From Catellatospora sichuanensis (GTDB lineage: Bacteria; Actinomycetota; Actinomycetes; Mycobacteriales; Micromonosporaceae): DNA of 64,000 nt. The stretch spans positions 62,001-126,000 of the forward strand of contig NZ_VIQO01000026.1 of NCBI RefSeq assembly GCF_007483665.1, in the 5' to 3' direction. The number at the start of each line of letters is the position of its first letter. Positions within the stretch are counted from its first letter, which is position 1. The notes under the pieces were generated by a model. The model ran no database searches and was not told where the DNA came from. It saw nothing but the letters and a program-made list of their open reading frames with translations. Below, piece by piece: positions 1-64,000 of the stretch. Made by a program: the position numbers and the translations under genes.

Positions 1-821
1 GAGCCCCTCGACATAGTGTGGTCGCGTCCGCTGCCGGAAGGCTCGACGCCCTCGACCGTGACCGTGTCGCAGGATCCGGCTGGCCGCTGGTTTGTATTCC
101 TGCTCTGTGACATTGCCTGCAAGCCGCTGCCCGTCACCGCCGCGGCGGTCGGGGTCGACCTCGGCCTGGACAGCCTGGTCACGCTCAGTACCGGAGAGAA
201 GATCGCAAACCCTCGGCACGAGCGCGCCGACCGCGACCGGCTCGCCCGCGCCCAGCGGCAACTGGCCCGCAACGAAAAGGGGTCGAACAATCGGGCCAAG
301 GCCAGGTCGAGAGTCGCCCGCATCCATGCTCGCATCGTTGACCGTAGACATGACCTGCTTCACAAACTGACCACTCGGCTTGTTCACGAAAACCAAGTGA
401 TGGTGCTCGAGGACCTGGCCGTGCGAAACCTGATCGCCAACCACACCCTTGCCCGTGCCATCAGCGACGCAGGATGGCGGCAACTGCGCACCCTGCTGGA
501 GTACAAGGCCGATGGGTGCGGCCGGAACCTGATCATCGTTGACCGCTGGTTCCCGTCGTCCAAGATGTGTTCGGCTTGTGGCGCTGTTGCCGCGAGTATG
601 CCCCTGCAGATCCGGAACTGGGCCTGTGGATGCGGCGTGGTTCACGACCGCGACGTGAACGCCGCAAGAAACCTTTTGGCGGCCGGACTGGCCGTGTCTG
701 CCTGTGGAGCTGGTGTAAGACCTCAACGGGAACCCTCCCGGACGGGGCGGTCGGCGATGAAGCAGGAAACCCCTGGGGCGACCCCGGGAATCCCCCGCCT
801 TCGGCCGGGGGAGGATGTCAA
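1..821 (+). mobile_element. Right portion of an IS605/IS1341-type insertion sequence
   Basis: The tnpB gene ends at a terminal hairpin (791-811) and the sequence AGGATGTCAA at 812-821, which resembles the right ends of subterminal-palindrome, TnpA-Y1-mobilised elements. Such elements carry no terminal inverted repeats and make no target duplication, and none is seen. The left end is outside the window. Confidence 0.6.
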
Positions 822-867
822 GAAAGCTCCTGGTGGATGTCGTGGCGGGTCTGCAGCATCGTGGTGA
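1..867 (+). CDS. tnpB: TnpB-type RNA-guided nuclease of an IS605/IS1341-like element, 5' truncated by window edge
   Basis: The frame is open from base 1, so the N-terminal half lies outside the window. The visible part has the TnpB signature: GVDLGLDS with the first RuvC aspartate, the ED of VLEDLAVRNL, and a zinc ribbon with CSACG and CGCG cysteine pairs followed by HDRDVNAARN, which carries the last RuvC aspartate. TnpB proteins of this family are nucleases guided by an RNA made from the element's right end. The reading frame runs through that right end (to about 821) into flanking DNA, so the last 15 or so residues are chimeric and antisense to the neighbouring DUF5691 gene. No tnpA is visible. 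The catalytic residues in the visible part look intact. Confidence 0.85.
   Translation, partial: EPLDIVWSRPLPEGSTPSTVTVSQDPAGRWFVFLLCDIACKPLPVTAAAVGVDLGLDSLVTLSTGEKIANPRHERADRDRLARAQRQLARNEKGSNNRAKARSRVARIHARIVDRRHDLLHKLTTRLVHENQVMVLEDLAVRNLIANHTLARAISDAGWRQLRTLLEYKADGCGRNLIIVDRWFPSSKMCSACGAVAASMPLQIRNWACGCGVVHDRDVNAARNLLAAGLAVSACGAGVRPQREPSRTGRSAMKQETPGATPGIPRLRPGEDVKKAPGGCRGGSAASW
690..821 (+). ncRNA. Predicted omega (right-end element) RNA of the TnpB element
   Basis: In TnpB elements the guide RNA scaffold comes from the 3' end of tnpB through the element's right end, and the guide is the DNA just beyond it. Here a hairpin with arms TCCCCCG and CCGGGGGA around TTCG lies at 791-811, followed by AGGATGTCAA ending at about 821. 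The guide would then start at 822, in the DUF5691 gene. The 5' boundary is a guess; no RNA folding was run. Confidence 0.4.
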
Positions 868-2305
868 AGCGGGCCAGCAGCTGCTGGTCCGGGATCGGCA
901 GGGAGTCGTGCAGGGCGCGTGCCCGCGGCGCGTTCGCCGGGTCGAAGCCCCATTCGGCGTGGCGCAGCAGCTGCCACCAGCCCGAACGGCGGCGCTCGGC
1001 GTCGGCCAGGCACTCCAGCACGGCGTCGGCGACCGGCGCGGCCCACGGCTGCGGCAGCACGTCGAGCAGCCGCACCGCCGCGTCGACCTTGCCGCGCAGC
1101 TGCGCCGCGATCAGCTCGGCCAGGTCCTGCTCGGGCATGACCGCGGCCAGCTCCCGCAGCTCGTCCATGTCGCGGCGGCCGAACCCGTCGTGGATCAGTG
1201 CGGCAGCCCAGGCCCCGTGGCGCTGCGTGACCGCCGCGCGGACCAGCCCGATCCGCAGCACCGGGCCCCAGGTGTCGTCGAACTTGCGGCCCAGCAGCGC
1301 CGCCGGGGTCTCGTCGTATGCCGTCCAGCAGTCCAGCGGCGCGTGCTCGACGATGTGCCGCAGCCAGTGGGCTCGCTCGCCGACGCCCTGCGGCGGTTTG
1401 ACGCTGATCCCGTCGCGGCGCATCGCGTCGTCGCATTCGGTGGGCGGCGTCGCGACCAGCCGCCGGGCCGCGACCTGCACGCAGGCCAGCGCCCGGTCGG
1501 CCATGCGGTGCCGGTACGCCGAGCCCGGCAGCGCGCCGAGCAGCCGCGCCGCGGCCTCGCGGACCTGCGCCCGCCGGTCGTCGAGGGCCTTCTCCAGCCA
1601 CGGCTCGTCGTCGGGCCCGAGCCCGGCACCGCATGCGGCGACCAGCGCGGCCAGGTCGGACGCCTTCTCCTGCGGCCACGCCTCCAGCAGCAGGTCCCGC
1701 CCGGCGGCGGCGTCGCGGGCACGCAGCTCGCCGAGGTAGCGGACCCGGTCGGCGAGCCGGCCGGTGTCCCAGTCGGACGGCTGCACCGGCTCCTCCTGCT
1801 GCACGGCCCAGGCCCAGCGGCCGGGCCCCTGCAGGGCCAGCCAGCCCAGCCGGGTCCCGCCGACGGCCCGCACCGTCGCGCGCACCGACGCGTCGGAGCT
1901 GCCCAGGTCCAGCAGCGCGACCAGGATCGCCGGTCCGGCCAGCAGCCCTCGGCCGGCGGCCACCCGCAGCCACTCCCCGGCCAGTTCCCGGGCCGTGGTC
2001 CGGTCCAGTTCGGCGTTCCCGCCGGACAGCAGTGCCGCGAGCCGCTGCTGGGCGGCGACCGGCGCGTACGGGGTGGTCTCGGCGGCGGCGGGTTCCGGGC
2101 GCTGCGGCCGCGCGGCGGCCTGCCCGGCGCGGCGGGCCACGGTCACCGCGGCCGCGGCGGACAGCAGCCCGTCCGGGTCCAGTTCCGTGCCCAGCGACGA
2201 CAGCACTGCGGCCAGCGGGCCGTCCACGCTGGGCAGCACCAGCCGGCGCCGGTCGGTGCCGACGAGCGCGCTGGACATCAGGTCGGACCAGATGCTCGTA
2301 CTCAT
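818..2305 (-). CDS. DUF5691 family protein
   Basis: I recognise this as a DUF5691 protein, about 495 residues of alpha-helical HEAT-like sequence (many RxxAARLLG-type helices) beginning MSTSIWSDLMSSALVGTDRR. The ATG at 2305 was chosen because GAGGGAG lies just upstream; an in-frame start at 2353 lacks a site. In actinomycetes DUF5691 genes commonly sit next to a SWIM zinc-finger gene, as here, and near MoxR ATPase and VWA genes. Its function is unknown. The TGA stop (818-820) lies inside the right end of the insertion element, so the natural C-terminus may have been replaced. The rest of a larger cluster may lie beyond the element, left of the window. Confidence 0.8.
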   Translation of the reverse strand: MSTSIWSDLMSSALVGTDRRRLVLPSVDGPLAAVLSSLGTELDPDGLLSAAAAVTVARRAGQAAARPQRPEPAAAETTPYAPVAAQQRLAALLSGGNAELDRTTARELAGEWLRVAAGRGLLAGPAILVALLDLGSSDASVRATVRAVGGTRLGWLALQGPGRWAWAVQQEEPVQPSDWDTGRLADRVRYLGELRARDAAAGRDLLLEAWPQEKASDLAALVAACGAGLGPDDEPWLEKALDDRRAQVREAAARLLGALPGSAYRHRMADRALACVQVAARRLVATPPTECDDAMRRDGISVKPPQGVGERAHWLRHIVEHAPLDCWTAYDETPAALLGRKFDDTWGPVLRIGLVRAAVTQRHGAWAAALIHDGFGRRDMDELRELAAVMPEQDLAELIAAQLRGKVDAAVRLLDVLPQPWAAPVADAVLECLADAERRRSGWWQLLRHAEWGFDPANAPRARALHDSLPIPDQQLLARFTTMLQTRHDIHQELS

Positions 2306-2453
2306 GCCTGCTCCCTCCTCGGCCCGGCGATCGGCTTCGCGCCGCAGCGGCAAGGCTTCATGTCTGTCCCCGCGTCAGCGCGGCGGGCGTCGCCACGTGG
2401 CAGCCCGCCCCCGTGCCCGCTGCCGGTCGGCCTGGCGCCGTAGGTATAAGGCC

Positions 2454-3779
2454 TCATGCGCGGGCCACCTCCACGCCGTCGTAGACGGCCAGCGGGCGCA
2501 GCCCGGCCGGGCCCCACTCGGCCGCCAGGGTGATCTCGTGCCCGCCCGCGACCGCGGCCAGCCGCAACGGCTCGCCCAGCGCCGGGTCCAGGGGCAGCGC
2601 GTCGCCGTCGGGGTCCACCAGGTGCCAGGGGCTGCCGGGGGCGAGCACGCCGCGCAGCAGCACCGGCCACTGGAACAGCCACGGGTCGCCGGACAGGGCG
2701 GCGCTGACCTCGTCGAGGGCCTGCGCGACGGTCTGCGCCGGACCCGGTGCCGGGCACGACCGGGGTGCGCCGTGGCGTGCCGCGACCAGGGCGCGCAGCG
2801 GGGCCGCGCCGGGATAATAGGTCAGGTCGGCGTCGAGTTCGGTGCCCAGCACCAGGTCGACGGGCAGCGCCTGGCCGGGCATCGCGAACGACAGCACCAG
2901 CGCGGGACGTCCGGTGTCGCGCCCGCGCAGCCATACCCGCCGGCTGGTCAGCTTGTCTTCGGTGTCGTCGCGGGTGCCGACGACCTGCCACCGGTCGCGC
3001 ACCGGTTCGCCCGCCAGCACCTGCTCGGTGGGCACCGCCACGCCGACGCGGCTGCCCACCGTCGCGGCCAGGTCCTCGGGCAGCGTCTCGGGGTTCGCGG
3101 CGGCACCCGCGAGCAGGTGCAGCAGGGACAGCTCGGCCAGCAGCCGCTGCTCCCAGCCGGGGCCGGAGCTGGGCACCGGGGCCAGCCGGCGCACCGCCGC
3201 GGCCAGGCCCGGCGCCTGCGCGTCCACGAGCCGGGCGGCGACCTGCTCGAACGGGCGGTAGCCGGCCTGGTCGAGCCCGGCGATGCCGTGCCGGACCTGA
3301 TCGGACAGCCAGGTCCGCAGCTCGGCGATGCCCGCGGCGACGGATTCGGCGCGTTTGTCGGCGCGGCGCTGCGCGGCCCGTTCCTGCGCCTCGGTGCGTG
3401 GTGCGGTGGCCTGCTCGGCCTTCTTCGCCGCGCGCGACCCGCGCGAGGTCGTCCATTCGGTCATCCACTGCGGCGGCTCGGTGGCCGCGACCTGCCCGGC
3501 CGACCAGCGCAGCAGCAGCGCGAGCGCGTGTTTGCAGGGGAACTTGCGGCTCGGGCAGGAGCAGCGGTAGGCGGGCTCGGCCAGGTCCACGCAGGTCTGG
3601 TACGGCTTGCTGCCGCTGCCTTTGCACAGGCCCCACAGCCCTGCCGGGCTGCCGCCGTGGCCGGTGTCGCTCCAGCCGGACGCCCCGGCGAGCTTGCGGG
3701 CGGCGGCGAACGACGACGCGTCGGGGGCCAGTCCCTGGACCTGTTCGGCGGTCCAGGGCGGCTCGGTCGGTTCGGACAT
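2454..3779 (-). CDS. SWIM zinc-finger protein
   Basis: A SWIM finger of the form CxC-x6-CxH is seen at residues 73-84 (CSCPSRKFPCKH), preceded by a glycine-rich N-terminal segment. A long basic alanine/arginine-rich helix (about residues 100-150) and a large C-terminal domain without an obvious motif follow. SWIM domains bind zinc and mediate DNA, RNA or protein contacts; this subtype is typically paired with DUF5691, the next gene downstream on the same strand (148-bp gap). MSEPTEPPW at 3779 is chosen as the start; an in-frame upstream start at 3809 would add ten residues. No ribosome site stands out for either. Confidence 0.8.
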   Translation of the reverse strand: MSEPTEPPWTAEQVQGLAPDASSFAAARKLAGASGWSDTGHGGSPAGLWGLCKGSGSKPYQTCVDLAEPAYRCSCPSRKFPCKHALALLLRWSAGQVAATEPPQWMTEWTTSRGSRAAKKAEQATAPRTEAQERAAQRRADKRAESVAAGIAELRTWLSDQVRHGIAGLDQAGYRPFEQVAARLVDAQAPGLAAAVRRLAPVPSSGPGWEQRLLAELSLLHLLAGAAANPETLPEDLAATVGSRVGVAVPTEQVLAGEPVRDRWQVVGTRDDTEDKLTSRRVWLRGRDTGRPALVLSFAMPGQALPVDLVLGTELDADLTYYPGAAPLRALVAARHGAPRSCPAPGPAQTVAQALDEVSAALSGDPWLFQWPVLLRGVLAPGSPWHLVDPDGDALPLDPALGEPLRLAAVAGGHEITLAAEWGPAGLRPLAVYDGVEVARA

Positions 3780-3892
3780 GCGCGCCACCGTAGCCACCCC
3801 GTCCGACAACGACGGTCACGACCCGGGTACTTCCTGCGCCACCTCGACGTTCACGGTGGCACGGCAGATGTCGGGCGGGACCGCGGACGGGC

Positions 3893-4696
3893 TCAGAACA
3901 CGACGGGTGCCGCCTGCGCCCCGGCGGCCGGTTCCGCCGACGGCCTGGGCTCGATCAGCTTCGCGCGGTCGTCGGGCAGGCGGGTCCGCGACGGGTCCAG
4001 GAAGTCGATCAGATCGATCAGCGCGTGCTGGGCGCGTACCAGCCGCTCGTTGCCCGCCCAGTCGTGCACCACGACCTCGGCGACGTCGTCGACCAGCCGA
4101 CGGAACCAGCGGCGGAACTCGTCGTTGTTGTCCAGCTGTGAGCAGAACGCCGGGTAGGTCAAGCTGTCGGCGCGGCCGTTGGCGGTGACGATCATCAGCT
4201 CGCCGATGGCGCGTTGCTGGCCCTTGAACAGCCGGAAGTGCGTGCCCGGCAGCTTCAGCGAGGCGAACGCCGAGCCGACGAGGGTGAGGTGCCGGTTGAA
4301 GGTGCGGTTGCTGCCCTCGTCACCCAGGTCGAGAAAACGCAGGTCACGCCGGATGATCTCGACCCAGCAGAAGTAGTCGGCCAGCACGTAGACGGTGTAG
4401 TCGCGGGCGTAGCGGCGCTCGTCCTCGTCCTCGTGGTTCAGGTACTCCGGCAGGTAGACGCCGCCGACGGCGTTGTGCAGCCGGGACTGCAGGTTGAACG
4501 CGGCCAGCAGCAGCGGCTCACGGTAGCGGCTGATCACCTCCTGGGCCTGCTCGGCCTTGCTGGCCTCGTGGCGCTCGGCGGCCAGGCGGTGCTCGAACAT
4601 GGCGTTGCGCCGTGCCGACCAGGTGGTCATCACGCCGGCGACGATCGCGCCGAGCACGGACAGTGCCGCCGAGACCACGGTGACGATGTCGCCCAT
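3893..4696 (-). CDS. Membrane-anchored protein of unknown function
   Basis: I do not recognise this 267-residue protein. It opens with one hydrophobic segment (about residues 4-24, MGDIVTVVSAALSVLGAIVA), then a charged helix rich in E, K and Q (about 30-55) that could form a coiled coil. A soluble domain with aromatic clusters (YFCWVEIIRR, DEFRRWFRRL) follows. The topology suggests a membrane anchor with a cytoplasmic domain. The start at 4696 is supported by GGAGG eight bases upstream. The tail is rich in Ala and Pro. It stands alone, divergent from the conservon operon. Confidence 0.7.
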   Translation of the reverse strand: MGDIVTVVSAALSVLGAIVAGVMTTWSARRNAMFEHRLAAERHEASKAEQAQEVISRYREPLLLAAFNLQSRLHNAVGGVYLPEYLNHEDEDERRYARDYTVYVLADYFCWVEIIRRDLRFLDLGDEGSNRTFNRHLTLVGSAFASLKLPGTHFRLFKGQQRAIGELMIVTANGRADSLTYPAFCSQLDNNDEFRRWFRRLVDDVAEVVVHDWAGNERLVRAQHALIDLIDFLDPSRTRLPDDRAKLIEPRPSAEPAAGAQAAPVVF

Positions 4697-4973
4697 CGAT
4701 GATCCTCCAGATATGACGCCGATGCCGTGCGACAGTGTGCCGGGCGGCCCACGAGCGTGCCAAGCCCGTACACCCAGCGCAAGCACTCCATCGCCTTAAG
4801 TGACCTTGTCCACAATGGAGATTCACCGCAGTGGACAGGAACTCCAGAGCCGACTAGGTTCACTGCCCGGAGGCATTGTCAGATAGCGACCTGTGGCGTG
4901 TCATGGTTCCGCTTCGTGCACCGGTTGGCCCCCGGATCACGATGTTGACGTCGCGGTGAGCCGTACCTTGGAC

Positions 4974-7277
4974 GTGGTCAGTGTGAGAAACCGTGGCTGG
5001 AGCATTCGCGCCAAGATCATGACCCTGGCAGTGGTGCCATTGGTTGCCATCACCGGCCTTTCCGTTTTCGGAGTGGCCATCAGCGCGGGCGATGCGCTCA
5101 ACCTGCTCGCCGCCCGCGACTACGAACAGGTCTTCGGCGCCTACGGCGAGCGCATGATGGTGCAGCTGCAGAAGGAGCGGCGCATCTCGGTCGCCGAGAA
5201 GCCCGGTTCGGCCGCGCTGGCCGAGCAGCGGCGTGCCACCGACGAGCGCGAGCAGCAGTTCCACACCCGACTGACCGACAGCAAGCTGCGCGACGACCTG
5301 CCCGCCGACCAGCTCCAGCAGGTCGACGGCTTCCTCAACAAGCTGGCCAAGCTGCCCGAGCTGCGCACCGACGTGGACGCCGGCAAGATCGATCCCAGCA
5401 TCGTGGTGCGCCGCTACTCCGAGATCATCGACTCGCTGTACCAGGCGTTCACGCCGATGACGAAGCTGGCCGACCCCGACCTGGCCGCGCTGGCCCACAG
5501 CATCTTCGCCATCAGCCGGGCCCGTGAGCTGCTCACCCGCGAGGACTCCGTGATCACCGGCGTGGTCGCCGACGGCAAGCTGACGCTGGCCGAGCAGGGC
5601 CACCTGCTGCGCGCCATCGGCGCCCGGCGCCAGGTGCACGATGAGGCCGTCGCCGCGCTGCCCTCGCCGCACCGCGAGCGCTTCCTGCAGATCTTCGAGA
5701 GCGACACCTACGGCACCCTGCTGGCCATGGAGGAGGCGCTCAGCACCTCCCGCCCGGGCAGGGTGGTGGTCGACGCCGCCACCTGGCGCAGCACCAACGA
5801 CGCCATCATCGAGCAGATGGACGCCACCGAGGGCGCGGCCGCCGCGGCCACCTCCGACCTGGCCAACGAGCTGGGCATCGCGGCCTTCGCACAGACCATC
5901 GTCGCCGCCCTGCTGGGCCTGCTGTGCGCGGCGATCTCGCTGGTCCTGGCCCTGCGCACCGGCCGCTCCGTGGTCCGGCGCCTGGAGCGCCTGCGGGTGT
6001 CCGCCCTCGAGGTCGCCCACGAGCGCCTGCCCCGCGCCATCGCCGCGCTGCGCCAGCCCGGCGCGCTGGTCAACGACCCCTCGCTGACCGACGTGCCGCT
6101 GGTCGCCGTCGGCACCGACGAGGTCGGCCAGGTCGGCCACGCCTTCGGCGCCGTGCAGCGCACCGCGGTGCGCGCCGCCGTCGACGAGGCGGTGCTGCGC
6201 CGCGGCATCAGCGAGGTCTTCCTCAACATCGCCCGCCGCTCGCAGGCGCTGCTGCACCGCCAGCTCACCCTGCTGGACCGGATGGAGCGGCGCACCACCG
6301 AGCCGCAGGAGCTGGAGGACCTGTTCCGGCTCGACCACATGGCCACCCGCATGCGTCGCCACGCCGAGGCGCTGGTCATCCTCGCCGGCGCGGCACCGGG
6401 CCGCGGCTGGCGGCACCCGGTGCCGGTCATCGACGTGGTGCGCGGCGCGACCTCCGAGATCGAGGACTACCAGCGGGTCACCATCGACCGCCTGCCCGAC
6501 GTGAAGATCGTGGGCCGGGCCGTCGGCGACATCATCCACCTGCTGGCCGAGCTGCTGGAGAACTCGACCTCGTTCGCCCCGCCGCACACCCGGGTGCGGG
6601 TCTTCGCCGAGCCGGTCGGCAACGGCCTGGCCCTGCACGTGGAGGACCGCGGCCTGGGCATGAGCGACACCGAGCTGCTCGAGGCCAACAGCAAACTGGC
6701 CGAGCCGCCCGCGTTCGACCCCTCGAGCAGCGCCCGCCTGGGCCTGCTGGTGGTGGCCCGGCTGGCCGCCCGGCAGGGCATCAACGTCCGGCTGCGCTCG
6801 TCGTCGTACGGCGGCGTCACGGCCGTCGTGCTCATCCCGGCCGAGCTGGCCCTGACCGATCCGACCGACAAGGGCGAGCCGCTGGGCATCTTCGCCCCGC
6901 GCGCCCCCCGCGCCGTCGAGGCCGCGCCGGCCGCCCCCGTCGAGGAGCAGACCGTCGACCTGGGCGCCGGCGGCGACGAGACCACCGCACTGCTGCCCAA
7001 GCGCGTGCGCAAGGCGACCCCGGAGACCGCCCCGGTCGCGTCCGCCACCGAGGAGACCACCCTCTCGCTCGGCTCCGCAGAACCCGCCGCGGTCCCCCGC
7101 CAGCGCAGCGCCGACCAGGTCCGGACGATGATGTCCGCGTTCCAGTCGGGTACCGTGCGCGGGCGCGCGAAGGCCAGCACCGAGAGCACCGCGAACGGGG
7201 ATGCACCCGCCACAGCACAGCCCCCGCAAGACAGCGCCGGTATGGAAGACAGCTCCACCCTGGAAGGACGTGCCTGA
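4974..7277 (+). CDS. Nitrate/nitrite-sensing-type sensor histidine kinase (conservon CvnA-like)
   Basis: First gene of a four-gene conservon. A transmembrane helix (about residues 13-35) is followed by an extracytoplasmic helical region resembling the NIT sensor domain, a second helix (about 300-327) and a cytoplasmic kinase core. The core has the N box ELLENSTSFAPP (about 525-536), an EDRGLGM G1 box and a GLLVVARLA stretch. The C-terminal 130 residues are low-complexity Ala/Pro/Glu. In conservons the kinase partners with a roadblock protein, a DUF742 protein and a small GTPase at the membrane, a proposed GPCR-like assembly. Start uncertain: GTG codons at 4956, 4974 and 4983 are in frame and no strong ribosome site decides. 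The next gene starts two bases after the stop. Confidence 0.9.
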   Translation: MVSVRNRGWSIRAKIMTLAVVPLVAITGLSVFGVAISAGDALNLLAARDYEQVFGAYGERMMVQLQKERRISVAEKPGSAALAEQRRATDEREQQFHTRLTDSKLRDDLPADQLQQVDGFLNKLAKLPELRTDVDAGKIDPSIVVRRYSEIIDSLYQAFTPMTKLADPDLAALAHSIFAISRARELLTREDSVITGVVADGKLTLAEQGHLLRAIGARRQVHDEAVAALPSPHRERFLQIFESDTYGTLLAMEEALSTSRPGRVVVDAATWRSTNDAIIEQMDATEGAAAAATSDLANELGIAAFAQTIVAALLGLLCAAISLVLALRTGRSVVRRLERLRVSALEVAHERLPRAIAALRQPGALVNDPSLTDVPLVAVGTDEVGQVGHAFGAVQRTAVRAAVDEAVLRRGISEVFLNIARRSQALLHRQLTLLDRMERRTTEPQELEDLFRLDHMATRMRRHAEALVILAGAAPGRGWRHPVPVIDVVRGATSEIEDYQRVTIDRLPDVKIVGRAVGDIIHLLAELLENSTSFAPPHTRVRVFAEPVGNGLALHVEDRGLGMSDTELLEANSKLAEPPAFDPSSSARLGLLVVARLAARQGINVRLRSSSYGGVTAVVLIPAELALTDPTDKGEPLGIFAPRAPRAVEAAPAAPVEEQTVDLGAGGDETTALLPKRVRKATPETAPVASATEETTLSLGSAEPAAVPRQRSADQVRTMMSAFQSGTVRGRAKASTESTANGDAPATAQPPQDSAGMEDSSTLEGRA

Positions 7278-7278
7278 C

Positions 7279-7689
7279 GTGGTACCGACGACGACCCGAC
7301 CCGCGACCGACTGGCTGCTCGACGACCTGCTCGCCCGAGTGCCACAGGCCCGCTGCGCCGTCGTGCTTTCCGTCGACGGCCTGCTCACCGGAGCCTCCAG
7401 CGGGCTCTCCCGCGACGACGCCGAGCACCTGTCGGCGGTCGCGTCCGGGTTCTCCAGTCTCGCCACCGCCACCGGCCAGCGCTTCAAGGGCGGCCAGGTG
7501 CGTCAGACCATCGTCGAGATGGAGGAGGCGTTCCTGCTGGTGAGCACGGCCGGGCAGGGCTCCTGCCTGGCGGTGCTGGCCGACCCGGACAGCGACCTGG
7601 GCATCCTCGCGTACGAGATGGCCATGCTGGCGACCCGGGTGGGCTCGCATCTGGCCACACCGTCCCGGCCGGGTAGCGATGTCCGCTGA
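7279..7689 (+). CDS. Roadblock/LC7 domain protein (conservon CvnB-like)
   Basis: A 136-residue protein matching the roadblock/LC7 fold as found in conservons: WLLDDLLARVPQ at the N-terminus, AVVLSVDGLL, and a final strand and helix with ILAYEMAMLATRVG. Roadblock proteins dimerise and regulate small GTPases, and the partner GTPase is encoded 360 bp downstream. The GTG at 7279 has GGAAGG 11 bases upstream; a GTG at 7270 is an alternative. It follows the kinase stop almost directly and its 3' end overlaps the DUF742 gene, so translation is coupled. Confidence 0.92.
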   Translation: MVPTTTRPATDWLLDDLLARVPQARCAVVLSVDGLLTGASSGLSRDDAEHLSAVASGFSSLATATGQRFKGGQVRQTIVEMEEAFLLVSTAGQGSCLAVLADPDSDLGILAYEMAMLATRVGSHLATPSRPGSDVR

Positions 7690-8068
7690 CCCGATCGACG
7701 GTGTCGAGGAAGGCCCGGCCTGGTGGGACCACGAGGCCGGCCCGGTGGTGCGCCCCTACATGGTCACCGGCGGACGGGTCCGGCCCGTCACCGTCGACTT
7801 CGACCTGATCACCTACCTGGTGGCCACGGCGACGCTGGCCGCGGACACCCCCAGCCCGGAACACCAGGCGATCCTGGCGCTGACCCAGGAGCCGCGCGCG
7901 GTGGCCGAGGTGGCCTCCCGCGTGGACCTGCCCCTGGGTGTGGTACGCGTGCTGCTGTGTGATCTGCTTTCGGACGGGCTGATCGCCCGCTACGATCCTC
8001 CCCCCACTGACCATCTCCCCAACGTCGAAACCCTGCAGGCGGTGATCCATGGACTCCGTGCGCTCTGA
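7679..8068 (+). CDS. DUF742 protein (conservon CvnC-like)
   Basis: A 129-residue DUF742 protein. Residues 14-35 (WWDHEAGPVVRPYMVTGGRV) carry the family's RPYxVTGGR signature. The second half looks like a winged-helix fold (ILALTQEPRAVAEVASRVDL, then VRVLLCDLLSDGLI). DUF742 proteins are found almost only in conservons, between roadblock and GTPase genes. The ATG overlaps the roadblock gene by 11 bases and the end overlaps the GTPase start by 20 bases. Confidence 0.92.
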   Translation: MSADPIDGVEEGPAWWDHEAGPVVRPYMVTGGRVRPVTVDFDLITYLVATATLAADTPSPEHQAILALTQEPRAVAEVASRVDLPLGVVRVLLCDLLSDGLIARYDPPPTDHLPNVETLQAVIHGLRAL

Positions 8069-8636
8069 CACCGCGCCGGTCCCCCAGGCGCTCAAGATCC
8101 TGGTCGCCGGAGGCTTCGGCGCCGGCAAGACGACCCTGGTCGGCGCGGTCAGTGAGATCGCTCCACTGCGGACCGAGGAGGTGCTGACCACCGCGGGCGT
8201 CGGCACCGACGACACCACCGGGGTCGCCACCAAGACCACCACCACGGTGGCGATGGACTTCGGCCGGATCACCATCAACCCGAGCCTGGTGCTGTACCTG
8301 TTCGGCACCCCCGGGCAGAACCGGTTCTGGTTCCTGTGGGACGAGCTGGCGACGGGCGCGCTGGGCGCGGTGGTGCTGGCCGACACCCGCCGGCTGGCCG
8401 ACTCGTTCGCCGCGATCGACTACTTCGAGCAGCGCAACACGCCGTTCGTCATCGCGGTGAACTGCTTCGACAACGACCAGCGCTACACCGCGGAGCAGGT
8501 ACGCGAGGCGCTGGACGTGGACGGCCACGTGCCGGTGCTGCTCACCGACGCCCGCGACCGGATGTCGGTGAAGAACGTGCTGATCACGCTGGTCGAGCAC
8601 GTGCTGACGATGGTGCGCAGCTCCGTCCCGGCCTGA
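8049..8636 (+). CDS. Small Ras-like GTPase (conservon CvnD-like)
   Basis: A 195-residue GTP-binding protein with P-loop GGFGAGKTT at residues 21-29, switch threonines in the TTGVATKTTTTVAMDFG stretch, and LFGTPGQNRF, the DxxGQ-type G3 motif with Thr-Pro-Gly-Gln. The G4 position reads AVNCFD rather than NKxD, which is usual for the CvnD/MglA-like group. It is the last gene of the conservon and probably docks with the roadblock protein. A strong hairpin follows at 8649-8687, ending the operon. Confidence 0.93.
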   Translation: MDSVRSDTAPVPQALKILVAGGFGAGKTTLVGAVSEIAPLRTEEVLTTAGVGTDDTTGVATKTTTTVAMDFGRITINPSLVLYLFGTPGQNRFWFLWDELATGALGAVVLADTRRLADSFAAIDYFEQRNTPFVIAVNCFDNDQRYTAEQVREALDVDGHVPVLLTDARDRMSVKNVLITLVEHVLTMVRSSVPA

Positions 8637-8648
8637 CCTGCGACTTCA

Positions 8649-8687
8649 GACGCCGGTGGGCGCGCCCCGCGCGCGCCCACCGGCGTC
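8649..8687. terminator. Bidirectional hairpin terminator
   Basis: A perfect 17-bp stem (arms 8649-8665 and 8671-8687) with a 5-base loop lies between the convergent conservon operon and the small secreted-protein gene, so it can serve both strands. Confidence 0.75.
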
Positions 8688-8693
8688 TTCGCG

Positions 8694-8921
8694 TCACTTC
8701 TTGCGGCTGCGCATCACCAGGAACACGGCGCCGACGATGATCGCGACCACCACGAGGCAGCAGATCAGGCCGAAGACGCCGCCGAAGCCGAGGCTGATGC
8801 CCTTCTTCTTGCGCACCACGTCGGCGACACCGGACTCCTCCGCCCACGCGGCGGCGGGCACGAGGACAGTGGCCAGGAAACCGGCCACGACAGCGGCCCA
8901 AACACGAGAGATACGTTCCAT
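8694..8921 (-). CDS. Small secreted or membrane protein
   Basis: A 75-residue protein with a signal-peptide-like N-terminus (MERISRVWAAVVAGFLATVL, with AWA-E as a possible cleavage site near residue 27). A short KKK-containing linker and a C-terminal transmembrane helix (about residues 48-70, GLICCLVVVAIIVGAVFLVM) ending in RSRKK follow. This topology would leave a roughly 20-residue exported loop anchored by the second helix. The family is not recognised. Its stop lies seven bases from the shared terminator hairpin. Confidence 0.65.
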   Translation of the reverse strand: MERISRVWAAVVAGFLATVLVPAAAWAEESGVADVVRKKKGISLGFGGVFGLICCLVVVAIIVGAVFLVMRSRKK

Positions 8922-8991
8922 GCGCGCCAGCGTAGAGGGCGTGCGCCACGGTCGGTCCACACTGCGTCGGCATTCTGCTACCGTCCCGCCC

Positions 8992-9444
8992 GTGAGTGAT
9001 CTTGAAATTCGCCGCGCCACCCTCGCCGACGTGCCGGTCATCGTCGCCATGCTCGCCGACGACCCGCTCGGCGCGACCCGCGAAGGCGACCCGGCCGATC
9101 CCGAGTACACCCAGGCCTTCGCCGAACTCGACGCGGACCCGCACCAGCTCCTCGTGGTCGCCGAACGCGGCGGCGAGATCGTCGGCACGCTGCAGCTCAC
9201 CGTCATTCCCGGGCTCAGCCGCCGCGGTATGCGCCGCGCCCTGATCGAAGCCGTACGGGTACGCGCCGACCAGCGTGGCCACGGCACCGGCCGCCGACTC
9301 GTGCAGTGGGCCGTCGACCGCGCCCGCGCCGAGGGCTGCGGCCTGGTGCAGCTCACCACCGACAGGTCCCGCACCGACGCGCACCGCTTCTACGAGGGGC
9401 TGGGCTTCGCAGGAACCCACCTGGGTATGAAACTGGCACTGTGA
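8992..9444 (+). CDS. GNAT family N-acetyltransferase
   Basis: A 150-residue GNAT enzyme: IRRATLADVPVIVAML (beta1-alpha1), VVAERGGEIVGTLQL, then VRVRADQRGHGTGRRLVQWA with the acetyl-CoA pyrophosphate-binding R/QxxGxG/A loop, and the C-terminal AHRFYEGLGF typical of the family. The acceptor cannot be told from sequence. The GTG at 8992 starts with SDLEIRRAT. The stop overlaps the GTG of the next gene (9441), so the two are probably co-translated. Confidence 0.9.
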   Translation: MSDLEIRRATLADVPVIVAMLADDPLGATREGDPADPEYTQAFAELDADPHQLLVVAERGGEIVGTLQLTVIPGLSRRGMRRALIEAVRVRADQRGHGTGRRLVQWAVDRARAEGCGLVQLTTDRSRTDAHRFYEGLGFAGTHLGMKLAL

Positions 9445-9833
9445 CCGCACCCGCGCCCCGCCCGCTGCTCGTCGTCGACGCCGCCAACGTCGTCGGCTCC
9501 GTGCCCGACGGCTGGTGGCGCGACCGGCAGGGGGCCGCCACCCGGCTGCGCGACGCGGTCGCCCGGCTGACCGGCACCGGCCTGCCGCAGCTGCCCGGCC
9601 CGCTGGACGTCGTGCTCGTCGTCGAGGGCGCGGCCCGCGGCGTGCCGGACGCGCCGGGCGTGCGGGTGCTCGCCGCGGCCCGCAGCGGCGACGACGCCAT
9701 CGTCGACCTCGTACGTCAGGAGACCGCGCAGCGGCCCGCCGTCGTCGTCGCCACCGCCGACCGTGGACTACGCGACCGCGTCACCGCCCTCGGCGCGCAG
9801 ATCGTCGGCCCCCGCACCCTGCCCTACCCCTGA
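9441..9833 (+). CDS. NYN/PIN-like domain protein
   Basis: A 130-residue protein whose N-terminus PLLVVDAANVVGSVPDGWW is typical of NYN (PIN-like) nuclease folds: a first acidic residue in VVDAANVVG, LDVVLVVEGA in the middle, and SGDDAIVDL and VATADRGLRDRV carrying the remaining acidic residues. NYN domains are usually metal-dependent RNases; the substrate is unknown. The start overlaps the GNAT stop by four bases. The 3' end overlaps the convergent propeller gene by 66 bases. Confidence 0.85.
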   Translation: MTAPAPRPLLVVDAANVVGSVPDGWWRDRQGAATRLRDAVARLTGTGLPQLPGPLDVVLVVEGAARGVPDAPGVRVLAAARSGDDAIVDLVRQETAQRPAVVVATADRGLRDRVTALGAQIVGPRTLPYP

Positions 9834-11120
9834 CCCCCGCAGCGCCCGCACGGCCCGCCTACGGCGGCGCAGCACCAACAGCAGCAGCACCGGCGGAGCC
9901 AGGCAGGCCAGCAGGCACAGCACCACCCACGGCTGCGCGGCCAGCGGATTCGCCGCCTGACTGCCGAGCGCGCCGTGCTCGACCTCATCCCGCGGCACGT
10001 TCAGCAGCCCCGAACCGTGGGCGAGGACCAGCAGCACCCGCTCTGCGCCGTCGGCCGCCGCCACCACCAGCTCCTCGGGCTCCTCCGGGCTGACGCCCTG
10101 GTCGACGAACACCGGCTCGCCGTCCCGCCAGCCCACGAGCCCGCCCGGGAACCCCGGCCGGGCCGTGGCCGCCTCGTCCGCGACCTCGCCGGTGGCCACG
10201 TCGACTCGCTGCATCCGCCAGCCCTGCAGGCTGCCCGGCCACGCCTCGCAATCCGACCAGGGGCAGCCGTTCCCGGCGACCAGCACCACCGAGCGGCCGT
10301 CCGGCGTCCACGCCGCCTCCCCGGCCAGCCGCTGCCGGTCCGTCAGCTCCAGCGAGATGCCGGACGCCCCGGCGACGTCGATGACGCGCAGGGTCTGGGC
10401 CTCGCCGACCTTGCCGACAGTAACCGCGATCCGTCGCCCGTCCGGCGAGAACGCGCCCGCCGGGGTGTCCGCGTCGGTGTTCAGCAGGATCGTCGTCGTG
10501 CCGCTGTCCAGGTCGTAGAACCCGACGTCGTCCGGATGCGACGGGTCGCTCTCGCCGTTCGGGCCGTACTCGATGAAGCCGTCGTCGCGGTCGACCACCA
10601 GCAGCAGCCGCCGGCTGTCGGGCGCCCACGCCAGCGGCCGGGCCCGGTCCACGGTCGGCATGGCGCGCCCGGTGACCAGGTCCACGATCTCGCCCCAGCG
10701 CGCCAGATACCGGCCGTCCGGCGACACGAACCCGAGGTCCTCGCCCGGGTTCATCGGGAACAGCCGGTACGAGCCGTCGCGGCCCACCAGCACCCCGGTC
10801 GCCTCCAGGTAGATCGTGGCCGGATCGATGAACGCAGCGACCACCGGCCCGTTCGCGTCCTGTCCGTACGTCAGCTGCCACGCGTACGGCCTGCCCAGCG
10901 TGGCCGGTGTGCGGCCGTCCGCGGGTTGCAGCCCTGCGCCACCCGCGAGCAGCCCCGGCATCGCCGCCAGGCTCACCACCAGCAGCAATCCGGCCAGCCC
11001 CGTCACGGCCCGGCGCACCCGCCGCCGGCGGCGGCCCCGCCGCCACAGCTGCTCGCCCATCCGCGGTGCCGGCGCGGACTCCGCGGCCCGCCGCAGCGCC
11101 TCCCGCAACGTCTCGCTCAT
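9768..11120 (-). CDS. Membrane beta-propeller-like protein coupled to an ECF sigma factor (possible anti-sigma)
   Basis: A 450-residue protein. A basic cytoplasmic N-terminus (residues 1-40, with RRRRRR) precedes a transmembrane helix (about 41-62). A long extracytoplasmic region follows with WD40/TolB-like repeats (FVSPDGRYLARW, AWAPDSRRLLLV, AFSPDGRRIAV, AWTPDGRSVVLV). A second helix (VVLCLLACLAPPVLLLL) and a basic tail end it. Its ATG overlaps the stop of the SigE-type sigma gene (ATGA) and has a GGAGGTGA site. Position and topology suggest it holds the sigma factor at the membrane; no zinc-type anti-sigma motif is visible, so this is inference. Confidence 0.8.
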   Translation of the reverse strand: MSETLREALRRAAESAPAPRMGEQLWRRGRRRRRVRRAVTGLAGLLLVVSLAAMPGLLAGGAGLQPADGRTPATLGRPYAWQLTYGQDANGPVVAAFIDPATIYLEATGVLVGRDGSYRLFPMNPGEDLGFVSPDGRYLARWGEIVDLVTGRAMPTVDRARPLAWAPDSRRLLLVVDRDDGFIEYGPNGESDPSHPDDVGFYDLDSGTTTILLNTDADTPAGAFSPDGRRIAVTVGKVGEAQTLRVIDVAGASGISLELTDRQRLAGEAAWTPDGRSVVLVAGNGCPWSDCEAWPGSLQGWRMQRVDVATGEVADEAATARPGFPGGLVGWRDGEPVFVDQGVSPEEPEELVVAAADGAERVLLVLAHGSGLLNVPRDEVEHGALGSQAANPLAAQPWVVLCLLACLAPPVLLLLVLRRRRRAVRALRGSGVGQGAGADDLRAEGGDAVA

Positions 11121-11626
11121 CGGTTCACCTCCGCCAGCGACCCGGACAGTTCCAGGGCGATCACCCGCAGCCGCGCCAGCGCATCCCTGGTCTGGCTCTT
11201 CACCGTGCCGACCGCGATGCCCAGCACCGCGGCCGTCTCCGCCTCGCTCAGGTCCTCGAAGTAGCGCAGCACCAGCACCGCCCGCTGCCGCGGCGCCAGC
11301 CGGGCCAGCGCCTCGCGCACCGCCAGCGCGGTCACCGTCTCGCCGGTGAAGTCCGCAGCGGCCCGCTCCGGCAGCACCGCCACCGGCAGCGCCTCCCGGC
11401 GCACCCGCCGCCACCAGGACACGTGCTGGGTGTAGAGGATGCGGCGCACGTACGCGTCCGGCTCGCGGGCCGCGGAGACCTGCTCCCAGCGCGAGGCCAG
11501 CCGCAGCAACGTCAGCTGCACCAGGTCGTCGGCCAGGAACGGATCGCCGGTGAGCAGGTATGCCACCCGGGCCAGCATCGGCAGCCGGGAGCGCGCGTAC
11601 TCGTCGAACGACTCGGCGTCGGTCAT
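11117..11626 (-). CDS. ECF RNA polymerase sigma factor, SigE-family type
   Basis: A 169-residue extracytoplasmic-function sigma factor. Region 2 has AYLLTGDPFLADDLVQLTLL with the DDLVQ core-binding motif, and YVRRILYTQHVSWWRR. Region 4 has LAPRQRAVLVLRYFEDLS and the helix-turn-helix ETAAVLGIAVGTVKSQ. The short linker and FxEYARSRLPML N-terminus match the actinomycete SigE-family group. The ATG at 11626 has GGAGGT upstream. It overlaps the following membrane-propeller gene by four bases, a normal arrangement for a sigma factor and its regulator. Confidence 0.92.
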   Translation of the reverse strand: MTDAESFDEYARSRLPMLARVAYLLTGDPFLADDLVQLTLLRLASRWEQVSAAREPDAYVRRILYTQHVSWWRRVRREALPVAVLPERAAADFTGETVTALAVREALARLAPRQRAVLVLRYFEDLSEAETAAVLGIAVGTVKSQTRDALARLRVIALELSGSLAEVNR

Positions 11627-11732
11627 CGCCACCTCCGCCTCGTACACGCGCCGGGCGGGCCCCGCGGAGGGGTCCGCCGACCGACCTATTCGATCGACGG
11701 AACACCCCGGCGCCGCTAACGTGAGCCGTGAC

Positions 11733-12275
11733 ATGGACGTGAAGAAGATAAGCAAGCAGCTGGCGTACGTGCTGCGCCACCGCCCCGACACCATCGGCAT
11801 CACCCTCGGCCCCGACGGCTGGGTGCCGATCGACACCCTGCTGGCCGCGATGCGCGCCCACGGCAAGGACATCAGCCGCGCGACGCTGGACGCCGTCGTC
11901 GCCGACAACGACAAGCAGCGCTTCGCCATCGACGGCGACCGCATCCGGGCCAGCCAGGGCCACTCCGTGCAGGTCGACCTCGGTCTCACGCCGATCGCCC
12001 CGCCCGAGCGGCTCTACCACGGCACCGCCCGCCGCAACCTCGACTCGATCATGGCCGACGGCGTGCACCGCGGCAGCCGCCACCACGTGCACCTGTCCGG
12101 CGACCCGGGCACCGCGCACAACGTCGGCAGCCGCCACGGCGCACCCGTGATCCTGATCGTCGACGCCGCCGCGATGGCCGCCGACGGCCACACCTTCTAC
12201 CGCAGCGCCAACGGCGTCTGGCTCACCGACGAGGTCCCCGCGACCTACCTGCGCGGTGAAGCCCCCTCCGCCTGA
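11733..12275 (+). CDS. kptA: RNA 2'-phosphotransferase (Tpt1/KptA)
   Basis: A 180-residue KptA: N-terminal winged-helix domain (KISKQLAYVLRHRPDTIGI, then GWVPIDTLLAAM), and an ART-fold C-terminal domain with LYHGTARRNLDSI, HVHLSGDPGTAHNVGSRHG, PVILIVDAAAM and GVWLTDEVP. The conserved Arg-His-Arg-Arg set appears in LRHRP, YHGTARRN and NVGSRHG. KptA transfers an internal 2'-phosphate from RNA to NAD+; its bacterial substrates are unclear, since bacteria lack tRNA splicing of the eukaryotic type. The ATG at 11733 was chosen; an in-frame GTG at 11721 would add four residues. The gene is divergent from the sigma factor. Confidence 0.93.
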   Translation: MDVKKISKQLAYVLRHRPDTIGITLGPDGWVPIDTLLAAMRAHGKDISRATLDAVVADNDKQRFAIDGDRIRASQGHSVQVDLGLTPIAPPERLYHGTARRNLDSIMADGVHRGSRHHVHLSGDPGTAHNVGSRHGAPVILIVDAAAMAADGHTFYRSANGVWLTDEVPATYLRGEAPSA

Positions 12276-12286
12276 CCACCACGCAT

Positions 12287-12361
12287 GATCATCCGACTTG
12301 CCGGGCAAGTGGGCGAAAGCGGGTTCAAGATACGCCCAGGTGCCGGGCAAGTCGGGCGATC
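12287..12361. repeat. 75-bp imperfect palindromic intergenic element, copy 1
   Basis: Arms GATCATCCGACTTGCCGGGC and the reverse complement of GCCGGGCAAGTCGGGCGATC enclose a GGGCGAAAGCGGGTTCAAGATA core. A second copy of the same length with the same layout lies at 57159-57233. It follows the kptA stop. It looks like a REP or MITE-like dispersed element; it has no coding capacity. Confidence 0.7.
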
Positions 12362-12435
12362 AAGGCGGGTCGTGAGCGGGCCGGGAAGGCGAATCGCCGG
12401 CGACCCCGTGAGGGGTCCCGGCGAAATCGGGAAAG

Positions 12436-12508
12436 AGCGGATGACGAGATTCGAACTCGCGACCCTCACCTTGGCAAGGTGATGCGCTACCAGCTGCGCT
12501 ACATCCGC
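12436..12508 (-). tRNA. tRNA-Gly (GCC), copy 1
   Basis: On the minus strand, acceptor arms GCGGATG and CATCCGC, anticodon loop TTGCCAA between stems TCACC and GGTGA, and T-arm GCGAGTTCGAATCTCGT are all present. No CCA is encoded. It differs from copy 2 at one base in the D loop. The upstream sequence GGACCCGCTAAAGTTCTC (minus strand, around 12549-12566) is shared with copy 2. Confidence 0.95.
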
Positions 12509-12661
12509 ACCGTCTGCCAGCTGGCCTCGCGGCTCGCTGCCTGACAGGAGAGAACTTTAGCGGGTCCTCCGGCGGCCCCGCCACCGGGTATCCCCCCAGC
12601 CGCCGAGAACCCGGTCGAGACGGTGATGCGAAACGCCCTCACCTGCCCGTACCCTCGTGCC

Positions 12662-13756
12662 GTGACCTCCCCCCGCGTCCCCCGCGCCGCGCGCCTCACC
12701 CTGGCCCTCACGCTCGTCGCGGCCCTGGCGGCCTGCTCGGCCGACGAACCCGCCGTCTGGCAGCAGCCCGCGGGCACACCCCCGGTGCCCGCGCCCGCGG
12801 ACAGTGCCGCGCCCAGCAGCACGCCGCCGGCCGAGGAGATCACCCTGGCGTTCGCCGGCGACGTGCACTTCACCGGCCGCACCCTGCCGCTGCTGAAGAA
12901 CCCCGACACCGCCTTCGGCCCCTACGCCGAGCAGCTGCGCGCCGCCGACTTCGCCATGGTCAACCTGGAGACGGCGGTCACCGACCGGGGCACCCCGCAA
13001 CCCAAGGAGTTCCACTTCCGCGCGCCGACCACGGCCTACGCGGCGATCCAGGCCGCCGGGATCGACCTGGTCTCCATCGCCAACAACCACACCCTCGACT
13101 ACGGCCAGGTCGGCCTGCTCGACACCCTCGACTCCGCCAAGGCCGCCGCCATGCCGATCGTGGGCGCGGGCCGCAACACCACCGAGGCGTACGCCCCGCA
13201 TCTGGTCACCGTGAAGGGCGTCCGGCTGGCCGTCGTCGGCCTGTCCCAGGTCCACGAGCTCAAGGAGCAGTGGAAGCCCACCGCCACCCGCCCCGGTATC
13301 GCCATGGCGTTCGACAGGAAGCTGTCCGTCGCCGCCGTGAAGCAGGCCCGCGAGCAGGCCGACGTCGTGATCGCCTTCATGCACTGGGGCACCGAGGGCC
13401 AGGGCTGCCCCAACGGCGACCAGAAGAGCATCGCCAAGGCCCTGTCCGACGCCGGGGCCGACCTGATCATCGGCACCCACGCCCACGTGCTGCTCGCCGA
13501 CGGCTTCCTGGGCGGCGCCTACGTGCACTACGGCCTGGGCAACTTCCTCTGGTACTCCACCTCCAAGAGCACCGACACCGGCCTGCTGACCGTGACGATC
13601 AAGGACGGGAAGGTCAAAACCCGGAAATTCACCCCCGGTGTCGTATCGAACAACGGGCAGCCCAAGCCGGTCACCGGAGCCGCGCTGACCGCCGTACAGG
13701 GCAAGCTCGAACAGGCCGCACGCTGCACCGGGCTGGCCAAGAGCCCCGCGGCGTGA
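12662..13756 (+). CDS. CapA-family (PGA synthesis protein-like) lipoprotein
   Basis: A 364-residue exported lipoprotein. The signal peptide ends in the lipobox LAAC (ALAACSADEP), followed by a Pro/Ala/Ser linker to residue 60. The CapA-type calcineurin-like domain shows TLAFAGDVHF, MVNLETAVTD, SIANNHTLDYG, FMHWGTEGQG and IIGTHAHVLL, the metal-binding Asp, Asn and His positions of the family. Members are linked to poly-gamma-glutamate capsule or cell-wall polymers, but no capB or capC is nearby, so the substrate is unknown. The GTG at 12662 is chosen as it begins a good signal peptide. The gene lies between the two tRNA-Gly copies. Confidence 0.88.
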   Translation: MTSPRVPRAARLTLALTLVAALAACSADEPAVWQQPAGTPPVPAPADSAAPSSTPPAEEITLAFAGDVHFTGRTLPLLKNPDTAFGPYAEQLRAADFAMVNLETAVTDRGTPQPKEFHFRAPTTAYAAIQAAGIDLVSIANNHTLDYGQVGLLDTLDSAKAAAMPIVGAGRNTTEAYAPHLVTVKGVRLAVVGLSQVHELKEQWKPTATRPGIAMAFDRKLSVAAVKQAREQADVVIAFMHWGTEGQGCPNGDQKSIAKALSDAGADLIIGTHAHVLLADGFLGGAYVHYGLGNFLWYSTSKSTDTGLLTVTIKDGKVKTRKFTPGVVSNNGQPKPVTGAALTAVQGKLEQAARCTGLAKSPAA

Positions 13757-13775
13757 CGCGCCGGGGGACCCCGGT

Positions 13776-13805
13776 TTGTCAAGACCTCGCCGGACCGGCT
13801 AAAGT
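13776..13805 (+). promoter_or_regulatory. Promoter of the tRNA-Gly/Cys/Val cluster
   Basis: TTGTCA (13776-13781), an 18-base spacer and TAAAGT (13800-13805) form a sigma70-type promoter about 45 bases ahead of tRNA-Gly copy 2. The -10 region (GGACC-N-GCTAAAGTTCTC) is conserved upstream of tRNA-Gly copy 1. Confidence 0.55.
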
Positions 13806-13850
13806 TCTCATCCGTTGGGCAAGCACGCCGGAAGGCGGGCAAACCTACAA

Positions 13851-13923
13851 GCGGATGTAGCGCAGTTGGTAGCGCATCACCTTGCCAAGGTGAGGGTCGC
13901 GAGTTCGAATCTCGTCATCCGCT
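13851..13923 (+). tRNA. tRNA-Gly (GCC), copy 2
   Basis: Acceptor arms GCGGATG and CATCCGC, anticodon loop TTGCCAA (GCC), and T-arm GCGAGTTCGAATCTCGT. It is 73 nt with no encoded CCA, and identical to copy 1 apart from one D-loop base (AGTTGG against AGCTGG). First of three tRNA genes on this strand. Confidence 0.95.
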
Positions 13924-13950
13924 CGGAGAACCGCCGCAAGGCGTCACCAC

Positions 13951-14021
13951 GGTGGAGTGGCCGAGAGGCGAGGCAACGGCCTGCAAAGCCGTGTACACGG
14001 GTTCAAATCCCGTCTCCACCT
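13951..14021 (+). tRNA. tRNA-Cys (GCA)
   Basis: Acceptor GGTGGAG pairs with CTCCACC, anticodon stem ACGGC/GCCGT with loop CTGCAAA (GCA), and T-arm ACGGGTTCAAATCCCGT. 71 nt, no encoded CCA. It lies 27 bases after tRNA-Gly, so the two are probably one transcript. Confidence 0.95.
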
Positions 14022-14034
14022 CGTAGTACAGCAC

Positions 14035-14109
14035 GGGCGATTGGCGCAGTGGGAGCGCGCTTCCTTGACACGGAAGAGGTCACTGGTTCAAACCCAGTAT
14101 CGCCCACCA
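14035..14109 (+). tRNA. tRNA-Val (GAC)
   Basis: Acceptor GGGCGAT pairs with ATCGCCC, anticodon stem CTTCC/GGAAG with loop TTGACAC (GAC), T-arm CTGGTTCAAACCCAG, and an encoded 3' CCA at 14107-14109, unlike the two upstream tRNA genes. Its 3' end with the following terminator is duplicated at 17246-17305, suggesting use as an integration site. Confidence 0.95.
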
Positions 14110-14153
14110 GCTCAGAGGGCCTGTCCGAACATCGGACAGGCCCTCTTTCATGT
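14094..14153. repeat. attL-like direct repeat: tRNA-Val 3' end plus terminator
   Basis: These 60 bases match 17246-17305 at 53 positions with no gaps, by hand alignment. The repeat covers the T-loop side of tRNA-Val, the CCA end and the terminator stem. Direct repeats of a tRNA 3' end flanking about 3.1 kb are typical of integrase-mediated insertion. No integrase gene remains. Confidence 0.55.
14115..14148 (+). terminator. Terminator of the tRNA cluster
   Basis: A perfect 14-bp stem (GAGGGCCTGTCCGA, loop ACA, TCGGACAGGCCCTC) followed by TTT, nine bases after the tRNA-Val CCA end. Confidence 0.85.
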
Positions 14154-14276
14154 CTGAATGACTAACTGAGTGACTACGCCTCGCCATGGGCTGCTGTCGC
14201 GACCGACAAGCTCCCGCCGCGGAGACGCCAGACCCGTCGGGCGATCGACGAAGATGCGCGCCTCGGCTACAACAAG

Positions 14277-15686
14277 ATGGTGAAGTTCCCCCGATGGACG
14301 AAGGCTAGTGCGTCTAACAAACCCGCCGACCTGGTCAGGTTCCCGCTCGCCCTCACCGCCGTGATCCTGGTCGCGCTCATCGTGCTTAGCGGCACCGCAA
14401 TCCTGCTGTGGCTCGGCCTAGGTTCACCACGACTCGGCGCTACGCCCACACCCACCGCTAGCACCAGCCCATCGTCCCCGCCCCGTGCACAGTTGACCAC
14501 CCAGGACCAACTTCAGCTCGTGCAGATCGTGCTCATCATTACCGGCGGTATCGGCGGCGTCGTCGCTCTGGTCGTTGCCTATCGCAAACAGCGCATCGCC
14601 GAAGACGCCCACCGCTGGGCCGACGAAACCAACCTGCGCGAAGCAACCAAGCTGTTCAACGAGCGCTTCACCGCTGCCAGCGCCCAACTCGGCCACGAGT
14701 CAGCCGCAGTACGACTTGCCGGCGTCTACGCCATCGCGGGACTCGCCGACGACTGGCGAACAGGCCGCCAGACTTGCGTCGACGTCCTCTGCGCCTACCT
14801 ACGCATGCCGTACCAGCCCGACCCGGAGGCCGCCACCGCGCCCGCGTGGAAGGAAGGCGAGCAACAAGTCCGCTGGTCCATCATGAGCATCATCCGAGAC
14901 CACCTCCAAGACCACACCGACCGCCCCGAACAGCAAGCACGCACCTGGCAAGGTCTCAACCTCAACTTCACCGGTGCCCACTTCGACGGCGGCAACTTCA
15001 ATGGTGCCCACTTCGACGGCGGCACTGTCAGGTTCGGCGAGGCGACGTTCTCAGGCGGTGCGGTCGGATTTACCGGGGCGACGTTCTCAGGCGGCACGGT
15101 CGGATTCACCGGGGCGACGTTCTCAGGCGGCACGGTCTGGTTCGACGGGGCGACGTTCTCCGGCTGCGAGGTCGGATTCAGCAAGGCGGAGTTCTCCGGC
15201 GGCGCGGTCTTGTTCGGCGGGGCGAAGTTCTCCGGCAGCACAGTCTGGTTCCACGAGGCGAAGTTCTCCGGCAGCACAGTCTGGTTCGACGGGGCGGAGT
15301 TCTCTGGCGGTGACGTCAACTTCAGCGAGGCGGAGTTCTCCGGCGGCAAGGTCAAGTTCAGCGGGGCGAAGTTCTCCGGCGGCAAGGTCAAGTTCAGCGG
15401 GGCGAAGTTCTCCGGCGGCGAGGTCTGGTTCGACGGGGCGAAGTTCTCCGGCGGCGAGGTCTGGTTCGACGGGGCGAAGTTCTCCGGCGGCACGGTCAAG
15501 TTCGACAGCGCAACGTTCTCCGGCAGCATGATCGATTTCACCCGCGCCAGCGGTGAACATCCACTGGCGTTCGACGCACGGGCAACGCTAGTCCCAGGCC
15601 TACTGCTCCCAACCTACGACGCGGCCGTAGAACAAGGCGACCGGGATGACTCGCCCTCGTCAGTAGAAAGTCAGCAGGACGGCTGA
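14277..15686 (+). CDS. Membrane-anchored protein with 12-residue tandem (pentapeptide-like) repeats
   Basis: A 469-residue protein. It has two N-terminal transmembrane helices (about 22-46 and 80-103) around a Thr/Ser/Pro loop, and a charged helical segment (about 105-215) with FNERFTAASAQLGHESAAVRLAGVYA, the sequence usually found before pentapeptide repeats in actinomycete proteins. From about residue 245 to 420 come roughly 14 copies of a 12-residue unit of type F-D-G-A-K-F-S-G-G-E-V-W. Two adjacent units near 15430-15500 are identical in DNA, indicating recent expansion. The repeats probably form a right-handed beta-helix in the cytoplasm. It lies in the presumed tRNA-Val island. No ribosome site is clear; ATG at 14277 is the first. 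Confidence 0.8.
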   Translation: MVKFPRWTKASASNKPADLVRFPLALTAVILVALIVLSGTAILLWLGLGSPRLGATPTPTASTSPSSPPRAQLTTQDQLQLVQIVLIITGGIGGVVALVVAYRKQRIAEDAHRWADETNLREATKLFNERFTAASAQLGHESAAVRLAGVYAIAGLADDWRTGRQTCVDVLCAYLRMPYQPDPEAATAPAWKEGEQQVRWSIMSIIRDHLQDHTDRPEQQARTWQGLNLNFTGAHFDGGNFNGAHFDGGTVRFGEATFSGGAVGFTGATFSGGTVGFTGATFSGGTVWFDGATFSGCEVGFSKAEFSGGAVLFGGAKFSGSTVWFHEAKFSGSTVWFDGAEFSGGDVNFSEAEFSGGKVKFSGAKFSGGKVKFSGAKFSGGEVWFDGAKFSGGEVWFDGAKFSGGTVKFDSATFSGSMIDFTRASGEHPLAFDARATLVPGLLLPTYDAAVEQGDRDDSPSSVESQQDG

Positions 15687-15689
15687 CCC

Positions 15690-16230
15690 TCGAACCGACC
15701 CAGCACCACCTGCGAGCATGGCGTTGGCCGGCGTCGCCGTGAAGTAGGTCGCAGCGAGCAGGCCGCCGACGGCGTAGGTGTTGTGCACGACGGCCGTCGC
15801 GGCGATCGCGCTGGTTGCGGTGGCACCGAACGCGATCACGAGTCCGCGCGGAGAGCAAGCGCTGCATCCGTGTCGTCGCCATCGCGCCGAGGATGCCGCC
15901 GACGGCGGCCATCGCGAAGGCGGCGCCGACGTGAACCGCCGCGGTGCCGGTGGCGTGCGCGGCGGCGATGACGACCAAGGCCCGTGAAGACCAGCTGAAA
16001 ACCTGCGGCGCACAACAGCGCGATACGGAGGAACGGGTCGCGCCGTACGTACCGAATGCCGGTGGGGATGTCCCGCCATATCGGTATGGGCTCGCGCTCG
16101 GACCGCTCGTCGTGCAGCTTGCGGCGGATCAGGGCGATCGACAGGCCGCTGATGAGGTACGACGCGGCGTGGGAGACGACCGGCACGACCGCGCCGTGTC
16201 CGTAGAGCGTGAAGATCCTCTTCACTTCCG
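15690..16230 (-). pseudogene. Remnant of an MFS (EntS/MefA-like) transporter
   Basis: Read on the minus strand, three frames join into one MFS-like stretch. SHAASYLISGLSIALIRR through RYVRRDPFLRIALLCAAG is in one frame (about 16190-15985), AAHATGTAAVHVGAAFAMAA in a second (about 15978-15840), and GLVIAFGATATSAIAATAVV to TATPANAMLAG in a third (about 15850-15700). The N-terminal helices and the C-terminal end are missing. At least two frameshifts and truncation at both ends make it non-functional. It supports decay of the island. Confidence 0.7.
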
Positions 16231-16403
16231 TGGGGCGCTGAACAGCATGAACACGGCGGGGTTGGATTGGGAGTGATCGTACATTGTGTCGTCTCGACCC
16301 GCTGTGCCTTCGTCGTCGGTCCTGCGGACATCCGCTGGCGTCTCCCGCTCCGGCTACCTGACCCGGCACACTGGATTCCTCGCCACCGGCAGCGGAGGAC
16401 CAG

Positions 16404-16649
16404 GTGACCGACAGCGAGGCTGATGACGACGGCAGCGGGCCCGATGTCGACTGGTGGGGAATCGCGATAACCATCGCGTTCCTCTGCCCGGCGTTCGGCG
16501 TCATCCGCCTGATCTTCGAGCACCCCGGGTGGCTGGCTTGGATCACCTTCGCCGCCATCTGGGTACCCACCGCTCACTGGGTCATCCCGAGGGTCGAGGC
16601 GTGGGTGCATCGCTGGCGGACCGAAAGGCGCAACAGCATCACGAGGTGA
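16404..16649 (+). CDS. Small two-helix membrane protein
   Basis: An 81-residue protein with an acidic N-terminus (DSEADDDGSGPDVDWWG), two hydrophobic segments (about 20-38 and 44-63) and a basic tail (WVHRWRTERRNSITR). GGAGG lies five bases before the GTG at 16404, which supports a real gene. The family is not recognised. It lies in the presumed tRNA-Val island. Confidence 0.55.
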   Translation: MTDSEADDDGSGPDVDWWGIAITIAFLCPAFGVIRLIFEHPGWLAWITFAAIWVPTAHWVIPRVEAWVHRWRTERRNSITR

Positions 16650-16664
16650 TCCAGCGGCCGAAGC

Positions 16665-17141
16665 TCAAATGCTGACCGCTGGGTCGTCCGCAGCGGCCAG
16701 GCGGTGCAGCTCACGTAGTCGATCGACCAGCCGCAGATAGGTTCGCTCGGGGAGCATCGGCGCCTGGCCGTCGGTGACGGCATTCATCGGCTGAACCGTG
16801 GATCTGACGAACCGGCCGTCCACGGTGTACAGACAGATCGTCGGTCCGTGTCCGACGCGATTTCCCCCGGCATCGATCCTGCGGATCTCGGCCCACCGGA
16901 CGGTGGTGCTGAGGATGAGTCTTCGGACTCGGACGCCGTCGGCGGAGACGTAGATCCCCTCCCGCGCGGACCGCCAGAGGAGGATGCCGAACACGGCGGC
17001 GACCAGCGACAGAATCCACCGAGACTGCCAGGGGTGCCCGGAGGTGACCGCGGCATGGATCGCCAACGCCGCCAGCACGATCACCATCGGATAGAGGACG
17101 AACGCTCGCCAGTCGCGATACGGGCGCTTCCAGCGAGACAT
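16665..17141 (-). CDS. PH-domain-like membrane protein
   Basis: A 158-residue protein with two hydrophobic helices (about residues 14-33 and 42-58) followed by a soluble domain, GIYVSADGVRVRRLILSTTV, then VRWAEIRRIDA and CLYTVDGRFV. This matches the layout of bacterial PH (bPH2-type) proteins anchored by two N-terminal helices. The function is unknown. ATG at 17141 (MSRWKRPY) is chosen because the membrane segments follow at normal spacing. It is the last gene before the presumed right attachment repeat. Confidence 0.6.
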   Translation of the reverse strand: MSRWKRPYRDWRAFVLYPMVIVLAALAIHAAVTSGHPWQSRWILSLVAAVFGILLWRSAREGIYVSADGVRVRRLILSTTVRWAEIRRIDAGGNRVGHGPTICLYTVDGRFVRSTVQPMNAVTDGQAPMLPERTYLRLVDRLRELHRLAAADDPAVSI

Positions 17142-17245
17142 CCGACCATGGTGGGCACGGGCCTCCGGCAAGTCAAACCCCCGCCGGCAACCACGGCCCT
17201 CGGGCCGTTGCCGGACCGTCCAGGGGTGGACCGATCTTGATCAAT

Positions 17246-17305
17246 CCAGTATTGCCCACCCGCGCAGAGGGCCTGCCCGATCATCGGACAGGCCCTCGCT
17301 CATGT
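17246..17305. repeat. attR-like direct repeat of tRNA-Val 3' end plus terminator
   Basis: Gap-free 53/60 match to 14094-14153. The terminator stem (17267-17297) is kept with one mismatch, and only the 3' part of the tRNA is recognisable, so it is not a functional tRNA. It also sits just past the 3' end of the convergent cutinase gene, where the hairpin could still end transcription. Confidence 0.5.
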
Positions 17306-17325
17306 GTGCGAATCTGACTCCAGGC

Positions 17326-18678
17326 TCAGATGAGCCGGGCGAGCGCGGCCCACGTGTTCGGGCCGGGGATGCCGTCGATCGGGCCGGTGTATCCGCCCAA
17401 GGCCGCCATTCGCTGCATCGCGGCGTAGGTGTTCACCCCGGGCACCCCGTCGATCGGGCCGGTGTAGCCGTAGCCCGCCGTCACCTTCTGCACACCCTTC
17501 CAGGAGTTGCCGCCCAGCGCGCCGTCGATCGGCCCGGTGTAGCCGCCGAGCTTGGCCAGCCGCTGCAGTGCGGCGTACGTGTTGGTGCCGGGCAGGCCGT
17601 CGATCGGCCCGGCGTAGCCGAAACCGCGCAGCACCGTCTGGAGGCCCTTCCACGAGTTCACGCCCAGCGCCCCGTCGACCGGGCCGGTGTAGCCGCCCTT
17701 CTGCGCCAAGCGCTGCAGCGCCGCGTACGTGTTCGCACCGGGGACCCCGTCGATCGGGCCGGTGTAGCCGTAACCCGCCATCACCTGCTGCGCGCCCAGC
17801 CAGGTGTTCGTGCCCGGTACCCCGTCCAGCGGGCCGGTGTAGCCGCCCGCCTGGGCGATCTCCTGCACCGTCAGGCCCTCCGACTGCGCCGGGATGGGAG
17901 TCGTGTCACCGCCGCCCGAGGTGGAGCTACCACCCGAGAGCCGGTTCAGGATGAACTGCGTCGCCGCGTTGGTCACCTCGGAACGGTCGTACGCGTCGTC
18001 GTGCACGGGGCCGGCGCTGGGGGCATCACATGCCCAGTCGCCGTCGAAGCAGTAGGAACGCAGGCGCGGGTAGAGCCAGTCGAGCACCCGCGGCACCCGG
18101 TAGCGGATTCCCTGCCCGGTCGAGGTGCTCTCCGGTGCGTTCTGGATCTCCCCCATCCGATAGCCGGGATCGCCGAAGAAGATCACCGCCTTGATGTTGT
18201 CCTGCGCCTGCGTGGTCAGGCTGTTTCGGCCGAGGCCCAGGACTTCGCCGATGACGGCTGCACCCTGGGAGTATCCGAGCAGTACGGTCCGCGAGCCCGG
18301 ACAGTAGATGGCGAGCTGGTTCAGTTCTCGCTTCAGGTTGAGGATGCCCGTTGCCGTGCTGACGGTGTTGTCCCACGCGGCGGGGTAATCGAGCCCTGCC
18401 CTGCGGATCTTCCAGCTCGACGTCGACTGCATCTGGTTGACGGTCGCCGCAAGGGTGCCCAGCCCGCCACTGGCGTACGTGTTGCCGAACGGACCGCTGT
18501 TGTAGCCGGGACTCTCGACGGTGCCGCGCACCGCGATGGCGATCACCTGCGCGCAGGTGGCCAAGGACGCATCGGCTGACGCGGGTGTGGCGGGCACGGC
18601 GACCGCTGCGCCCGTGGCGAGCAGGGTGAGCAGGGCGAGGCCGATTGGTGCTCTCCGCCGTCTGGAACTGACAGTCAT
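17326..18678 (-). CDS. Secreted cutinase-family esterase with seven C-terminal repeats
   Basis: A 450-residue exported enzyme with a signal peptide (about 1-36). The cutinase domain (about 40-255) has GYSQG with the nucleophile Ser137, and a CFDGDWAC...GPVHDD stretch giving the catalytic Asp and His and the disulfide cysteines. After a Ser/Gly linker come seven repeats of about 24 residues (about 280-450) of the form GGYTGPIDGxPGxNTYAALQRLA, resembling half of a peptidoglycan-binding domain 1. They probably tether the enzyme to the wall or a polymer. Actinomycete cutinases cleave cutin, polyesters or acyl glycerols; the substrate is not decidable here. GGGGAG lies upstream of the ATG. Confidence 0.88.
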   Translation of the reverse strand: MTVSSRRRRAPIGLALLTLLATGAAVAVPATPASADASLATCAQVIAIAVRGTVESPGYNSGPFGNTYASGGLGTLAATVNQMQSTSSWKIRRAGLDYPAAWDNTVSTATGILNLKRELNQLAIYCPGSRTVLLGYSQGAAVIGEVLGLGRNSLTTQAQDNIKAVIFFGDPGYRMGEIQNAPESTSTGQGIRYRVPRVLDWLYPRLRSYCFDGDWACDAPSAGPVHDDAYDRSEVTNAATQFILNRLSGGSSTSGGGDTTPIPAQSEGLTVQEIAQAGGYTGPLDGVPGTNTWLGAQQVMAGYGYTGPIDGVPGANTYAALQRLAQKGGYTGPVDGALGVNSWKGLQTVLRGFGYAGPIDGLPGTNTYAALQRLAKLGGYTGPIDGALGGNSWKGVQKVTAGYGYTGPIDGVPGVNTYAAMQRMAALGGYTGPIDGIPGPNTWAALARLI

Positions 18679-19021
18679 GCGAACTCCCCAGTGAGCGGGC
18701 GGTCAGCAGGGCGCCGGCCCGGATCCGTCACCGGTGAAGCCGTCCGCCATTGCTGCTGCTGAAGGATCTTCATCGTGGCGTGCGGGGGCTGCGTTGTGAC
18801 CCAACGAATCCGCGGACTTCGGCCTGTGCCGGACCAGCCACACGCAGCAGCCCGGCGGGACAGGATTCCCACCGGGCTGCTGCGTTCATCGGGGTCGTCA
18901 GCCGCCGGCCGCCGGAAGCAGGTCGCGGTACGGCTGGCGGGGGCGACGCGCGGCAGTGCGACGCCTGCTCGGATACCCCCTCTGAACAGGGGAAACTCAG
19001 AGTGGCCCAGGCTCCTGCGCC
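18679..19021. other. Intergenic region with an orphan terminator
   Basis: This 343-bp gap lies between two divergent genes and yet holds a strong hairpin at 18842-18885. On the minus strand just before the hairpin, a short open stretch ends QPYRDLLPAAGG and stop (TGA at about 18897-18899), which reads like the C-terminus of a lost gene. I see no other gene. Confidence 0.35.
18842..18885. terminator. Orphan hairpin terminator
   Basis: Arms ACGCAGCAGCCCGG (18842-18855) and CCGGGCTGCTGCGT (18872-18885) form a perfect 14-bp stem. No intact gene ends next to it on either strand. Confidence 0.6.
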
Positions 19022-19415
19022 GTGACCCACTCTCCCGTCGTGCCCGTCCCCGTGCCGGCCCGCCGACGCCGCCTCATGATCGCCTCGGCTGCCGCGGTGA
19101 CCGCACTGGCCACCGCGGCCGGTGTCGGATTTGTCGTGTTCGGCGGCGACGACCGTGCACTCACCCTGGAGGTGACCAGTCCACACGGCTACGCGGCCCA
19201 CGTCGGCTGGGCGACGCCCGACGACGGGTACGCGGACCACGATCAGGGCGACATGATGCATCCCTCGGTCGAGCTGCCCTGGCGCACGACCATCGAGGTG
19301 GCCTCGACCGAGGTGCGGTCCGGCTCGGCGCCATGGCCGTGCGCGGCGAGGCGATCGGCTGCCGGATCCCGCGCGGAGACGTCGTGCTCGACGAGGAGTC
19401 GAGCGGGATCTCCGC
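19022..19415 (+). pseudogene. MmpS-like membrane protein, frameshifted and truncated
   Basis: The GTG at 19022 opens a frame with a basic N-terminus, one transmembrane helix (MIASAAAVTALATAAGVGFV) and LTLEVTSPHGYAAHVGWATP, then SVELPWRTTIEVAS. This order of beta strands matches MmpS-type proteins, small anchored partners of lipid exporters. Near 19320 the match jumps one frame (AVRLGAMAVRGEAIGCRIPR, then GDVVLDEESS), so a single-base frameshift is present. The 3' end runs into the TnpB fragment. Probably non-functional, unless the frameshift is a sequencing error. Confidence 0.55.
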
Positions 19416-19946
19416 TGGCTGCATCGCTTCGGGAGTGTCGGCACGGTCGCGGCGGACCACGAACGAGGCGTACCAGTGCCCGAGGTTGTCACGGTAGACG
19501 CGGACGCTGGTCGGCTCGGACGGCAGATCCCTGGACCAGACGACCGGGACGGTGACCCTGCCAGGCAGGCACAGGACCCCGGCCTTGATCCGAAAGCCCC
19601 GAGTGGTGTACTCCAGGCTCACCGGCGCGTCCTTGAGACGCTTGACCTTCGGCCGGCCCCGGCCCTTGACCTTGAACGAGTGGTCCAGGGCGATGGCATA
19701 GGTACGCAGGCTCTGCTGCTGGGCGACCTGGGAACCGGCGCGCAGCCAGGCGTTACGGCCCCGGGCGTCGGTCAGCATCTTCGACAGTCTGCCCAACGTC
19801 GGCTTGCGGCCGGTCTTCTGCTGGTGGACGGCTTCGTTCCACAGCCACCGGCAGCGGCCCCACTCGTCGAGCAGTGCGGCCTGCGCCGTGCGGCCGGGCC
19901 GCAGACGGTGGCTGTAGCGCACCGTCTCGAACACGTCGATCACCAT
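19416..19946 (-). pseudogene. N-terminal fragment of a TnpB-like protein
   Basis: Starting at the ATG at 19946, the N-terminal half of an actinomycete TnpB is recognisable: VIDVFETVRYSHRLRPGRTA, then LDEWGRCRWLWNEAVHQQKT, QQSLRTYAIALDHSFK and GHWYASFVVRRD. It ends at about 19420 with no RuvC motifs or zinc ribbon, so it cannot cut DNA. It is a left-end remnant of an insertion element that also truncated the MmpS-like gene. Confidence 0.75.
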
Positions 19947-20035
19947 ATATGCCAAAGCTGTGGCGACCACGCCCGACCCGGCTGTTCGTGAGAACGCCGC
20001 GGAGCCGACCACGTCACGGCGTGCCACGTGGACGC
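19416..20035 (-). mobile_element. Left-end remnant of an IS605/IS1341-type element
   Basis: It includes the TnpB N-terminal fragment and about 90 bases upstream (19947-20035) with inverted motifs such as GCCACGTGG/CCACGTGG-like stretches near 20020, expected for a subterminal-hairpin left end. No right end is present. It lies between the MmpS-like pseudogene and the VWA gene, whose stop is at 20036-20038. Confidence 0.5.
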
Positions 20036-21250
20036 TCATCCGATGGTGACCACCCGCGCCCAGTCCGGCGGCGTCTCCGGCACGTACTCGGCGTCGTCCT
20101 CGTCCCATGTGCTCGCCCGGGGGAACAGCCCCACCACCGTCCGGCACGGCGGCTTCTCCCTGGGCCAGGGCGTCTGCCCGTCGGTCAGCGCCACGACGAC
20201 GTCCGGGCGGGGGCTGAGCCGCAGCGCCTTGGCGAAACCGGCCCGCAGGTCCGTGCCCCCGCCGCCCGTCAGCGGGATCCCCCCGGCCCGGGACAGCCGG
20301 TACGCGACCCCGGCCGAGGCGTCGCACGCCAGCACCGTGACCAGGTCCCGCCGACCGCCGACGGCACGGGCGATGGCGGTGACCTCCAGCAGCGCGCTGC
20401 CCAGTTCGACGTCGCTGACCGACCCGGACGTGTCGATGACCACCGCGACCCGGGGCGGCCTGCGCCGCAGGCTCGGCAGGACCACCCCGGGCAGGCCCGC
20501 GGACCGGCGCGACGGACGGCCGTAGGTGTAGTCGTCCCCCGCCCCGGGAGCGGTCGCCGCCGACCTGACGGCCGCGCCGAGCAGGTCCCGCCACGCCTGC
20601 GGCGGGTGGAAGGCATCCTCCGCCCAGCGCCGCCAGCCCTTCGGGGCGCTGCCCGGCGCGCCGGTGAGGCCTTGCGCCACCCGGAACCGGACCGCGTCGC
20701 GCTGCTGCTCGTCGAGCCCGTGCGCGCCGTCCGGGCCCAGGTCCCATTCGCGTGTCCACCCGTCGGCGCCGCTGCCGCAGTCGAGCCAGACCAGATTGCG
20801 CGTATGCGGACCGAGCCGGAACTGCCGCAGGTAGTCCTCCATCAGCTCGCCGTCGTTCAGCCCGAGCAGCTTCGGATCGACGACGTCCGCGGGCCGCGCC
20901 AGCCCGTCGCCGTACACGTCGTCGTTGATCTCACAGTCGGCGGCGATGTTCATGCGCAGGCGCTCCCCCGGGCCGGTCAGGCCGCGTTCGGCCGCCACCC
21001 GGTCGCCGCGCCCGTGATGGTCGCGCAGCAGGTGGGAGACCTCGTGGACCCATACCCCGGCCAGTTCCTCGAGCGGGGTCCGGTCCACGAACCGCGGCGA
21101 GACGTAGCAGCGCCAGTGCCGGTCCACGGCCATCGTCGGCACCCGCCGCGACTCCACCGGGTGCAGCGCGAACAGCGCCGTCGCCAGGTACGGCCGGACC
21201 CGGGCGGCGTGCAGCCGGGCGGCGTACAGCTTCTCGAAGTCCATGGTCAT
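20036..21250 (-). CDS. Zincin-like plus VWA domain protein (DUF2201-like), partner of MoxR ATPase
   Basis: A 404-residue protein with two domains. The N-terminal part has HEVSH (residues 69-73), an HExxH zinc-peptidase motif, with NIAADCEIND (about 101-110) as a likely third-ligand helix. The C-terminal VWA-like domain has the MIDAS set DTSGS (273-277), GGGGTD (about 330-334) and TDGQ (356-359). This matches the DUF2201 putative metallopeptidase/VWA-like proteins encoded beside MoxR ATPases. The start overlaps the ATPase stop (ATGA). It is the last gene of a three-gene unit. Target and biological role are unknown. Confidence 0.85.
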   Translation of the reverse strand: MTMDFEKLYAARLHAARVRPYLATALFALHPVESRRVPTMAVDRHWRCYVSPRFVDRTPLEELAGVWVHEVSHLLRDHHGRGDRVAAERGLTGPGERLRMNIAADCEINDDVYGDGLARPADVVDPKLLGLNDGELMEDYLRQFRLGPHTRNLVWLDCGSGADGWTREWDLGPDGAHGLDEQQRDAVRFRVAQGLTGAPGSAPKGWRRWAEDAFHPPQAWRDLLGAAVRSAATAPGAGDDYTYGRPSRRSAGLPGVVLPSLRRRPPRVAVVIDTSGSVSDVELGSALLEVTAIARAVGGRRDLVTVLACDASAGVAYRLSRAGGIPLTGGGGTDLRAGFAKALRLSPRPDVVVALTDGQTPWPREKPPCRTVVGLFPRASTWDEDDAEYVPETPPDWARVVTIG

Positions 21251-22497
21251 CGGCCGGCACCCGCACCGACCGGCGTGCGCCGCGCGGCGCGGTCGGCCCG
21301 CTGCGACAGCGAGACCACCCCGGCGAGCCGCTCGATCTGCGCGGGGACCGTCCAGCCGTCGTCACGCAGCGCGGCGAGTGTGGACGCCGGCACGACGACC
21401 AGGTCCGGGGCCCCGGTCTCCAGGGCCAGCACCAGCACCGCCCAGGCCGCGTCCCAGCGGGCCTGGGTCGGTCGATTGCGGACCGCCGCCACCACCCCGT
21501 CGAGCACCGCCTGGCGCAGGTCGCCGCGCTCGGGCAGGGCGGCCGAGGCGGGGTCGGCCAGCAGCGTCTCCGGGTCCGGCAGGTCCATCCGGTCCAGGCT
21601 CGCCAGCAGCTCCAGCCCGGGGCCGTCGCCGACGGTGCCGCGGACCAGCATGGACAGCACCTCCCGGGAGGTGCCCGCCGCGGTGGCGAACGCGATCAGG
21701 CGCAGCGCCATGTCCCAGCTGCGGGGCGAGGGCCACGCGCCGCCCCGGCGCGTCTCGCTGTCAGGCAGCCGGTGTACGAGGGCCGGACGGGTGGCCAGCA
21801 GCCCGCACACGGCCCGGCGGGCGTACGCCACGGCGTCGCCGAGCAGGCCCGGGTCGAGCCTCGGCAGCGACGTCCGGGGCCAGGTCCCGCCGAGGCCGCG
21901 TACCACGACGTCGTGGTCGTGTGCCCATTGCAGGTGAACGAACCGGTTGGCCAGCGGCGCGCTGAGCTCCCAGCCGTCGGCGGCCGACGACCGCGGGTTC
22001 GCGGCGGCGACGATCCGCACACCGGGCGGCAGGCGCAGGGCCCCGACCCGGCGTTCGAGCACCAGCCGCAGCAGCGCGGCCTGCACGGCCGGCGGCGCGG
22101 TGGACAGCTCGTCCAGGAAGAGCAGCCCGCGCCCGGCCCGCACCAGGCGTACGGCCCAGTCCGGCGGCGCCATCGGGACGCCCTGCTCGGCGGGGTCGTC
22201 GCCGACGACGGGCAGGCCGGAGAAGTCCGACGGTTCGTGCACGCTGGCGATCACCGTGGTCAGCGGCAGGTCGAGGGATTCGGCGAGCTGGGTCAAGGCC
22301 GCGGTCTTGCCGATGCCCGGCTCGCCCCACAGCAGCACCGGCAGGTCGGCGGAGACGGCCAGGGTCAGCGCCTCCAGCTGCGTGTCGGGGCGGGGCTCGG
22401 TGGCGGTGTCGCCGAGCAGCGCGAGCAGCTCGGCGGCGACGTCGAGCTGCGGGACGTCGCGGGAGAGATCGTCGGCGGACGGAACGGTCACAGTCAT
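21247..22497 (-). CDS. MoxR-type AAA+ ATPase
   Basis: A 416-residue ATPase with Walker A GEPGIGKT (58-65), Walker B GLLFLDEL (124-131), sensor-like AANPRSS (about 164-170) and a HEPSDFSGLP insert typical of MoxR ATPases of the VWA-associated branch. MoxR ATPases act as chaperone-like engines that remodel or load partners through VWA proteins; the VWA partner is encoded immediately downstream with a four-base overlap. The 122-bp gap upstream separates it from the larger unknown gene. Confidence 0.88.
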   Translation of the reverse strand: MTVTVPSADDLSRDVPQLDVAAELLALLGDTATEPRPDTQLEALTLAVSADLPVLLWGEPGIGKTAALTQLAESLDLPLTTVIASVHEPSDFSGLPVVGDDPAEQGVPMAPPDWAVRLVRAGRGLLFLDELSTAPPAVQAALLRLVLERRVGALRLPPGVRIVAAANPRSSAADGWELSAPLANRFVHLQWAHDHDVVVRGLGGTWPRTSLPRLDPGLLGDAVAYARRAVCGLLATRPALVHRLPDSETRRGGAWPSPRSWDMALRLIAFATAAGTSREVLSMLVRGTVGDGPGLELLASLDRMDLPDPETLLADPASAALPERGDLRQAVLDGVVAAVRNRPTQARWDAAWAVLVLALETGAPDLVVVPASTLAALRDDGWTVPAQIERLAGVVSLSQRADRAARRTPVGAGAGR

Positions 22498-22618
22498 GTT
22501 CGATCACCTTCGGGGTGTGCGGGGCCGCAGGGCGGCCAGAGGTCGACCAGGCAGGAGCAGGTAGTCGGCACCGCGCGAGGGCGCGGCCGAAGAACCGGGG
22601 AAGTAGGTGACGAGGTGG

Positions 22619-24088
22619 TCAGCGGCCCGACGCGTGGCGCGGATGGGAGCGGACCGAGCGGCGGGTCCGGCGGCTGCCGTCGTCGCGGGCGGCGGGCCCG
22701 CGTCCGGTCCCGGCCAGGCCGGCCCGGAACAGCCCGTGCGTGATCCGGCCCTGTACCGCCGCCTCCAGCTCGTCCAGCAGCGCGCCGCTGCGCAGCAGCA
22801 CGTCCGGGCCGAGCAGGCCTTCGACGGCGTCCAGTGCACCGACGGCGTCGCCGTGGTCCAGCCGGGCGCGGACGTCGACGAGGCACTCCGGCCGGCGGTG
22901 TGTCTCGTCGATCGCCCGCAGGCAGGGCAGCGGCGGGCCGCCCAGCGCGGTCAGCAGGTCCTCGCGCCGGATCTCGACCGGGTCGTGGTCGAGCGCGGTG
23001 AGTTTCCCGTCCACGAGGGCGATCCGGTGCCAGGCGCCACGGCACTCGACGAACCGCGGGCTGCCCGGACCGTCCGGGACACGCGGCACGGGCGGCGGGC
23101 GGTCCGGCGCCAGTGCCGCCGCGACGAGCGGGTGCAGGTCGTCGGCGTCGACGAGCCCGTGGTGGAGCAGCTCCAGGTCGGGCAGCACCCAGGTCGCGGC
23201 GTCCGGCAGGAGCAGCGACGCGCGGGCCCTGTCCCGGGAAGGCACCGCCGTGATGCGCGGGTCGGGCGGACCCGTGTCGGGCGATCCGACGTCCACCTGG
23301 AACCGGTGGCGGCTGTCGAGCCGCACCGTGACCGTGCCGCCGGGGCGGCCTTCGGCACCGAGCAGCAGCGCCGCCTCCGGCTCCCACCGGTGCACGGCAC
23401 ACCCGCTCTCCTGCGGCACCCCGACCGGCAGCCGATCGTCGGCAGAATGCTCGGCAGCGGACCACCGGCCCGCACCGGGCCGCTGCTCCACGCCGGACCG
23501 CAGGTCCACGCCCGAGTGCCGGTCCACGCCCGGCCACCGGTCCGCCCCGGACCGGTGTGCCAGTTCGCCGGTCCTGCGCGCGTCCCAGAGGTGGCGGTGC
23601 AGGTCGAGGCGGAACCGCCGGTCAGGATGGGGATGCGGATGCAGGTACGGCACGTCACCGGACCGGGATCCGTCCCACAGCGCGAGGCTGATCCGCTGTC
23701 CGGCGTCCGCCCAGGCGGGTGGCGTCCGGGCCACGAGGTGCACGGCGTCGCCGCCGGTGTCGGCCAGGTGGTAGCGGGCCAGGGACACGGTCAGCCCCGG
23801 GCGCAGCAGCCCGTCCGGCGCTATCCGGGGCATGTGCCAGCGCAGCAGGTCGGGGGCGAGATGCCGGAGGTCGTCACGGACCCGGGCGGCGAACTCCCGG
23901 CCGTGCGCGTGAGCCACGGCGCGCAGGTTCAGATCGACGTCGACACGTGCGGCGGCGCAAGCCCCGGCCCAGTCACCGGCGGCACGGCGGGCGGTCGCAC
24001 TTTCGATCATCGAGGGCGGCACGGCGAACTCGCGCACGCGCAGCCACAGGGCAAGGCGGGTATCCCTCGTCGCAACGAATGAGCGCAT
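22619..24088 (-). CDS. Unknown protein of the MoxR-VWA unit
   Basis: I do not recognise this 489-residue protein. A helical N-terminus (residues 1-90) contains CAAARVDVDLNLRAVAHAHG. A beta-rich part has YHLADTGGDAVHLVARTPPA and RFRLDLHRHLWDARR. A low-complexity linker of RHSGVDLRSGVEQR type (about 195-235) and a second beta/alpha part with AWHRIALVDGKLTALDHDPV follow. The C-terminal helical stretch has VEGLLGPDVLLRSGALLDEL. There are no membrane segments or catalytic motifs I can name. It starts the same-strand unit with the MoxR ATPase and zincin-VWA genes, so it may be the regulated client or adaptor. ATG at 24088 has AGGTG upstream; GTG at 24094 is possible. Confidence 0.7.
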   Translation of the reverse strand: MRSFVATRDTRLALWLRVREFAVPPSMIESATARRAAGDWAGACAAARVDVDLNLRAVAHAHGREFAARVRDDLRHLAPDLLRWHMPRIAPDGLLRPGLTVSLARYHLADTGGDAVHLVARTPPAWADAGQRISLALWDGSRSGDVPYLHPHPHPDRRFRLDLHRHLWDARRTGELAHRSGADRWPGVDRHSGVDLRSGVEQRPGAGRWSAAEHSADDRLPVGVPQESGCAVHRWEPEAALLLGAEGRPGGTVTVRLDSRHRFQVDVGSPDTGPPDPRITAVPSRDRARASLLLPDAATWVLPDLELLHHGLVDADDLHPLVAAALAPDRPPPVPRVPDGPGSPRFVECRGAWHRIALVDGKLTALDHDPVEIRREDLLTALGGPPLPCLRAIDETHRRPECLVDVRARLDHGDAVGALDAVEGLLGPDVLLRSGALLDELEAAVQGRITHGLFRAGLAGTGRGPAARDDGSRRTRRSVRSHPRHASGR

Positions 24089-24201
24089 CAGCACTCACCT
24101 TTTGCGGACGGGACCCCCGATCTGATCGAGAAGGTAATCATCGCGGGAAGAGTACAACGCCGCGCGAGCCTTGTCAGGTCCCCCTGGCCACCGGGCCGGG
24201 A

Positions 24202-25059
24202 TCACCGGGCGGGGCGGCGGAAGATGTCGTTGAGTTCTTGCTGGCTGACCTGGTCGTCGGCGTACGAGAACGTGCCCTGCTCGGCGAGTTCCCGGGCGGC
24301 GCGCAGCAGCTGCCGGTAGACGCTGCGGGCGATGCTGCCGCCGACGGTGACCCGCCGCACGCCCAGCTCGCGCAGGTCGTCCAGCGACAGTGCGTTGCCG
24401 CTCAGTCCCATGACGACGTTGAGCGGGCCGTCCAGTTCCCGCACGAGCGTGCCGACGGTCGCGGCGTCGGCGGCGCCGGGCACGAACGCGCAGTCGGCCC
24501 CGGCCGCCAGGTAGGCGTTGGCCCGCCGGATGCTCTCGTCGAGGGAACCGCCGACCAGGAGCACGTCGGTACGCCCGACCAGGGTGAACGGCACGCCGCC
24601 GGCGTCGGCTGCCGTACGGGCGGCGCGGATGCGGTCGGCGGCGAGCGCGAGGTCGTACAGCGGCTCGGCCCGGTCGCCGGTGAAGTCCTCGATGTTGCCG
24701 CCGCAGGCCCCGGTCGCCAGCACGGCCGAGATCGTGGCCGCCACGTCTGCGGGCGCTTCGCCGTAGCCGTCTTCGAGGTCCGCGCTCACCGGCACGGCCA
24801 CCGCCGCGGCGATCTCGCGGACCCGGTGCAGCATCGTGTCGCGGTCGACCCGGTCGTCCGGCGACTGTTCCTCGCGGTAGTCGTGGTCCGGGTGGCCGAG
24901 GGAGAACGCGATGCCCGCGCTCGTCGTCGCGATCGCGGGGAACCCAGCGTGCGCCAGGATCCGCGCGCTGCCCGCGTCCCAGGCATTGGGCAGCAGGAAG
25001 CAGCCGGCCCGGTGCAGTTCGGCGAAGCGTTGTGCGCGCTGCCGGATCTCGCCGTTCAT
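24202..25059 (-). CDS. Isocitrate lyase/PEP mutase family protein
   Basis: A 285-residue TIM-barrel enzyme of the PEP mutase/isocitrate lyase superfamily. LLPNAWDAGSARIL is near the start, TTSAGIAFSLGHPD, then SADLEDGYGEAPADVAATI with the Mg-binding aspartates, GGNIEDF, and LVGRTDVLLVGG. Family members cleave or rearrange C-C and C-P bonds of 2-oxo- or 2-methylisocitrate-like acids. The exact substrate is unknown, and the KKCGH motif of isocitrate lyases is absent. GGAGG lies upstream of the ATG. It is divergent from a LysR gene, which probably regulates it. Confidence 0.88.
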   Translation of the reverse strand: MNGEIRQRAQRFAELHRAGCFLLPNAWDAGSARILAHAGFPAIATTSAGIAFSLGHPDHDYREEQSPDDRVDRDTMLHRVREIAAAVAVPVSADLEDGYGEAPADVAATISAVLATGACGGNIEDFTGDRAEPLYDLALAADRIRAARTAADAGGVPFTLVGRTDVLLVGGSLDESIRRANAYLAAGADCAFVPGAADAATVGTLVRELDGPLNVVMGLSGNALSLDDLRELGVRRVTVGGSIARSVYRQLLRAARELAEQGTFSYADDQVSQQELNDIFRRPAR

Positions 25060-25143
25060 GCGGGGAACCTCCTGTGGTGGGCGACCGTCGTGACCGTACA
25101 AGCCGCTGGCATAAGGCGGAACCCGTGACACGGCACTGGCCCC

Positions 25144-25158
25144 ATAAGCAAAAGCTAT
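25144..25158. promoter_or_regulatory. Candidate LysR-binding site
   Basis: ATAAGCAAAAGCTAT is an imperfect inverted repeat with the T-N11-A-like spacing used by LysR regulators. It lies in the 108-bp gap between the divergent PEP-mutase-family and LysR genes, 10 bases before the LysR start. Confidence 0.4.
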
Positions 25159-25167
25159 GTTCGGTGC

Positions 25168-26058
25168 ATGGAGAACCTTCAGCGGCTGCGGGTGCTGCGC
25201 GCAGTGGCGCGGCACGGCTCGTTCACCGCCGCCGGGGCGGCGCTGACCATGTCGCAGCCCGCCGTCTCGCAGCACATCGCGGTGCTGGAGCGCGAGCTGT
25301 GTACGCAGCTCGTCGAACGCACCACGGTCGGCGCACGCCTGACGGCGCAGGGCGAGGTCGTGCTTCGGCACGCACTGCGCATCCTGTCGTCCTGTGACGA
25401 CGCCCGGCGGGAACTCGACCAGTTGCGCGGCGGGGAACCCACGACGGTGCGGGTCGCCGCGTACCCCACCGCTTGCGGGCACCTGCTGCCGCGCGCCGCC
25501 GCGGCCTGGCGACGGCGGTATCCGGCGGTCGGCTTCACGTTCACCGAATGCGACGCCGACGAGGCGTTGGAGCTGGCCCGGCACGGCAAGGCCGACATCG
25601 CGCTCACCTACGACTACGCCGCCCACCCGATCGACCTGCGGCACCTGCGCGTCCAGCCGCTGGCCGACGACCCGCTGCTGCTCGTGCTGCCGCCGAGCCA
25701 CCCTCTCGGCGCGGAACCCGTCGTGGACGTCGCCGCGCTGGCCGAACAGGAGTGGATCAGCGGCACCGCGTTCGCCTGCGCCGAGTCGCTGCGGGCCATC
25801 TGCGGGGTCGCCGGGTTCACCCCACTGGTCGCCCTGGACTCCAGCCGCTACCCGACCACGCTCGCGATGGTCGCCGCCGGGCACGGCATCGCCCTGGTCC
25901 CGGCATCCGCGCTGAGCAACCCGCCGGCCGGTGTCGTGGTCAGGCCGCTGCGCCCGGCGCCCCCGCCGCGCCGGATCTGGGCGGTCACCCCGGCCGAGCC
26001 CGCCGCACCGACCGCACACATGCTGGACTGCCTGGTCGCGACCGCGGCCGGGGCATGA
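25168..26058 (+). CDS. LysR-family transcriptional regulator
   Basis: A 296-residue LysR protein: N-terminal winged helix-turn-helix (LRVLRAVARHGSFTAAGAAL, SQPAVSQHIAVLERELCTQL) and a periplasmic-binding-like effector domain from about residue 90 (TVRVAAYPTACGHLLPRAAA; LLLVLPPSHPLG; VAAGHGIALVPASAL). It is divergent from the PEP-mutase-family gene, the usual layout for a LysR regulator and its target. The effector is unknown. Confidence 0.92.
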   Translation: MENLQRLRVLRAVARHGSFTAAGAALTMSQPAVSQHIAVLERELCTQLVERTTVGARLTAQGEVVLRHALRILSSCDDARRELDQLRGGEPTTVRVAAYPTACGHLLPRAAAAWRRRYPAVGFTFTECDADEALELARHGKADIALTYDYAAHPIDLRHLRVQPLADDPLLLVLPPSHPLGAEPVVDVAALAEQEWISGTAFACAESLRAICGVAGFTPLVALDSSRYPTTLAMVAAGHGIALVPASALSNPPAGVVVRPLRPAPPPRRIWAVTPAEPAAPTAHMLDCLVATAAGA

Positions 26059-26093
26059 CCTGCCGACCGTCCGGGATGGATACGGAAGGAGCC

Positions 26094-26723
26094 TCAGGCC
26101 GAGGTCGTATCCCGCTGAACTCTGCTCGCATCGGCCCGATCCTCCTCGTGGAACCCCCGGAATGCCGTGGTCAGCGCGCTCGGGTCGAGGTGCAGCACCT
26201 CAAGGATAAGGCGGTGCTGCTCCTCGGCCCGCAGGCGCTCGGCGTCACCGGTCTCACCGCGCAGGACGGCGGCAAGGCGTTCCCGATCCACTGCGCCGAC
26301 TCCGAACGGTGCGAAGACCTGCGGATCCGCGCCCGACGGCCCGGTCGGGTGCGCAGCGTCCGCGGGGTACTCGACCTCGCCGATCCGGAACATGGCCCTG
26401 CCGTCGTCGTCGATGAACCAGTCGACGAGCATCGCCTCGTCGGAGACGTACCGGTGGACGGCGCGGCCGTCCTGGTAGACGGTCATGATGACCGCGTCGG
26501 AGTCGATGACCTCGTTCGTGAGCACAGGTGTGCCGAGCGCGGCGCTCAGCCGCTTCGCGGGGGCGGCCACGTCTGCGACGTCCAAGTCGCCTTCTCTCGG
26601 CAGCAGCGCCACCCGCCCGGGTCCCGCAGGCAGCAGCCACCCGTCCGTCGCGGCCATGGCGACGACCTTTTCCAACGGCGCCATCTCTCCGATCAGGAGC
26701 AGATTCTGGTAGCTGGTGCCCAC
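26094..26723 (-). CDS. Hypothetical protein
   Basis: A 209-residue soluble acidic protein not recognised by family. N-terminus VGTSYQNLLLIGEMAPLEKV; then AATDGWLLPAGPGRVALLPR; a central strand pair (DAVIMTVYQDGRAVHRYVSD, WFIDDDGRAMFRIG); and a helical C-terminus (AVLRGETGDAERLRAEEQHR). The GTG at 26723 has GGAGGT six bases upstream. It is convergent with the LysR gene. No signal peptide or membrane helix. Confidence 0.65.
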   Translation of the reverse strand: MGTSYQNLLLIGEMAPLEKVVAMAATDGWLLPAGPGRVALLPREGDLDVADVAAPAKRLSAALGTPVLTNEVIDSDAVIMTVYQDGRAVHRYVSDEAMLVDWFIDDDGRAMFRIGEVEYPADAAHPTGPSGADPQVFAPFGVGAVDRERLAAVLRGETGDAERLRAEEQHRLILEVLHLDPSALTTAFRGFHEEDRADASRVQRDTTSA

Positions 26724-26876
26724 GTCCGACCTCCGTCCGGCTGCGCCACAGGACGGTGCGAAGCGTAGTCGATCTCGACGATCCGCAGGCCACCCCGACA
26801 GGCCGGCTGACTTGCGACGCGCCTCAGCCGCCCGAAGAGAGTCGGTCCCTTCAGGCGGCTGCGCTCCCGGGGTCGG

Positions 26877-27281
26877 TCAGGCGGCGGGCTGAGGTTCGGC
26901 GTCCGCCGGATACCAGCGGAGCTCGACGGTGTTGTGGTCGGGGTCCTGAACGTACAGCGAGGTGGCGGTGCCTCGGGCGCCGAAGCGGCTGACCGGTCCT
27001 TCCAGCACGGTGAACACGCCGGAGGCGATGACGGCGTGCCAGTCGAGGGGGTCGACGACCAGGCAGATGTGATCGACGTTCGACTCGCCGCGAGGCCGCC
27101 GGACCATGTCGATGATGGTGTCGGCGGTGACCCGCACCGAGGGGAAGCCGACCCGGCCGGCGCGCCATTCGTCGACCCGGACCGGTGCGAGGCCCAGCAG
27201 CCCGCAGTAGAACTCCAGTGACCGCTCGACGTCGGTGACGTTGAGGACCAGGTGGTCGAAGGCCTTGACCCGCAGCGTCAT
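26877..27281 (-). CDS. VOC family (glyoxalase-like) protein
   Basis: A 134-residue vicinal-oxygen-chelate protein with paired beta-alpha-beta-beta-beta modules. The first is FDHLVLNVTDVERSLEFYCG, the second VDHICLVVDPLDWHAVI ending DPDHNTVELRWYP. The metal-ligand positions His (FDHLVL), His (VDHICL) and Glu (TVELRW) are present. The arrangement resembles the biphenyl-diol-dioxygenase-like or fosfomycin-resistance-like VOC groups; the substrate is unknown. The ATG overlaps the stop of the DUF1801-like gene by one base (TGATG). Confidence 0.88.
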   Translation of the reverse strand: MTLRVKAFDHLVLNVTDVERSLEFYCGLLGLAPVRVDEWRAGRVGFPSVRVTADTIIDMVRRPRGESNVDHICLVVDPLDWHAVIASGVFTVLEGPVSRFGARGTATSLYVQDPDHNTVELRWYPADAEPQPAA

Positions 27282-27640
27282 CAGTTCGCCTCCAGGGCGC
27301 GGGCCTGGCGCAGCCAGTCGGCGAACAGCGTCGCGTCGATGTCGGCGGTGGACCGCAGTTTCACCGAGGCCATCTGCCGGGCGCCCGGCTGCAGGAGGCC
27401 GGACGGGTCGGTGATCTCCTGCCCGCGCCACAGACCGAAGGTGACGTACGAGCCGTACGCCTTGAGCAGGCAGATCGGTCGGCGTCCGGGGACGTCGCCG
27501 AGGCCCCACACGGGGTGGCCGTGCCACATCGCGCTGCCGGCGTCGGGCAGCGCGGCGTCGATGACCGGCCGCGCCTGCTCGCCGATCTCCCGCAGCGCGG
27601 CGTCGAGCCCGGTCAGGTAGTCGGTGATGTTGGTCGTCAT
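27281..27640 (-). CDS. DUF1801-like (YdhG family) protein
   Basis: A 119-residue protein of the YdhG/DUF1801 type: ITDYLTGLDAALREIGEQAR, then MWHGHPVWGLGDVPGRRPIC and a strand with YVTFGLWRGQEI, ending in the KLRSTADID...WLRQA helix. The function of the family is not known. GAGGA lies upstream of the ATG at 27640; an upstream in-frame start at 27739 is GC-biased and less likely. Coupled to the VOC gene. Confidence 0.8.
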   Translation of the reverse strand: MTTNITDYLTGLDAALREIGEQARPVIDAALPDAGSAMWHGHPVWGLGDVPGRRPICLLKAYGSYVTFGLWRGQEITDPSGLLQPGARQMASVKLRSTADIDATLFADWLRQARALEAN

Positions 27641-27807
27641 GGTTGCTTCCTCGTCCGGCGGCGGTGGGGCGGGGGCGGGCCGTCTGCCGTGCTCCCCGGT
27701 CTGTCCGGTGACCCGGTGACGCCCTTTACGATTCGCCATCCGGCGGGTCCGACCAAGCCGTGATCGGGCTACGATCGTTTACTCGGATTCAACGAACCGG
27801 AGGCAGC

Positions 27808-28710
27808 ATGCTGGAGCGGCACGAACTGGAGACGTTCCTGACGCTGGTCGAGGAGCTGCATTTCGGCCGTACGGCGGAGCGTCTGCACGTGACCACCGGC
27901 CGCATCAGCCACGTGATCAAGAAACTGGAGCGGCGCGTCGGTGCACCGCTGTTCGAGCGCACCAGCCGGGTCGTGCGGCTCACGCCCATCGGCCGGCAGC
28001 TCGCCGACGACCTGGCCCCGCTGGTCGCGCAGATGGACGAGGCGCTGCGCCGGGCCGTCGACGCCGGGCGCGGTGTGGCGGGGCGGCTGCGGGTGGCGTT
28101 CCTCGGCGAGTACCTGGCGCCGGTGCTGCTCAAGGCGGTCAACCTGTTCACCGCCCGGCATCCCGAGTGCGAGGTCGACGTGCACGAGGTGCAGCTGTAC
28201 AACTCGCGGGCCAGCCTGCTGGACGGCTCGATCGACATCCTCGTCGCGGCGTACCCGTTCGACGGGATGGCGCGCGGCCCGGCGCTGATGGTGGAGCGGC
28301 GGGTGCTGGCCGTGTCGGCGGCGCATCCGCTGGCCGGGCGGGAGTCGGTGCCGCTGGAGGTGCTCGGCGACCACCCGGTGATCCAGTACCCGGCGGTGAC
28401 GTCGGCGGAGTTCAAGCGCGACCGCACACCCGAGCACACGCCGTCGGGCCGGCCGGTGCCGAAGGGACCGTCGGGCAAGACGTTCTCCGAGATGCTGTCG
28501 CTGGTCGCGCTGGGCCGCGGGGTGCTGCCGGTGGGCGAGCAGACGCGGCAGTACCACCCGCGGCCGGACATCGCCTACGTGCCGATCTCCGACGCGCCGC
28601 CGATCGAGCGCGGGCCGGTCTGGCTGGAGTCCAACACCACCGCGCGGGTACGCGAGTTCGTCCGTGCCGCGACGGACGCCAACACCCCGGTGGCGATCGC
28701 GCAGGGCTGA
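27808..28710 (+). CDS. LysR-family transcriptional regulator
   Basis: A 300-residue LysR protein with LETFLTLVEELHFGRTAERL and ISHVIKKLERRVGAPLFERT in the DNA-binding domain and an effector domain from about residue 90 (GRLRVAFLGEYLAPVLLKAV; ILVAAYPFDG; LSLVALGRGVLPV). GGAGG six bases before ATG at 27808. It is divergent from the DUF1801/VOC pair, which it may control. Confidence 0.92.
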   Translation: MLERHELETFLTLVEELHFGRTAERLHVTTGRISHVIKKLERRVGAPLFERTSRVVRLTPIGRQLADDLAPLVAQMDEALRRAVDAGRGVAGRLRVAFLGEYLAPVLLKAVNLFTARHPECEVDVHEVQLYNSRASLLDGSIDILVAAYPFDGMARGPALMVERRVLAVSAAHPLAGRESVPLEVLGDHPVIQYPAVTSAEFKRDRTPEHTPSGRPVPKGPSGKTFSEMLSLVALGRGVLPVGEQTRQYHPRPDIAYVPISDAPPIERGPVWLESNTTARVREFVRAATDANTPVAIAQG

Positions 28711-28797
28711 GCGCAGTTTCAGCGACCGGCCGCCGGGGCTCCGTCCAATCTGGCACATCGAAGGCCTTGACCTGCCCCGGCATAGACCTCCTTAATC

Positions 28798-28832
28798 TTC
28801 CCTAAGGGAAACGCTGTTCCACTAAGGGAAAC
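28798..28832. promoter_or_regulatory. Candidate operator: palindrome plus direct repeat ahead of the secreted hydrolase
   Basis: TTCCCT-A-AGGGAA (28798-28810) is a palindrome. TAAGGGAAAC occurs at 28803-28812 and again at 28823-28832, 20 bases apart or about two helical turns. The GGAGG ribosome site follows directly. This looks like a two-site operator. Confidence 0.4.
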
Positions 28833-28842
28833 CGGAGGCACC

Positions 28843-29808
28843 ATGTCGATCCGCAGAGCCGCCCTCGCCCTAGCCCTCGCCGCCACCTTGCTCGCCGCAC
28901 CGGCCCCCGCGTCCGCCGCCCCCGGCGTCGTCGAGGTCAGCAACACCGTCGACATCCGCTGCGCCTTCTACACCATGAAGGCCGACGTCGACTGGTACTT
29001 CCCGACCGGCACCCCGCGCGGCCTGGTCTACCTGCAGCACGGCTTCTCCCGCAGCAACGGCAACCTGCAGGATTTGGCCGAGCACTACGCCACCGCGGGC
29101 TTCGTGGTCTTCGCGCCCACGCTGCCCTCGGCCAACCTCTACGGCTGCACGGTCAACAACATCGGCAACAACACCGCGTTCCTCGACAACGTCGCCGACC
29201 TGCTCGGCAAGGCCACCGACAGCAGCGACAAGCTGGGCCGCAGCTTCGCCGACGCCCGCACCAGGGCCGGCCGCGCCGGGCTGGCGCTGCCGACCGGCTA
29301 CGTGCTGTCCGGCCACTCCGCGGGCGCCGAGGTCGCCTCCTACGTCGCCAACAAGCTGCGCACCTCGTACGCCGCCCAGTTCGCCAAGGTGAAGGCGCTG
29401 GTGCTGCTCGACCCGGTGAAGTCACCGGTCGGGCAGAGCATGGCCAACGCGTTCCACGGGCTGAAGACCACCAGCCTGCCGATGTACGCCGTCTCGTCGC
29501 CGCCGTACCTGGCCAACAGCAACGCCAGCGGCACCGTCGAACTGACCAACGACGTACCGCGGCCGTTCCTGGGCGTGCGGCTGACCACCGGCTGCCACTG
29601 CGACGCCGAGGGCGCCAGCACCGACGGCCTGTGCACACTGACCTCCGGCACACCGCAGGCGCAGAACGTCGCCGCGCTGCAGACCCTGGCCGTCGCCTGG
29701 GCCGTCGACGGCGTCGCAGGCACCACGACCGCCACCCACCACCCCGGCGGCGCCTACTACGACGGTCTGCTCGCCGGGGGCGTCGTCCAGACCCTCAGCG
29801 GCGTCTGA
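28843..29808 (+). CDS. Secreted alpha/beta hydrolase
   Basis: A 321-residue exported hydrolase. The signal peptide is MSIRRAALALALAATLLAAP, with APASA before the mature part. YLQHGFSRSNGN forms the oxyanion region, VLSGHSAGAEVAS carries the GxSxG nucleophile, LVLLDPVKSP a likely catalytic Asp, and THHPGG a likely His. The paired Cys in CHCDAEGAS...CTL may form a disulfide. The fold suggests an esterase or lipase-like enzyme; the substrate is unknown. GGAGG lies upstream of the ATG. A terminator at 29829 follows. Confidence 0.85.
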   Translation: MSIRRAALALALAATLLAAPAPASAAPGVVEVSNTVDIRCAFYTMKADVDWYFPTGTPRGLVYLQHGFSRSNGNLQDLAEHYATAGFVVFAPTLPSANLYGCTVNNIGNNTAFLDNVADLLGKATDSSDKLGRSFADARTRAGRAGLALPTGYVLSGHSAGAEVASYVANKLRTSYAAQFAKVKALVLLDPVKSPVGQSMANAFHGLKTTSLPMYAVSSPPYLANSNASGTVELTNDVPRPFLGVRLTTGCHCDAEGASTDGLCTLTSGTPQAQNVAALQTLAVAWAVDGVAGTTTATHHPGGAYYDGLLAGGVVQTLSGV

Positions 29809-29828
29809 CCCACCCTGCACACGAGACG

Positions 29829-29855
29829 CCCGTGCCGGGTCCCGCCCGGCACGGG
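29829..29855. terminator. Bidirectional hairpin terminator
   Basis: CCCGTGCCGGG (29829-29839), loop TCCCG, CCCGGCACGGG (29845-29855), an 11-bp perfect stem between the convergent hydrolase and GntR genes. Confidence 0.75.
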
Positions 29856-29865
29856 ACGTTCGCGG

Positions 29866-30603
29866 TCAGCCGCCGGACGGCTCCCAGCCGTCCTTCATCT
29901 CGTCGTGGATCTGCTGCGTGAGCGCGGTCATCGCGGTCCTGGCGCGCTCGCCGTCGCGGCGCTGGATCGCCTGCGCGACGTCGGCATGCAGCGTGAGCGC
30001 CCGTTGGTCGGGGTGATGCGGCATGAGGTGGTAGTGGTGGCGGCCGGTCAACGACTCGGCCACCAGCTCGCGCAGCCCGGCGAACATCTCGTTGCCGGAG
30101 TGCAGCAGCACCCGCCGGTGGAACTCGATGTCGGCGCTCAGGAAGCCGGGCTCGTCACCGGACTCGGCCGCCGCCCACAGCTTCGCGGCGAGCGCGACCA
30201 GCTCGGCCGCGTCGGCCGCGGACGCCCGCCGGGCCGCGAGCAGGGCCGCCTGCGGCTCCACCGCGGCCCGCAGCTCGGTCAGCGAGCGCAGCTGGACCAG
30301 CCGCTCGTCCGACGCCAACCGCCACCGGATCACCTGCGGGTCGAAGACGTTCCAGTCGGCGGGCGGCCGGATCCGGGTGCCGACCCGGCGGCGCGCCTCG
30401 ACCAGGCCCATCGAGGCCAGCACCCGCAGCACCTCACGGACCACCGAACGCGACACGGCACACCGTTCGACCAGCTCGTCGACGTAGAGCACGGTGCCGG
30501 GCGCGAACCCGCCGCCGCAGATCGCGACGCCGAGCTCGTCGAGGACACGGGCATGCAGCCGGGAGGCGGCACCGGTCGGCGGGGCGGGCGGGTGCGTGTC
30601 CAT
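29866..30603 (-). CDS. GntR/FadR-family regulator
   Basis: A 245-residue regulator with an N-terminal winged helix (DELGVAICGGGFAPGTVLYV, AVSRSVVREVLRVLASMGLV) and a C-terminal FCD helical domain (RSLTELRAAVEPQAALLAAR; DIEFHRRVLLHSGNEMF; DVAQAIQRRDGERARTAM) with the Asp/His metal positions of FCD proteins. It is divergent from the ManD-like dehydratase and GH67 genes and probably represses them, with a sugar acid as effector. Start ATG 30603 chosen; ATG 30615 is also in frame. Confidence 0.9.
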   Translation of the reverse strand: MDTHPPAPPTGAASRLHARVLDELGVAICGGGFAPGTVLYVDELVERCAVSRSVVREVLRVLASMGLVEARRRVGTRIRPPADWNVFDPQVIRWRLASDERLVQLRSLTELRAAVEPQAALLAARRASAADAAELVALAAKLWAAAESGDEPGFLSADIEFHRRVLLHSGNEMFAGLRELVAESLTGRHHYHLMPHHPDQRALTLHADVAQAIQRRDGERARTAMTALTQQIHDEMKDGWEPSGG

Positions 30604-30706
30604 CCCATACAACATATCAGTTTCCGGGTTGGCCTTGATTACGTCTGATTTATGGGCCTAGCATTTCGGGCGAACCCTCCGGTGCACCGTCCAGAAAGGG
30701 CACCTT

Positions 30707-31930
30707 GTGAAAATCGTCGCCGCGGAAGTCATCGTCACCAGCCCCAACCGCAACTTCGTCACGCTGAAGATCACGACGGAGGACGGCATCACCGGCCTGG
30801 GCGACGGCACGCTCAACGGCCGCGAGCTGTCCGTCGCCTCCTACCTGCAGGACCATGTCGTGCCGCTGCTCCTCGGCCGCGACGCACACCGCATCGAGGA
30901 CACCTGGCAGTACCTGTACCGGTCGGCGTACTGGCGGCGCGGGCCGGTCACCATGGCGGCCATCGCCGCCGTCGACGTGGCCCTGTGGGACATCAAGGCC
31001 AAGGCCGCCGGTATGCCGCTCTACCAGCTGCTCGGCGGCGCCTCCCGCAACGGGATCATGGCGTACGGGCACGCCTCCGGCCGGGACCTGCCCGAACTGT
31101 TCGACTCCGTACGCAAGCACCTCGCCCTGGGCTTCCGGTCCATCCGCATCCAGACCTCCGTACCCGGCATCGACGCGGTCTACGGCGTCGCCGCCCAGAC
31201 CGAGGGCGAGCGCTACGACTACGAACCCGCACAGCGCACCCCGCTGCCGGTCGAGGAGGACTGGGACACCCGCGCCTACCTGCGCCACCTGCCCGGCGTC
31301 TTCGAGGCCGTACGCAACGAGTTCGGGCCCGAGCTGCCGCTGCTGCACGACGGCCACCACCGGATGACCCCGATCCAGGCCGCCCGGCTCGGCAAGGACC
31401 TGGAGCCCTACGACCTGTTCTGGCTGGAGGACTGCACCCCGGCCGAGAACCAGGAGGCGCTGCGGCTGGTGCGGCAGCACACCACCACGCCGCTGGCCAT
31501 CGGCGAGGTCTTCAACACCGTCTGGGACTACCAGACCCTCATCCGCGAGCAGCTCATCGACTACGTGCGCAGCGCCGTCACGCACACCGGCGGCATCACC
31601 GCCATGCGCAAGCTGCTCGACTTCGCCGCGCAGTACCAGATCAAGTCCGGCATCCACGGGCCGACCGACATCTCCCCCGTCGGCATGGCCGCCGCGCTGC
31701 ACCTGGACCTGGCCATCCACAACTTCGGCATCCAGGAGTACATGCAGCACGGCCCGCTGACCGACGAGGTGTTCCGGCAGTCGTTCACCTTCACCGACGG
31801 CTACCTGCACCCCGGCGAACAGCCCGGACTCGGTGTCGAACTCGACGAGCAGGCTGCCGCGCGATTCCCGTACGTGGCCGCGTACCTGCCCGTGAACCGG
31901 CTGAAGGACGGCACCGTCCATGACTGGTGA
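30707..31930 (+). CDS. manD: Mannonate dehydratase-like enolase-superfamily enzyme (ManD/RspA type)
   Basis: A 407-residue enolase-superfamily acid-sugar dehydratase. The N-terminal capping domain has [16 protein letters not shown]. The barrel has [20 protein letters not shown] and AIGEVFN, giving the Asp, Glu and Glu metal ligands of ManD enzymes, with [10 protein letters not shown] and HNFGIQEYM near the end. Family members dehydrate D-mannonate or D-gluconate to 2-keto-3-deoxygluconate; some act on neither well. AAAGG precedes the GTG at 30707. The end overlaps the GH67 gene by 11 bases, so it probably handles hexuronic acid freed from xylan. Confidence 0.9.
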
Positions 31931-34001
31931 CCTGCCCGCGCCGCACGCGGCCTGGCTGCCGCCGGAGGCGTTCCGGGCCGTCGGCTCCCGCCGGGTGCTG
32001 GTCATGAGCGACGGAGTGCTCGCCGAGACCGCCGCCCAGGAGATCGCGCAGGCCGTCGCCCACCACGGCGGCAGTCTGCACCGTGCGGCCGACGGCGTGC
32101 CGTTCGACCTGGTGTTGGCGCTGACGGGCACGGACGGCCTGCCGGATCCGGCGGCGATGGTGCTGGCCGAACTGGACCGGCGGGCCGGGCAGGGCACGCT
32201 CGGCGCGGAGGGCTTCGCGCTGGGGCGGCGCGACGGCGTCACCGTGGTCCTGGCGGACGCGCCCGCGGGGCTGCTCCACGGGCTGTTCCACGTGGTCCGG
32301 CTCGGCGAGGCGGCGTTCGGTGCGACGCTGCCGATCGAGGTCCAGCACCCGGTGACGGCGCGCCGGATGCTGAACCACTGGGACAACATCGACACCCATC
32401 CGGTGATGGGGCAGGTCGAACGCGGCTACGCCGGCGGTTCGATCTTCTGGCGGGACGGCGGGCTCACCCGCGACCTGGACCGGGTCCGCGCCTACGCCCG
32501 GCTGCTGGCCTCGATCGGCGTCAACGCGGTCACCGTCAACAACGTCAACGTGCACGCCACCGAGGCGCACCTGCTCACCGACCGGCTCGGCGACGTCGCG
32601 GCGCTCGCCGACGTGCTGCGCCCGTACGGCGTCCGAACCCACCTGTCGGTGAACTTCAACTCCCCCGCCGCGCTCGGCGGCCTGCCCACCGCGGATCCGC
32701 TGGACTCCGGCGTGCGGGCCTGGTGGGCGGAGACGACCCGGCAGGTGTACGCGGCGATCCCCGACTTCGGCGGATACGTGGTGAAGGCCGACTCGGAGGG
32801 CCAGCCCGGCCCGTTCGGCTACGGGCGCACCCACGCCGACGGCGCGAACACCCTCGCCGCCGCGCTGGAGCCGTTCGGCGGCGTCGTCCACTGGCGCGCG
32901 TTCGTGTACGACCACCGGCAGGACTGGCGCGACCGCGCCACCGACCGGGCCCGCGCGGCGTACGACCACTTCGCCCCGCTCGACGGGCAGTTCGCCGACA
33001 ACGTGATCCTGCAGGTCAAGTACGGCCCGATCGACTTCCAGACCCGCGAGCCGGTGTCGCCGGTGATCGCCGCGATGCCCGGCACCCGGCTCGCGGTGGA
33101 GTTGCAGGTGACCCAGGAGTACACCGGCCAGCAGCGGCACGTGTGCTACCTCGGCCCGCTGTGGCGCGAGGTGCTGGCGTTCGAGCCTTGGGGCGGCGGG
33201 CGGACCGTGGCGGCGGTGGCCGCCGGGCGGCACGCCGACAACAGCGTGACCGGGTTCGAGGGCGGGCTGGTCGCCGTGTCCAACGTGGGCGACGACCCGT
33301 TCTGGACCGGGCATCCCCTCGCCCAGGCCAACCTGTACGCGTTCGGCCGGCTCGCCTGGAACCCCCACCTGGACCCGGCCGCGGTCCTCGACGAGTGGAT
33401 CGACCTCACCTTCACCCCGGCGGCGACCGCCGACCCCGAGCTGCTGCGGCAGACCCTGCACGAGGTCATGGACGACTCGTGGCAGACCTACGAGTCCTAC
33501 ACCGCGCCGCTGGGCGTCGGGTTCATGGTCCGGCCCGGCAGCCACTACGGCCCCGACGTCGACGGCTACGAGTACACGCCGTGGGGCACGTACCACTTCG
33601 CCGACCGCGACGGCATCGGCGTCGACCGCACCCGCGCCACCGGCACCGGCTTCACCGGCCAGTACCCGAAGCCGTGGTCGCAGGTGTACGAGTCGGCCGT
33701 CTCATGCCCCGACGAGCTGCTGCTGTTCTTCCATCACGTCCCCTACACGCACGTGCTGCACAGCGGCACGACGGTGATCCAGCACATCTACGACACCCAC
33801 TTCGCGGGCGCGGAACGGGTCGTCGCGATGCGCTCGCAGTGGGCGCGGCTCGGCGGCCTGGTCGCCCCGGACGTGGACGCCCGGGTGCGCGAACGCCTCG
33901 ACGAGCAGGTCCGCTGCGCGCAGGAGTGGCGCGACCAGGTCAACACGTACTTCTTGCGCAAGTCCGGGATCCCGGACGCGGCGGGCCGGCGGATCCACTG
34001 A
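31920..34001 (+). CDS. aguA: GH67 alpha-glucuronidase
   Basis: A 693-residue protein matching GH67 across its length: N-terminal domain (about 1-130), then a barrel with [50 protein letters not shown] (likely acid Glu near residue 293), [13 protein letters not shown] (Asp near 370) and [14 protein letters not shown] (Glu near 400). These three carboxylates are the GH67 catalytic set. There is no signal peptide, so it acts inside the cell on imported aldouronic acids, releasing 4-O-methyl-D-glucuronic acid from xylo-oligosaccharides. The ATG overlaps the ManD gene. Confidence 0.95.
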
Positions 34002-34002
34002 C

Positions 34003-34051
34003 GCGGCGTCACACGGATGCGGAGTCCCACACCGCACCCGCGTGACACCGC
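34003..34051. terminator. Bidirectional terminator between GH67 and GH42 genes
   Basis: GCGGCGTCACACGGATGCGG (34003-34022) pairs imperfectly with CCGCACCCGCGTGACACCGC (34032-34051), directly after the GH67 stop and before the 3' end of the convergent GH42 gene. Confidence 0.6.
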
Positions 34052-34099
34052 GAGAGCGGCGACCCGCGCCCACGGGCCGCCTTTTCGGCCGGACCGTCG

Positions 34100-36133
34100 T
34101 CAGGCCGTCTCGCGCAGCACCACGACACCGAGCGGGTCGAGGGCGAGCGGCTGCCCGGCCTCGACCCGCTCCCCCGTCAGCAGGTCGACCCCGTCGGCGC
34201 AGGCGGTCACCGTGACCTTGTCGGCCCGGTGGTTGAGCACGAACCGCAGGCGGGTCCCGTCGGGGGCGATCCGCACCGCCGTCTCCAGGTCGGCGACGTC
34301 GGCATACGGGCCGAGCAGGTCGTGCCGGGCCAGCACCTGCCGCATCACCCAGGAGACGCCGTCCTGTTCCAGACCGGCGGCGACATACCAGCCGTGCCCG
34401 GTCCCGAACGTGTTCCTCGTGACGGCGGGCGTGCCCGCGTAGAAGTCGGCCCGGTAGGTGCCGACCACGGCCGCGCCCTGCGGGATGACCAGCTCGAACA
34501 GCAGCCGCGACGCGACTTCGAGGCGGTCGTCGCCGGACTCCAGCAGCACCGGGTTGACCACGTCGGGCTCGCGGGCGTCCCACTCGTCGACCCGTACGCC
34601 CATCAGCGGTCCGAGCGGGCCGGGCACGTCGGTCAGGAACGCGTTGTCGTCCTCGTCGACCCGCCCGGACAGGAACGTCGTCACCACCGAACCGCCGCGC
34701 GCCGCGACGGCCTCCAGCCGCCGTACCAGGTCGCCCTTGACCATGTGCAGCGCGGGCGCGACGACCACGTCGTAGCGGCACAGGTCGGCGGTCACCGGCA
34801 CCACGTCCAGGTCGGCCCCGGCGTCCCACAGCGCCCGGTGGTAGGCCAGCACGACCTGCTGGTAGCGGACCAGCCGGGACGGGCCGTCGGAGATCTCCAG
34901 CGCCCACCAGCTGTCCCAGTCGAACAGCAGCGCGACCCGCGCCGGGGTCCGCGCGCCCAGGCTCGCGCCGCCGAGCCGGTCCAGCTCCGCGCCGAGCTGC
35001 GCGACCTCGCCGAACACCCGGGTGTCGGCGCGGCCGGCGTGGCCGATGACCGCGCCGTGGTACTTCTCGCTCGCGCCCCGCGAGGCCCGCAGCTGGAAGT
35101 ACAGCACCGCGTCCGCGCCGTGCGCGACCGCCTGCCAGCTCCACAGGCGGTTGATCCCGGGCCGTTTGAGCGGGTTCACGTCGCGGCATGCGGTGACGCT
35201 CGGAGTCTGCTCCATCAGCCAGAACGGCTGCCCGCCCTTGAGGCCGCGCATCAGGTCGTGGGTCAGCGCCATCCGGGCCGCCGACCGGTCGTCGGGCGGG
35301 TAGTTGTCCCAGGACGCGAAGTCCAGGTGCGCCGCCCAGCGGTGGTAGTCGATCGGCCGGTACATGCCCATGAAGTTCGTGGTGACCGGGACGTCGGGGC
35401 TGGACTCGCGGATGGCCGCCTTCTCGTCGATGAAGTTGGCCAGCATCGCGTCGGACATGAAGCGCAGATAGTCCAGGGTGATGCCCTGGAAGGCGGTGTG
35501 GTCGGGGCCGCGCCAGTGCTCGGTCAGCGCCGACGGGGCCTCGATCTCGTCCCAGTCGGTGAACGTGTGCGACCAGAACGTGGTGCACCAAGCGTGGTTG
35601 AGCCGGTCCAGGGTGCGGTACTTCGCACGCAGCCAGTCCCGGAAGCCCGCCGCGCACAGGTCGCAGTAGCAGGCCCCGCCGTACTCGTTGCCCACGTGCC
35701 AGGCGACCACCGCGGGCTCGTCGGCGTAGCGGGCGGCGATGCGGCGGGCCAGTTCGGCCGACAGCCGCCGGAACACCGGCGAACTGGGGCACGAGTTGTG
35801 GCGCTGCCCGAACCGGTGCCGTCGGCCCTCGAAGTCGGTCCGCGTCACCTCCGGGTGGGCGCGGGCCAGCCAGGCCGGATGCGCGCCGGTGCCGGTCGCC
35901 AGGCAGACCGCGCGGCCCTCGGCGGCGGCCCGTTCGACGATGGCGTCGAGGGTGGTGAAGTCGTACACGTCCGGCGCGGGCTGGGTCAGCGCCCAGGTGA
36001 ACACGCCGACGGTGACGGTGTCGATGTGGGCGGCGTCGAACAGCCGGTAGTCCTGCGTCCACACCTCCTGCGGCCACTGTTCGGGGTTGTAGTCGCCGCC
36101 GTAGGGGATCTTCGTGGTGGCGGGCAGCGTCAT
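34100..36133 (-). CDS. GH42 beta-galactosidase
   Basis: A 677-residue GH42 enzyme: N-terminal GGDYNPEQWPQEVW, AWHVGNEYGG with the acid/base Glu, zinc cysteines in GACYCDLCAAG, and WLMEQTPSV with the nucleophile Glu. The trimerisation domain (ARVALLFDWDSWWALE) and the small C-terminal beta domain follow. No signal peptide: cytoplasmic. In a xylan locus it may act on beta-galactosyl or alpha-L-arabinopyranosyl side groups. The ATG overlaps the stop of the DUF624 gene (ATGA) and it is the last gene of the importer operon. Confidence 0.94.
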   Translation of the reverse strand: MTLPATTKIPYGGDYNPEQWPQEVWTQDYRLFDAAHIDTVTVGVFTWALTQPAPDVYDFTTLDAIVERAAAEGRAVCLATGTGAHPAWLARAHPEVTRTDFEGRRHRFGQRHNSCPSSPVFRRLSAELARRIAARYADEPAVVAWHVGNEYGGACYCDLCAAGFRDWLRAKYRTLDRLNHAWCTTFWSHTFTDWDEIEAPSALTEHWRGPDHTAFQGITLDYLRFMSDAMLANFIDEKAAIRESSPDVPVTTNFMGMYRPIDYHRWAAHLDFASWDNYPPDDRSAARMALTHDLMRGLKGGQPFWLMEQTPSVTACRDVNPLKRPGINRLWSWQAVAHGADAVLYFQLRASRGASEKYHGAVIGHAGRADTRVFGEVAQLGAELDRLGGASLGARTPARVALLFDWDSWWALEISDGPSRLVRYQQVVLAYHRALWDAGADLDVVPVTADLCRYDVVVAPALHMVKGDLVRRLEAVAARGGSVVTTFLSGRVDEDDNAFLTDVPGPLGPLMGVRVDEWDAREPDVVNPVLLESGDDRLEVASRLLFELVIPQGAAVVGTYRADFYAGTPAVTRNTFGTGHGWYVAAGLEQDGVSWVMRQVLARHDLLGPYADVADLETAVRIAPDGTRLRFVLNHRADKVTVTACADGVDLLTGERVEAGQPLALDPLGVVVLRETA

Positions 36134-36813
36134 GCGGTGTACTCCCTGGAGATCTGGTGGATCATCGGGCGGCAGTTGCGCAGCAGCACCAGCACCAGCA
36201 CCGAGCCGAACAGGACGAGCACCGCCTCGGACAGCAGCACGGTGAGCCCGGCCGCCGCGACGAGCACGCTGAGGTTGCCGACGGTGACGGCGGGGCGGCA
36301 CACGAGGAAGTACGACGCGAGCCGGGCGGCGTCGCGGACCCGGAAGTCGAACAGTGCCGTGATCACCAGCAGGTTCGTGCCCCACAGGGCCGCCGCGACG
36401 GCGAGCACGACCAGCAGCGCCGCCCACCACCGGGGCACGCCGGCGGCGTCGAGGTGGGCGAGGTTCACCGCGACGACGGTCAGCCACAGCAGCCACGGCG
36501 CCCACACCCGCAGCACCGGCCCGGCGTTGACCCGGTAGCCGCGCCGGAACGCCGCGGCGGGTGTCAGGTCGGCGAGGTCGCCGCGGTGGTGGTGCAGCGC
36601 GTACAGGGCGGCGGCCACCGCCGGGCCCAGCGGCAGCGCGCAGGCCGCGAACAGCGGGATGTTGCTGGCGTCGCGCGCCAGCAGCACCAGCGGCACCAGG
36701 CCGGGCAGCGTGCTCGCCACGAGCAGCAGCTCCACCACGAGCAGGCTGTAGACCAGCGCCGCAGCCCGCGACAGCACCCCCTGCCCGAACCGGCCCGCAG
36801 CGAGGTCAGCCAT
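36130..36813 (-). CDS. DUF624 (YesL-like) membrane protein
   Basis: A 227-residue protein with five or six transmembrane helices (for example ALVYSLLVVELLLVASTLPG, and VTVGNLSVLVAAAGLTVLLS) and the RVWAPWLLWLTVVAVNLAHL centre typical of DUF624/YesL. YesL-type proteins accompany sugar ABC importers of the LplB/LplC class and glycoside hydrolases, but their role is unresolved. The start overlaps the GH39 stop, and the end overlaps the GH42 start (ATGA), so all three are co-translated. ATG 36813 or GTG 36816. Confidence 0.85.
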   Translation of the reverse strand: MADLAAGRFGQGVLSRAAALVYSLLVVELLLVASTLPGLVPLVLLARDASNIPLFAACALPLGPAVAAALYALHHHRGDLADLTPAAAFRRGYRVNAGPVLRVWAPWLLWLTVVAVNLAHLDAAGVPRWWAALLVVLAVAAALWGTNLLVITALFDFRVRDAARLASYFLVCRPAVTVGNLSVLVAAAGLTVLLSEAVLVLFGSVLVLVLLRNCRPMIHQISREYTA

Positions 36814-38353
36814 CACTTCTCCCCGAAGGCTGCGGGGCCGGGCGGCTCAGGCCGAGCAGCCGGTTGTCGTCCCACCACGGCGGGGTCTCATCGACGACCG
36901 GGGTCAGCTCGACCAGGGTCACCTCGTGCCTGGCCAGGACGAGGTCCAGCTCGACGCAGCCGCCGACGCGGGGCAGGTTGCGGTGGGTGCGGGCCGGTTC
37001 GGCGGCCTCGTACAGGTCGGCGAGCTCGCGGGGCCGGGGCGAGGCCGGTCGGCCCATCTCGCACCAGGCCGCCCAGGCGTTGCCGGCCTCCTCGCTGACC
37101 GAGGAGCGGTTCATGTACACCGACGGCGTGCCCGGCGCGCCGACCGGCACGGACAGGCGCACCGTGTGCCCGTCGACCGCGGGACCGCCGGTGACGTCGA
37201 CCGGCGCCCAGGCCAGCACGGTGACCCGTCCCGTGTCGTCGCGGGTCACCAGGTGGTCGCTGCCCCGGGTGAGGACCTGCTCGCCCATCCGGGCCATGAA
37301 CGCGTACAGGTGGTAGGTGGGTTTGCGCAGCTGCCGGTGGGTGAGCAGCCCGAAGCCGCCGTGGAACAGCGACGTCGGCACCCCGGTCTCTTCGAACATG
37401 TCGCTGAACGTCCAGTACGAGAACGAGTCGACCAGGTCGCCGCCGCTGGCCAGCACCGGCGCGAGGTACGCGGCGTGCAGGGCCGTGTCGTGCACCGGGT
37501 TGTCGGGCCGGTAGGAGGAGTTGAACTCGGTGATGTGCACCGGCAGCCCGGCCAGCTGTGTCGCCGCCAGCAGCTCCCGCGGGCTGGCGAACTGCTCCAG
37601 CAGCCGCTCGGCCGGAGCGAGGGTCTGGTGCACCCCGAACGGCACGTGCTGGGCGGGCCCGGAGGTGTAGGCGTGTTTGCTGACGAAGTCGACGGGCACC
37701 CCGCGCTCGGCCGTGAACTCGGCGAACGGGATCAGCCAGTCGTCCGCGCCGGGCGAGATCGCCGGGCCGCCGACCTGCAGCGACGCGTCGACCTCCTTGA
37801 CCGCGTGCGCGCTGACCTCGTACAGGCGGTGGTAGGCGTCGCGGTCGGCGCCGGCCCAGAACTCCTTGAGGTTGGGCTCGTTCCACACCTCGATCGGCCA
37901 GGTGCGCACCTGTTCGATGCCGTACCGGTCGACCAGGTGGGCCACGGTCGCCTTGACCAGGTCGGCCCACTGGCTCCAGGAGCGGGGCGGGGTGACGTTG
38001 CCGCCCCACCAGAACACCGTCTGCTCGCCGGAGGCCAGGGCCGCGGGCATGAAGCCCAGCTCGACGAACGGCCGGATGCCGAGGTCGAGGTAGGCGTCGA
38101 CGACCTGGTCCACGTAGGTGAAGTTGTGCCGCACCCGGCCCGCGCCCTGGTACTCGTACGGCCGGTACACGCCGACGCCGTCGGACAGCAGGCCGTGCCC
38201 GCGGATGTGCCGGAAGCCGATGTCGCGCTGGATCATCGCCAGCGAGTCCTGGTAGTCGCGCCGCAGGGCGAGCTCGAAGCGGCCGGTGCCGACGCAGAAA
38301 CGCCAGGCGTCGCTGAGCCGGCCGGAGGCGGTCTCGGGTACGTGGATGCGCAT
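36806..38353 (-). CDS. GH39 beta-xylosidase
   Basis: A 515-residue GH39 enzyme: TIM barrel with FRHIRGHGLLSDG, VWNEPNLKEFW (acid/base Glu), VHITEFNSSYRP (nucleophile Glu) and SYWTFSDMFEE, then a C-terminal beta-sandwich. No signal peptide, so cytoplasmic hydrolysis of xylo-oligosaccharides to xylose is likely. AGGAA precedes the ATG at 38353. It follows the solute-binding protein after a strong hairpin (38385-38416). Confidence 0.94.
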   Translation of the reverse strand: MRIHVPETASGRLSDAWRFCVGTGRFELALRRDYQDSLAMIQRDIGFRHIRGHGLLSDGVGVYRPYEYQGAGRVRHNFTYVDQVVDAYLDLGIRPFVELGFMPAALASGEQTVFWWGGNVTPPRSWSQWADLVKATVAHLVDRYGIEQVRTWPIEVWNEPNLKEFWAGADRDAYHRLYEVSAHAVKEVDASLQVGGPAISPGADDWLIPFAEFTAERGVPVDFVSKHAYTSGPAQHVPFGVHQTLAPAERLLEQFASPRELLAATQLAGLPVHITEFNSSYRPDNPVHDTALHAAYLAPVLASGGDLVDSFSYWTFSDMFEETGVPTSLFHGGFGLLTHRQLRKPTYHLYAFMARMGEQVLTRGSDHLVTRDDTGRVTVLAWAPVDVTGGPAVDGHTVRLSVPVGAPGTPSVYMNRSSVSEEAGNAWAAWCEMGRPASPRPRELADLYEAAEPARTHRNLPRVGGCVELDLVLARHEVTLVELTPVVDETPPWWDDNRLLGLSRPAPQPSGRSDG

Positions 38354-38384
38354 GGCGGTTCCTCTGCGTCGGGGCACGAGCGAA

Positions 38385-38416
38385 CGGCCCGGCCGCGCGA
38401 GGGCGCGGCCGGGCCG
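38385..38416 (-). terminator. Intercistronic hairpin, likely attenuator
   Basis: A 14-bp perfect GC stem (arms 38385-38398 and 38403-38416, loop GAGG) lies six bases after the binding-protein stop and 32 bases before the GH39 start. There is no U-tract, so it probably trims or stabilises the transcript and lets the binding protein be made in excess. Confidence 0.55.
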
Positions 38417-38422
38417 GCGGGG

Positions 38423-40057
38423 TCAGCCCCGCTGCTTGGCGAAGCGGTCGTAGGCCTTGTTGACGAGCTCGATGTAGGCGTCCATGTTCTTGGCCTTCAG
38501 CTCGGCGACGTAGGCGTCCCACTCGGACAGGTCACGCTGACCGAGGATGAACTTCAGCGTCATCTGGGACACGTGGTCCTTCAGCGGCGTCTCCCACAGG
38601 GTGGCCTGCTCGGCCTCGGCGTCCTCGTACGGGTGCGGCGGCGGCACGGGCAGGATCTTCCTGGTGTCCATCGCCTTCTGGTACTCCAGCTCCTCGGCGG
38701 AGAACGTCGACTGGAGCAGCTGGGTGGTGCCGCCGTAGGCGAACACGCCGTTGCCGAAGCCGAAGTCCTTCTGCAGGTGCTTGGTGGCGGTGGGGTTGAG
38801 CTTGACGTAGTCGACGTCGGCCGCGAGCGTGAACTTGCCCGAGGCGTCCTTGTTGTAGGTGGTGCCGGGCACGCCCCACTTGGCGAACTCCTGGCCCGCG
38901 TCGGAGTAGTACAGCCAGTCGACGAACTGCATCATCGCGACGAAGTTCTTGCTGTCACGGGCCTTCTTCGAGATCATGACGCCGTTCTCGAGGCGGCTGC
39001 CGGCCTTGACCTCACCGGCGGGGCCGGTCGGCTGCGGGATCTTGACCAGCTTCGCGTTCGGCAGGGTCGCGGCCATCGTGGTCCGGTACTTGTTGACCAG
39101 CTCCTGGGCATTGGCGCTGATCACGAACGACTTGCCGGTGGCGAGCTTCTGGATGGCGGTGTCGTCGTCCTGGGTGAAGCTCTCCGGGTCGAGCAGGCCT
39201 TCCTTCACCAGCTTGTTCAGGTAGGTGACCATCTGCTTGTAGCCGTCGGTGGCACCGGTGAAGACGAACTTCTTGGCGTTGGCGTCCCAGTAGTCGTTGC
39301 GGTAGCCCCAGCCGCCGTTGGTGCTGAACGCCCCGGCCATGTAGTTGAACAGCGCACCGCCGGGGGTGGGCTTGCTCCACCGGTCCGACATCGGGTACTG
39401 GTTCGGGTACGCCGCCTTCATCGCCTTGAGCATGGTGTACACCTCGTCCCAGGTCTTGGGTGCGGTGAGGTTCAGCTGGGCGAGGATGTCGGTGCGCACC
39501 CCGAGCGAGTAGTCCGTCCACACGTTCTCGTGTATGCCCGGCAGCAGGTAGAACTTGCCGTCGAGCTGGCGCAGCTGGTCGATGTCAGGCTGCAGGTTCC
39601 ACTTGGCGATCTTGTCCTTGAAGTTCGGCATCAGATCGATGTAGTCGCTGACCGGCAGGATCGAGCCCGAGGCCACGAACGGGGTCTCCTGGCCGGGGTA
39701 GGTCTTGGGGATGATGAGCGGGGCGTCGCCCGCGCCGATGAGCAGGCTGCGCTTCTGCTCGTAGTCCGACAGCGGCACCGCGGTCGGCTGCAGCGTGACG
39801 CCGGTGCGCTTGGTCAGCTCGGACCAGAACAGCCACTCGTTCTTGATCGGGTAGTTCGGGTGGTTGTTGTACAGGATCGAGAAGTTCAGCGCCTCGGTGG
39901 CCTTGAACTGCGCATTCACGCCGTAGTCGGTCATCGCGCCGACGCGGTTGCCGGACAGGTCCTCGGAGGTGGGTTCCTCGCCGGTGCACGCCGACAGGGA
40001 TACGGCCAGCAGCGCCGCGGCGAACGCCGCGACGCGTCTGCGAGAGCGGATTGCCAT
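38423..40057 (-). CDS. Extracellular solute-binding lipoprotein of an oligosaccharide ABC importer (LplA-like)
   Basis: A 544-residue family-1 solute-binding protein with a lipoprotein signal (LLAVSLSACTGEEP, lipobox LSAC). The mature region is typical of the LplA/YtcQ group: EWLFWSELTKRTGVTLQPTA, GAGDAPLIIPKTYPGQ, TPKTWDEVYTMLKAMK-like region, FVDWLYYSDAGQEFAKWG. The large size and the paired LplB/LplC permeases point to a large ligand, such as aldotetraouronic acid in this locus. AAGG lies about nine bases ahead of the ATG. Third gene of the importer operon. Confidence 0.93.
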   Translation of the reverse strand: MAIRSRRRVAAFAAALLAVSLSACTGEEPTSEDLSGNRVGAMTDYGVNAQFKATEALNFSILYNNHPNYPIKNEWLFWSELTKRTGVTLQPTAVPLSDYEQKRSLLIGAGDAPLIIPKTYPGQETPFVASGSILPVSDYIDLMPNFKDKIAKWNLQPDIDQLRQLDGKFYLLPGIHENVWTDYSLGVRTDILAQLNLTAPKTWDEVYTMLKAMKAAYPNQYPMSDRWSKPTPGGALFNYMAGAFSTNGGWGYRNDYWDANAKKFVFTGATDGYKQMVTYLNKLVKEGLLDPESFTQDDDTAIQKLATGKSFVISANAQELVNKYRTTMAATLPNAKLVKIPQPTGPAGEVKAGSRLENGVMISKKARDSKNFVAMMQFVDWLYYSDAGQEFAKWGVPGTTYNKDASGKFTLAADVDYVKLNPTATKHLQKDFGFGNGVFAYGGTTQLLQSTFSAEELEYQKAMDTRKILPVPPPHPYEDAEAEQATLWETPLKDHVSQMTLKFILGQRDLSEWDAYVAELKAKNMDAYIELVNKAYDRFAKQRG

Positions 40058-40113
40058 ATGTTTGCGCCTTTCAGGATGAGGAGTGGGAGGTGCGGCTTGC
40101 GAAAAGCGCCGGT

Positions 40114-41049
40114 TCATCCCTTGACCGCCCCGAGCATCACGCCGGACACGAAATACCTCTGGACGAAGGGGTAGACCAGCAGGATCGGCACGACGGTGAG
40201 CACGATCGTCACGGCCTGGATGTTGGCCGCCGTTTGCAGATCGGCGTCGGCTGCGCCGACGGAGCCCGCACCCGTCGCCCCGGCGATGAGATTGCGCAGG
40301 TAGACGGTGACCGGGAAGAGTTCGGACTGGTCCATGTAGAGGAAGGCCGAGAACCACGAGTTCCAGAAGGCCACCGCGTAGAACAGCACCATCGTCGCGA
40401 TCATGGCCTTGGACAGCGGCAGCACGATGCGCCACAGGATGCGGTAGGTGTCCAGGCCGTCGACGGCGGCGGCCTCCTCCAGCTCGACCGGCATGCTCTC
40501 GAAGAACGCCTTCATGACCAGCAGGTTGAACACGCTGATCGCGTTCGGCAGCGCGATCGCCCACACCGAGTTCTTCAGGCCCAGGCTGGTGACCAGGATG
40601 TAGTTCGGGATCAGGCCGCCGGAGAAGAACATGGTGAACACGGCGATGCCGACCAGCGCCGACCGGCCGCGCAGCTGCTTCTTGGACAGCACGTACGCGT
40701 AGCAGGTGGTCAGGACGATCGCGACGGCGGTCGCGACGACCGTGTAGAACACGGTGTTGCGGTAGTTGGCCCAGAACATGTCGTCGGCCATGACCAGCTT
40801 GTACGTGCTCAGGTTGAACCCGCGCGGCACCAGGTTGACCTGCCCGGCCCGGATGTAGGCCTCCTGGCTGAACGAACGCGCCACCACGTTGACGAACGGG
40901 TACAGCGTCACGATCACCACGACGGTCAGCACGACCGCGTTGACGGCCTGGAACACCCGGTAACCCCGGGTGACCTTCAATCCGCGCCTGCGCCGCAGGG
41001 CCGGGCGCGGCGGGGCCGGGGCCGAGATCGGGGGCTGCTCGACGGTCAC
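40114..41049 (-). CDS. ABC importer permease, LplC-like
   Basis: A 311-residue permease with six helices; FNVVARSFSQEAYIRAGQVN-type periplasmic loop and the cytoplasmic EAA loop ELEEAAAVDGLDTYRILWRI that binds the ATPase. The end SGVMLGAVKG is the standard C-terminus of LplC/YtcP permeases. The GTG overlaps the stop of the preceding permease (GTGA). No ATPase gene is present, so a shared MsiK-type ATPase is expected. Confidence 0.93.
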   Translation of the reverse strand: MTVEQPPISAPAPPRPALRRRRGLKVTRGYRVFQAVNAVVLTVVVIVTLYPFVNVVARSFSQEAYIRAGQVNLVPRGFNLSTYKLVMADDMFWANYRNTVFYTVVATAVAIVLTTCYAYVLSKKQLRGRSALVGIAVFTMFFSGGLIPNYILVTSLGLKNSVWAIALPNAISVFNLLVMKAFFESMPVELEEAAAVDGLDTYRILWRIVLPLSKAMIATMVLFYAVAFWNSWFSAFLYMDQSELFPVTVYLRNLIAGATGAGSVGAADADLQTAANIQAVTIVLTVVPILLVYPFVQRYFVSGVMLGAVKG

Positions 41050-42038
41050 CACAGGCTCGTCCCTACTGCGCGGCGGGCGATGAGATTGGCCGACAGCACC
41101 AGCGTCAGGCCGATGACGGCCTCGAACAGGCCGATCGCGGCGGCGTAGCTGAAGCTGTTGGACAGCACGCCCATCCGGAACAGGTACGTGGAGACCACGT
41201 CGCCGGTGGGATACGTCAGCGGGTTGTACAACAGCAGGATCTTCTCGAACCCGACCGCCATGAACGTGCCGATGTTGAGGATCAGCAGGGTCACCATGGT
41301 CGGCCGGATGCCGGGCAGGGTGACGTGCCAGGTCTGGCGCCACCGGCCGGCCCCGTCGATGCGGGCCGCCTCGTACAGGTCGGAGTCGACGGTGGTCAGC
41401 GCGGCCAGGTAGAGGATCGTGCCCCAGCCGACGGTCTGCCACGCCTCCGAGGAGACGTAGATGGTGCGGAACCACTCCGGCTGCTGCAGGAACGAGATCG
41501 GCTCGCCGCCGAACGCCCGCACCACCTGGTTGACCGTGCCGTCGACGCTCAGCAGCTGCATCACCATCGCCGCGATGATCACGACCGACAGGAAGTGCGG
41601 CAGATAGGACACCGACTGCACGAAGCGCTTGAGCCGGCGGCTGCTCAGCTCGTTGAACAGCAGCGCCAGCACGATCGGCAGCGGGAAGCAGACCACCAGC
41701 GTCAGCACGCCCAGCACCAGGGTGTTGGTGAACACGTTCCAGAACGTCGAGTCGTTGAGGAACATCTCCACGTAGCGCAGCCCGACCCAGTACTCCCCGA
41801 GCGGGTTGCCGCCAGGCTGGAACTTACGGAACGCGATGACGTTGCCGATCATCGGCAGGTAGCGGAAGACCGCGAAGAACAGCAGCGGCAGCAGTGCCAG
41901 CGAGTACAGCTGCCAGTCCCGGCGCAGCGCCCGCCGCCAGCTCAGCCGCCGGGCGCGGACGGGCGGCGCGGGGTCGGGCGTAGCCCGCGTCGCCTCCGGT
42001 GTGGACCGCGGCGGGTCCAGCGTCCCGGGCACGCTCAT
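41046..42038 (-). CDS. ABC importer permease, LplB-like
   Basis: A 330-residue permease with a basic N-terminal stretch (RRLSWRRALRRDW) before six helices. The EAA loop is DLYEAARIDGAGRWRQTWHV, and PMIGNVIAFRKFQPGG near the start is typical of LplB/YteP. GGAGG precedes the ATG. First gene of the minus-strand xylan operon; its promoter region carries the CCGAAA-G-TTTCGG palindrome. Confidence 0.93.
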   Translation of the reverse strand: MSVPGTLDPPRSTPEATRATPDPAPPVRARRLSWRRALRRDWQLYSLALLPLLFFAVFRYLPMIGNVIAFRKFQPGGNPLGEYWVGLRYVEMFLNDSTFWNVFTNTLVLGVLTLVVCFPLPIVLALLFNELSSRRLKRFVQSVSYLPHFLSVVIIAAMVMQLLSVDGTVNQVVRAFGGEPISFLQQPEWFRTIYVSSEAWQTVGWGTILYLAALTTVDSDLYEAARIDGAGRWRQTWHVTLPGIRPTMVTLLILNIGTFMAVGFEKILLLYNPLTYPTGDVVSTYLFRMGVLSNSFSYAAAIGLFEAVIGLTLVLSANLIARRAVGTSLW

Positions 42039-42127
42039 CGGAGGACCTCCCCTGTTCAAGCCGAAGCGCATTCCGTACGACCACGCCCGGTCCGTTACGG
42101 ACAGCGAGAGCCGACCTCCGCGTTTCA

Positions 42128-42140
42128 CCGAAAGTTTCGG
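42128..42140. promoter_or_regulatory. LacI-type operator palindrome of the importer operon
   Basis: CCGAAAGTTTCGG is a perfect 13-base palindrome 90 bases ahead of the first permease start. Many actinomycete LacI regulators bind CGAAA-N-TTTCG-like sites, and a LacI gene lies divergently next to it. Confidence 0.65.
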
Positions 42141-42167
42141 AAATATTGCGTTACCTGTGCCGGGCAA
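42140..42167 (-). promoter_or_regulatory. Possible promoter of the importer operon
   Basis: On the minus strand TTGCCC (42162-42167), a 16-base spacer and TATTTC (42140-42145) resemble a sigma70 promoter whose -10 touches the palindrome, a fitting position for repression. The elements are weak matches. The rest of the 312-bp gap (42039-42350) holds this site, a second half-matching operator and no gene. Confidence 0.3.
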
Positions 42168-42318
42168 CTTAAGCGTCCCGCCGGAGCGTGTCAAGGGTCG
42201 TTGAACTGCTGACGCAAACGATTGCAGTGCGTGACCGTCCGGGGAGGACCATCGATGTCCTCGATCCCGCGTAACATCACGCTCGCCGAGAATGCCGATC
42301 GTGGTGTTAGAGTTCGTT

Positions 42319-42330
42319 CCGAAACTTCCG
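42319..42330. promoter_or_regulatory. Second, imperfect operator ahead of the LacI gene
   Basis: CCGAAACTTCCG has the CCGAAA half-site of the 42128 palindrome and a degenerate second half. It lies 20 bases before the LacI start and would permit autoregulation. Confidence 0.4.
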
Positions 42331-42350
42331 AGGCAGCTGGCGAGGCAAAG

Positions 42351-43406
42351 ATGACGAAGTCCCGTCCGAGCGCCGGATCCGGCGCGGTGACGATCGCGGC
42401 CATCGCCGACGAGGTCGGCGTCTCCACCGCCACCGTCTCGAAAGTCCTCAACGGCCGCCTCGACGTCTCCGCCGTGACCCGCGCCCGCGTCGAAGCCAGC
42501 CTCGAACGCAACCGCTACCGCCGCCGCTCCCGGCGGCTGCCCACCGGAGCGGGCCAGATCGACCTCGTCTTCCACGAATACGACTCCACCTGGGCGATGG
42601 AGATCATCCGCGGCATCGAGACGGTCACCGCCCCCGCCAGGATCGACGTCGTGCTGTCCCAGCTCGACGGCCGCCACCGGCCGCCACAGGAATGGCTCGA
42701 CGGGGTGCTCGCCCGCAGACCCCGCGGCGTCCTGTTCGTCCAGTGCCACCTCACCGAACCCCAACGGCAGCAACTGCACCGCCGCGCGATCCCGTTCGTC
42801 GTCATCGACACCGACAGCGCCACCTCCGCCTCCGTGCCCACCGTCGGCGCCAACAACTGGAGCGGCGGCCTGCTCGCCACCCGCCACCTGCTGGAACTCG
42901 GCCACCGCCGGATCGCGGTCATCTCCGGCCCGACCGACGTGCTGTGCAGCCGCGCCCGCACCGCCGGATTCCGGGCCGCGCACGAGGAGGCCGGCCTCCC
43001 CGTCGACCCCGACCTCGTCCGGCACGGCACCTTCTACGTCGCCACCGGCCACGAGCACGCCATGGACCTGCTCACCCGGCCCGACCGGCCCACCGCCATC
43101 TTCGCCGGGTCGGACATGCAGGCCATGGGCGTGCTGCGCGCCGCCCGCCAACTCGGCCTGCACGTGCCCGACGACCTGTCCGTCATCGGCTACGACAACC
43201 TGCCGGTCGCCGCCTGGACCGACCCCGCCCTGACCACCATCCACCAGCCGCTGCGCGACATGGCCGGGGCCGCCGCCCAGATGCTGCTCGACCTCGCCAA
43301 CAAGATCGACCTCGCGACCAGCCGGATCGACCTGGTGACCGAACTCGTCGTCCGCGAGACCACCGCACCACCCCCGCACCTGCGCCCTACCCCGCACACC
43401 CGGTGA
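42351..43406 (+). CDS. LacI-family regulator
   Basis: A 351-residue LacI protein: N-terminal VTIAAIADEVGVSTATVSKV with VLNGRLDVS hinge start, then a periplasmic-binding-like sensor domain (IDLVFHEYDSTWAMEIIRGI; NWSGGLLATRHLLELGHRRI; FAGSDMQAMGVLRAARQLGL; SVIGYDNLPVAAWTDPALTT). Similar to xylan- and cellobiose-utilisation repressors of actinomycetes. ATG 42351 is chosen because MTKSRPSAG leads directly into the DNA-binding domain; an in-frame start at 42222 is far upstream. The esterase gene follows seven bases later. Confidence 0.93.
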   Translation: MTKSRPSAGSGAVTIAAIADEVGVSTATVSKVLNGRLDVSAVTRARVEASLERNRYRRRSRRLPTGAGQIDLVFHEYDSTWAMEIIRGIETVTAPARIDVVLSQLDGRHRPPQEWLDGVLARRPRGVLFVQCHLTEPQRQQLHRRAIPFVVIDTDSATSASVPTVGANNWSGGLLATRHLLELGHRRIAVISGPTDVLCSRARTAGFRAAHEEAGLPVDPDLVRHGTFYVATGHEHAMDLLTRPDRPTAIFAGSDMQAMGVLRAARQLGLHVPDDLSVIGYDNLPVAAWTDPALTTIHQPLRDMAGAAAQMLLDLANKIDLATSRIDLVTELVVRETTAPPPHLRPTPHTR

Positions 43407-43412
43407 GGACCC

Positions 43413-44429
43413 ATGCCCCTGTTCGACCTACCGCTCGACCAGCTCCGGCACCACACGCCCGACGTCGCCGAACCCGCCGACTTCGACGAGTTCTGGTCCG
43501 CGACCCTCAAGGAGACCGCCGCCCACCCGGTGCTCGGCGACGTCCGGCCGGTGCGCACCGGCCTGCCCCTGCTCGACACCTGGGACGTCACCTTCACCGG
43601 CTTCGGCGGCGACCCCGTCCGCGCCTGGTACACCCGCCCCGCCGGAGACGACACCCCACTGCCCGCGATCGTCGAATACGTCGGCTACGGCCGCGGCCGC
43701 GGACTGCCCCACGAACGGCTGACCTGGCCCGTCGCCGGCTACGCGCACCTGCTCATGGACGCCCGCGGGCAGGGCGGCCAGTACGGCAGCGGCGGTGACA
43801 CCCCCGACCCGCACGGCACCGCGCTCGGCGGGCCGTGGCCGTCCACCCGCGGCATCCTCGACCCGCACGACTACTACTACCGGCGGCTCATCACCGACGC
43901 CGTCCGAGCCGTCGAAGCCGCCCGCGCCCTGCCCGGCGTCGACGCCGACCGGATCGTCGCCACCGGCAACAGCCAGGGCGGCGGCCTGGCCCTCGCGGTC
44001 GCCGGACTCGTACCCGACCTCGCCGCGCTGATCACCACCGCACCGCTGCTGTGCCACCTCCAGCGCGCCATCGAGATCACCGACGCCCCGCCGTACGGCG
44101 AGATCGTCAACTTCCTGGCCGTGCACCGCGAGGCCGAGGACGCCGTCCGGCGCACCCTGTCCTACGTCGACGGCGTCGCCTTCGCCCGCCGCGCCGTCGC
44201 CCCCGCGCACTTCGGCACCGGCCTGCGCGACAACGTCTGCCCACCCAGCGGCGTATTCGCCGCCCACAACCACTACGGCGCCGCCAACGGCCGCCCGCAA
44301 CGCCCCACCCGCGAGATCCACGCCTACCCGTTCAACCACCACGAGGGCGGCGAGGCCTACCAGGTACAGCGGCAGCTCGCCTGGTTGTCCTCGGTCCTGC
44401 ACGCCGACCGGGACTCCGCCACCCCCTGA
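43413..44429 (+). CDS. Acetylxylan esterase (CE7 family)
   Basis: A 338-residue CE7 esterase: FDEFWSATLKETAAHPVLG, LMDARGQGGQYGSGGDT, ATGNSQGGGLALAVAG (nucleophile Ser in GNSQG), GLRDNVCPPSGVFAAHNHYG (Asp) and FNHHEGGEAYQ (His). No signal peptide, so it deacetylates imported xylo-oligosaccharides. Directly downstream of the LacI gene (six-base gap) and thus co-regulated with the importer. Confidence 0.94.
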   Translation: MPLFDLPLDQLRHHTPDVAEPADFDEFWSATLKETAAHPVLGDVRPVRTGLPLLDTWDVTFTGFGGDPVRAWYTRPAGDDTPLPAIVEYVGYGRGRGLPHERLTWPVAGYAHLLMDARGQGGQYGSGGDTPDPHGTALGGPWPSTRGILDPHDYYYRRLITDAVRAVEAARALPGVDADRIVATGNSQGGGLALAVAGLVPDLAALITTAPLLCHLQRAIEITDAPPYGEIVNFLAVHREAEDAVRRTLSYVDGVAFARRAVAPAHFGTGLRDNVCPPSGVFAAHNHYGAANGRPQRPTREIHAYPFNHHEGGEAYQVQRQLAWLSSVLHADRDSATP

Positions 44430-44485
44430 GCCGACCGGGCCGGGTGCGACATACCGCCTCCCGGCCCGAACCGGATGATGTGGCC

Positions 44486-44893
44486 ATGCCTGCCTCCACT
44501 GAGACGCGCTGCCGACGCTGCGGACGCGCCCTGGCCGCACACCGCGACCCCGCCGGCCTTTTCGAAGGAATGCACTGGGTGTGCTTCCACTACGAGTTCG
44601 AACACGATCCGACCGACCCGGACGACGACTGCGGGATCGCCGGATGCCCCTCCGCCCCTGCCGTGCGACACAAGGAGCGGCTGGCCGCCACGGTGCGCGA
44701 ACTGCTCGCCGACTGGTCGGCCGGCGAACCACCCGCGAACTGGGAGAACCACACCGTGCCGGACTACCTGGCGGCGCTCGCGGCCTGGCTGGACGACAGC
44801 GACGGCTACTACGCCGGGCGCGGCCGGGCGGTTCCGGCTGACGGGTGGCAGGTCGCGGCGGAGGCGCTCCGAGCCGCCACCGTATACGAGTAG
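44486..44893 (+). CDS. Small cysteine-rich protein of unknown function
   Basis: A 135-residue protein with CRRCG at the start and WVCFHYEFEHDPTDPDDDCG, then GCPSAP: four to five cysteines and histidines that could bind zinc. The second half is helical (RLAATVRELLADWSAGEPPA; LAALAAWLDDSDGYYAGRGR). The family is not recognised. Start uncertain: GTG at 44480 is also in frame. Ends before a strong terminator. Confidence 0.6.
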   Translation: MPASTETRCRRCGRALAAHRDPAGLFEGMHWVCFHYEFEHDPTDPDDDCGIAGCPSAPAVRHKERLAATVRELLADWSAGEPPANWENHTVPDYLAALAAWLDDSDGYYAGRGRAVPADGWQVAAEALRAATVYE

Positions 44894-44922
44894 CAGGGGT
44901 GCGCCCCCGCCCCGCACATGAT

Positions 44923-44965
44923 CGAAGCCCCGTCCATGCCGGTCCACGGCATGGACGGGGCTTCG
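44923..44965. terminator. Bidirectional hairpin terminator
   Basis: A perfect 19-bp stem (arms 44923-44941 and 44947-44965, loop GTCCA) between two convergent genes. Confidence 0.8.
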
Positions 44966-44976
44966 GCCGGTGGGAC

Positions 44977-45426
44977 TCAGCCGCCCAGCTCGCGCTTGCG
45001 GCGCAGCAGCGCGCCGCGCAACGCCCGGGCCCGGACGAGGTTGCCCGCCGCGACCATGAGCAGCACCACGACCATCAGGTATGCAGCCCAGTGCACTCCG
45101 CCACGGGTCAGCGCCACCAGCGCGGTCAGCCCCGCGAGCAGGCCGGATGCGGCCAGCGCGAGCCAGCCGGCGATCACGCGGTCGAGCGCGAACAGCGGCG
45201 TACGCCGGGACAGCACCCAGCTGCCGTAACCGGCCCAGCCCAGCCCGACCAGCACCAGCGCCCCGAAGGCGAGCTGCGTGCGCAACGGCAACACCGGCTC
45301 GCTCAGCCACAGCAGGCCGACGAACGCGGCCCCGAGCAGGCCGCCGAGCAGCGCGACGGTGGTGGCCACCCGGCGGCGCAACGACAGCGGGCCGGACAGT
45401 CGGGAGATGAGTTCGTCGGCGTTCAC
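44977..45426 (-). CDS. Membrane protein coupled to an ECF sigma factor
   Basis: A 149-residue protein with four transmembrane helices (about 20-42, 50-70, 80-102 and 112-130) and a basic C-terminus. Its GTG overlaps the stop of the sigma gene (GTGA). The position suggests an anti-sigma or accessory role, but the short cytoplasmic N-terminus (NADELISRLSGPLSLRRR) has no HxxxCxxC motif. The family is not recognised. Confidence 0.65.
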   Translation of the reverse strand: MNADELISRLSGPLSLRRRVATTVALLGGLLGAAFVGLLWLSEPVLPLRTQLAFGALVLVGLGWAGYGSWVLSRRTPLFALDRVIAGWLALAASGLLAGLTALVALTRGGVHWAAYLMVVVLLMVAAGNLVRARALRGALLRRKRELGG

Positions 45427-45947
45427 GGGCGGCCTTCCTTCCGGTTCATTTCCTCGCGCAGCAGGCGCCGCGCACGGGACAGGCGGGACTTGACCGTGCC
45501 GACGGGTACGTCGCAGATCAGCGCGCACGTCTCCAGCGGCAGGTCCTCGAGATGGAAAAGGATCAGCACCTCCCGCTCCCGGGCCGGCAGCGCCGCCAGC
45601 CCGGCCACCAGCTCAGCCCGGTCCACCAGCGCGTCTGCGGGATCGGGTGACACCGGCTCGGCATCGGTCGCGATCTCGGGCCGGGCGTACTCGGCCCGCA
45701 GCCGGTTGGTCACCGCCCGCCGCGCGATCGTGAACAGCCACGGCGTGAACCGCTCCGGCTGCCGCAGCCCCGGCAGCCCGCGCACCACGGCGAGCCACAC
45801 CTCCTGCGTCACGTCGTCGGCCTCGGCCGGGCCGATCATGCGCCGCACGTATCCCCACACCGGCGCGTGCCAGGCCCGCACCAGCTCCGCGAGCGCGTCC
45901 CGCTCACCGAGCCGGCAGCGGACCACCAGCAGCTCGTCACTACTCAT
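45423..45947 (-). CDS. ECF RNA polymerase sigma factor
   Basis: A 174-residue sigma70-family protein. Region 2: FTPWLFTIARRAVTNRLR and MIGPAEADDVTQEVWLAVVR. Region 4: LPAREREVLILFHLEDLPLE, CDVPVGTVKSRLSRARRLLR. AGGAGG lies six bases before the ATG at 45947. Co-translated with the downstream membrane protein gene, probably its regulator. Confidence 0.92.
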   Translation of the reverse strand: MSSDELLVVRCRLGERDALAELVRAWHAPVWGYVRRMIGPAEADDVTQEVWLAVVRGLPGLRQPERFTPWLFTIARRAVTNRLRAEYARPEIATDAEPVSPDPADALVDRAELVAGLAALPAREREVLILFHLEDLPLETCALICDVPVGTVKSRLSRARRLLREEMNRKEGRP

Positions 45948-46010
45948 GCCTGCCTCCTCGCCCAGCACAGTCGCCGGACGGGACGTCCAGGTTCACGCCA
46001 TCGCCGTGAG

Positions 46011-46057
46011 AAAAACCGAAGCTCCGCCCATGCTGCCAGAGCAGCACGGACGGAGCT
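46011..46057 (-). terminator. Intrinsic terminator of the DUF305 gene
   Basis: Arms 46020-46035 and 46042-46057 form a 16-bp stem with two mismatches or wobbles. On the minus strand it is followed by CGGTTTTT, a T-tract unusual for this genome. Confidence 0.7.
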
Positions 46058-46107
46058 CCGGACACGCGACCGGGGACCTTCGGACGCGGGTCGGCCAGGG
46101 CGCGGGG

Positions 46108-46689
46108 TCAGGCCGCGACGAGGCCCAGCATCTGCTTGATCTGCTCGGTGCGAGACAGGGTGATCCGGTTGGCGAGGTCCTTGACCTGCGCGTTGATGCC
46201 GCTGTCGGTCTCCATGCGGGCCATCTCGACGGCATTGTGCTGGTGGCCGATCAGCAGGTTCAGGAACGTCGTCTGGAACTGCGCGCCGCTCGCCTTGCGC
46301 AGCGCCGCCATCTCGTCCGCGCCGGTGATCGGCAGGCCACCGTGCGAAGCGTGCGCGTTCGGGTCATGGCCGGCGGTGGTCGGCTCGCCCCAGGTGTTCA
46401 GCCAGCCCTGCATGACCTCCAGCTCCGTGGTCTGGGTGACCTCGATCGCGCCCGCGAGCATCGCCACCTCCTCGCTGGTCCCGCGGGTACGGGCGAGTTT
46501 GACCATCTCCAGGCCCTGCGTGTGGTGGGTGACCATCATCTGCAGGAACATCACGTCGGTCGCGTTGAACGTCGCGTCGGCCACCGGCGCGGCGGGCGGC
46601 TGGTAGGCCGCCGGTTCGGGCGCGGCGGTGCCGCAGGCGGCCAGCAGGGCGAGCGCGGCGGTGGCCAGCGCGATCCGGATCTTTCTCAT
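46108..46689 (-). CDS. DUF305 lipoprotein
   Basis: A 193-residue lipoprotein (lipobox LAAC in ALALLAACGTAAP). The ferritin-like DUF305 domain has FLQMMVTHHTQGLEMVKLAR and FLNLLIGHQHNAVEMARMET, the paired MMxxHHxxA/G-type metal motifs. DUF305 proteins are often found with copper or heavy-metal handling genes; none is near here, so the ligand is unknown. Exported and anchored to the outer face of the membrane. Its own intrinsic terminator follows. Confidence 0.88.
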   Translation of the reverse strand: MRKIRIALATAALALLAACGTAAPEPAAYQPPAAPVADATFNATDVMFLQMMVTHHTQGLEMVKLARTRGTSEEVAMLAGAIEVTQTTELEVMQGWLNTWGEPTTAGHDPNAHASHGGLPITGADEMAALRKASGAQFQTTFLNLLIGHQHNAVEMARMETDSGINAQVKDLANRITLSRTEQIKQMLGLVAA

Positions 46690-46901
46690 CGGCGTGGTCC
46701 TGTTCGGAGGGGGCGTGTTCGCCGGGGTGGTGTACGCGGGAAGGTCGAGTCCACAGCCGCGGTCAGGAGCGCGGCGAACAGCGCTGCGGGACGGTCGCCG
46801 ACCGGCGGGCGAGGCGCGGCAGGCGGGGCCGAGCGACGGCCGGTCGGAGCGGCGGGGTGGTGACCGGCGGGCCGCACGGGGGAACGGCCCGCCGGAGTCC
46901 G

Positions 46902-47717
46902 TCAGATCGGCAGCCAGAGCGCGAGCGTGTAGTACGACGGCTCCCAGGTGACGATCGAGCTGTGCGACTGCCGGCAGCGGTAGCGCACGCCCTGGTAGGT
47001 CACCTCGTCACCGGTCCGGTAGGTCCGCCCAGGGGCCCACTCGGCACCGGTGGGCGCGCCGGGCGCGGTGCCGGTCGGGCGGGCCGTCGGCGACGCGGCC
47101 GGGCTCGACGGCCGCACCGTCGGGCGGGCGCTCGGGCGCGCGGTCGGCGACGCGGTGGGCCGGGCCGTCGGCGACGGCGCGGCGGTCGGCGACGGGGCCG
47201 GGCCGCCCCCGCCGATCTGCAGGTCGATGCAGTTGTAGAAGGCCATCGGGGTATCGCCGATGTTCCAGATCGCCAGCAGGGTCTGCCGGCCGCTGAACCC
47301 GGCCAGGCTCACCTGGTGTGACACGGTCGCGTTCGGCTGGCGGCCGCCGTCTTCGAAGAACGCGATCCGCCTGCCCCCGATGAAGTACTCCCAACTGCTG
47401 GTGGAGTGCCGGGCGGTGAGCACCCAGTTGAAGGTGACCGAGGAGCCGACCGAGGTCGCGGGCCAGTTGCGGCCGTTGTCGTTCAGCACGGCGAACTGTG
47501 CCAGGCCGCCGTGGCAGTTGCGCTGCCCCTTCGGGCCCTCGACGCTCTGCGGCTCGTACTGGATCGGGCCGCAGTCGCCGACCCTGCCCGACGCGCACAG
47601 CGCCTGGCGGCTCGGGGGCGACGAGACGTACCCGTGGGCGGACGCGGGCGAGGCGACCGCCAGTGACGCGGTCACGAGACCCAGCGCCACCAGCGGGTAG
47701 GCGACCAGTCTTCGCAT
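46902..47717 (-). CDS. Lytic polysaccharide monooxygenase (AA10) with CBM5/12
   Basis: A 271-residue secreted enzyme. The signal peptide is predicted to end before His28, giving the mature N-terminus HGYVSSPPSR, with His as first residue of the copper histidine brace. The second brace His lies in LTARHSTSSWEYFIGG, and AFYNCIDLQI carries the axial aromatic. An Ala/Pro/Thr-Arg repeat linker (about 180-225) joins a C-terminal CBM5/12 (AEWAPGRTYRTGDEVTYQGV, ending TLALW). The fold suggests oxidative cleavage of chitin or cellulose; chitin is more likely given the CBM. It stands alone. Confidence 0.93.
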   Translation of the reverse strand: MRRLVAYPLVALGLVTASLAVASPASAHGYVSSPPSRQALCASGRVGDCGPIQYEPQSVEGPKGQRNCHGGLAQFAVLNDNGRNWPATSVGSSVTFNWVLTARHSTSSWEYFIGGRRIAFFEDGGRQPNATVSHQVSLAGFSGRQTLLAIWNIGDTPMAFYNCIDLQIGGGGPAPSPTAAPSPTARPTASPTARPSARPTVRPSSPAASPTARPTGTAPGAPTGAEWAPGRTYRTGDEVTYQGVRYRCRQSHSSIVTWEPSYYTLALWLPI

Positions 47718-47836
47718 GGGATGAACTCCGTTCCTGCCGGGGGCACGCACACGGCCGGCAGCCCGGCTGACGGGGCGGCGGCGTGCGGCGGCGACCGCGG
47801 TGCACGGCCGATGACCGGAACGCTACGGAGAACTCC

Positions 47837-47864
47837 CTTGTGGAGACCTTAAACGCCCCACAAG
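47837..47864. promoter_or_regulatory. Candidate operator between LPMO and kinase genes
   Basis: CTTGTGG (47837-47843) and CCACAAG (47858-47864) form a 7-base inverted repeat with a 14-base spacer in the 270-bp divergent gap. The spacer holds AGACCTTAAACGCC. Confidence 0.35.
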
Positions 47865-47987
47865 ATCCGCATAAACCTCGGCCGGACCCGGTTGTCTTCC
47901 CGACTCGCGCCGCAGCGCGGCGGGGCGCGGAAGGGTGACATCGGTGCGGATCGGTTTGCGGGCCGCCGGGGCGGGTAGAGCCACGGA

Positions 47988-49406
47988 ATGGGCAGACTGC
48001 TGGGCGCCCGGTACCAGGTCGACGAGGAGATCGGGCACGGTGGCATGGCCACCGTCTGGAGTGGACGCGATCTGCGCCTGCGCCGCCCGGTCGCGGTGAA
48101 GATCCTGGACCCCGCGCGATTCGCCGACACCGCGACACGACAGCGCTTCTGGCGTGAGGCGCAGGCCGTTGCCGCGCTGCCGCACCCGCACATCGTCGCG
48201 GTGTACGACGTCGCGGTCGAAACCGACGACGCCTACGTGGTGATGGAACTGGTCGACGGGCCCAGCGTGCACACCCTGCTGCAGGACGGCCCGCTGCACC
48301 GCGACCAGGCCGTCGGCATCGCCGTGCAGACGTGCGCCGCGCTGGCCGCCGCGCACTCCGCCGGCATCGTGCACCGCGACGTGACCGCGGCCAACCTGCT
48401 GGTCAACTCGTCGGGCATGGTCAAGGTGTGCGACTTCGGCATCGCGGCGTGGCAGGAGGCGGCGTACCCGTCACTGGTCGCGGGCACCCGCGGCTACACC
48501 GCGCCCGAACAGGCCGCGGGCGGCCCGGTCGACGCGCGCACCGACGTGTTCGGGCTGGGCTGCTCGCTGTATGCGATGCTCACCGGTGCCCCGCCGCCGG
48601 CCGGGCACGACGGCGACGGCGTACGCGACGATCTACTGCGCGCCGGTGTGCCCACGCAGCTCGCGGAACTCACCGGTCGGCTGACCGCGGCCGACCCCGG
48701 GCAGCGGCCGGGCAGCGCCGAGCAGGTCGCCGCGCAGCTGCTGACCATCGGCGAGGCGATCGTGCCCGACCCGTACGCGACCGCCCAGCTGTCGGACACC
48801 CTCATCTCGGCGCCGGTGTCGCCGTCCGTGGCCCGGTCGGCGCCGGGCACGCTGGTCGGGGTGGCCTCGGTGCCACCTCCCCCGCCCGCCCGGCCCTCGC
48901 GCGCCGCCAGATCCGCCCGGCCTGACCGGCCCGACCGCTGGCTGCGCCCGGTGCTGTGGGGCACCGCGGCCGTGGTGGCCATTGTGGCCGGGCTCATGCT
49001 CATCGTGCTCGCCTCCGCCGGCGCGCCGGCCGGCAACGCCGCCGTGGCGGGGCCGTCGAACGCGACCGCCAAGTCGAACGCGGCGAGCACCACCGGGCCC
49101 GCCGCGCCCAAGCCCTCGGCGGCCCGCCCCGCCGACCCGCTGGTGCAGCTGCGGCAGGAGATCGACCGGCTGGCCCACACGGGCGGCATCGCCGGCAAGG
49201 ACGCCGCCGAGCTGCGCAAGCAGATCCAGGACATCGAGAAGCGGCTGCGCCGCGACGGCGACGGCGACGCCGCCGACGAGGCCCGGGAGCTGCTGGCCAA
49301 GCTGCGCGACATGCGCGGCGACGGTGACCTGTCGGATGGCGCGTACGGGGTGCTGGAACCGATCGTGGGCCGCCTCGCCGACACCCTCGCCGACGGCGAG
49401 ACCTGA
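47988..49406 (+). CDS. Serine/threonine protein kinase with one transmembrane helix
   Basis: A 472-residue Pkn-type kinase. Kinase domain about 8-260: GHGGMATVW glycine loop, VAVKIL lysine, HRDVTAANLL catalytic loop (near residue 130), KVCDFGIAAW and GTRGYTAPEQAAG. The catalytic loop has Thr where most bacterial Ser/Thr kinases have Lys (HRDxKxxN). A Pro-rich juxtamembrane region, one helix (about 323-345) and an extracytoplasmic helical domain (PLVQLRQEIDRLAHTGGIAG; KQIQDIEKRLRRDGDGDAAD) follow. There are no PASTA repeats. The outer domain resembles stalk helices of unknown ligand. Confidence 0.9.
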   Translation: MGRLLGARYQVDEEIGHGGMATVWSGRDLRLRRPVAVKILDPARFADTATRQRFWREAQAVAALPHPHIVAVYDVAVETDDAYVVMELVDGPSVHTLLQDGPLHRDQAVGIAVQTCAALAAAHSAGIVHRDVTAANLLVNSSGMVKVCDFGIAAWQEAAYPSLVAGTRGYTAPEQAAGGPVDARTDVFGLGCSLYAMLTGAPPPAGHDGDGVRDDLLRAGVPTQLAELTGRLTAADPGQRPGSAEQVAAQLLTIGEAIVPDPYATAQLSDTLISAPVSPSVARSAPGTLVGVASVPPPPPARPSRAARSARPDRPDRWLRPVLWGTAAVVAIVAGLMLIVLASAGAPAGNAAVAGPSNATAKSNAASTTGPAAPKPSAARPADPLVQLRQEIDRLAHTGGIAGKDAAELRKQIQDIEKRLRRDGDGDAADEARELLAKLRDMRGDGDLSDGAYGVLEPIVGRLADTLADGET

Positions 49407-49423
49407 GCCGCGGCGTGGACCGG

Positions 49424-50320
49424 TCAGTCCGGGATCGCGGACACGACCACGGCGCAGACCGGCAGCGGCATCTCGGCGTCGGCGCGTGAGATCCACACCT
49501 GGACACCTGTGCCGGGCAGGTCCAGCAGCGCCTCACCGTCGACAACGGTATGCCCGCCCGCGAGCAACGCCTGCCTGACGTCGTCGAGCACCGCGGGATA
49601 TGGCGGTTTCAGGTCGACGCCGTGATAGTCGACCCGGTCCGCCTTCGTCACGAAGATCCGCCGGACCAGACCGTCCGGACCGTACTCCACGACCAGCCCG
49701 TCCTCCCAGAAGTGGTCCTCTTCGGGCTCCCGCGAGCCCGGGGGGAGCGTCCAGCTCATACCGCCGTTGAGTTTGCGGCGTACATCCGCCCGCGGCTCGC
49801 CCAGCCGCACCGGCCCCACCCCGACCCCACTGACAACCTGGTACACCCGCCCCGGCGCGCTCGCTCTCTCGCCCGCGGGGAACTCGTTCAGGTCGTTGAC
49901 GTCCATCACGCGACCGGGCCCGAACGCGGACACCGCCTCCACTGGGGCGTCCGGTTCAGAGGAGGGCACGTAGAGGGCGATGCTGTGCTCGGCGAAGGTG
50001 CAGCCGGAGCTGTCCTCCACCAGGTCGACACCGATCCCGCGCAGCGCCGCCATCACCTCGGCCGCCGGACCGGCCAGGGGCACGCCCCGATAGGTGACAC
50101 CGTCCGGGTCCGGGATCTCGATGAGGTACAGGCCCTCCTCCGGCGAGCAGGTCACCAGCGCTGATCCGTTGGCTGGCTGGTCGGTCAGGTGCTCCGAATA
50201 CCCGCCACGCCGAAACCCGCTGGACGGGCCCAGCAGCGCCCGCAGCTCGGCGCGTGCCATACCGAACCGCAGCGGCCCGACGCCTGCGCCTGGCTCGACT
50301 TCCCAGCGCCGATCGTTCAC
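49424..50320 (-). CDS. Hypothetical protein with an internal duplication
   Basis: A 298-residue soluble protein. Two halves start alike: EPGAGVGPLRFGMARAELRA (about residues 8-28) and VSGVGVGPVRLGEPRADVRR (about 165-185). Both then have a short strand-rich stretch including EEGLYLIEIPDPDGVTYRGV and EDGLVVEYGPDGLVRRIFV. This suggests a tandem duplication of an approximately 140-residue unit. Function not recognised. The GTG at 50320 starts VNDRRWEVEPG. It has no signal peptide. Confidence 0.7.
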   Translation of the reverse strand: MNDRRWEVEPGAGVGPLRFGMARAELRALLGPSSGFRRGGYSEHLTDQPANGSALVTCSPEEGLYLIEIPDPDGVTYRGVPLAGPAAEVMAALRGIGVDLVEDSSGCTFAEHSIALYVPSSEPDAPVEAVSAFGPGRVMDVNDLNEFPAGERASAPGRVYQVVSGVGVGPVRLGEPRADVRRKLNGGMSWTLPPGSREPEEDHFWEDGLVVEYGPDGLVRRIFVTKADRVDYHGVDLKPPYPAVLDDVRQALLAGGHTVVDGEALLDLPGTGVQVWISRADAEMPLPVCAVVVSAIPD

Positions 50321-50370
50321 CGGGCGCACCCTATCGGAGCCGGCGGGCGGGGCACGCCACCTGGATCGTC

Positions 50371-51288
50371 CTAGGAGGATGGGGCGGTGTCGTGGGCCCG
50401 GGTGGCGATGGCGGCGGCGACCAGGCGGGCGGCGGGGCTGGGTTCGTGGCGGCCGCGGCGGTGCATCAGGTCCAGGCGACGGGCGCCGACCAGCGGGGTG
50501 GTGATGGCACGGACCGCCGGATGCTCCTCGGGCAGGGCCAGCGCGGGCACCACGGCGGCGGCCAGGCCGGCCGCGACCACAGCGAGCGCGGCGGGGAACT
50601 CCAGGCACTCGTGCCGGCGGTCCAGGGTCAGGCCGTGCTGGGCGCACACCCGGTCGAGCACGCGGCGCACCGCGGTGTCGGGCGGCCCGTCGACCCAGGG
50701 CCGTTCCCGCAGCACGGCGAGGTCGGTGACCGCACCCCAGCGGCGCGGCACCACGATCCGGTACGGATCGTCGAACAGCTTCACCGTGCGCAGCCCGGCC
50801 GGGTCGCGAGCGGGAGCGGCCGCGTCGGACTCCGTGATCAGCAGATCCAGTTCGCCGGTACGCAGCGCGGCCCGCCCCGGCTCCGGCTCGTACTGGCGGA
50901 TGCGCAGCGTGACCGCGGGCGTGCTGGTGACGAGGTCTTCGGCCACCGGGACCACCAGGTGCCGGATCGCGGTCGGGAACGCCCCGACGAGCACCGGCCC
51001 GGCCACCTGCCCGGTGAACGCGGCCAGCTCGTGTTCGGCGGCGGCCAGCACCTGGCCGAGCTTCGCGGCGTGGCCTGCCAGCATCCGCCCGGCCGGGGTC
51101 AGCCCGGCGGCGCGCCGCCCGCCCAGCTGCGAGCGGTCCAGCAGGGTGACCCCGGTCTCCGCCTCCAGCCGCGCGATGTGCTGCGACACCGCCGACGGGG
51201 TCAGGTGCAGCACGGATGCGGCGGCGAGCACGCCGCCCGCGTCGGCGACGGCGCGCAGCACGGCGAGGCGGCGCGGGTCGATCTGCAT
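50371..51288 (-). CDS. LysR-family transcriptional regulator
   Basis: A 305-residue LysR protein: LAVLRAVADAGGVLAAASVL, SAVSQHIARLEAETGVTLLD and an effector domain from about 90 (GPVLVGAFPTAIRHLVVPVA; LDLLITESDAA). It is divergent from the cyclase-family gene, its likely target. The tail (RRLDLMHRRGRHEPSPAARL) is a common C-terminal feature of this group. Confidence 0.92.
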   Translation of the reverse strand: MQIDPRRLAVLRAVADAGGVLAAASVLHLTPSAVSQHIARLEAETGVTLLDRSQLGGRRAAGLTPAGRMLAGHAAKLGQVLAAAEHELAAFTGQVAGPVLVGAFPTAIRHLVVPVAEDLVTSTPAVTLRIRQYEPEPGRAALRTGELDLLITESDAAAPARDPAGLRTVKLFDDPYRIVVPRRWGAVTDLAVLRERPWVDGPPDTAVRRVLDRVCAQHGLTLDRRHECLEFPAALAVVAAGLAAAVVPALALPEEHPAVRAITTPLVGARRLDLMHRRGRHEPSPAARLVAAAIATRAHDTAPSS

Positions 51289-51300
51289 TCAGTCAGGCTA

Positions 51301-51311
51301 CATGCCGCATG
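51301..51311. promoter_or_regulatory. Short palindrome in the divergent LysR/cyclase gap
   Basis: CATGC-C-GCATG is a perfect 11-base palindrome 12 bases upstream of the LysR start, in the 72-bp divergent intergenic region. It is a possible operator; only position and symmetry support it. Confidence 0.3.
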
Positions 51312-51360
51312 AAGAGATCGTCGCTTGTGCTGTATGCCAAGCACGGCGGACCATGGAGGC

Positions 51361-52269
51361 ATGACCGAGTACCGGGCGTCGTTCGACGCGGACGTGACCT
51401 TCCTCAACGGCGGCGGGATGCAGGCCCAGGGCTTCCGCCTCGATGTGCCCGGCCCGGACGTCACCGCCGACGACCTGGCCGGACTGTTCGTCGGCCACCT
51501 CGGCCTGCTGATGGTGGACCAGGTGCGGCTGTCCGGCGTCGAGGTCTTCGCCGAGGCGCACAAGGGCTCCCGCGGCGGCCCGGCCGCGGACGCCGCCACC
51601 GGGCAGGGCACCCGGCTGGTCGACCTGAGCCACGTCATCGAGGCCGGCATGACCACCTACCCCGGGCTGCCCGGGCCGGAGATCCTCCCGCACCTGACCC
51701 GCGCCGACTCGCGCAGCGTCTACGCCGAGGGCACCGAGTTCACCATCGACCGCATCACCATGGTCAGCAACACCGGCACCTACGTGGACAGCCCGTTCCA
51801 CCGGTACGAGGGCGGCGTCGACCTGGCCGGGCTGCCCCTGGAATCGCTGGCCGACCTACCCGTCGTCGTGGTCCGGCTGACCGGCTCGACCGAGCGGGCG
51901 ATCACCGCGCAGACCCTCGCGCCCTACGACGTGGCCGGGCGGGCGGTGCTGCTGCACACGGGCTGGGACCGGCACTGGCGCACCGCCGGGTACGGGGCTG
52001 CCGCGCCGTACCTGGCCGAGGACGGCGCGAAGCACCTGGCCGACGCCGGGGCCAAGCTGGTCGGCATCGACAGCGTCAACATCGACTGCACCGACGGCAA
52101 GACCCGGCCCGCGCACTCGATCCTGCTGCACGCGGGCATTCCGGTGCTGGAACACCTGACCGGCCTCGGCGAGCTGCCCGTGCACGGCGCCCGCCTGCAC
52201 GCGGTGCCCGCCCCGGTGCGCGACTTCGGCACGTTCCCCGTGCGGGCGTACGCGCTGGTGCCGCGATGA
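51361..52269 (+). CDS. Cyclase-family (kynurenine formamidase-like) protein with a non-canonical metal motif
   Basis: A 302-residue protein. The N-terminal 90 residues are a small extra domain (YRASFDADVTFLNGGGMQAQ). The rest follows the cyclase/kynurenine formamidase fold: LVDLSHVIEAGMTTYPGLPG, TMVSNTGTYVDSPFHRYEGG, VVVRLTGS, LLHTGWDRHW, GIDSVNIDCTDG. Active members have HxGTHxDxPxH; here the first His and the His after GT are Asn and Tyr (NTGTYVDSPFH), so catalysis may be changed or lost. Groups with this variant are common in actinomycetes. Divergent from a LysR gene. Confidence 0.85.
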   Translation: MTEYRASFDADVTFLNGGGMQAQGFRLDVPGPDVTADDLAGLFVGHLGLLMVDQVRLSGVEVFAEAHKGSRGGPAADAATGQGTRLVDLSHVIEAGMTTYPGLPGPEILPHLTRADSRSVYAEGTEFTIDRITMVSNTGTYVDSPFHRYEGGVDLAGLPLESLADLPVVVVRLTGSTERAITAQTLAPYDVAGRAVLLHTGWDRHWRTAGYGAAAPYLAEDGAKHLADAGAKLVGIDSVNIDCTDGKTRPAHSILLHAGIPVLEHLTGLGELPVHGARLHAVPAPVRDFGTFPVRAYALVPR

Positions 52270-52294
52270 GCACCCGCGACTGTGGGACCCGGCC

Positions 52295-52591
52295 GTGAGC
52301 GTCGACGTGCTCGTCGAGGTCTTCGGTTGGCTGGGCGCGGCCGCGCTGCTGCTCGCGTACGGGCTGCTGTCCAGCGGGCGCATCGCCGCCGGGACGACGT
52401 ACCAGTTGCTGAACCTGGCGGGCGCGGTCGCGCTCGCGGTCAACGGCATCGTGCATCGCGCCCTGCCGTCCGTGGCCGTCAACGTCGTCTGGCTCGTCAT
52501 CGGCCTCGCCGCGCTGCGCGGCCTCGCCGGCCGCCGACACGCCCACCGCCGCACGGAAGCCCACGACGAGCCTGCTCAACCGGGCCGCTGA
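52295..52591 (+). CDS. CBU_0592-like small membrane protein
   Basis: A 98-residue protein with three transmembrane helices: about 7-25, 32-50 and 60-78 (VFGWLGAAALLLAYGLLSSG; YQLLNLAGAVALAVNGIVHR; AVNVVWLVIGLAALRGLAGR). This resembles the CBU_0592-like family of unknown function. The GTG at 52295 is 26 bases past the cyclase stop, so they may be one transcript. The 46-bp hairpin at 52596 follows. Confidence 0.7.
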   Translation: MSVDVLVEVFGWLGAAALLLAYGLLSSGRIAAGTTYQLLNLAGAVALAVNGIVHRALPSVAVNVVWLVIGLAALRGLAGRRHAHRRTEAHDEPAQPGR

Positions 52592-52595
52592 GTTT

Positions 52596-52623
52596 GGAAG
52601 GGCACCTTCTATAACGCGGAGCG

Positions 52624-52641
<18 letters not shown>
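52596..52641. terminator. Long palindromic terminator-like element
   Basis: GGAAGGGCACCTTCT (52596-52610) pairs with AGAAGGTGCCCTTCC (52627-52641) and inner TAACGC with GCGTTA, giving a 21-bp stem with one bulge. It serves the convergent membrane gene, and on the other strand the sigma-factor gene whose stop lies inside it. Confidence 0.75.
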
Positions 52642-53870
<1,229 letters not shown>

Positions 53871-53874
<4 letters not shown>

Positions 53875-54236
53875 AGGTCGTTGCCCGGTGCCTCGTGCAG
53901 CACCGGCCACAGCTCGACCGGGTCCTGGTCAGCCCACGGCATGTCTGCCGCGATCTCCTCCGCGCGCTGCTGGCTGGCGCAGTCGAGCAGGTAGAAGCTC
54001 GCGACGTACTCCTTGGTCTCCAGGTAGGGGCCGTCGGTCACCGCGGGCAGCCCGTCGGCGCGGCGCACCAGCTTCGCCGCGGCGGCGTCGGCCAGCCCGT
54101 ACGCGCCCAGCAGCTCGCCGGTCTCCTTGTACTTGACGTTCCAGGCATCCTGCTTGGCGATCTCCGCCGGGAAGATCTCCGGCGGGATCGAGGCCCACTT
54201 CTCCTGGTTGCCGTAGATCATCAGCAGGTACTTCAT
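53871..54236 (-). CDS. YCII (DGPF) family protein
   Basis: A 121-residue protein: MKYLLMIYGNQEKWASIPPE, ADGLPAVTDGPYLETKEYVA with the DGPF-type motif (TDGPYLE), ASFYLLDCASQQRAEEIAAD and VELWPVLHEAP. DGPF/YCII proteins are encoded next to ECF42 sigma factors; their role is unproven. Co-translated with the downstream sigma gene. Confidence 0.92.
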
Positions 54237-54360
54237 CGTGGTCTTCCCTCCGGTCCGGCAGGCCCCGTCGGCCTGCCCTCACCTCACGGACGGAGCCGGC
54301 GCGCCGGTCTCGACATCCGCCCCGGAATTCTTCCAAGATTTTTTGCCGCGCTCCGGCCGA

Positions 54361-54864
54361 TCAGGGTTTCCGCAGGTCGTAGCGCCAGTCGTTGCTGACC
54401 ATCGCGCGGCCCGGCGGGAACTCGAAGTCGTACGGCCCGACCAGCTCGAACCCGGCCTTGCGGCAGATCGCGTTCGACGGCAGGTTGTCCACCCCCGGGT
54501 ACGCGTGCAGCCAGCGATGCCGCCCGTCAGCCCGCGCCGCCTCGATCAGCGCCCGCGCCGCCGCGACGGCCAGGCCCCGGCCCTGGAACTCCGGCAGCAC
54601 GCTCCAGCCCGTCTCGTACACCTGCTCGCCCTGCCACTCCCGGTCCCAGTGGCCGATGGTGCCGACCGGCTCCCCGGTCGCCGCCAGCGCGACCCGGAAC
54701 ATGCGGCCGTTCGGCAGCGCCAGGTAGCGCTGGTGGCGCGACAGCACCTTCTCCTCGGTCTCCGGGCCGCCGAGGTGCTTCTTCATGTCGGGCGTGTTGA
54801 TCCGGCGCAGCAGTTCGAGATCGTCGGCGGACCAGGCGACGAGGCGTACCAGTTGATCAGTCAC
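54361..54864 (-). CDS. GNAT family N-acetyltransferase
   Basis: A 167-residue GNAT enzyme of the RimJ/RimL-like group: VRLVAWSADDLELLRRINTP, VALAATGEPVGTIGHWDREW, ETGWSVLPEFQGRGLAVAAA (CoA loop QGRGLA) and DNLPSNAICRKAGFELVGPY. Acceptor unknown. GTG at 54864 is preferred to GTG 54873 because VTDQLVRLVAW aligns with typical starts. Confidence 0.88.
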   Translation of the reverse strand: MTDQLVRLVAWSADDLELLRRINTPDMKKHLGGPETEEKVLSRHQRYLALPNGRMFRVALAATGEPVGTIGHWDREWQGEQVYETGWSVLPEFQGRGLAVAAARALIEAARADGRHRWLHAYPGVDNLPSNAICRKAGFELVGPYDFEFPPGRAMVSNDWRYDLRKP

Positions 54865-54897
54865 GCCGTCCACCCTGCCTCAACCCTGCGACATCGG

Positions 54898-55617
54898 CTA
54901 CATGGCCGCCTTTGCCAGCGCCGCCGCAGAGCTGACCACGAGCGCGCCGAGCACCATGCGCCGGAACGTGCCCGCGTCGAACCGGGCGAACAGCCGGTTG
55001 CCCGCCCACCCGCCCAGCGCCGCCGCCGGCAGGCCGACCGCGGCGACCAGCACGGCCCGCGTGCCGAGCAGGCCCGCCAGCAGGAAACCGGCCACCGCGA
55101 CCGGCGACACCGCGGCGAAGATCAGCGCCAGTGTGGCCCGGAACGCCCGCGGCTCGAGCCGCATCGCCTGCAGGGCTGCCACCAGCGGCGGGCCGTTGGT
55201 GGCGGTGGCCGTGGTGAGCACCCCGGACAGCAGGCCCGCGCCGCGCAGGGTCCAGCCGCCCGGCGCGATGTGCCAGCCCCGCCAGACCACCACCGTGCAG
55301 CCCAGCGTCACCAGCGCGATCACGGCGACCAGCGCGCCAGAGGGCAGCAGCCGCAGCGCCAGCACGCCCAGCGGCAGCCCCGCCAGGACCCACAGCAGCA
55401 GCCGCCGCGACGCACCGACGTCGATGTGGCGGCGGTGCCCGTACGCGTTGACGGCGTTGAGGCAGAAGCTCACCATCGTGGCGGCGACCACGGCCGGCTG
55501 CGGATCGACGATCATCGCCAGCAGCGGCACGGCGACCAGGGAGAAGCCGAAGCCCGAGATGGCCTGGGCGAATGCCGCCAGGGTGATCACCGCGAAGGCG
55601 AGCAGGTACAGGGTCAC
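54898..55617 (-). CDS. TauE/SafE family membrane transporter
   Basis: A 239-residue integral membrane protein with seven or eight helices. The hallmark AFAQAISGFGFSLVAVPLLA at the N-terminus and VLTTATATNGPPLVAALQAM in the second half are the two TauE/SafE repeats. Members export sulfite, sulfoacetate or other anions, or import; the substrate here is unknown. GTG 55617. Confidence 0.9.
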   Translation of the reverse strand: MTLYLLAFAVITLAAFAQAISGFGFSLVAVPLLAMIVDPQPAVVAATMVSFCLNAVNAYGHRRHIDVGASRRLLLWVLAGLPLGVLALRLLPSGALVAVIALVTLGCTVVVWRGWHIAPGGWTLRGAGLLSGVLTTATATNGPPLVAALQAMRLEPRAFRATLALIFAAVSPVAVAGFLLAGLLGTRAVLVAAVGLPAAALGGWAGNRLFARFDAGTFRRMVLGALVVSSAAALAKAAM

Positions 55618-55766
55618 GGGCGGCACCGTACCCGCAGCGTCACCCCGCCCACGCACCCCGTGAACAGAATGTGAACCAGTCCCCAGCCCCCGACCTGGCC
55701 GGCAGCGGCCGCGGCGGGCCGAAAACTCGGAGGACGTCGACCGTGATCACTGTTACCGTCGCCGCC

Positions 55767-55988
55767 ATGACAACGCTGGTTCAGGTCGACCTGAGATCCG
55801 GAGACCGGATGCTGACGTGCTGGGTGGAGCCCAAGGTCAGAGTCGGTGACCGGATCACGCTGAAGAGCTCCGAGGAGCCGCACCGCCACTGGGACGTGCT
55901 CCGCGTCGGAGCACCGCACGCCTCCACCGACATCAAGCGCGGCTGGAACGGCGACCTCAAGCGCGGCTGGCGGGCAGCCTCGGCTTGA
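55767..55988 (+). CDS. Small conserved-type hypothetical protein
   Basis: A 73-residue protein: TLVQVDLRSGDRMLTCWVEP, VRVGDRITLKSSEEPHRHWD and a C-terminus IKRGWNGDLKRGWRAAS. The beta-strand pattern suggests a small OB or SH3-like fold. No ribosome site is obvious at the ATG at 55767. It lies before a strong terminator. Function unknown. Confidence 0.55.
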   Translation: MTTLVQVDLRSGDRMLTCWVEPKVRVGDRITLKSSEEPHRHWDVLRVGAPHASTDIKRGWNGDLKRGWRAASA

Positions 55989-55999
55989 CGAGCACTGTT

Positions 56000-56042
56000 C
56001 TGGTGCCATGACCTGCGGTCGGACCGCAGGTCATGGCACCAG
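56000..56042. terminator. Bidirectional hairpin terminator
   Basis: Arms 56000-56018 and 56024-56042 are a perfect 19-bp stem (CTGGTGCCATGACCTGCGG), extended by two further base pairs into the loop, between convergent genes. Confidence 0.8.
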
Positions 56043-56062
56043 ACGACGATCAAGCCGGTCGC

Positions 56063-57079
56063 TCAGGGCCGCTTGGCGGGCATCGTGTGCGCGGGGTCGG
56101 GTGCGGACGAGGGCTGCGGGTCGGCGGGGTTGGCGCGCTGGTTGCGGGCCCGCTTGCGGCGCGACTTGTTCGAGCCGTTGTGGAACATCTCCACCGGCTC
56201 CTCGATGACCGGGTACTCGTCCTCCAGCACCTCCGGCACGGCATGCACGGCGGCCCCGGCTTCCTCCCGCTGCACCCCCACCACTACCTGCTCATGATCC
56301 ACGGCCGCGACCTCCGCCGCGACGGCATCGCCGCAGGCGGCGTCCACCGGCACGGCAGCCCGGCCGTCCGCGGGCACGGGACCGGCGGTTTGGGCATCCG
56401 CTGACGCGGGAACGGGCGCTTCGGGCTCGACGTCGCGTTCGGCTTCGAGATCCGGCGTGAAGTCCAGGTCCGAGCCGGCCTCGACCACGGCCGGCACCTG
56501 CTCGACGGCGCCCTTGCGGGTCGCCCCGGCCACCGGCCGGCGCTTCGTCGCGGACGCGACCGCGAACAGCTCCCGCATCCCGGCGGTCTCGCGCGGCTCG
56601 GGCTCCGGCTCGGCGCCCGCGGCGACCTCGGCCAGGACGGTCGCGACGAGTTCGTCCTTGTCGTGCTTGCGGCGGTGGGCCAGCGCCAGCTCGTAGTCCC
56701 GCTTGGCCTGGTACGCCTCGTCCTCGGTCTTCTGCCGGACCTCGCGCGCCTCCTCGTACGCCTTGCGCAGCACCTCGAAGGCGGTCCGGCGCAGCGTCTC
56801 GGCCTCCCGCTCGGCCATTCGCAGGATCGCCTGCACGCGGGGGCCGACGCCGGCCAGCGGCCGCGCCTCGGCGAGTTCGGAGGTCAGTTTGGAGATCTCG
56901 ATCCGGGCGGCACCGAGCTGGTTCTCCGCGACGGACAGCCGTTGGATCTCGGCGGCGAGCCGGCGCATGCGCCTGGCGGTGTCCTCGACGTAGGCGTCCA
57001 CCTCGTCCATGGAGTATCCCCACAGCGCGGTCGTGAACAAGTCCTCACTGCGCACCTGGTCAGCGGCGGTACGAGCCAT
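56063..57079 (-). CDS. DivIVA-like coiled-coil protein
   Basis: A 338-residue protein. The N-terminus (VRSEDLFTTALWGYSMDEVD, AYVEDTARRMRRLAAEIQRL) resembles the DivIVA N-terminal membrane-binding motif followed by coiled coil. A long central coil (about 30-150, EAETLRRTAFEVLRKAYEEA) leads to a low-complexity acidic Ala/Pro/Val region (about 155-300) and a basic tail (NKSRRKRARNQR). DivIVA proteins mark curved or pole membrane and, in actinomycetes, direct apical growth. No neighbour supports a specific role. Confidence 0.75.
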   Translation of the reverse strand: MARTAADQVRSEDLFTTALWGYSMDEVDAYVEDTARRMRRLAAEIQRLSVAENQLGAARIEISKLTSELAEARPLAGVGPRVQAILRMAEREAETLRRTAFEVLRKAYEEAREVRQKTEDEAYQAKRDYELALAHRRKHDKDELVATVLAEVAAGAEPEPEPRETAGMRELFAVASATKRRPVAGATRKGAVEQVPAVVEAGSDLDFTPDLEAERDVEPEAPVPASADAQTAGPVPADGRAAVPVDAACGDAVAAEVAAVDHEQVVVGVQREEAGAAVHAVPEVLEDEYPVIEEPVEMFHNGSNKSRRKRARNQRANPADPQPSSAPDPAHTMPAKRP

Positions 57080-57158
57080 GACGTAAGCCTAGGCAACGAC
57101 CCCTGCTCCGCCGGACCGAATCCGGTGATTCGCGCATTCCGGTCAGGACCAGTTTGAA

Positions 57159-57233
57159 GATCGTCCGACTTGCCGGGCACACGGGCGAAACCGAGCTCAA
57201 GATACGCACACCTGCCAGGCAAATCGGGCGACC
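57159..57233. repeat. 75-bp imperfect palindromic intergenic element, copy 2
   Basis: Same length and layout as the copy at 12287-12361: starts GATCGTCCGACTTGCCGGGC, has a GGGCGAAACCGAGCTCAAGATA core and ends GCCAGGCAAATCGGGCGACC. It lies between the DivIVA-like gene start and the 3' end of the AFOR-like gene. Confidence 0.7.
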
Positions 57234-57246
57234 TGCGCGTCGCAGG

Positions 57247-59007
57247 TCAGGCGCGCCAGTGGGCGCGCATCGTCTGCACGGCGGACGTGAACTTCGGCCG
57301 GTCCAGCACCGCGCCGCGGTGCGCACCGACAGCCACCGGCTCGTCGAAGAACCTGGCAGGCAGGCTCCCGGCGGGCACGCCGAGCCGGTCGTTGATCTCC
57401 TGCTGGGCACGCAGCCGGTCCCGGCCGAGGGCGAACACCTGCTCCGGGGTGATAGGACGGCCGGAGGTGGCCCGCACCAGTTCGCAGACGCGGTCGAGGG
57501 TGAGCGGGCGGGTGGGGGTGCTGGCGAACGGGCAGATCAGCAGCGCGTCCAGGCCGCTCCACAGGTCGGCCAGGCGCAGCGTGCGCGCGACGTCCAGGGT
57601 GGAGGCAGGCGCGGGCACGGACACCCCGATCCGCTCGGCCTCGTCGAAGCAGTGCGGCAGGCCGTACACCGGGTCGAAGTCGAGGTCGTGCTCGACAGCG
57701 TCGTAGCGCGGGCCGATCGGCGCGGCCGCGTACATCAGGCCCAGGCCGGGCTGGCTGCGCGGGTCGAACGGCGGCAGCTCGACGCCGCGGCTGGTCATGG
57801 CCAGCTCCGGCGCACCGATCCGGGCGGCCAGCGCGGCCGCGCCCTCCCCCAGCGGGTGCCCCGGACGGGCGGCCAGCTCGACCAGCTCGACCAGCAGTTC
57901 CGCGGCCCCGAACCCGGCTCCGGCGGGCAGCTCGGCGGCCGGCCAGGACGGCAAGCCCCGCTGGGCGGCCTCGAACACGCAGGCCAGGGTGCCGCCGAGG
58001 GACACCGGATCGAGGCCCAGATCCTGGCAGCGGGCATTGGCGGCGAGGATCGCGCCAAGGTCGCCGATGCCGAGGTTCGGGCCGAGCATCGCCACGGCCT
58101 CCTGGTGCAGGCCCGCGCCGGCATACCCCTTGACGCAGTCGTTGGGGCAGCCGGGGCAGCCGCCACCGGACCAGCTCAGGAACTCCGCGTAGCGGTCAGG
58201 GTGCAGGCCGGGCCAGGACGCGGGCGCGGTGGCGGTGTCGGCGAAGTTGCGCACCGCGGCCGCGCCGGGTTCGGTCGAGGTGCCCGGCCAGGCCCCGAAT
58301 CCCGGGGCCGCGAGCTGCCAGCCCGCCAGCGGGTGGTCCGGCATCTCCTTGCGGTACGCGGTGAACAGCGCCTGCGCCGCGAGCACATCGTGCGGCCACG
58401 GAGCGCGCCCCTCGGCACGGCCGTCGGACGGCACGCAGACCACGGCCTTGATCCGGCGGGCCCCGAGCACCGCCCCGAACCCGAGCCGGGGCAGCGGGAA
58501 CGACCGGCAGGTGACCACAGCGGCGTAGCGCACACCGGCCTCCCCCGCCGGCCCGATCACGGCGACGGCGGCACCACGCCCGTGCCGGGCCAGCAGCGTG
58601 TCGGTGGCCTGCCCGGTCTCCATCCCCCACAGCTCGCCCGCCGGGAGCACGGTGGCGCGTCCGGTCTCGACGACCACATACGACGGCTGATCCGCGGCCC
58701 CGGTCAGGCTGATGCCGGTGATGCCCGCCGCGCGCATGCCCGCCGCGTACGGGCCCTCGGCCCGGGTCTCGGCGACCGCACCGGACAGCGGCGAGACGCC
58801 TACGGCTGCGCAACGGGCCGTGCCGACCGCGCCCAACCCGGCGACGGTGCTGGTGACCAGCGCGACGGGCAGCCGAGGATCGGCCGGGTCGGCCGGGCCG
58901 TCCAGCGCCTTGCGCAACGTGGACAGTGCCTGCAGCGGCCCGCCCCAGCCGAGTTCGGGCTCGCGGTACTGGCCGCCGCTGCTCAGGTCGACATGCAGGT
59001 AAGTCAT
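57247..59007 (-). CDS. Aldehyde:ferredoxin oxidoreductase (AFOR) family protein
   Basis: A 586-residue AFOR-family protein. The N-terminal domain has TARCAAVGVSPLSGAVAETR and AAGITGISLTG. The iron-sulfur site cysteines are in GGCPGCPNDCVKG (about 284-291) and a fourth in ALLICPFAS (about 489), the CxxCxxxC...C spacing of AFORs. These enzymes hold a tungsten or molybdenum bis-pterin and oxidise aldehydes to acids with ferredoxin. The ATG overlaps the stop of the aldo-keto reductase gene. Family members are best known from anaerobes. In this locus an aldehyde such as L-lactaldehyde or a sugar is a reasonable substrate, but that is inference. Confidence 0.88.
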   Translation of the reverse strand: MTYLHVDLSSGGQYREPELGWGGPLQALSTLRKALDGPADPADPRLPVALVTSTVAGLGAVGTARCAAVGVSPLSGAVAETRAEGPYAAGMRAAGITGISLTGAADQPSYVVVETGRATVLPAGELWGMETGQATDTLLARHGRGAAVAVIGPAGEAGVRYAAVVTCRSFPLPRLGFGAVLGARRIKAVVCVPSDGRAEGRAPWPHDVLAAQALFTAYRKEMPDHPLAGWQLAAPGFGAWPGTSTEPGAAAVRNFADTATAPASWPGLHPDRYAEFLSWSGGGCPGCPNDCVKGYAGAGLHQEAVAMLGPNLGIGDLGAILAANARCQDLGLDPVSLGGTLACVFEAAQRGLPSWPAAELPAGAGFGAAELLVELVELAARPGHPLGEGAAALAARIGAPELAMTSRGVELPPFDPRSQPGLGLMYAAAPIGPRYDAVEHDLDFDPVYGLPHCFDEAERIGVSVPAPASTLDVARTLRLADLWSGLDALLICPFASTPTRPLTLDRVCELVRATSGRPITPEQVFALGRDRLRAQQEINDRLGVPAGSLPARFFDEPVAVGAHRGAVLDRPKFTSAVQTMRAHWRA

Positions 59008-59999
59008 GCCGGCAGCGGGGCGTCGGGGCGCAGCAGGCCCTCGTCGACCAGTTCGGCCCACAGCCGGGCGGGCGGCGACGGCAGGGCGAACCACTCGGCG
59101 CTGCGTTCGACGTGCCCGGGTCTGCCCGCGCCGACCACGATCGACGCGACGGCGGGGTGCGCGGCGGCGAACGCGAGCGCGGCCTGCGGCAGGGTCACGC
59201 CGTGGCGGCGGCAGGCGGTGGCGATGCCCTGCGCGCGGGCGAGGATCTCGGCGGGGGCGGTGCCGTACTCGTACGGCCGGGTCTCGTCGGGCCACTCGAC
59301 CGCCAGCAGGCCGCTGTTGAACACGCCGACGTTGAGCACCGAGATGCCGCGCTTGACGCACGCGGGCAGGATGTCGTCGAGTGCGGGCTGCTCCAGCAGC
59401 GTGTACCGCCCGGCGACCATCAGGGCGTCCACATCGGTCTCGGCGGCGAACCGGGCCAGGATCGCGGGATCCTTGGAGCCGACGCCGATCGCGCCGACGA
59501 CACCCTCGCGGCGCAGCCCGTCCAGCACCGGGTACGCCTCCCGCAGCGCCTGCTCCGGCTCCGGGCTCTCCTCCGGGTCGTGCATCAGCACGATGTCGAC
59601 GTGGTCGTGGCCGAGCCGGGCCAGGCTCTCCTCGATGCTGCGGCGCACCCCGGCGGCGCTGTAGTCCCACACCCGCCGCCGGGTCGCGGGCACCGCGAAG
59701 CCGTTGGCCATGTCGTCGCCCGCGCCGTCGGGGTCGTCGACGAGGATCCGGCCGACCTTCGTCGAGATCGCGTACTCGGCGCGCGGGTACCCGGCCAGGG
59801 CCCGGCCCAGCCGCTGCTCCGACAGGCCCAGCCCGTAGTGCGGGGCGGTGTCGAAGTAGCGGATGCCCGCCTGCCAGGCCGCGTCGACGGTGGCCGCGGC
59901 CTGCTCGTCCGGGACGGCCCGGTAGAGGTTGCCGATGGAGGCCGCGCCGAAGCCGAGCGCGCTGACCGCGACCATGGAGCTGCCGACCGGGTTGGTCAT
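59004..59999 (-). CDS. Aldo/keto reductase, likely L-fucose-type aldose 1-dehydrogenase
   Basis: A 331-residue AKR with the GFGAASIGNL start, GIRYFDTAPHYGLGLSEQRL (catalytic Asp and Tyr), KVGRI (catalytic Lys), LMHDPEESPEPEQAL (catalytic His) and SIVVGAGRPGHVER near the end. The family with this DxxPH-type pattern includes D-threo-aldose (L-fucose) 1-dehydrogenases, which oxidise L-fucose to L-fuconolactone. L-fuconate dehydratase, encoded 3 kb away, uses the hydrolysed product, which fits. Substrate not proven. Confidence 0.88.
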   Translation of the reverse strand: MTNPVGSSMVAVSALGFGAASIGNLYRAVPDEQAAATVDAAWQAGIRYFDTAPHYGLGLSEQRLGRALAGYPRAEYAISTKVGRILVDDPDGAGDDMANGFAVPATRRRVWDYSAAGVRRSIEESLARLGHDHVDIVLMHDPEESPEPEQALREAYPVLDGLRREGVVGAIGVGSKDPAILARFAAETDVDALMVAGRYTLLEQPALDDILPACVKRGISVLNVGVFNSGLLAVEWPDETRPYEYGTAPAEILARAQGIATACRRHGVTLPQAALAFAAAHPAVASIVVGAGRPGHVERSAEWFALPSPPARLWAELVDEGLLRPDAPLPA

Positions 60000-60020
60000 G
60001 GTGGATCGCCCTTCCGATGT

Positions 60021-60620
60021 TCAGGGATGTACGCAGACGATGTCGAGGCGGCGCGGCCCGTGCACGCCCTCGACCCGGTTGAGCTCGATGTCGCTGGTCG
60101 CCGACGGCCCGGAGATCATCGTCAGGGGACGCGTCGGATCGGCCAGCGCGGGGATCATGTCGGGCACGTCGGCGACGATCTGCTCGTCGCGCACCACGCA
60201 GACGTGGTGGTCCGGGACCAGCGTCAGCAACCGCCGGCCCTGCCCCGGCCCGGCGTCGAGCACGATCGTGCCGGTCTCCGCGATCGCCACCGCGCACCCG
60301 GTGAGCACCGACAGCCCGGCCTCGTCCAGCTCGGCCGGGGTCAGCAGGTGCACCAGGCCCGATCCCAGACCGTCATCGCCGACGGGCGCACCGGCCGCCG
60401 AACTCGTTCCGGTCCGGCCGACCGTGCCTGCGGGACCGTCCGCCAGCACCGGCACCGGCAGCGCAGTGGTCCACGCTGCGGGCACACCCGGTGGCAGCAC
60501 CACCTTGGACGCTCCGGCCAGCAGCCCGGCCAGCACCTCGGGCAGTTCGTCCTCGGTGCAGTGATGCATGCCGGCGCGGTAGTCGCCCGCCCGCTCGGCG
60601 AACAGTTCGGCAAGGCTCAT
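60021..60620 (-). CDS. lutC: L-lactate utilisation protein LutC
   Basis: A 199-residue LUD-domain protein. VVLPPGVPAAWTTALPVPVL, CAVAIAETGTIVLDAG and MISGPSATSDIELNRVEGVH carry the family signatures (AETGTI; GPSxTxDIE). LutC is the small subunit of the LutABC L-lactate oxidase. GGAGGAGC precedes ATG 60620; an in-frame ATG at 60665 would overlap lutB. Confidence 0.93.
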   Translation of the reverse strand: MSLAELFAERAGDYRAGMHHCTEDELPEVLAGLLAGASKVVLPPGVPAAWTTALPVPVLADGPAGTVGRTGTSSAAGAPVGDDGLGSGLVHLLTPAELDEAGLSVLTGCAVAIAETGTIVLDAGPGQGRRLLTLVPDHHVCVVRDEQIVADVPDMIPALADPTRPLTMISGPSATSDIELNRVEGVHGPRRLDIVCVHP

Positions 60621-60651
60621 GCCCGCTCCTCCGGCGGCACGGCCGGGCTGG

Positions 60652-62085
60652 TCAGGACTGCTCATGGGTACGCCTCCACCAGTCGCGGAAGGACTCGGCC
60701 GCGGGCAGCGGCGCGTCGCGGTGCGCGGTCCACGCCGACAGCGGCCACGGCGCGCGCCGCAGCGTGCCGCCGTGGCGGCGGGCGATCAGGCGCAGCGGGG
60801 CGCTGCCCGAGCGGGCTGCCCGCAGCGCGGCGCGCCACCGCCGCCGGTCGCGCATCACCCAGCTCAGCGTCGACATCGCGGCCCGCTCGGCGACCGGCTT
60901 CGGGCCGGTCTGGCGCAGGTGCACCAGGATCTCCGGAATATTGATCTTCACCGGGCAGACGTCGTAACACGCACCGCACAGCGTCGAGGCGTACGGCAGG
61001 GTCTTGTTGAAGCCCGCGTCCTGCCCGGTGAGCTGCGGCGACAGGATCGCGCCGATCGGTCCGGGGTAGACCGAGCCGTACGCGTGCCCGCCCGCGCGCT
61101 CGTACACCGGGCAAACGTTCAGGCAGGCCGAACAGCGGATGCAGCGCAGCGCCGCCCGGCCGACCGGATCCTGCGCGACCTGCGTACGGCCGTTGTCCAG
61201 CAGCACGATGTGCAGCCGCTGCGGCCCGTCGCCGGGCGTCACCCCGGTGAAGATCGAGGTGTACGGGTTCATCCGCTCGCCGGTCGACGAGCGCGGCAGC
61301 AGCCGCAGGAAGTCGCCGAGGTCGGCGAAGCGCGGCAGCAGCTTCTCCACGCCGACCACCGCGATCAGCGTCTCCGGCAGGGTCAGGCACATCCGCCCGT
61401 TGCCCTCCGACTCGACGATGACCAGCGACCCGGTCTCCGCGATCGCGAAGTTGGCCCCGCACACCGCGACCTTCGCCGCCAGGAACGTCCGCCGCAGATA
61501 CTCCCGCGCCGCACCCGCCAGCACCGCCGGCTCGTCCGACGTCGCGGTGAACCCCGGCATCCGCCGCGCGAACAGCTCACGGATCTGGCTGCGGTTGTAA
61601 TGGATCGCCGGGACCAGGATGTGCGAGGGGGTGTCGTCGGCGAGCTGCACGATGAGCTCGGCGAGGTCCGTCTCGATCGGCGTGATGCCCGCCGCTTCGA
61701 GAGCCTCGTTGAGCCCGATCTCCTGCGTCGCCATCGACTTGATCTTCACAACGCTCTCGGCCCGCTGCCCCTGCACCAGCCCGGTCACGATCGCGTTGGC
61801 GTGGGCCGCGTCCTGCGCGTGATGCACCACCGCCCCGGCCGCCACCGCCGCCGCCTCGAACCGCGCCAGCAGCTCGGCCAGATTGTCCAGCACCTCGTCC
61901 TTGACCGCAGCGGCCCGATCCCGCATCGGCTCCCAGTCGGCGACCTCGGCCACCACCCGAGCCCGCTTGTCACGAATGGTCCGCGTGGCCCGGCCCAGAT
62001 TCGCCCGCAACTGCCCGTCGGCGAGCTCCCGCTCCGCCGCCACCGCAAACGGCATGACCGCCACGATCGGCAACTCCCTGCTCAC
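60652..62085 (-). CDS. lutB: L-lactate utilisation iron-sulfur protein LutB
   Basis: A 477-residue protein with an N-terminal LUD domain (FAIAETGSLVIVESEGNGRM; ETDLAELIVQLA) and a C-terminal ferredoxin-like domain with CIRCSACLNVCPVYERAGGH and CGACYDVCPVKINIPE, two 4Fe-4S motifs. LutB transfers electrons from L-lactate oxidation. GTG 62085 or 62088. A palindromic element (62109-62181) separates it from lutA. Confidence 0.94.
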   Translation of the reverse strand: MSRELPIVAVMPFAVAAERELADGQLRANLGRATRTIRDKRARVVAEVADWEPMRDRAAAVKDEVLDNLAELLARFEAAAVAAGAVVHHAQDAAHANAIVTGLVQGQRAESVVKIKSMATQEIGLNEALEAAGITPIETDLAELIVQLADDTPSHILVPAIHYNRSQIRELFARRMPGFTATSDEPAVLAGAAREYLRRTFLAAKVAVCGANFAIAETGSLVIVESEGNGRMCLTLPETLIAVVGVEKLLPRFADLGDFLRLLPRSSTGERMNPYTSIFTGVTPGDGPQRLHIVLLDNGRTQVAQDPVGRAALRCIRCSACLNVCPVYERAGGHAYGSVYPGPIGAILSPQLTGQDAGFNKTLPYASTLCGACYDVCPVKINIPEILVHLRQTGPKPVAERAAMSTLSWVMRDRRRWRAALRAARSGSAPLRLIARRHGGTLRRAPWPLSAWTAHRDAPLPAAESFRDWWRRTHEQS

Positions 62086-62108
62086 CACAGACCCCCCGCC
62101 ATGATCGC

Positions 62109-62181
62109 GACGATCTTGCGCGAACTGTTGCCTATTTGTCCGGTCGGCGCGTGTCGCACCCACGGTTCGCGCAAGATCGTC
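62109..62181. repeat. Palindromic element between lutA and lutB
   Basis: GACGATCTTGCGCGAAC (62109-62125) and its perfect complement (62165-62181) enclose a 39-base core with TATTTGTCCGGTCGGCG. It is a different sequence class from the 75-bp element. Being intra-operonic, it could affect transcript stability. Confidence 0.6.
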
Positions 62182-62203
62182 GGGGTGGTGGGTGGGAGCG
62201 TCG

Positions 62204-62884
62204 TCATGAGAGGGCTCCGGTGGCGGCGAGGATTTCGGCGTAGTGGATCGGTTTGGGGGCGCGGGGGTGGCGGGCGAGGCCGCCGCCGATGTGGGCCAGG
62301 CAGGAGTTGTCGGCGGCGGCGAGGTATTCGGCGCCGGTGGACTCCGCGTTGGCGATTTTGTCGGCGAGCATGGCGCCGGAGACGGCGGCGTTCTTGAGGG
62401 CGAAGGTGCCGCCGAAGCCGCAGCACTGTTCGGGTTCGGGTAGGTCGATCAGGTCCAGGCCCTTGACTGCGCGCAGCAGGGTCGCGGGGCGGTCGCCCAG
62501 GCGCAGTGCTCTCAGGCCGTGGCAGGTGGGGTGGTAGGTGACGCGGTGCGGGAAGGTCGCGCCCACGTCGGTCACGCCGAGCACGTCCACGAGCAGTTCG
62601 GACAGCTCGTAGGCGGGTAGGGCGGTGTGCGCGCGCAGGTGTGCGACGCAGGAGCCCGACGGCGAGACGATGACGTCGTGGCCGGCGAACGCGGCCTCGG
62701 TGAGGCGTTCGAGCTGCCGGGCGGGCGCGGCGTAGCCGGTGTTGGCGTGCATCTGACCACAGCAGGACTGCGCGGCCGGGAACGCGACCGTGTGGCCGAG
62801 CCGTTCCAGCAGCGCCACCGTCGCAATCCCGGCCTGCGGGAACAGCGCGTCGTTAAGGCATGTGACGAACAGTGCGATCCGCAC
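62204..62884 (-). CDS. lutA: L-lactate utilisation protein LutA
   Basis: A 226-residue protein with two CCG domains: FPAAQSCCGQMHANTGYAAP and CHGLRALRLGDRP...QCCGFGGTFALKNAAVSGAM. The fit to the LutA/GlpC CCG family is full length. Cysteine-rich domains bind Fe-S or heterodisulfide-like clusters; LutA acts with LutB and LutC in L-lactate oxidation. GTG 62884 has AGGAGG eight bases upstream. First gene of the five-gene minus-strand operon, divergent from L-fuconate dehydratase. Confidence 0.93.
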   Translation of the reverse strand: MRIALFVTCLNDALFPQAGIATVALLERLGHTVAFPAAQSCCGQMHANTGYAAPARQLERLTEAAFAGHDVIVSPSGSCVAHLRAHTALPAYELSELLVDVLGVTDVGATFPHRVTYHPTCHGLRALRLGDRPATLLRAVKGLDLIDLPEPEQCCGFGGTFALKNAAVSGAMLADKIANAESTGAEYLAAADNSCLAHIGGGLARHPRAPKPIHYAEILAATGALS

Positions 62885-62902
62885 GGGGCGGGTCCTCCTC
62901 CC

Positions 62903-62942
62903 TTGACGGTGTCTTGCTCTTAAGGCTAGATCCTATAGGATC
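62903..62942 (+). promoter_or_regulatory. Promoter and 14-bp palindromic operator of the fuconate dehydratase gene
   Basis: TTGACG (62903-62908), an 18-base gap and TAGATC (62927-62932) form a promoter overlapped by GATCCTATAGGATC (62929-62942), a perfect palindrome. Such sites fit a GntR/FadR-type repressor. It sits in the divergent gap with lutA and may control both sides. Confidence 0.55.
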
Positions 62943-62970
62943 CAGGATGTAGCCGGAAGGAGCCAACCAC

Positions 62971-63012
62971 ATGCCGACCCACCACTCCCCACTCCGGGGC
63001 GCGGCGCGATGA
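62971..63012 (+). CDS. 13-residue leader peptide ahead of L-fuconate dehydratase
   Basis: ATG at 62971 with GGAAGGAG about eight bases upstream opens a mini-[16 protein letters not shown], whose TGA overlaps the L-fuconate dehydratase ATG (ATGA at 63009-63012). The dehydratase ATG itself has no clear ribosome site. This would make it translated by coupling to the leader. Confidence 0.35.
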
Positions 63013-64000
63013 AGGTCATTGATCTGCGCGTGCGCGACATCCGCTTCCCCACCTCCCGCCACCTCGACGGCTCCGACGCGATGAACCCGGACCCCGACTA
63101 TTCGGCCGCGTACGTCGAGCTCATCACCGATGGCGACGCCGTCGGACACGGCTTCACCTTCACCATCGGACGGGGCAACGACATCTGCGCCGCGGCGATC
63201 GAAGCGCTTCGACCGTACGTGGTGGGCCAGGATCTGGACACCCTCGACCTCGGCGAGTTCGGCCGCCGGCTCACCCACGACTCGCAACTGCGCTGGCTCG
63301 GCCCGGAGAAGGGCGTCATGCACCTGGCCGCCGGCGCCGTCGTCAACGCCGCCTGGGACCTGGCCTCCCGCCGGGCCGGGCTGCCACTGTGGCGCTACCT
63401 GACCGACCTGTCCCCCGACGCCGTCGTGGACTGCGTGGACTGGCGCTACCTCACCGACGCGCTGACCCCCGAAGCCGCCCGCGACCTGCTCACCGAGCGG
63501 GCACCGGGCCGGGCTGCGCGGGCCGAGCAGATCAGCGCCGACGGCTTTCCGGCGTACACCACCTCGGCGGGCTGGCTCGGTTACGACGACGCGAAGGTGA
63601 CCCGGCGCGCGCTGCGCGCGGTGGCCGACGGGTTCGCCATGGTGAAACTGAAGGTCGGCGCGGACCTGCACGACGACCTGCGCCGGTTCACCGCCGCCCG
63701 CGAGGCGCTGGGACCGGACTTCCCGATCGGCATCGACGCCAACCAGCGGTGGGGCGTCGGCGAGGCGATCGGCTGGGTGAGCGCCCTGGGCCACCTGAAC
63801 CCGTACTGGATCGAGGAGCCGACCAGCCCCGACGAGATCCTCGGCCACGCCGCGATCCGCACCGGGCTGGCCCAGGCCGGCCCCGGCGGCACGCCGATCC
63901 GGGTGGCCACCGGCGAGCACGTGCACAACCGCATCATGTTCAAGCAGCTGCTGCAGGCCGACGCGGTGGACGTGGTGCAGATCGACTCCGCCCGGGTCGC
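63009..64000 (+). CDS. L-fuconate dehydratase, 3' truncated by window edge
   Basis: The frame is open from the ATG at 63009 to the window end (330 codons). Enolase-superfamily fuconate dehydratase motifs: [44 protein letters not shown] (catalytic Lys), IGIDANQRW (metal Asp and Asn), [18 protein letters not shown] (metal Glu), [20 protein letters not shown] (metal Glu). It converts L-fuconate to 2-keto-3-deoxy-L-fuconate. It is divergent from lutA and probably begins an operon that continues outside the window. Confidence 0.95.

Follow-up and report, generated by a model that had tools for sequence, protein, structure and literature searches.

At the right end of the window, by which we mean the whole 64,000-nucleotide stretch of Catellatospora sichuanensis DNA analysed here, and in the DNA just beyond it, lies what sequence similarity predicts to be a near-complete gene set for the oxidation of L-fucose to lactate and pyruvate, together with a gene for an AFOR-family oxidoreductase of a distinct clade, which we call 'EHD'. 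Our reading of the whole, to which we give a little less than even credence, is that of a GntR-controlled L-fucose regulon with an accessory 'EHD' AFOR that most likely oxidises the sugar.

The gene content and order are read directly from the DNA. The operon on the reverse strand runs from a lutA-like CCG-domain protein (62204..62884; Pfam CCG, 116 bits) through a lutB-like iron-sulphur protein (60652..62163; TIGR00273, LUD_dom, Fer4_8 and LutB_C; its true start is perhaps inside the listed open reading frame), a lutC-like LUD-domain protein (60021..60665; Pfam LUD_dom, 81 bits) and an aldo/keto reductase (AKR) of the L-galactose/L-fucose 1-dehydrogenase type (59004..59999; Pfam Aldo_ket_red) to its last gene, the AFOR (57247..59007; 586 amino acids), which we assign by both AFOR_N and AFOR_C Pfam domains (166 and 135 bits), its cysteines, the EHD motif and the predicted fold. 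On the forward strand, diverging from lutA across 124 bp, fucD encodes a putative L-fuconate dehydratase (63009..64000, continuing past the window end to the equivalent of position 64319). The preliminary description had named the AFOR, AKR, lutABC and dehydratase genes, and each was recovered in its place with matches to Pfam, TIGR00273 or 2HNE; the translational coupling of AFOR to AKR that it had read from the sequence is likewise there, as an ATGA overlap at the AFOR start. Beyond the window fucD is followed by a short-chain dehydrogenase (SDR) gene, then by convergent hydrolase and lactonase genes, and then by gntR.

Of the enzymes that had been predicted to the right of position 64000, the 2-keto-3-deoxy-L-fuconate (L-KDF) dehydrogenase and a putative hydrolase are encoded by the next genes, with a putative lactonase and the GntR regulator in addition. 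Full-length FucD (436 amino acids) matches the solved L-fuconate dehydratase 2HNE with 596 bits over residues 3-435. In the SDR, arginines are present at all three positions that align with Arg148, Arg192 and Arg214 of a solved L-KDF dehydrogenase, and Met stands in place of Trp252, as counted manually. The best solved match of the FAH-type hydrolase is 8GSR (232 bits) and its best model is NF053535 (280 bits, cut-off 500); the lactonase has a sole NCBIfam match, NF052480 (L-fucono-1,5-lactonase; 196 bits, cut-off 400), and resembles the solved 4DLF (131 bits). For the AKR the best solved relatives are L-galactose dehydrogenases (133 bits). We infer the activities from these likenesses: the AKR would oxidise L-fucose at C1, the lactonase would open the lactone, FucD would dehydrate L-fuconate, the SDR would oxidise L-KDF at C4, and the hydrolase would release pyruvate and L-lactate, which LutABC may convert to pyruvate as the final step. 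The single coherent route that the preliminary description had drawn from L-fucose to pyruvate and L-lactate, and from L-lactate to pyruvate, agrees with the pathway genes found beyond the window, and on sequence grounds we regard it as highly probable that the cluster encodes the route from fucose to lactate and pyruvate. According to PMC11199699, route 3 of the non-phosphorylating L-fucose pathway (FucA-FucB-FucC-FucF-FucG) uses a dehydrogenase, lactonase, dehydratase, L-KDF dehydrogenase and hydrolase of the types that we predict here and gives the products expected here, L-lactate and pyruvate. The Catellatospora cluster differs from it in adding lutABC and the AFOR, and no mutarotase was recognised in it. 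Nor was an importer recognised in the cluster when its gene lists were inspected by eye, so that the expectation of a fucose importer near the locus was disappointed; at a distance of about 10 kb to the right there is an MFS-type gene, and ABC importer genes occur in the fucose clusters of several relatives.

LutABC suits the last step of the fucose route as far as sequence goes. The three-gene order and domain set are like those of the LutABC/LldEFG system of L-lactate oxidation, whereas here LutB, with a complete domain set, scores 424.4 bits against TIGR00273, narrowly under the cut-off of 444.8, and the genes adjoin a candidate operator of the fucose regulon. A second lutABC is present elsewhere in the genome. 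All 11 Catellatospora genomes read have lutABC-AKR with the divergent fucD-SDR alongside, and eight of them have a full AFOR at this locus; the arrangement is therefore not due to chance.

The operator candidate is the palindrome CTAGATCCTATAGGATCCAG (62926..62945), an inverted repeat whose core, GATCCTATAGGATC, occupies 62929-62942. The core is found in the lutA-fucD spacer of 11/11 Catellatospora genomes, and at two mismatches or fewer the palindrome is unique in the window. It recurs with one mismatch before lutABC-AFOR in Rhizocola, and also near gntR in two other genera. GntR may control the locus as an L-fucose regulon through this site, and the AFOR would serve in that regulon as an auxiliary redox enzyme; of the membership of the AFOR in it we have little doubt.

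The AFOR itself retains all four cysteines of the 4Fe-4S cluster (C284, C287, C291 and the distal C492, in the pattern CxxCxxxC plus distal Cys), the loss of which in an alignment would have spoken against the assignment, and they are present in 32 of the 33 full-length clade rows (two are deleted in G020). What has changed, beyond what the preliminary description had noticed, is the active-site motif. The usual RGxxH, whose histidine we take to be the active-site His448 of the Pyrococcus enzyme, is replaced by GPxYxxxEHDxDFD and is kept, in aligned columns, in none of 32 clade rows; among the other AFOR rows RG..H is found in 35/42 and GG[ST]H in four more. The 'EHD' proteins form a clade of 25 rows with support 100/99. 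In comparison with the tungsten AFORs 1AOR and 9MQX, the predicted fold is alike (TM 0.78 and 0.83 by query length), and both Pfam domains, the four cluster cysteines and an aligned active-site glutamate are common to both sides; identity, however, is only 24-26%, the motif differs as described, and the clade is bound to sugar operons of actinomycetes; inspection by eye revealed neither a MoaD nor a ferredoxin gene as partner. No ferredoxin gene was seen to recur beside clade AFORs. Alignments A1 and A2 comprised 19 and 18 clade proteins and left out the near copies L031 and L034 and the large-indel rows L038, L042-L045, L116-L119 and L123. From the 74-row tree we omitted L045 (deletion), the remnants L046 and L124, the contig-edge fragment L152, duplicate loci, and L038, which apparently is the same contig as L118; the 58-row tree is this set minus 16 rows (long branches and near copies).

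The genomic neighbourhood, surveyed in Actinomycetota genomes (outside the phylum matches were seen in the plasmid collection alone), ties the clade to fucose genes. Of 23 AFORs in 354 Micromonosporaceae genomes, 22 are part of a fucD cluster. The order of the genes varies, the AFOR being placed directly after lutABC in Rhizocola, where an alpha-L-fucosidase gene is found about 6 kb from the operon, and between fucD and the SDR gene in four genera. We reject the idea of a stray gene, for eight Catellatospora genomes have the AFOR at the same place and four further genera have it in their fucD clusters. Replacement of the AKR in Micromonosporaceae is ruled out as well: 21 of the 22 fucD-AFOR clusters carry both, and in the remaining one, L122, the contig stops on the AKR side. 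The g11, g29 and g4 clusters, as far as they were read, showed no lut gene, which rules out a general need of the AFOR for LutB as its partner. Further away, an 'EHD' AFOR stands beside fucD and lactonase genes in a 1.3-Mb genome. The AFOR gene of G1133 shares an overlap with the lactonase gene and is divergent to fucD; no AKR was found in this 16-kb locus, where the AFOR could take the place of one. In the low-GC family f26 L-fucose isomerase is encoded 1.5-3 kb from the AFOR in 6/6 loci (the best 6 of 14 AFOR-matching genomes), while fucD is found in 0/6 and no fate for fuconate is visible. As a control, eight canonical AFOR loci with their flanks match no FucD, AKR, lactonase or FAH. The clade is rare in family f111 (2/121), Nonomuraea L126 has a clade AFOR without fucose genes, and in G1169 it belongs to a different sugar-acid cluster.

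The molybdopterin gene moaA is no guide here. It represents in the genome the tungsten/molybdenum cofactor genes to be looked for; of 19 clade carriers tested, 15 have it, and in the other four it was not found. It does not track the clade gene, as it occurs in 1/2 carriers and 5/15 non-carriers of f111. Its absence from some carriers and its presence in Catellatospora G007-G009, which have no full AFOR, make it uninformative as a co-occurrence test.

What, then, might the enzyme do? Tentatively, we favour an oxidation at C1 of L-fucose or a closely related sugar, which would be a second one next to that by the NAD(P)-linked AKR. The enzyme would use a pyranopterin-metal centre together with its 4Fe-4S cluster and hand the electrons to a one-electron carrier. 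The metal, the electron acceptor and, most of all, the substrate are what we infer, and that the AFOR acts on the sugar has in our opinion somewhat less than an even chance. This reading is supported by the sugar being common to the fucD and isomerase settings. Against it speak the loss of the canonical histidine motif, which leaves aldehyde chemistry less than assured, the lack of a visible fate for fuconate in f26, the carriers in which moaA was not found, and the Catellatospora genomes that keep the route after losing the AFOR. The preliminary description had suggested instead that the AFOR oxidises L-lactaldehyde, here to L-lactate with ferredoxin. Aldehyde oxidation is the known reaction of the family according to PMC10816221, and the f26 AFORs lie near L-fucose isomerase, whose phosphorylating pathway yields L-lactaldehyde according to PMC11199699. 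By the same source, however, the hydrolase route gives L-lactate directly and no lactaldehyde, which is why sugar oxidation is favoured, with low confidence; neither aldolase nor aldehyde dehydrogenase genes were seen by eye in those Micromonosporaceae clusters for which we read the gene lists, and at f26 locus L102 an aldehyde-dehydrogenase-like gene (by eye) after the isomerase could do the step. The missing canonical histidine motif counts against this proposal too. We therefore find the proposal of L-lactaldehyde unlikely. In another reading the substrate is a hydroxy acid, such as L-lactate, L-fuconate or L-KDF, which the AFOR would oxidise at a hydroxyl group; the altered motif would suit this, as would the position of the gene after lutABC in Rhizocola or between fucD and SDR in four genera. 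The analogy is to the Proteus (2R)-hydroxycarboxylate viologen oxidoreductase, presumably a member of the AFOR family; this enzyme is (2R)-specific, whereas L-lactate is (S), and in many of the clusters concerned LutABC and L-KDF dehydrogenase already cover those reactions. It is a molybdenum iron-sulphur protein according to a title cited in PMC10816221, and a search by its name found no open-licence PMC literature. We consider a hydroxy acid substrate improbable too.

The cluster as a whole, with its AFOR, could serve a neighbouring sugar such as L-galactose or D-arabinose. The AKR is closest to L-galactose dehydrogenases, enzymes with overlapping substrates, and at the G1169 and f103 loci the clade is accompanied by sugar-type genes of other kinds. 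This seems to us quite improbable, since FucD, the arginine triad of the L-KDF dehydrogenase, the best family of the lactonase and the L-fucose isomerase neighbours all indicate L-fucose, as does the fucosidase near the Rhizocola operon. Finally, Catellatospora G007, G008 and G009 have lost the full AFOR (G007 and G008 keep traces of it, G009 does not) and retain the route, so the AFOR is dispensable. Together with the deleted cysteines of G020 and with loop deletions and inserts in several genera, this could mean a decaying or non-catalytic passenger. However, dN/dS of the AFOR is 0.18-0.40 over seven comparisons (FucD 0.13-0.22, AKR 0.27-0.58), the cluster cysteines are almost always kept, and two 1.3-Mb genomes maintain the gene; we think a passenger very improbable.

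If the AFOR is a working metal enzyme, a typically oxygen-sensitive type of enzyme is placed in actinomycetes of a presumably aerobic way of life. For many AFOR members we know of no substrate, and because the gene neighbourhood points to one sugar in unrelated genomes, the clade offers a short list of candidates to test. According to PMC10816221, the AFORs characterised so far come from very few microbes, which are anaerobic or facultatively aerobic. Searches for AFOR with L-fucose in Actinobacteria, with lactaldehyde and with Micromonospora found no open-licence PMC literature, while broader co-mentions of AFOR and fucose exist. It is possible, although we would sooner bet against it, that the 'EHD' proteins make up a new class of oxidoreductases with a pyranopterin-metal centre (W or Mo), dedicated to L-fucose and related sugars in aerobic actinomycetes and shared with low-GC users of L-fucose isomerase, its motif being absent from the canonical AFORs compared here. 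We claim no novelty for the pairing of fucose genes with lutABC; such a coupling would make the half of the sugar that ends up as lactate available to the cell as well.

The L-fucose route of this cluster is already known. What is new, within a known kind of enzyme, is a clade of AFORs (homologues of tungsten-type aldehyde:ferredoxin oxidoreductase) with an altered motif and a link to a sugar; in open-licence papers we found no link of AFOR to L-fucose in actinomycetes.

The window is bases 62001-126000 of contig 18 in a genome of 9.45 Mb, whose closest named relatives belong to Catellatospora (Micromonosporaceae). Leftward from 62884 lie, in order, lutA, lutB, a LUD-domain lutC, an aldo/keto reductase (AKR) gene and the AFOR gene (57247-59007, minus strand), whose start overlaps the AKR stop as ATGA. 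Rightward from 63009 runs an enolase-superfamily dehydratase, fucD, 436 amino acids at full length and scoring 596 bits against solved L-fuconate dehydratases. The preliminary description proposed looking to the right for a 2-keto-3-deoxy-L-fuconate (L-KDF) dehydrogenase and a hydrolase; L006, the 12 kb following the right edge, holds a candidate for each, an SDR and an FAH-type hydrolase. Its order is fucD, the overlapping SDR gene, the convergent hydrolase and an amidohydrolase lactonase, and a divergent GntR/FCD regulator; where the SDR and hydrolase genes converge (L006:9137-9200), a long near-perfect inverted repeat, seen by eye, resembles a two-way terminator. Aligned with the solved L-KDF dehydrogenase 8XWK, the SDR conserves the positions of Arg148, Arg192 and Arg214 and carries Met at that of Trp252 (residues counted by hand); the three arginines are called the most characteristic motif of this enzyme in PMC11199699. 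The closest solved structures are L-2,4-diketo-3-deoxyrhamnonate hydrolase 8GSR for the hydrolase (232 bits; its top model scores 280 bits, under the cut-off) and 4DLF for the lactonase, whose sole NCBIfam match is L-fucono-1,5-lactonase (196 bits, where the cut-off is 400).

The genes beyond fucD fit route 3 of the non-phosphorylating pathway, which ends in pyruvate and L-lactate (PMC11199699). LutABC would oxidise that L-lactate; that the genome carries another lutABC at a separate locus (L008:7570-10405; LutA 62%, LutB 63%, LUD protein 45% identical) suggests that the cluster's copy is dedicated. The fucose importer sought nearby was not recognised in a by-eye reading around the cluster. 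Elsewhere, a second FucD-like enzyme (54%) adjoins a UxaC-type isomerase and a Gfo/Idh oxidoreductase (L009:6159-10208), probably another sugar-acid route; at 52624-54236 of the window, what looks by eye like an ECF-type sigma factor gene adjoins one for a small YCII/DGPF-like protein.

AFOR very probably belongs to the fucose regulon. Matches at E <=1e-20 occur in 24 of 354 Micromonosporaceae genomes; one of these, G008, retains just a C-terminal piece at the usual AFOR position, and in 22 of the other 23 the fucD cluster holds the gene. It follows AKR in eight Catellatospora (lutABC-AKR-AFOR) and sits between fucD and SDR in three genomes each of genus groups g11 and g4 and in four of g13, the last with a divergent gntR-lutABC as well. 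Four g29 genomes have AFOR clustered with fucD; two of them also show FAH and SDR, and the part read of the other two shows neither. In the remaining genome, Rhizocola, AFOR follows lutABC, and an alpha-L-fucosidase lies about 6 kb off. Since AFOR is reduced to a trace in G007 and gone from G009 while the remaining route is intact in both, it is linked to the cluster but dispensable. In the g11 genome G020 (L045:9371-10843) an in-frame deletion removes two of the four cluster cysteines from an otherwise intact-looking operon. Seven Catellatospora comparisons put dN/dS at 0.18-0.40 for AFOR, compared with 0.27-0.58 for AKR and 0.13-0.22 for FucD. Some relatives' fucose clusters (L118:441-6139, L040:280-5593, L116) start with a sugar-binding protein, a 361-aa MR/MLE enzyme and ABC genes.

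A candidate operator, the palindrome GATCCTATAGGATC, lies in the lutA-fucD spacer as the sole site at <=2 mismatches in the 64-kb window, and is exact in 11/11 Catellatospora lutA-fucD spacers; TATAGGATCTA is present in every gntR-lactonase spacer listed. Rhizocola has a one-mismatch copy directly before lutA of lutABC-AFOR, where fucD is absent, and copies at 0-1 mismatch lie beside gntR in L038, L042-L044, L116, L118 and L123. We infer that the GntR regulator binds this palindrome. L041 has only a three-mismatch match, as has L120, where it is roughly at chance level for 20 kb; L040, L045, L117, L119, L121, L122, L126, L151 and L152 have no copy at <=3 mismatches.

The preliminary description had raised possible loss of the AFOR cysteines. 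On alignment they are not lost: C284, C287, C291 and C492 are kept in all 32 clade rows, and 30 of these also carry E at the position of Glu313. These rows were picked by their EHD motif (GPxYxxxEHDxDFD), with G020 excluded, and compared with 42 other AFORs, of which 35 have RG..H and four more GG[ST]H at the histidine motif, against 0/32 in the clade. Glu313 and His448 are the active-site glutamate and histidine of canonical AFOR, the latter numbered on the Pyrococcus enzyme. A single branch sets the clade apart in two trees, with SH-aLRT 95 for 32 rows in the first and, for 25 rows in the second, support 100/99 and 100% of 200 bootstrap trees; in both, the long branches of family group f26 and of the rest meet, which could be false. 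The predicted AFOR structure, with a mean pLDDT of 80.7 and low values at 283-286 and 433-438, resembles nine AFOR-family chains, 9MQX and 1AOR among them (E <=1.4e-22). Two neighbouring AFOR-like genes of another genome, G1113 (L139, L149), lack CxxCxxxC and sit on a very long branch.

In a wider search at class level, 16 of 394 genomes match the profile, and three besides the window's own have the EHD motif: G1061, G906 and G1133. In the first two AFOR shares a stretch with an SDR and a lactonase-like gene, the fucD clusters being elsewhere in the genome. In G1133 (1.3 Mb, 43% GC) it overlaps a lactonase gene, the pair diverging from fucD, and genes of an ABC sugar importer are present as well. 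Family f111 (121 genomes) gave two matches, G1133 and G1169. In G1169 AFOR is accompanied by two MR/MLE-type genes, SDRs, a Zn-alcohol dehydrogenase and an FAD protein of sugar-lactone-oxidase type; the part of the locus read shows no close fucD. One MR/MLE enzyme close to AFOR there resembles the 361-aa one of the relatives' clusters. Nonomuraea gerenzanensis has AFOR, and none of the other fucose queries matched. Fourteen genomes of low-GC f26 match AFOR, and the best six were read: in 6/6 loci AFOR comes after the ATPase gene of an ABC importer, and L-fucose isomerase lies 1.5-3 kb away (one isomerase identified by model, 1062 bits versus 775, the others by similarity); fucD had no match in these six genomes. 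Methyltransferase-type genes, MtaA/uroporphyrinogen-decarboxylase-like, lie between AFOR and the isomerase (L098-L103, e.g. L103:7318-9735). Eight canonical AFOR loci (L047, L048, L127-L130, L153, L154), read with flanks except for one flank of L129, gave no match to FucD, AKR, lactonase, FAH or Lut; two hold a distant SDR (33-35%).

What the fucD and isomerase settings have in common is the sugar, and not fuconate, KDF or the products of the hydrolase. Our best guess, a tentative one, is therefore that AFOR oxidises L-fucose or a close sugar. Lactaldehyde, a substrate suggested in the preliminary description, is a live rival because it is formed in the isomerase setting, but route 3 does not make it. 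Oxidation of hydroxy acids is likewise a live rival. moaA was found in 15 of 19 clade carriers tested (10/10 in one set, 5/8 in another, G1169 negative), the other four being a genome that is 94% complete and three of f26 with completeness of 98, 98 and 87%. It also occurs in non-carriers (Catellatospora 3/3, f111 5/15), so that dependence of AFOR on a pyranopterin cofactor is likely rather than certain.
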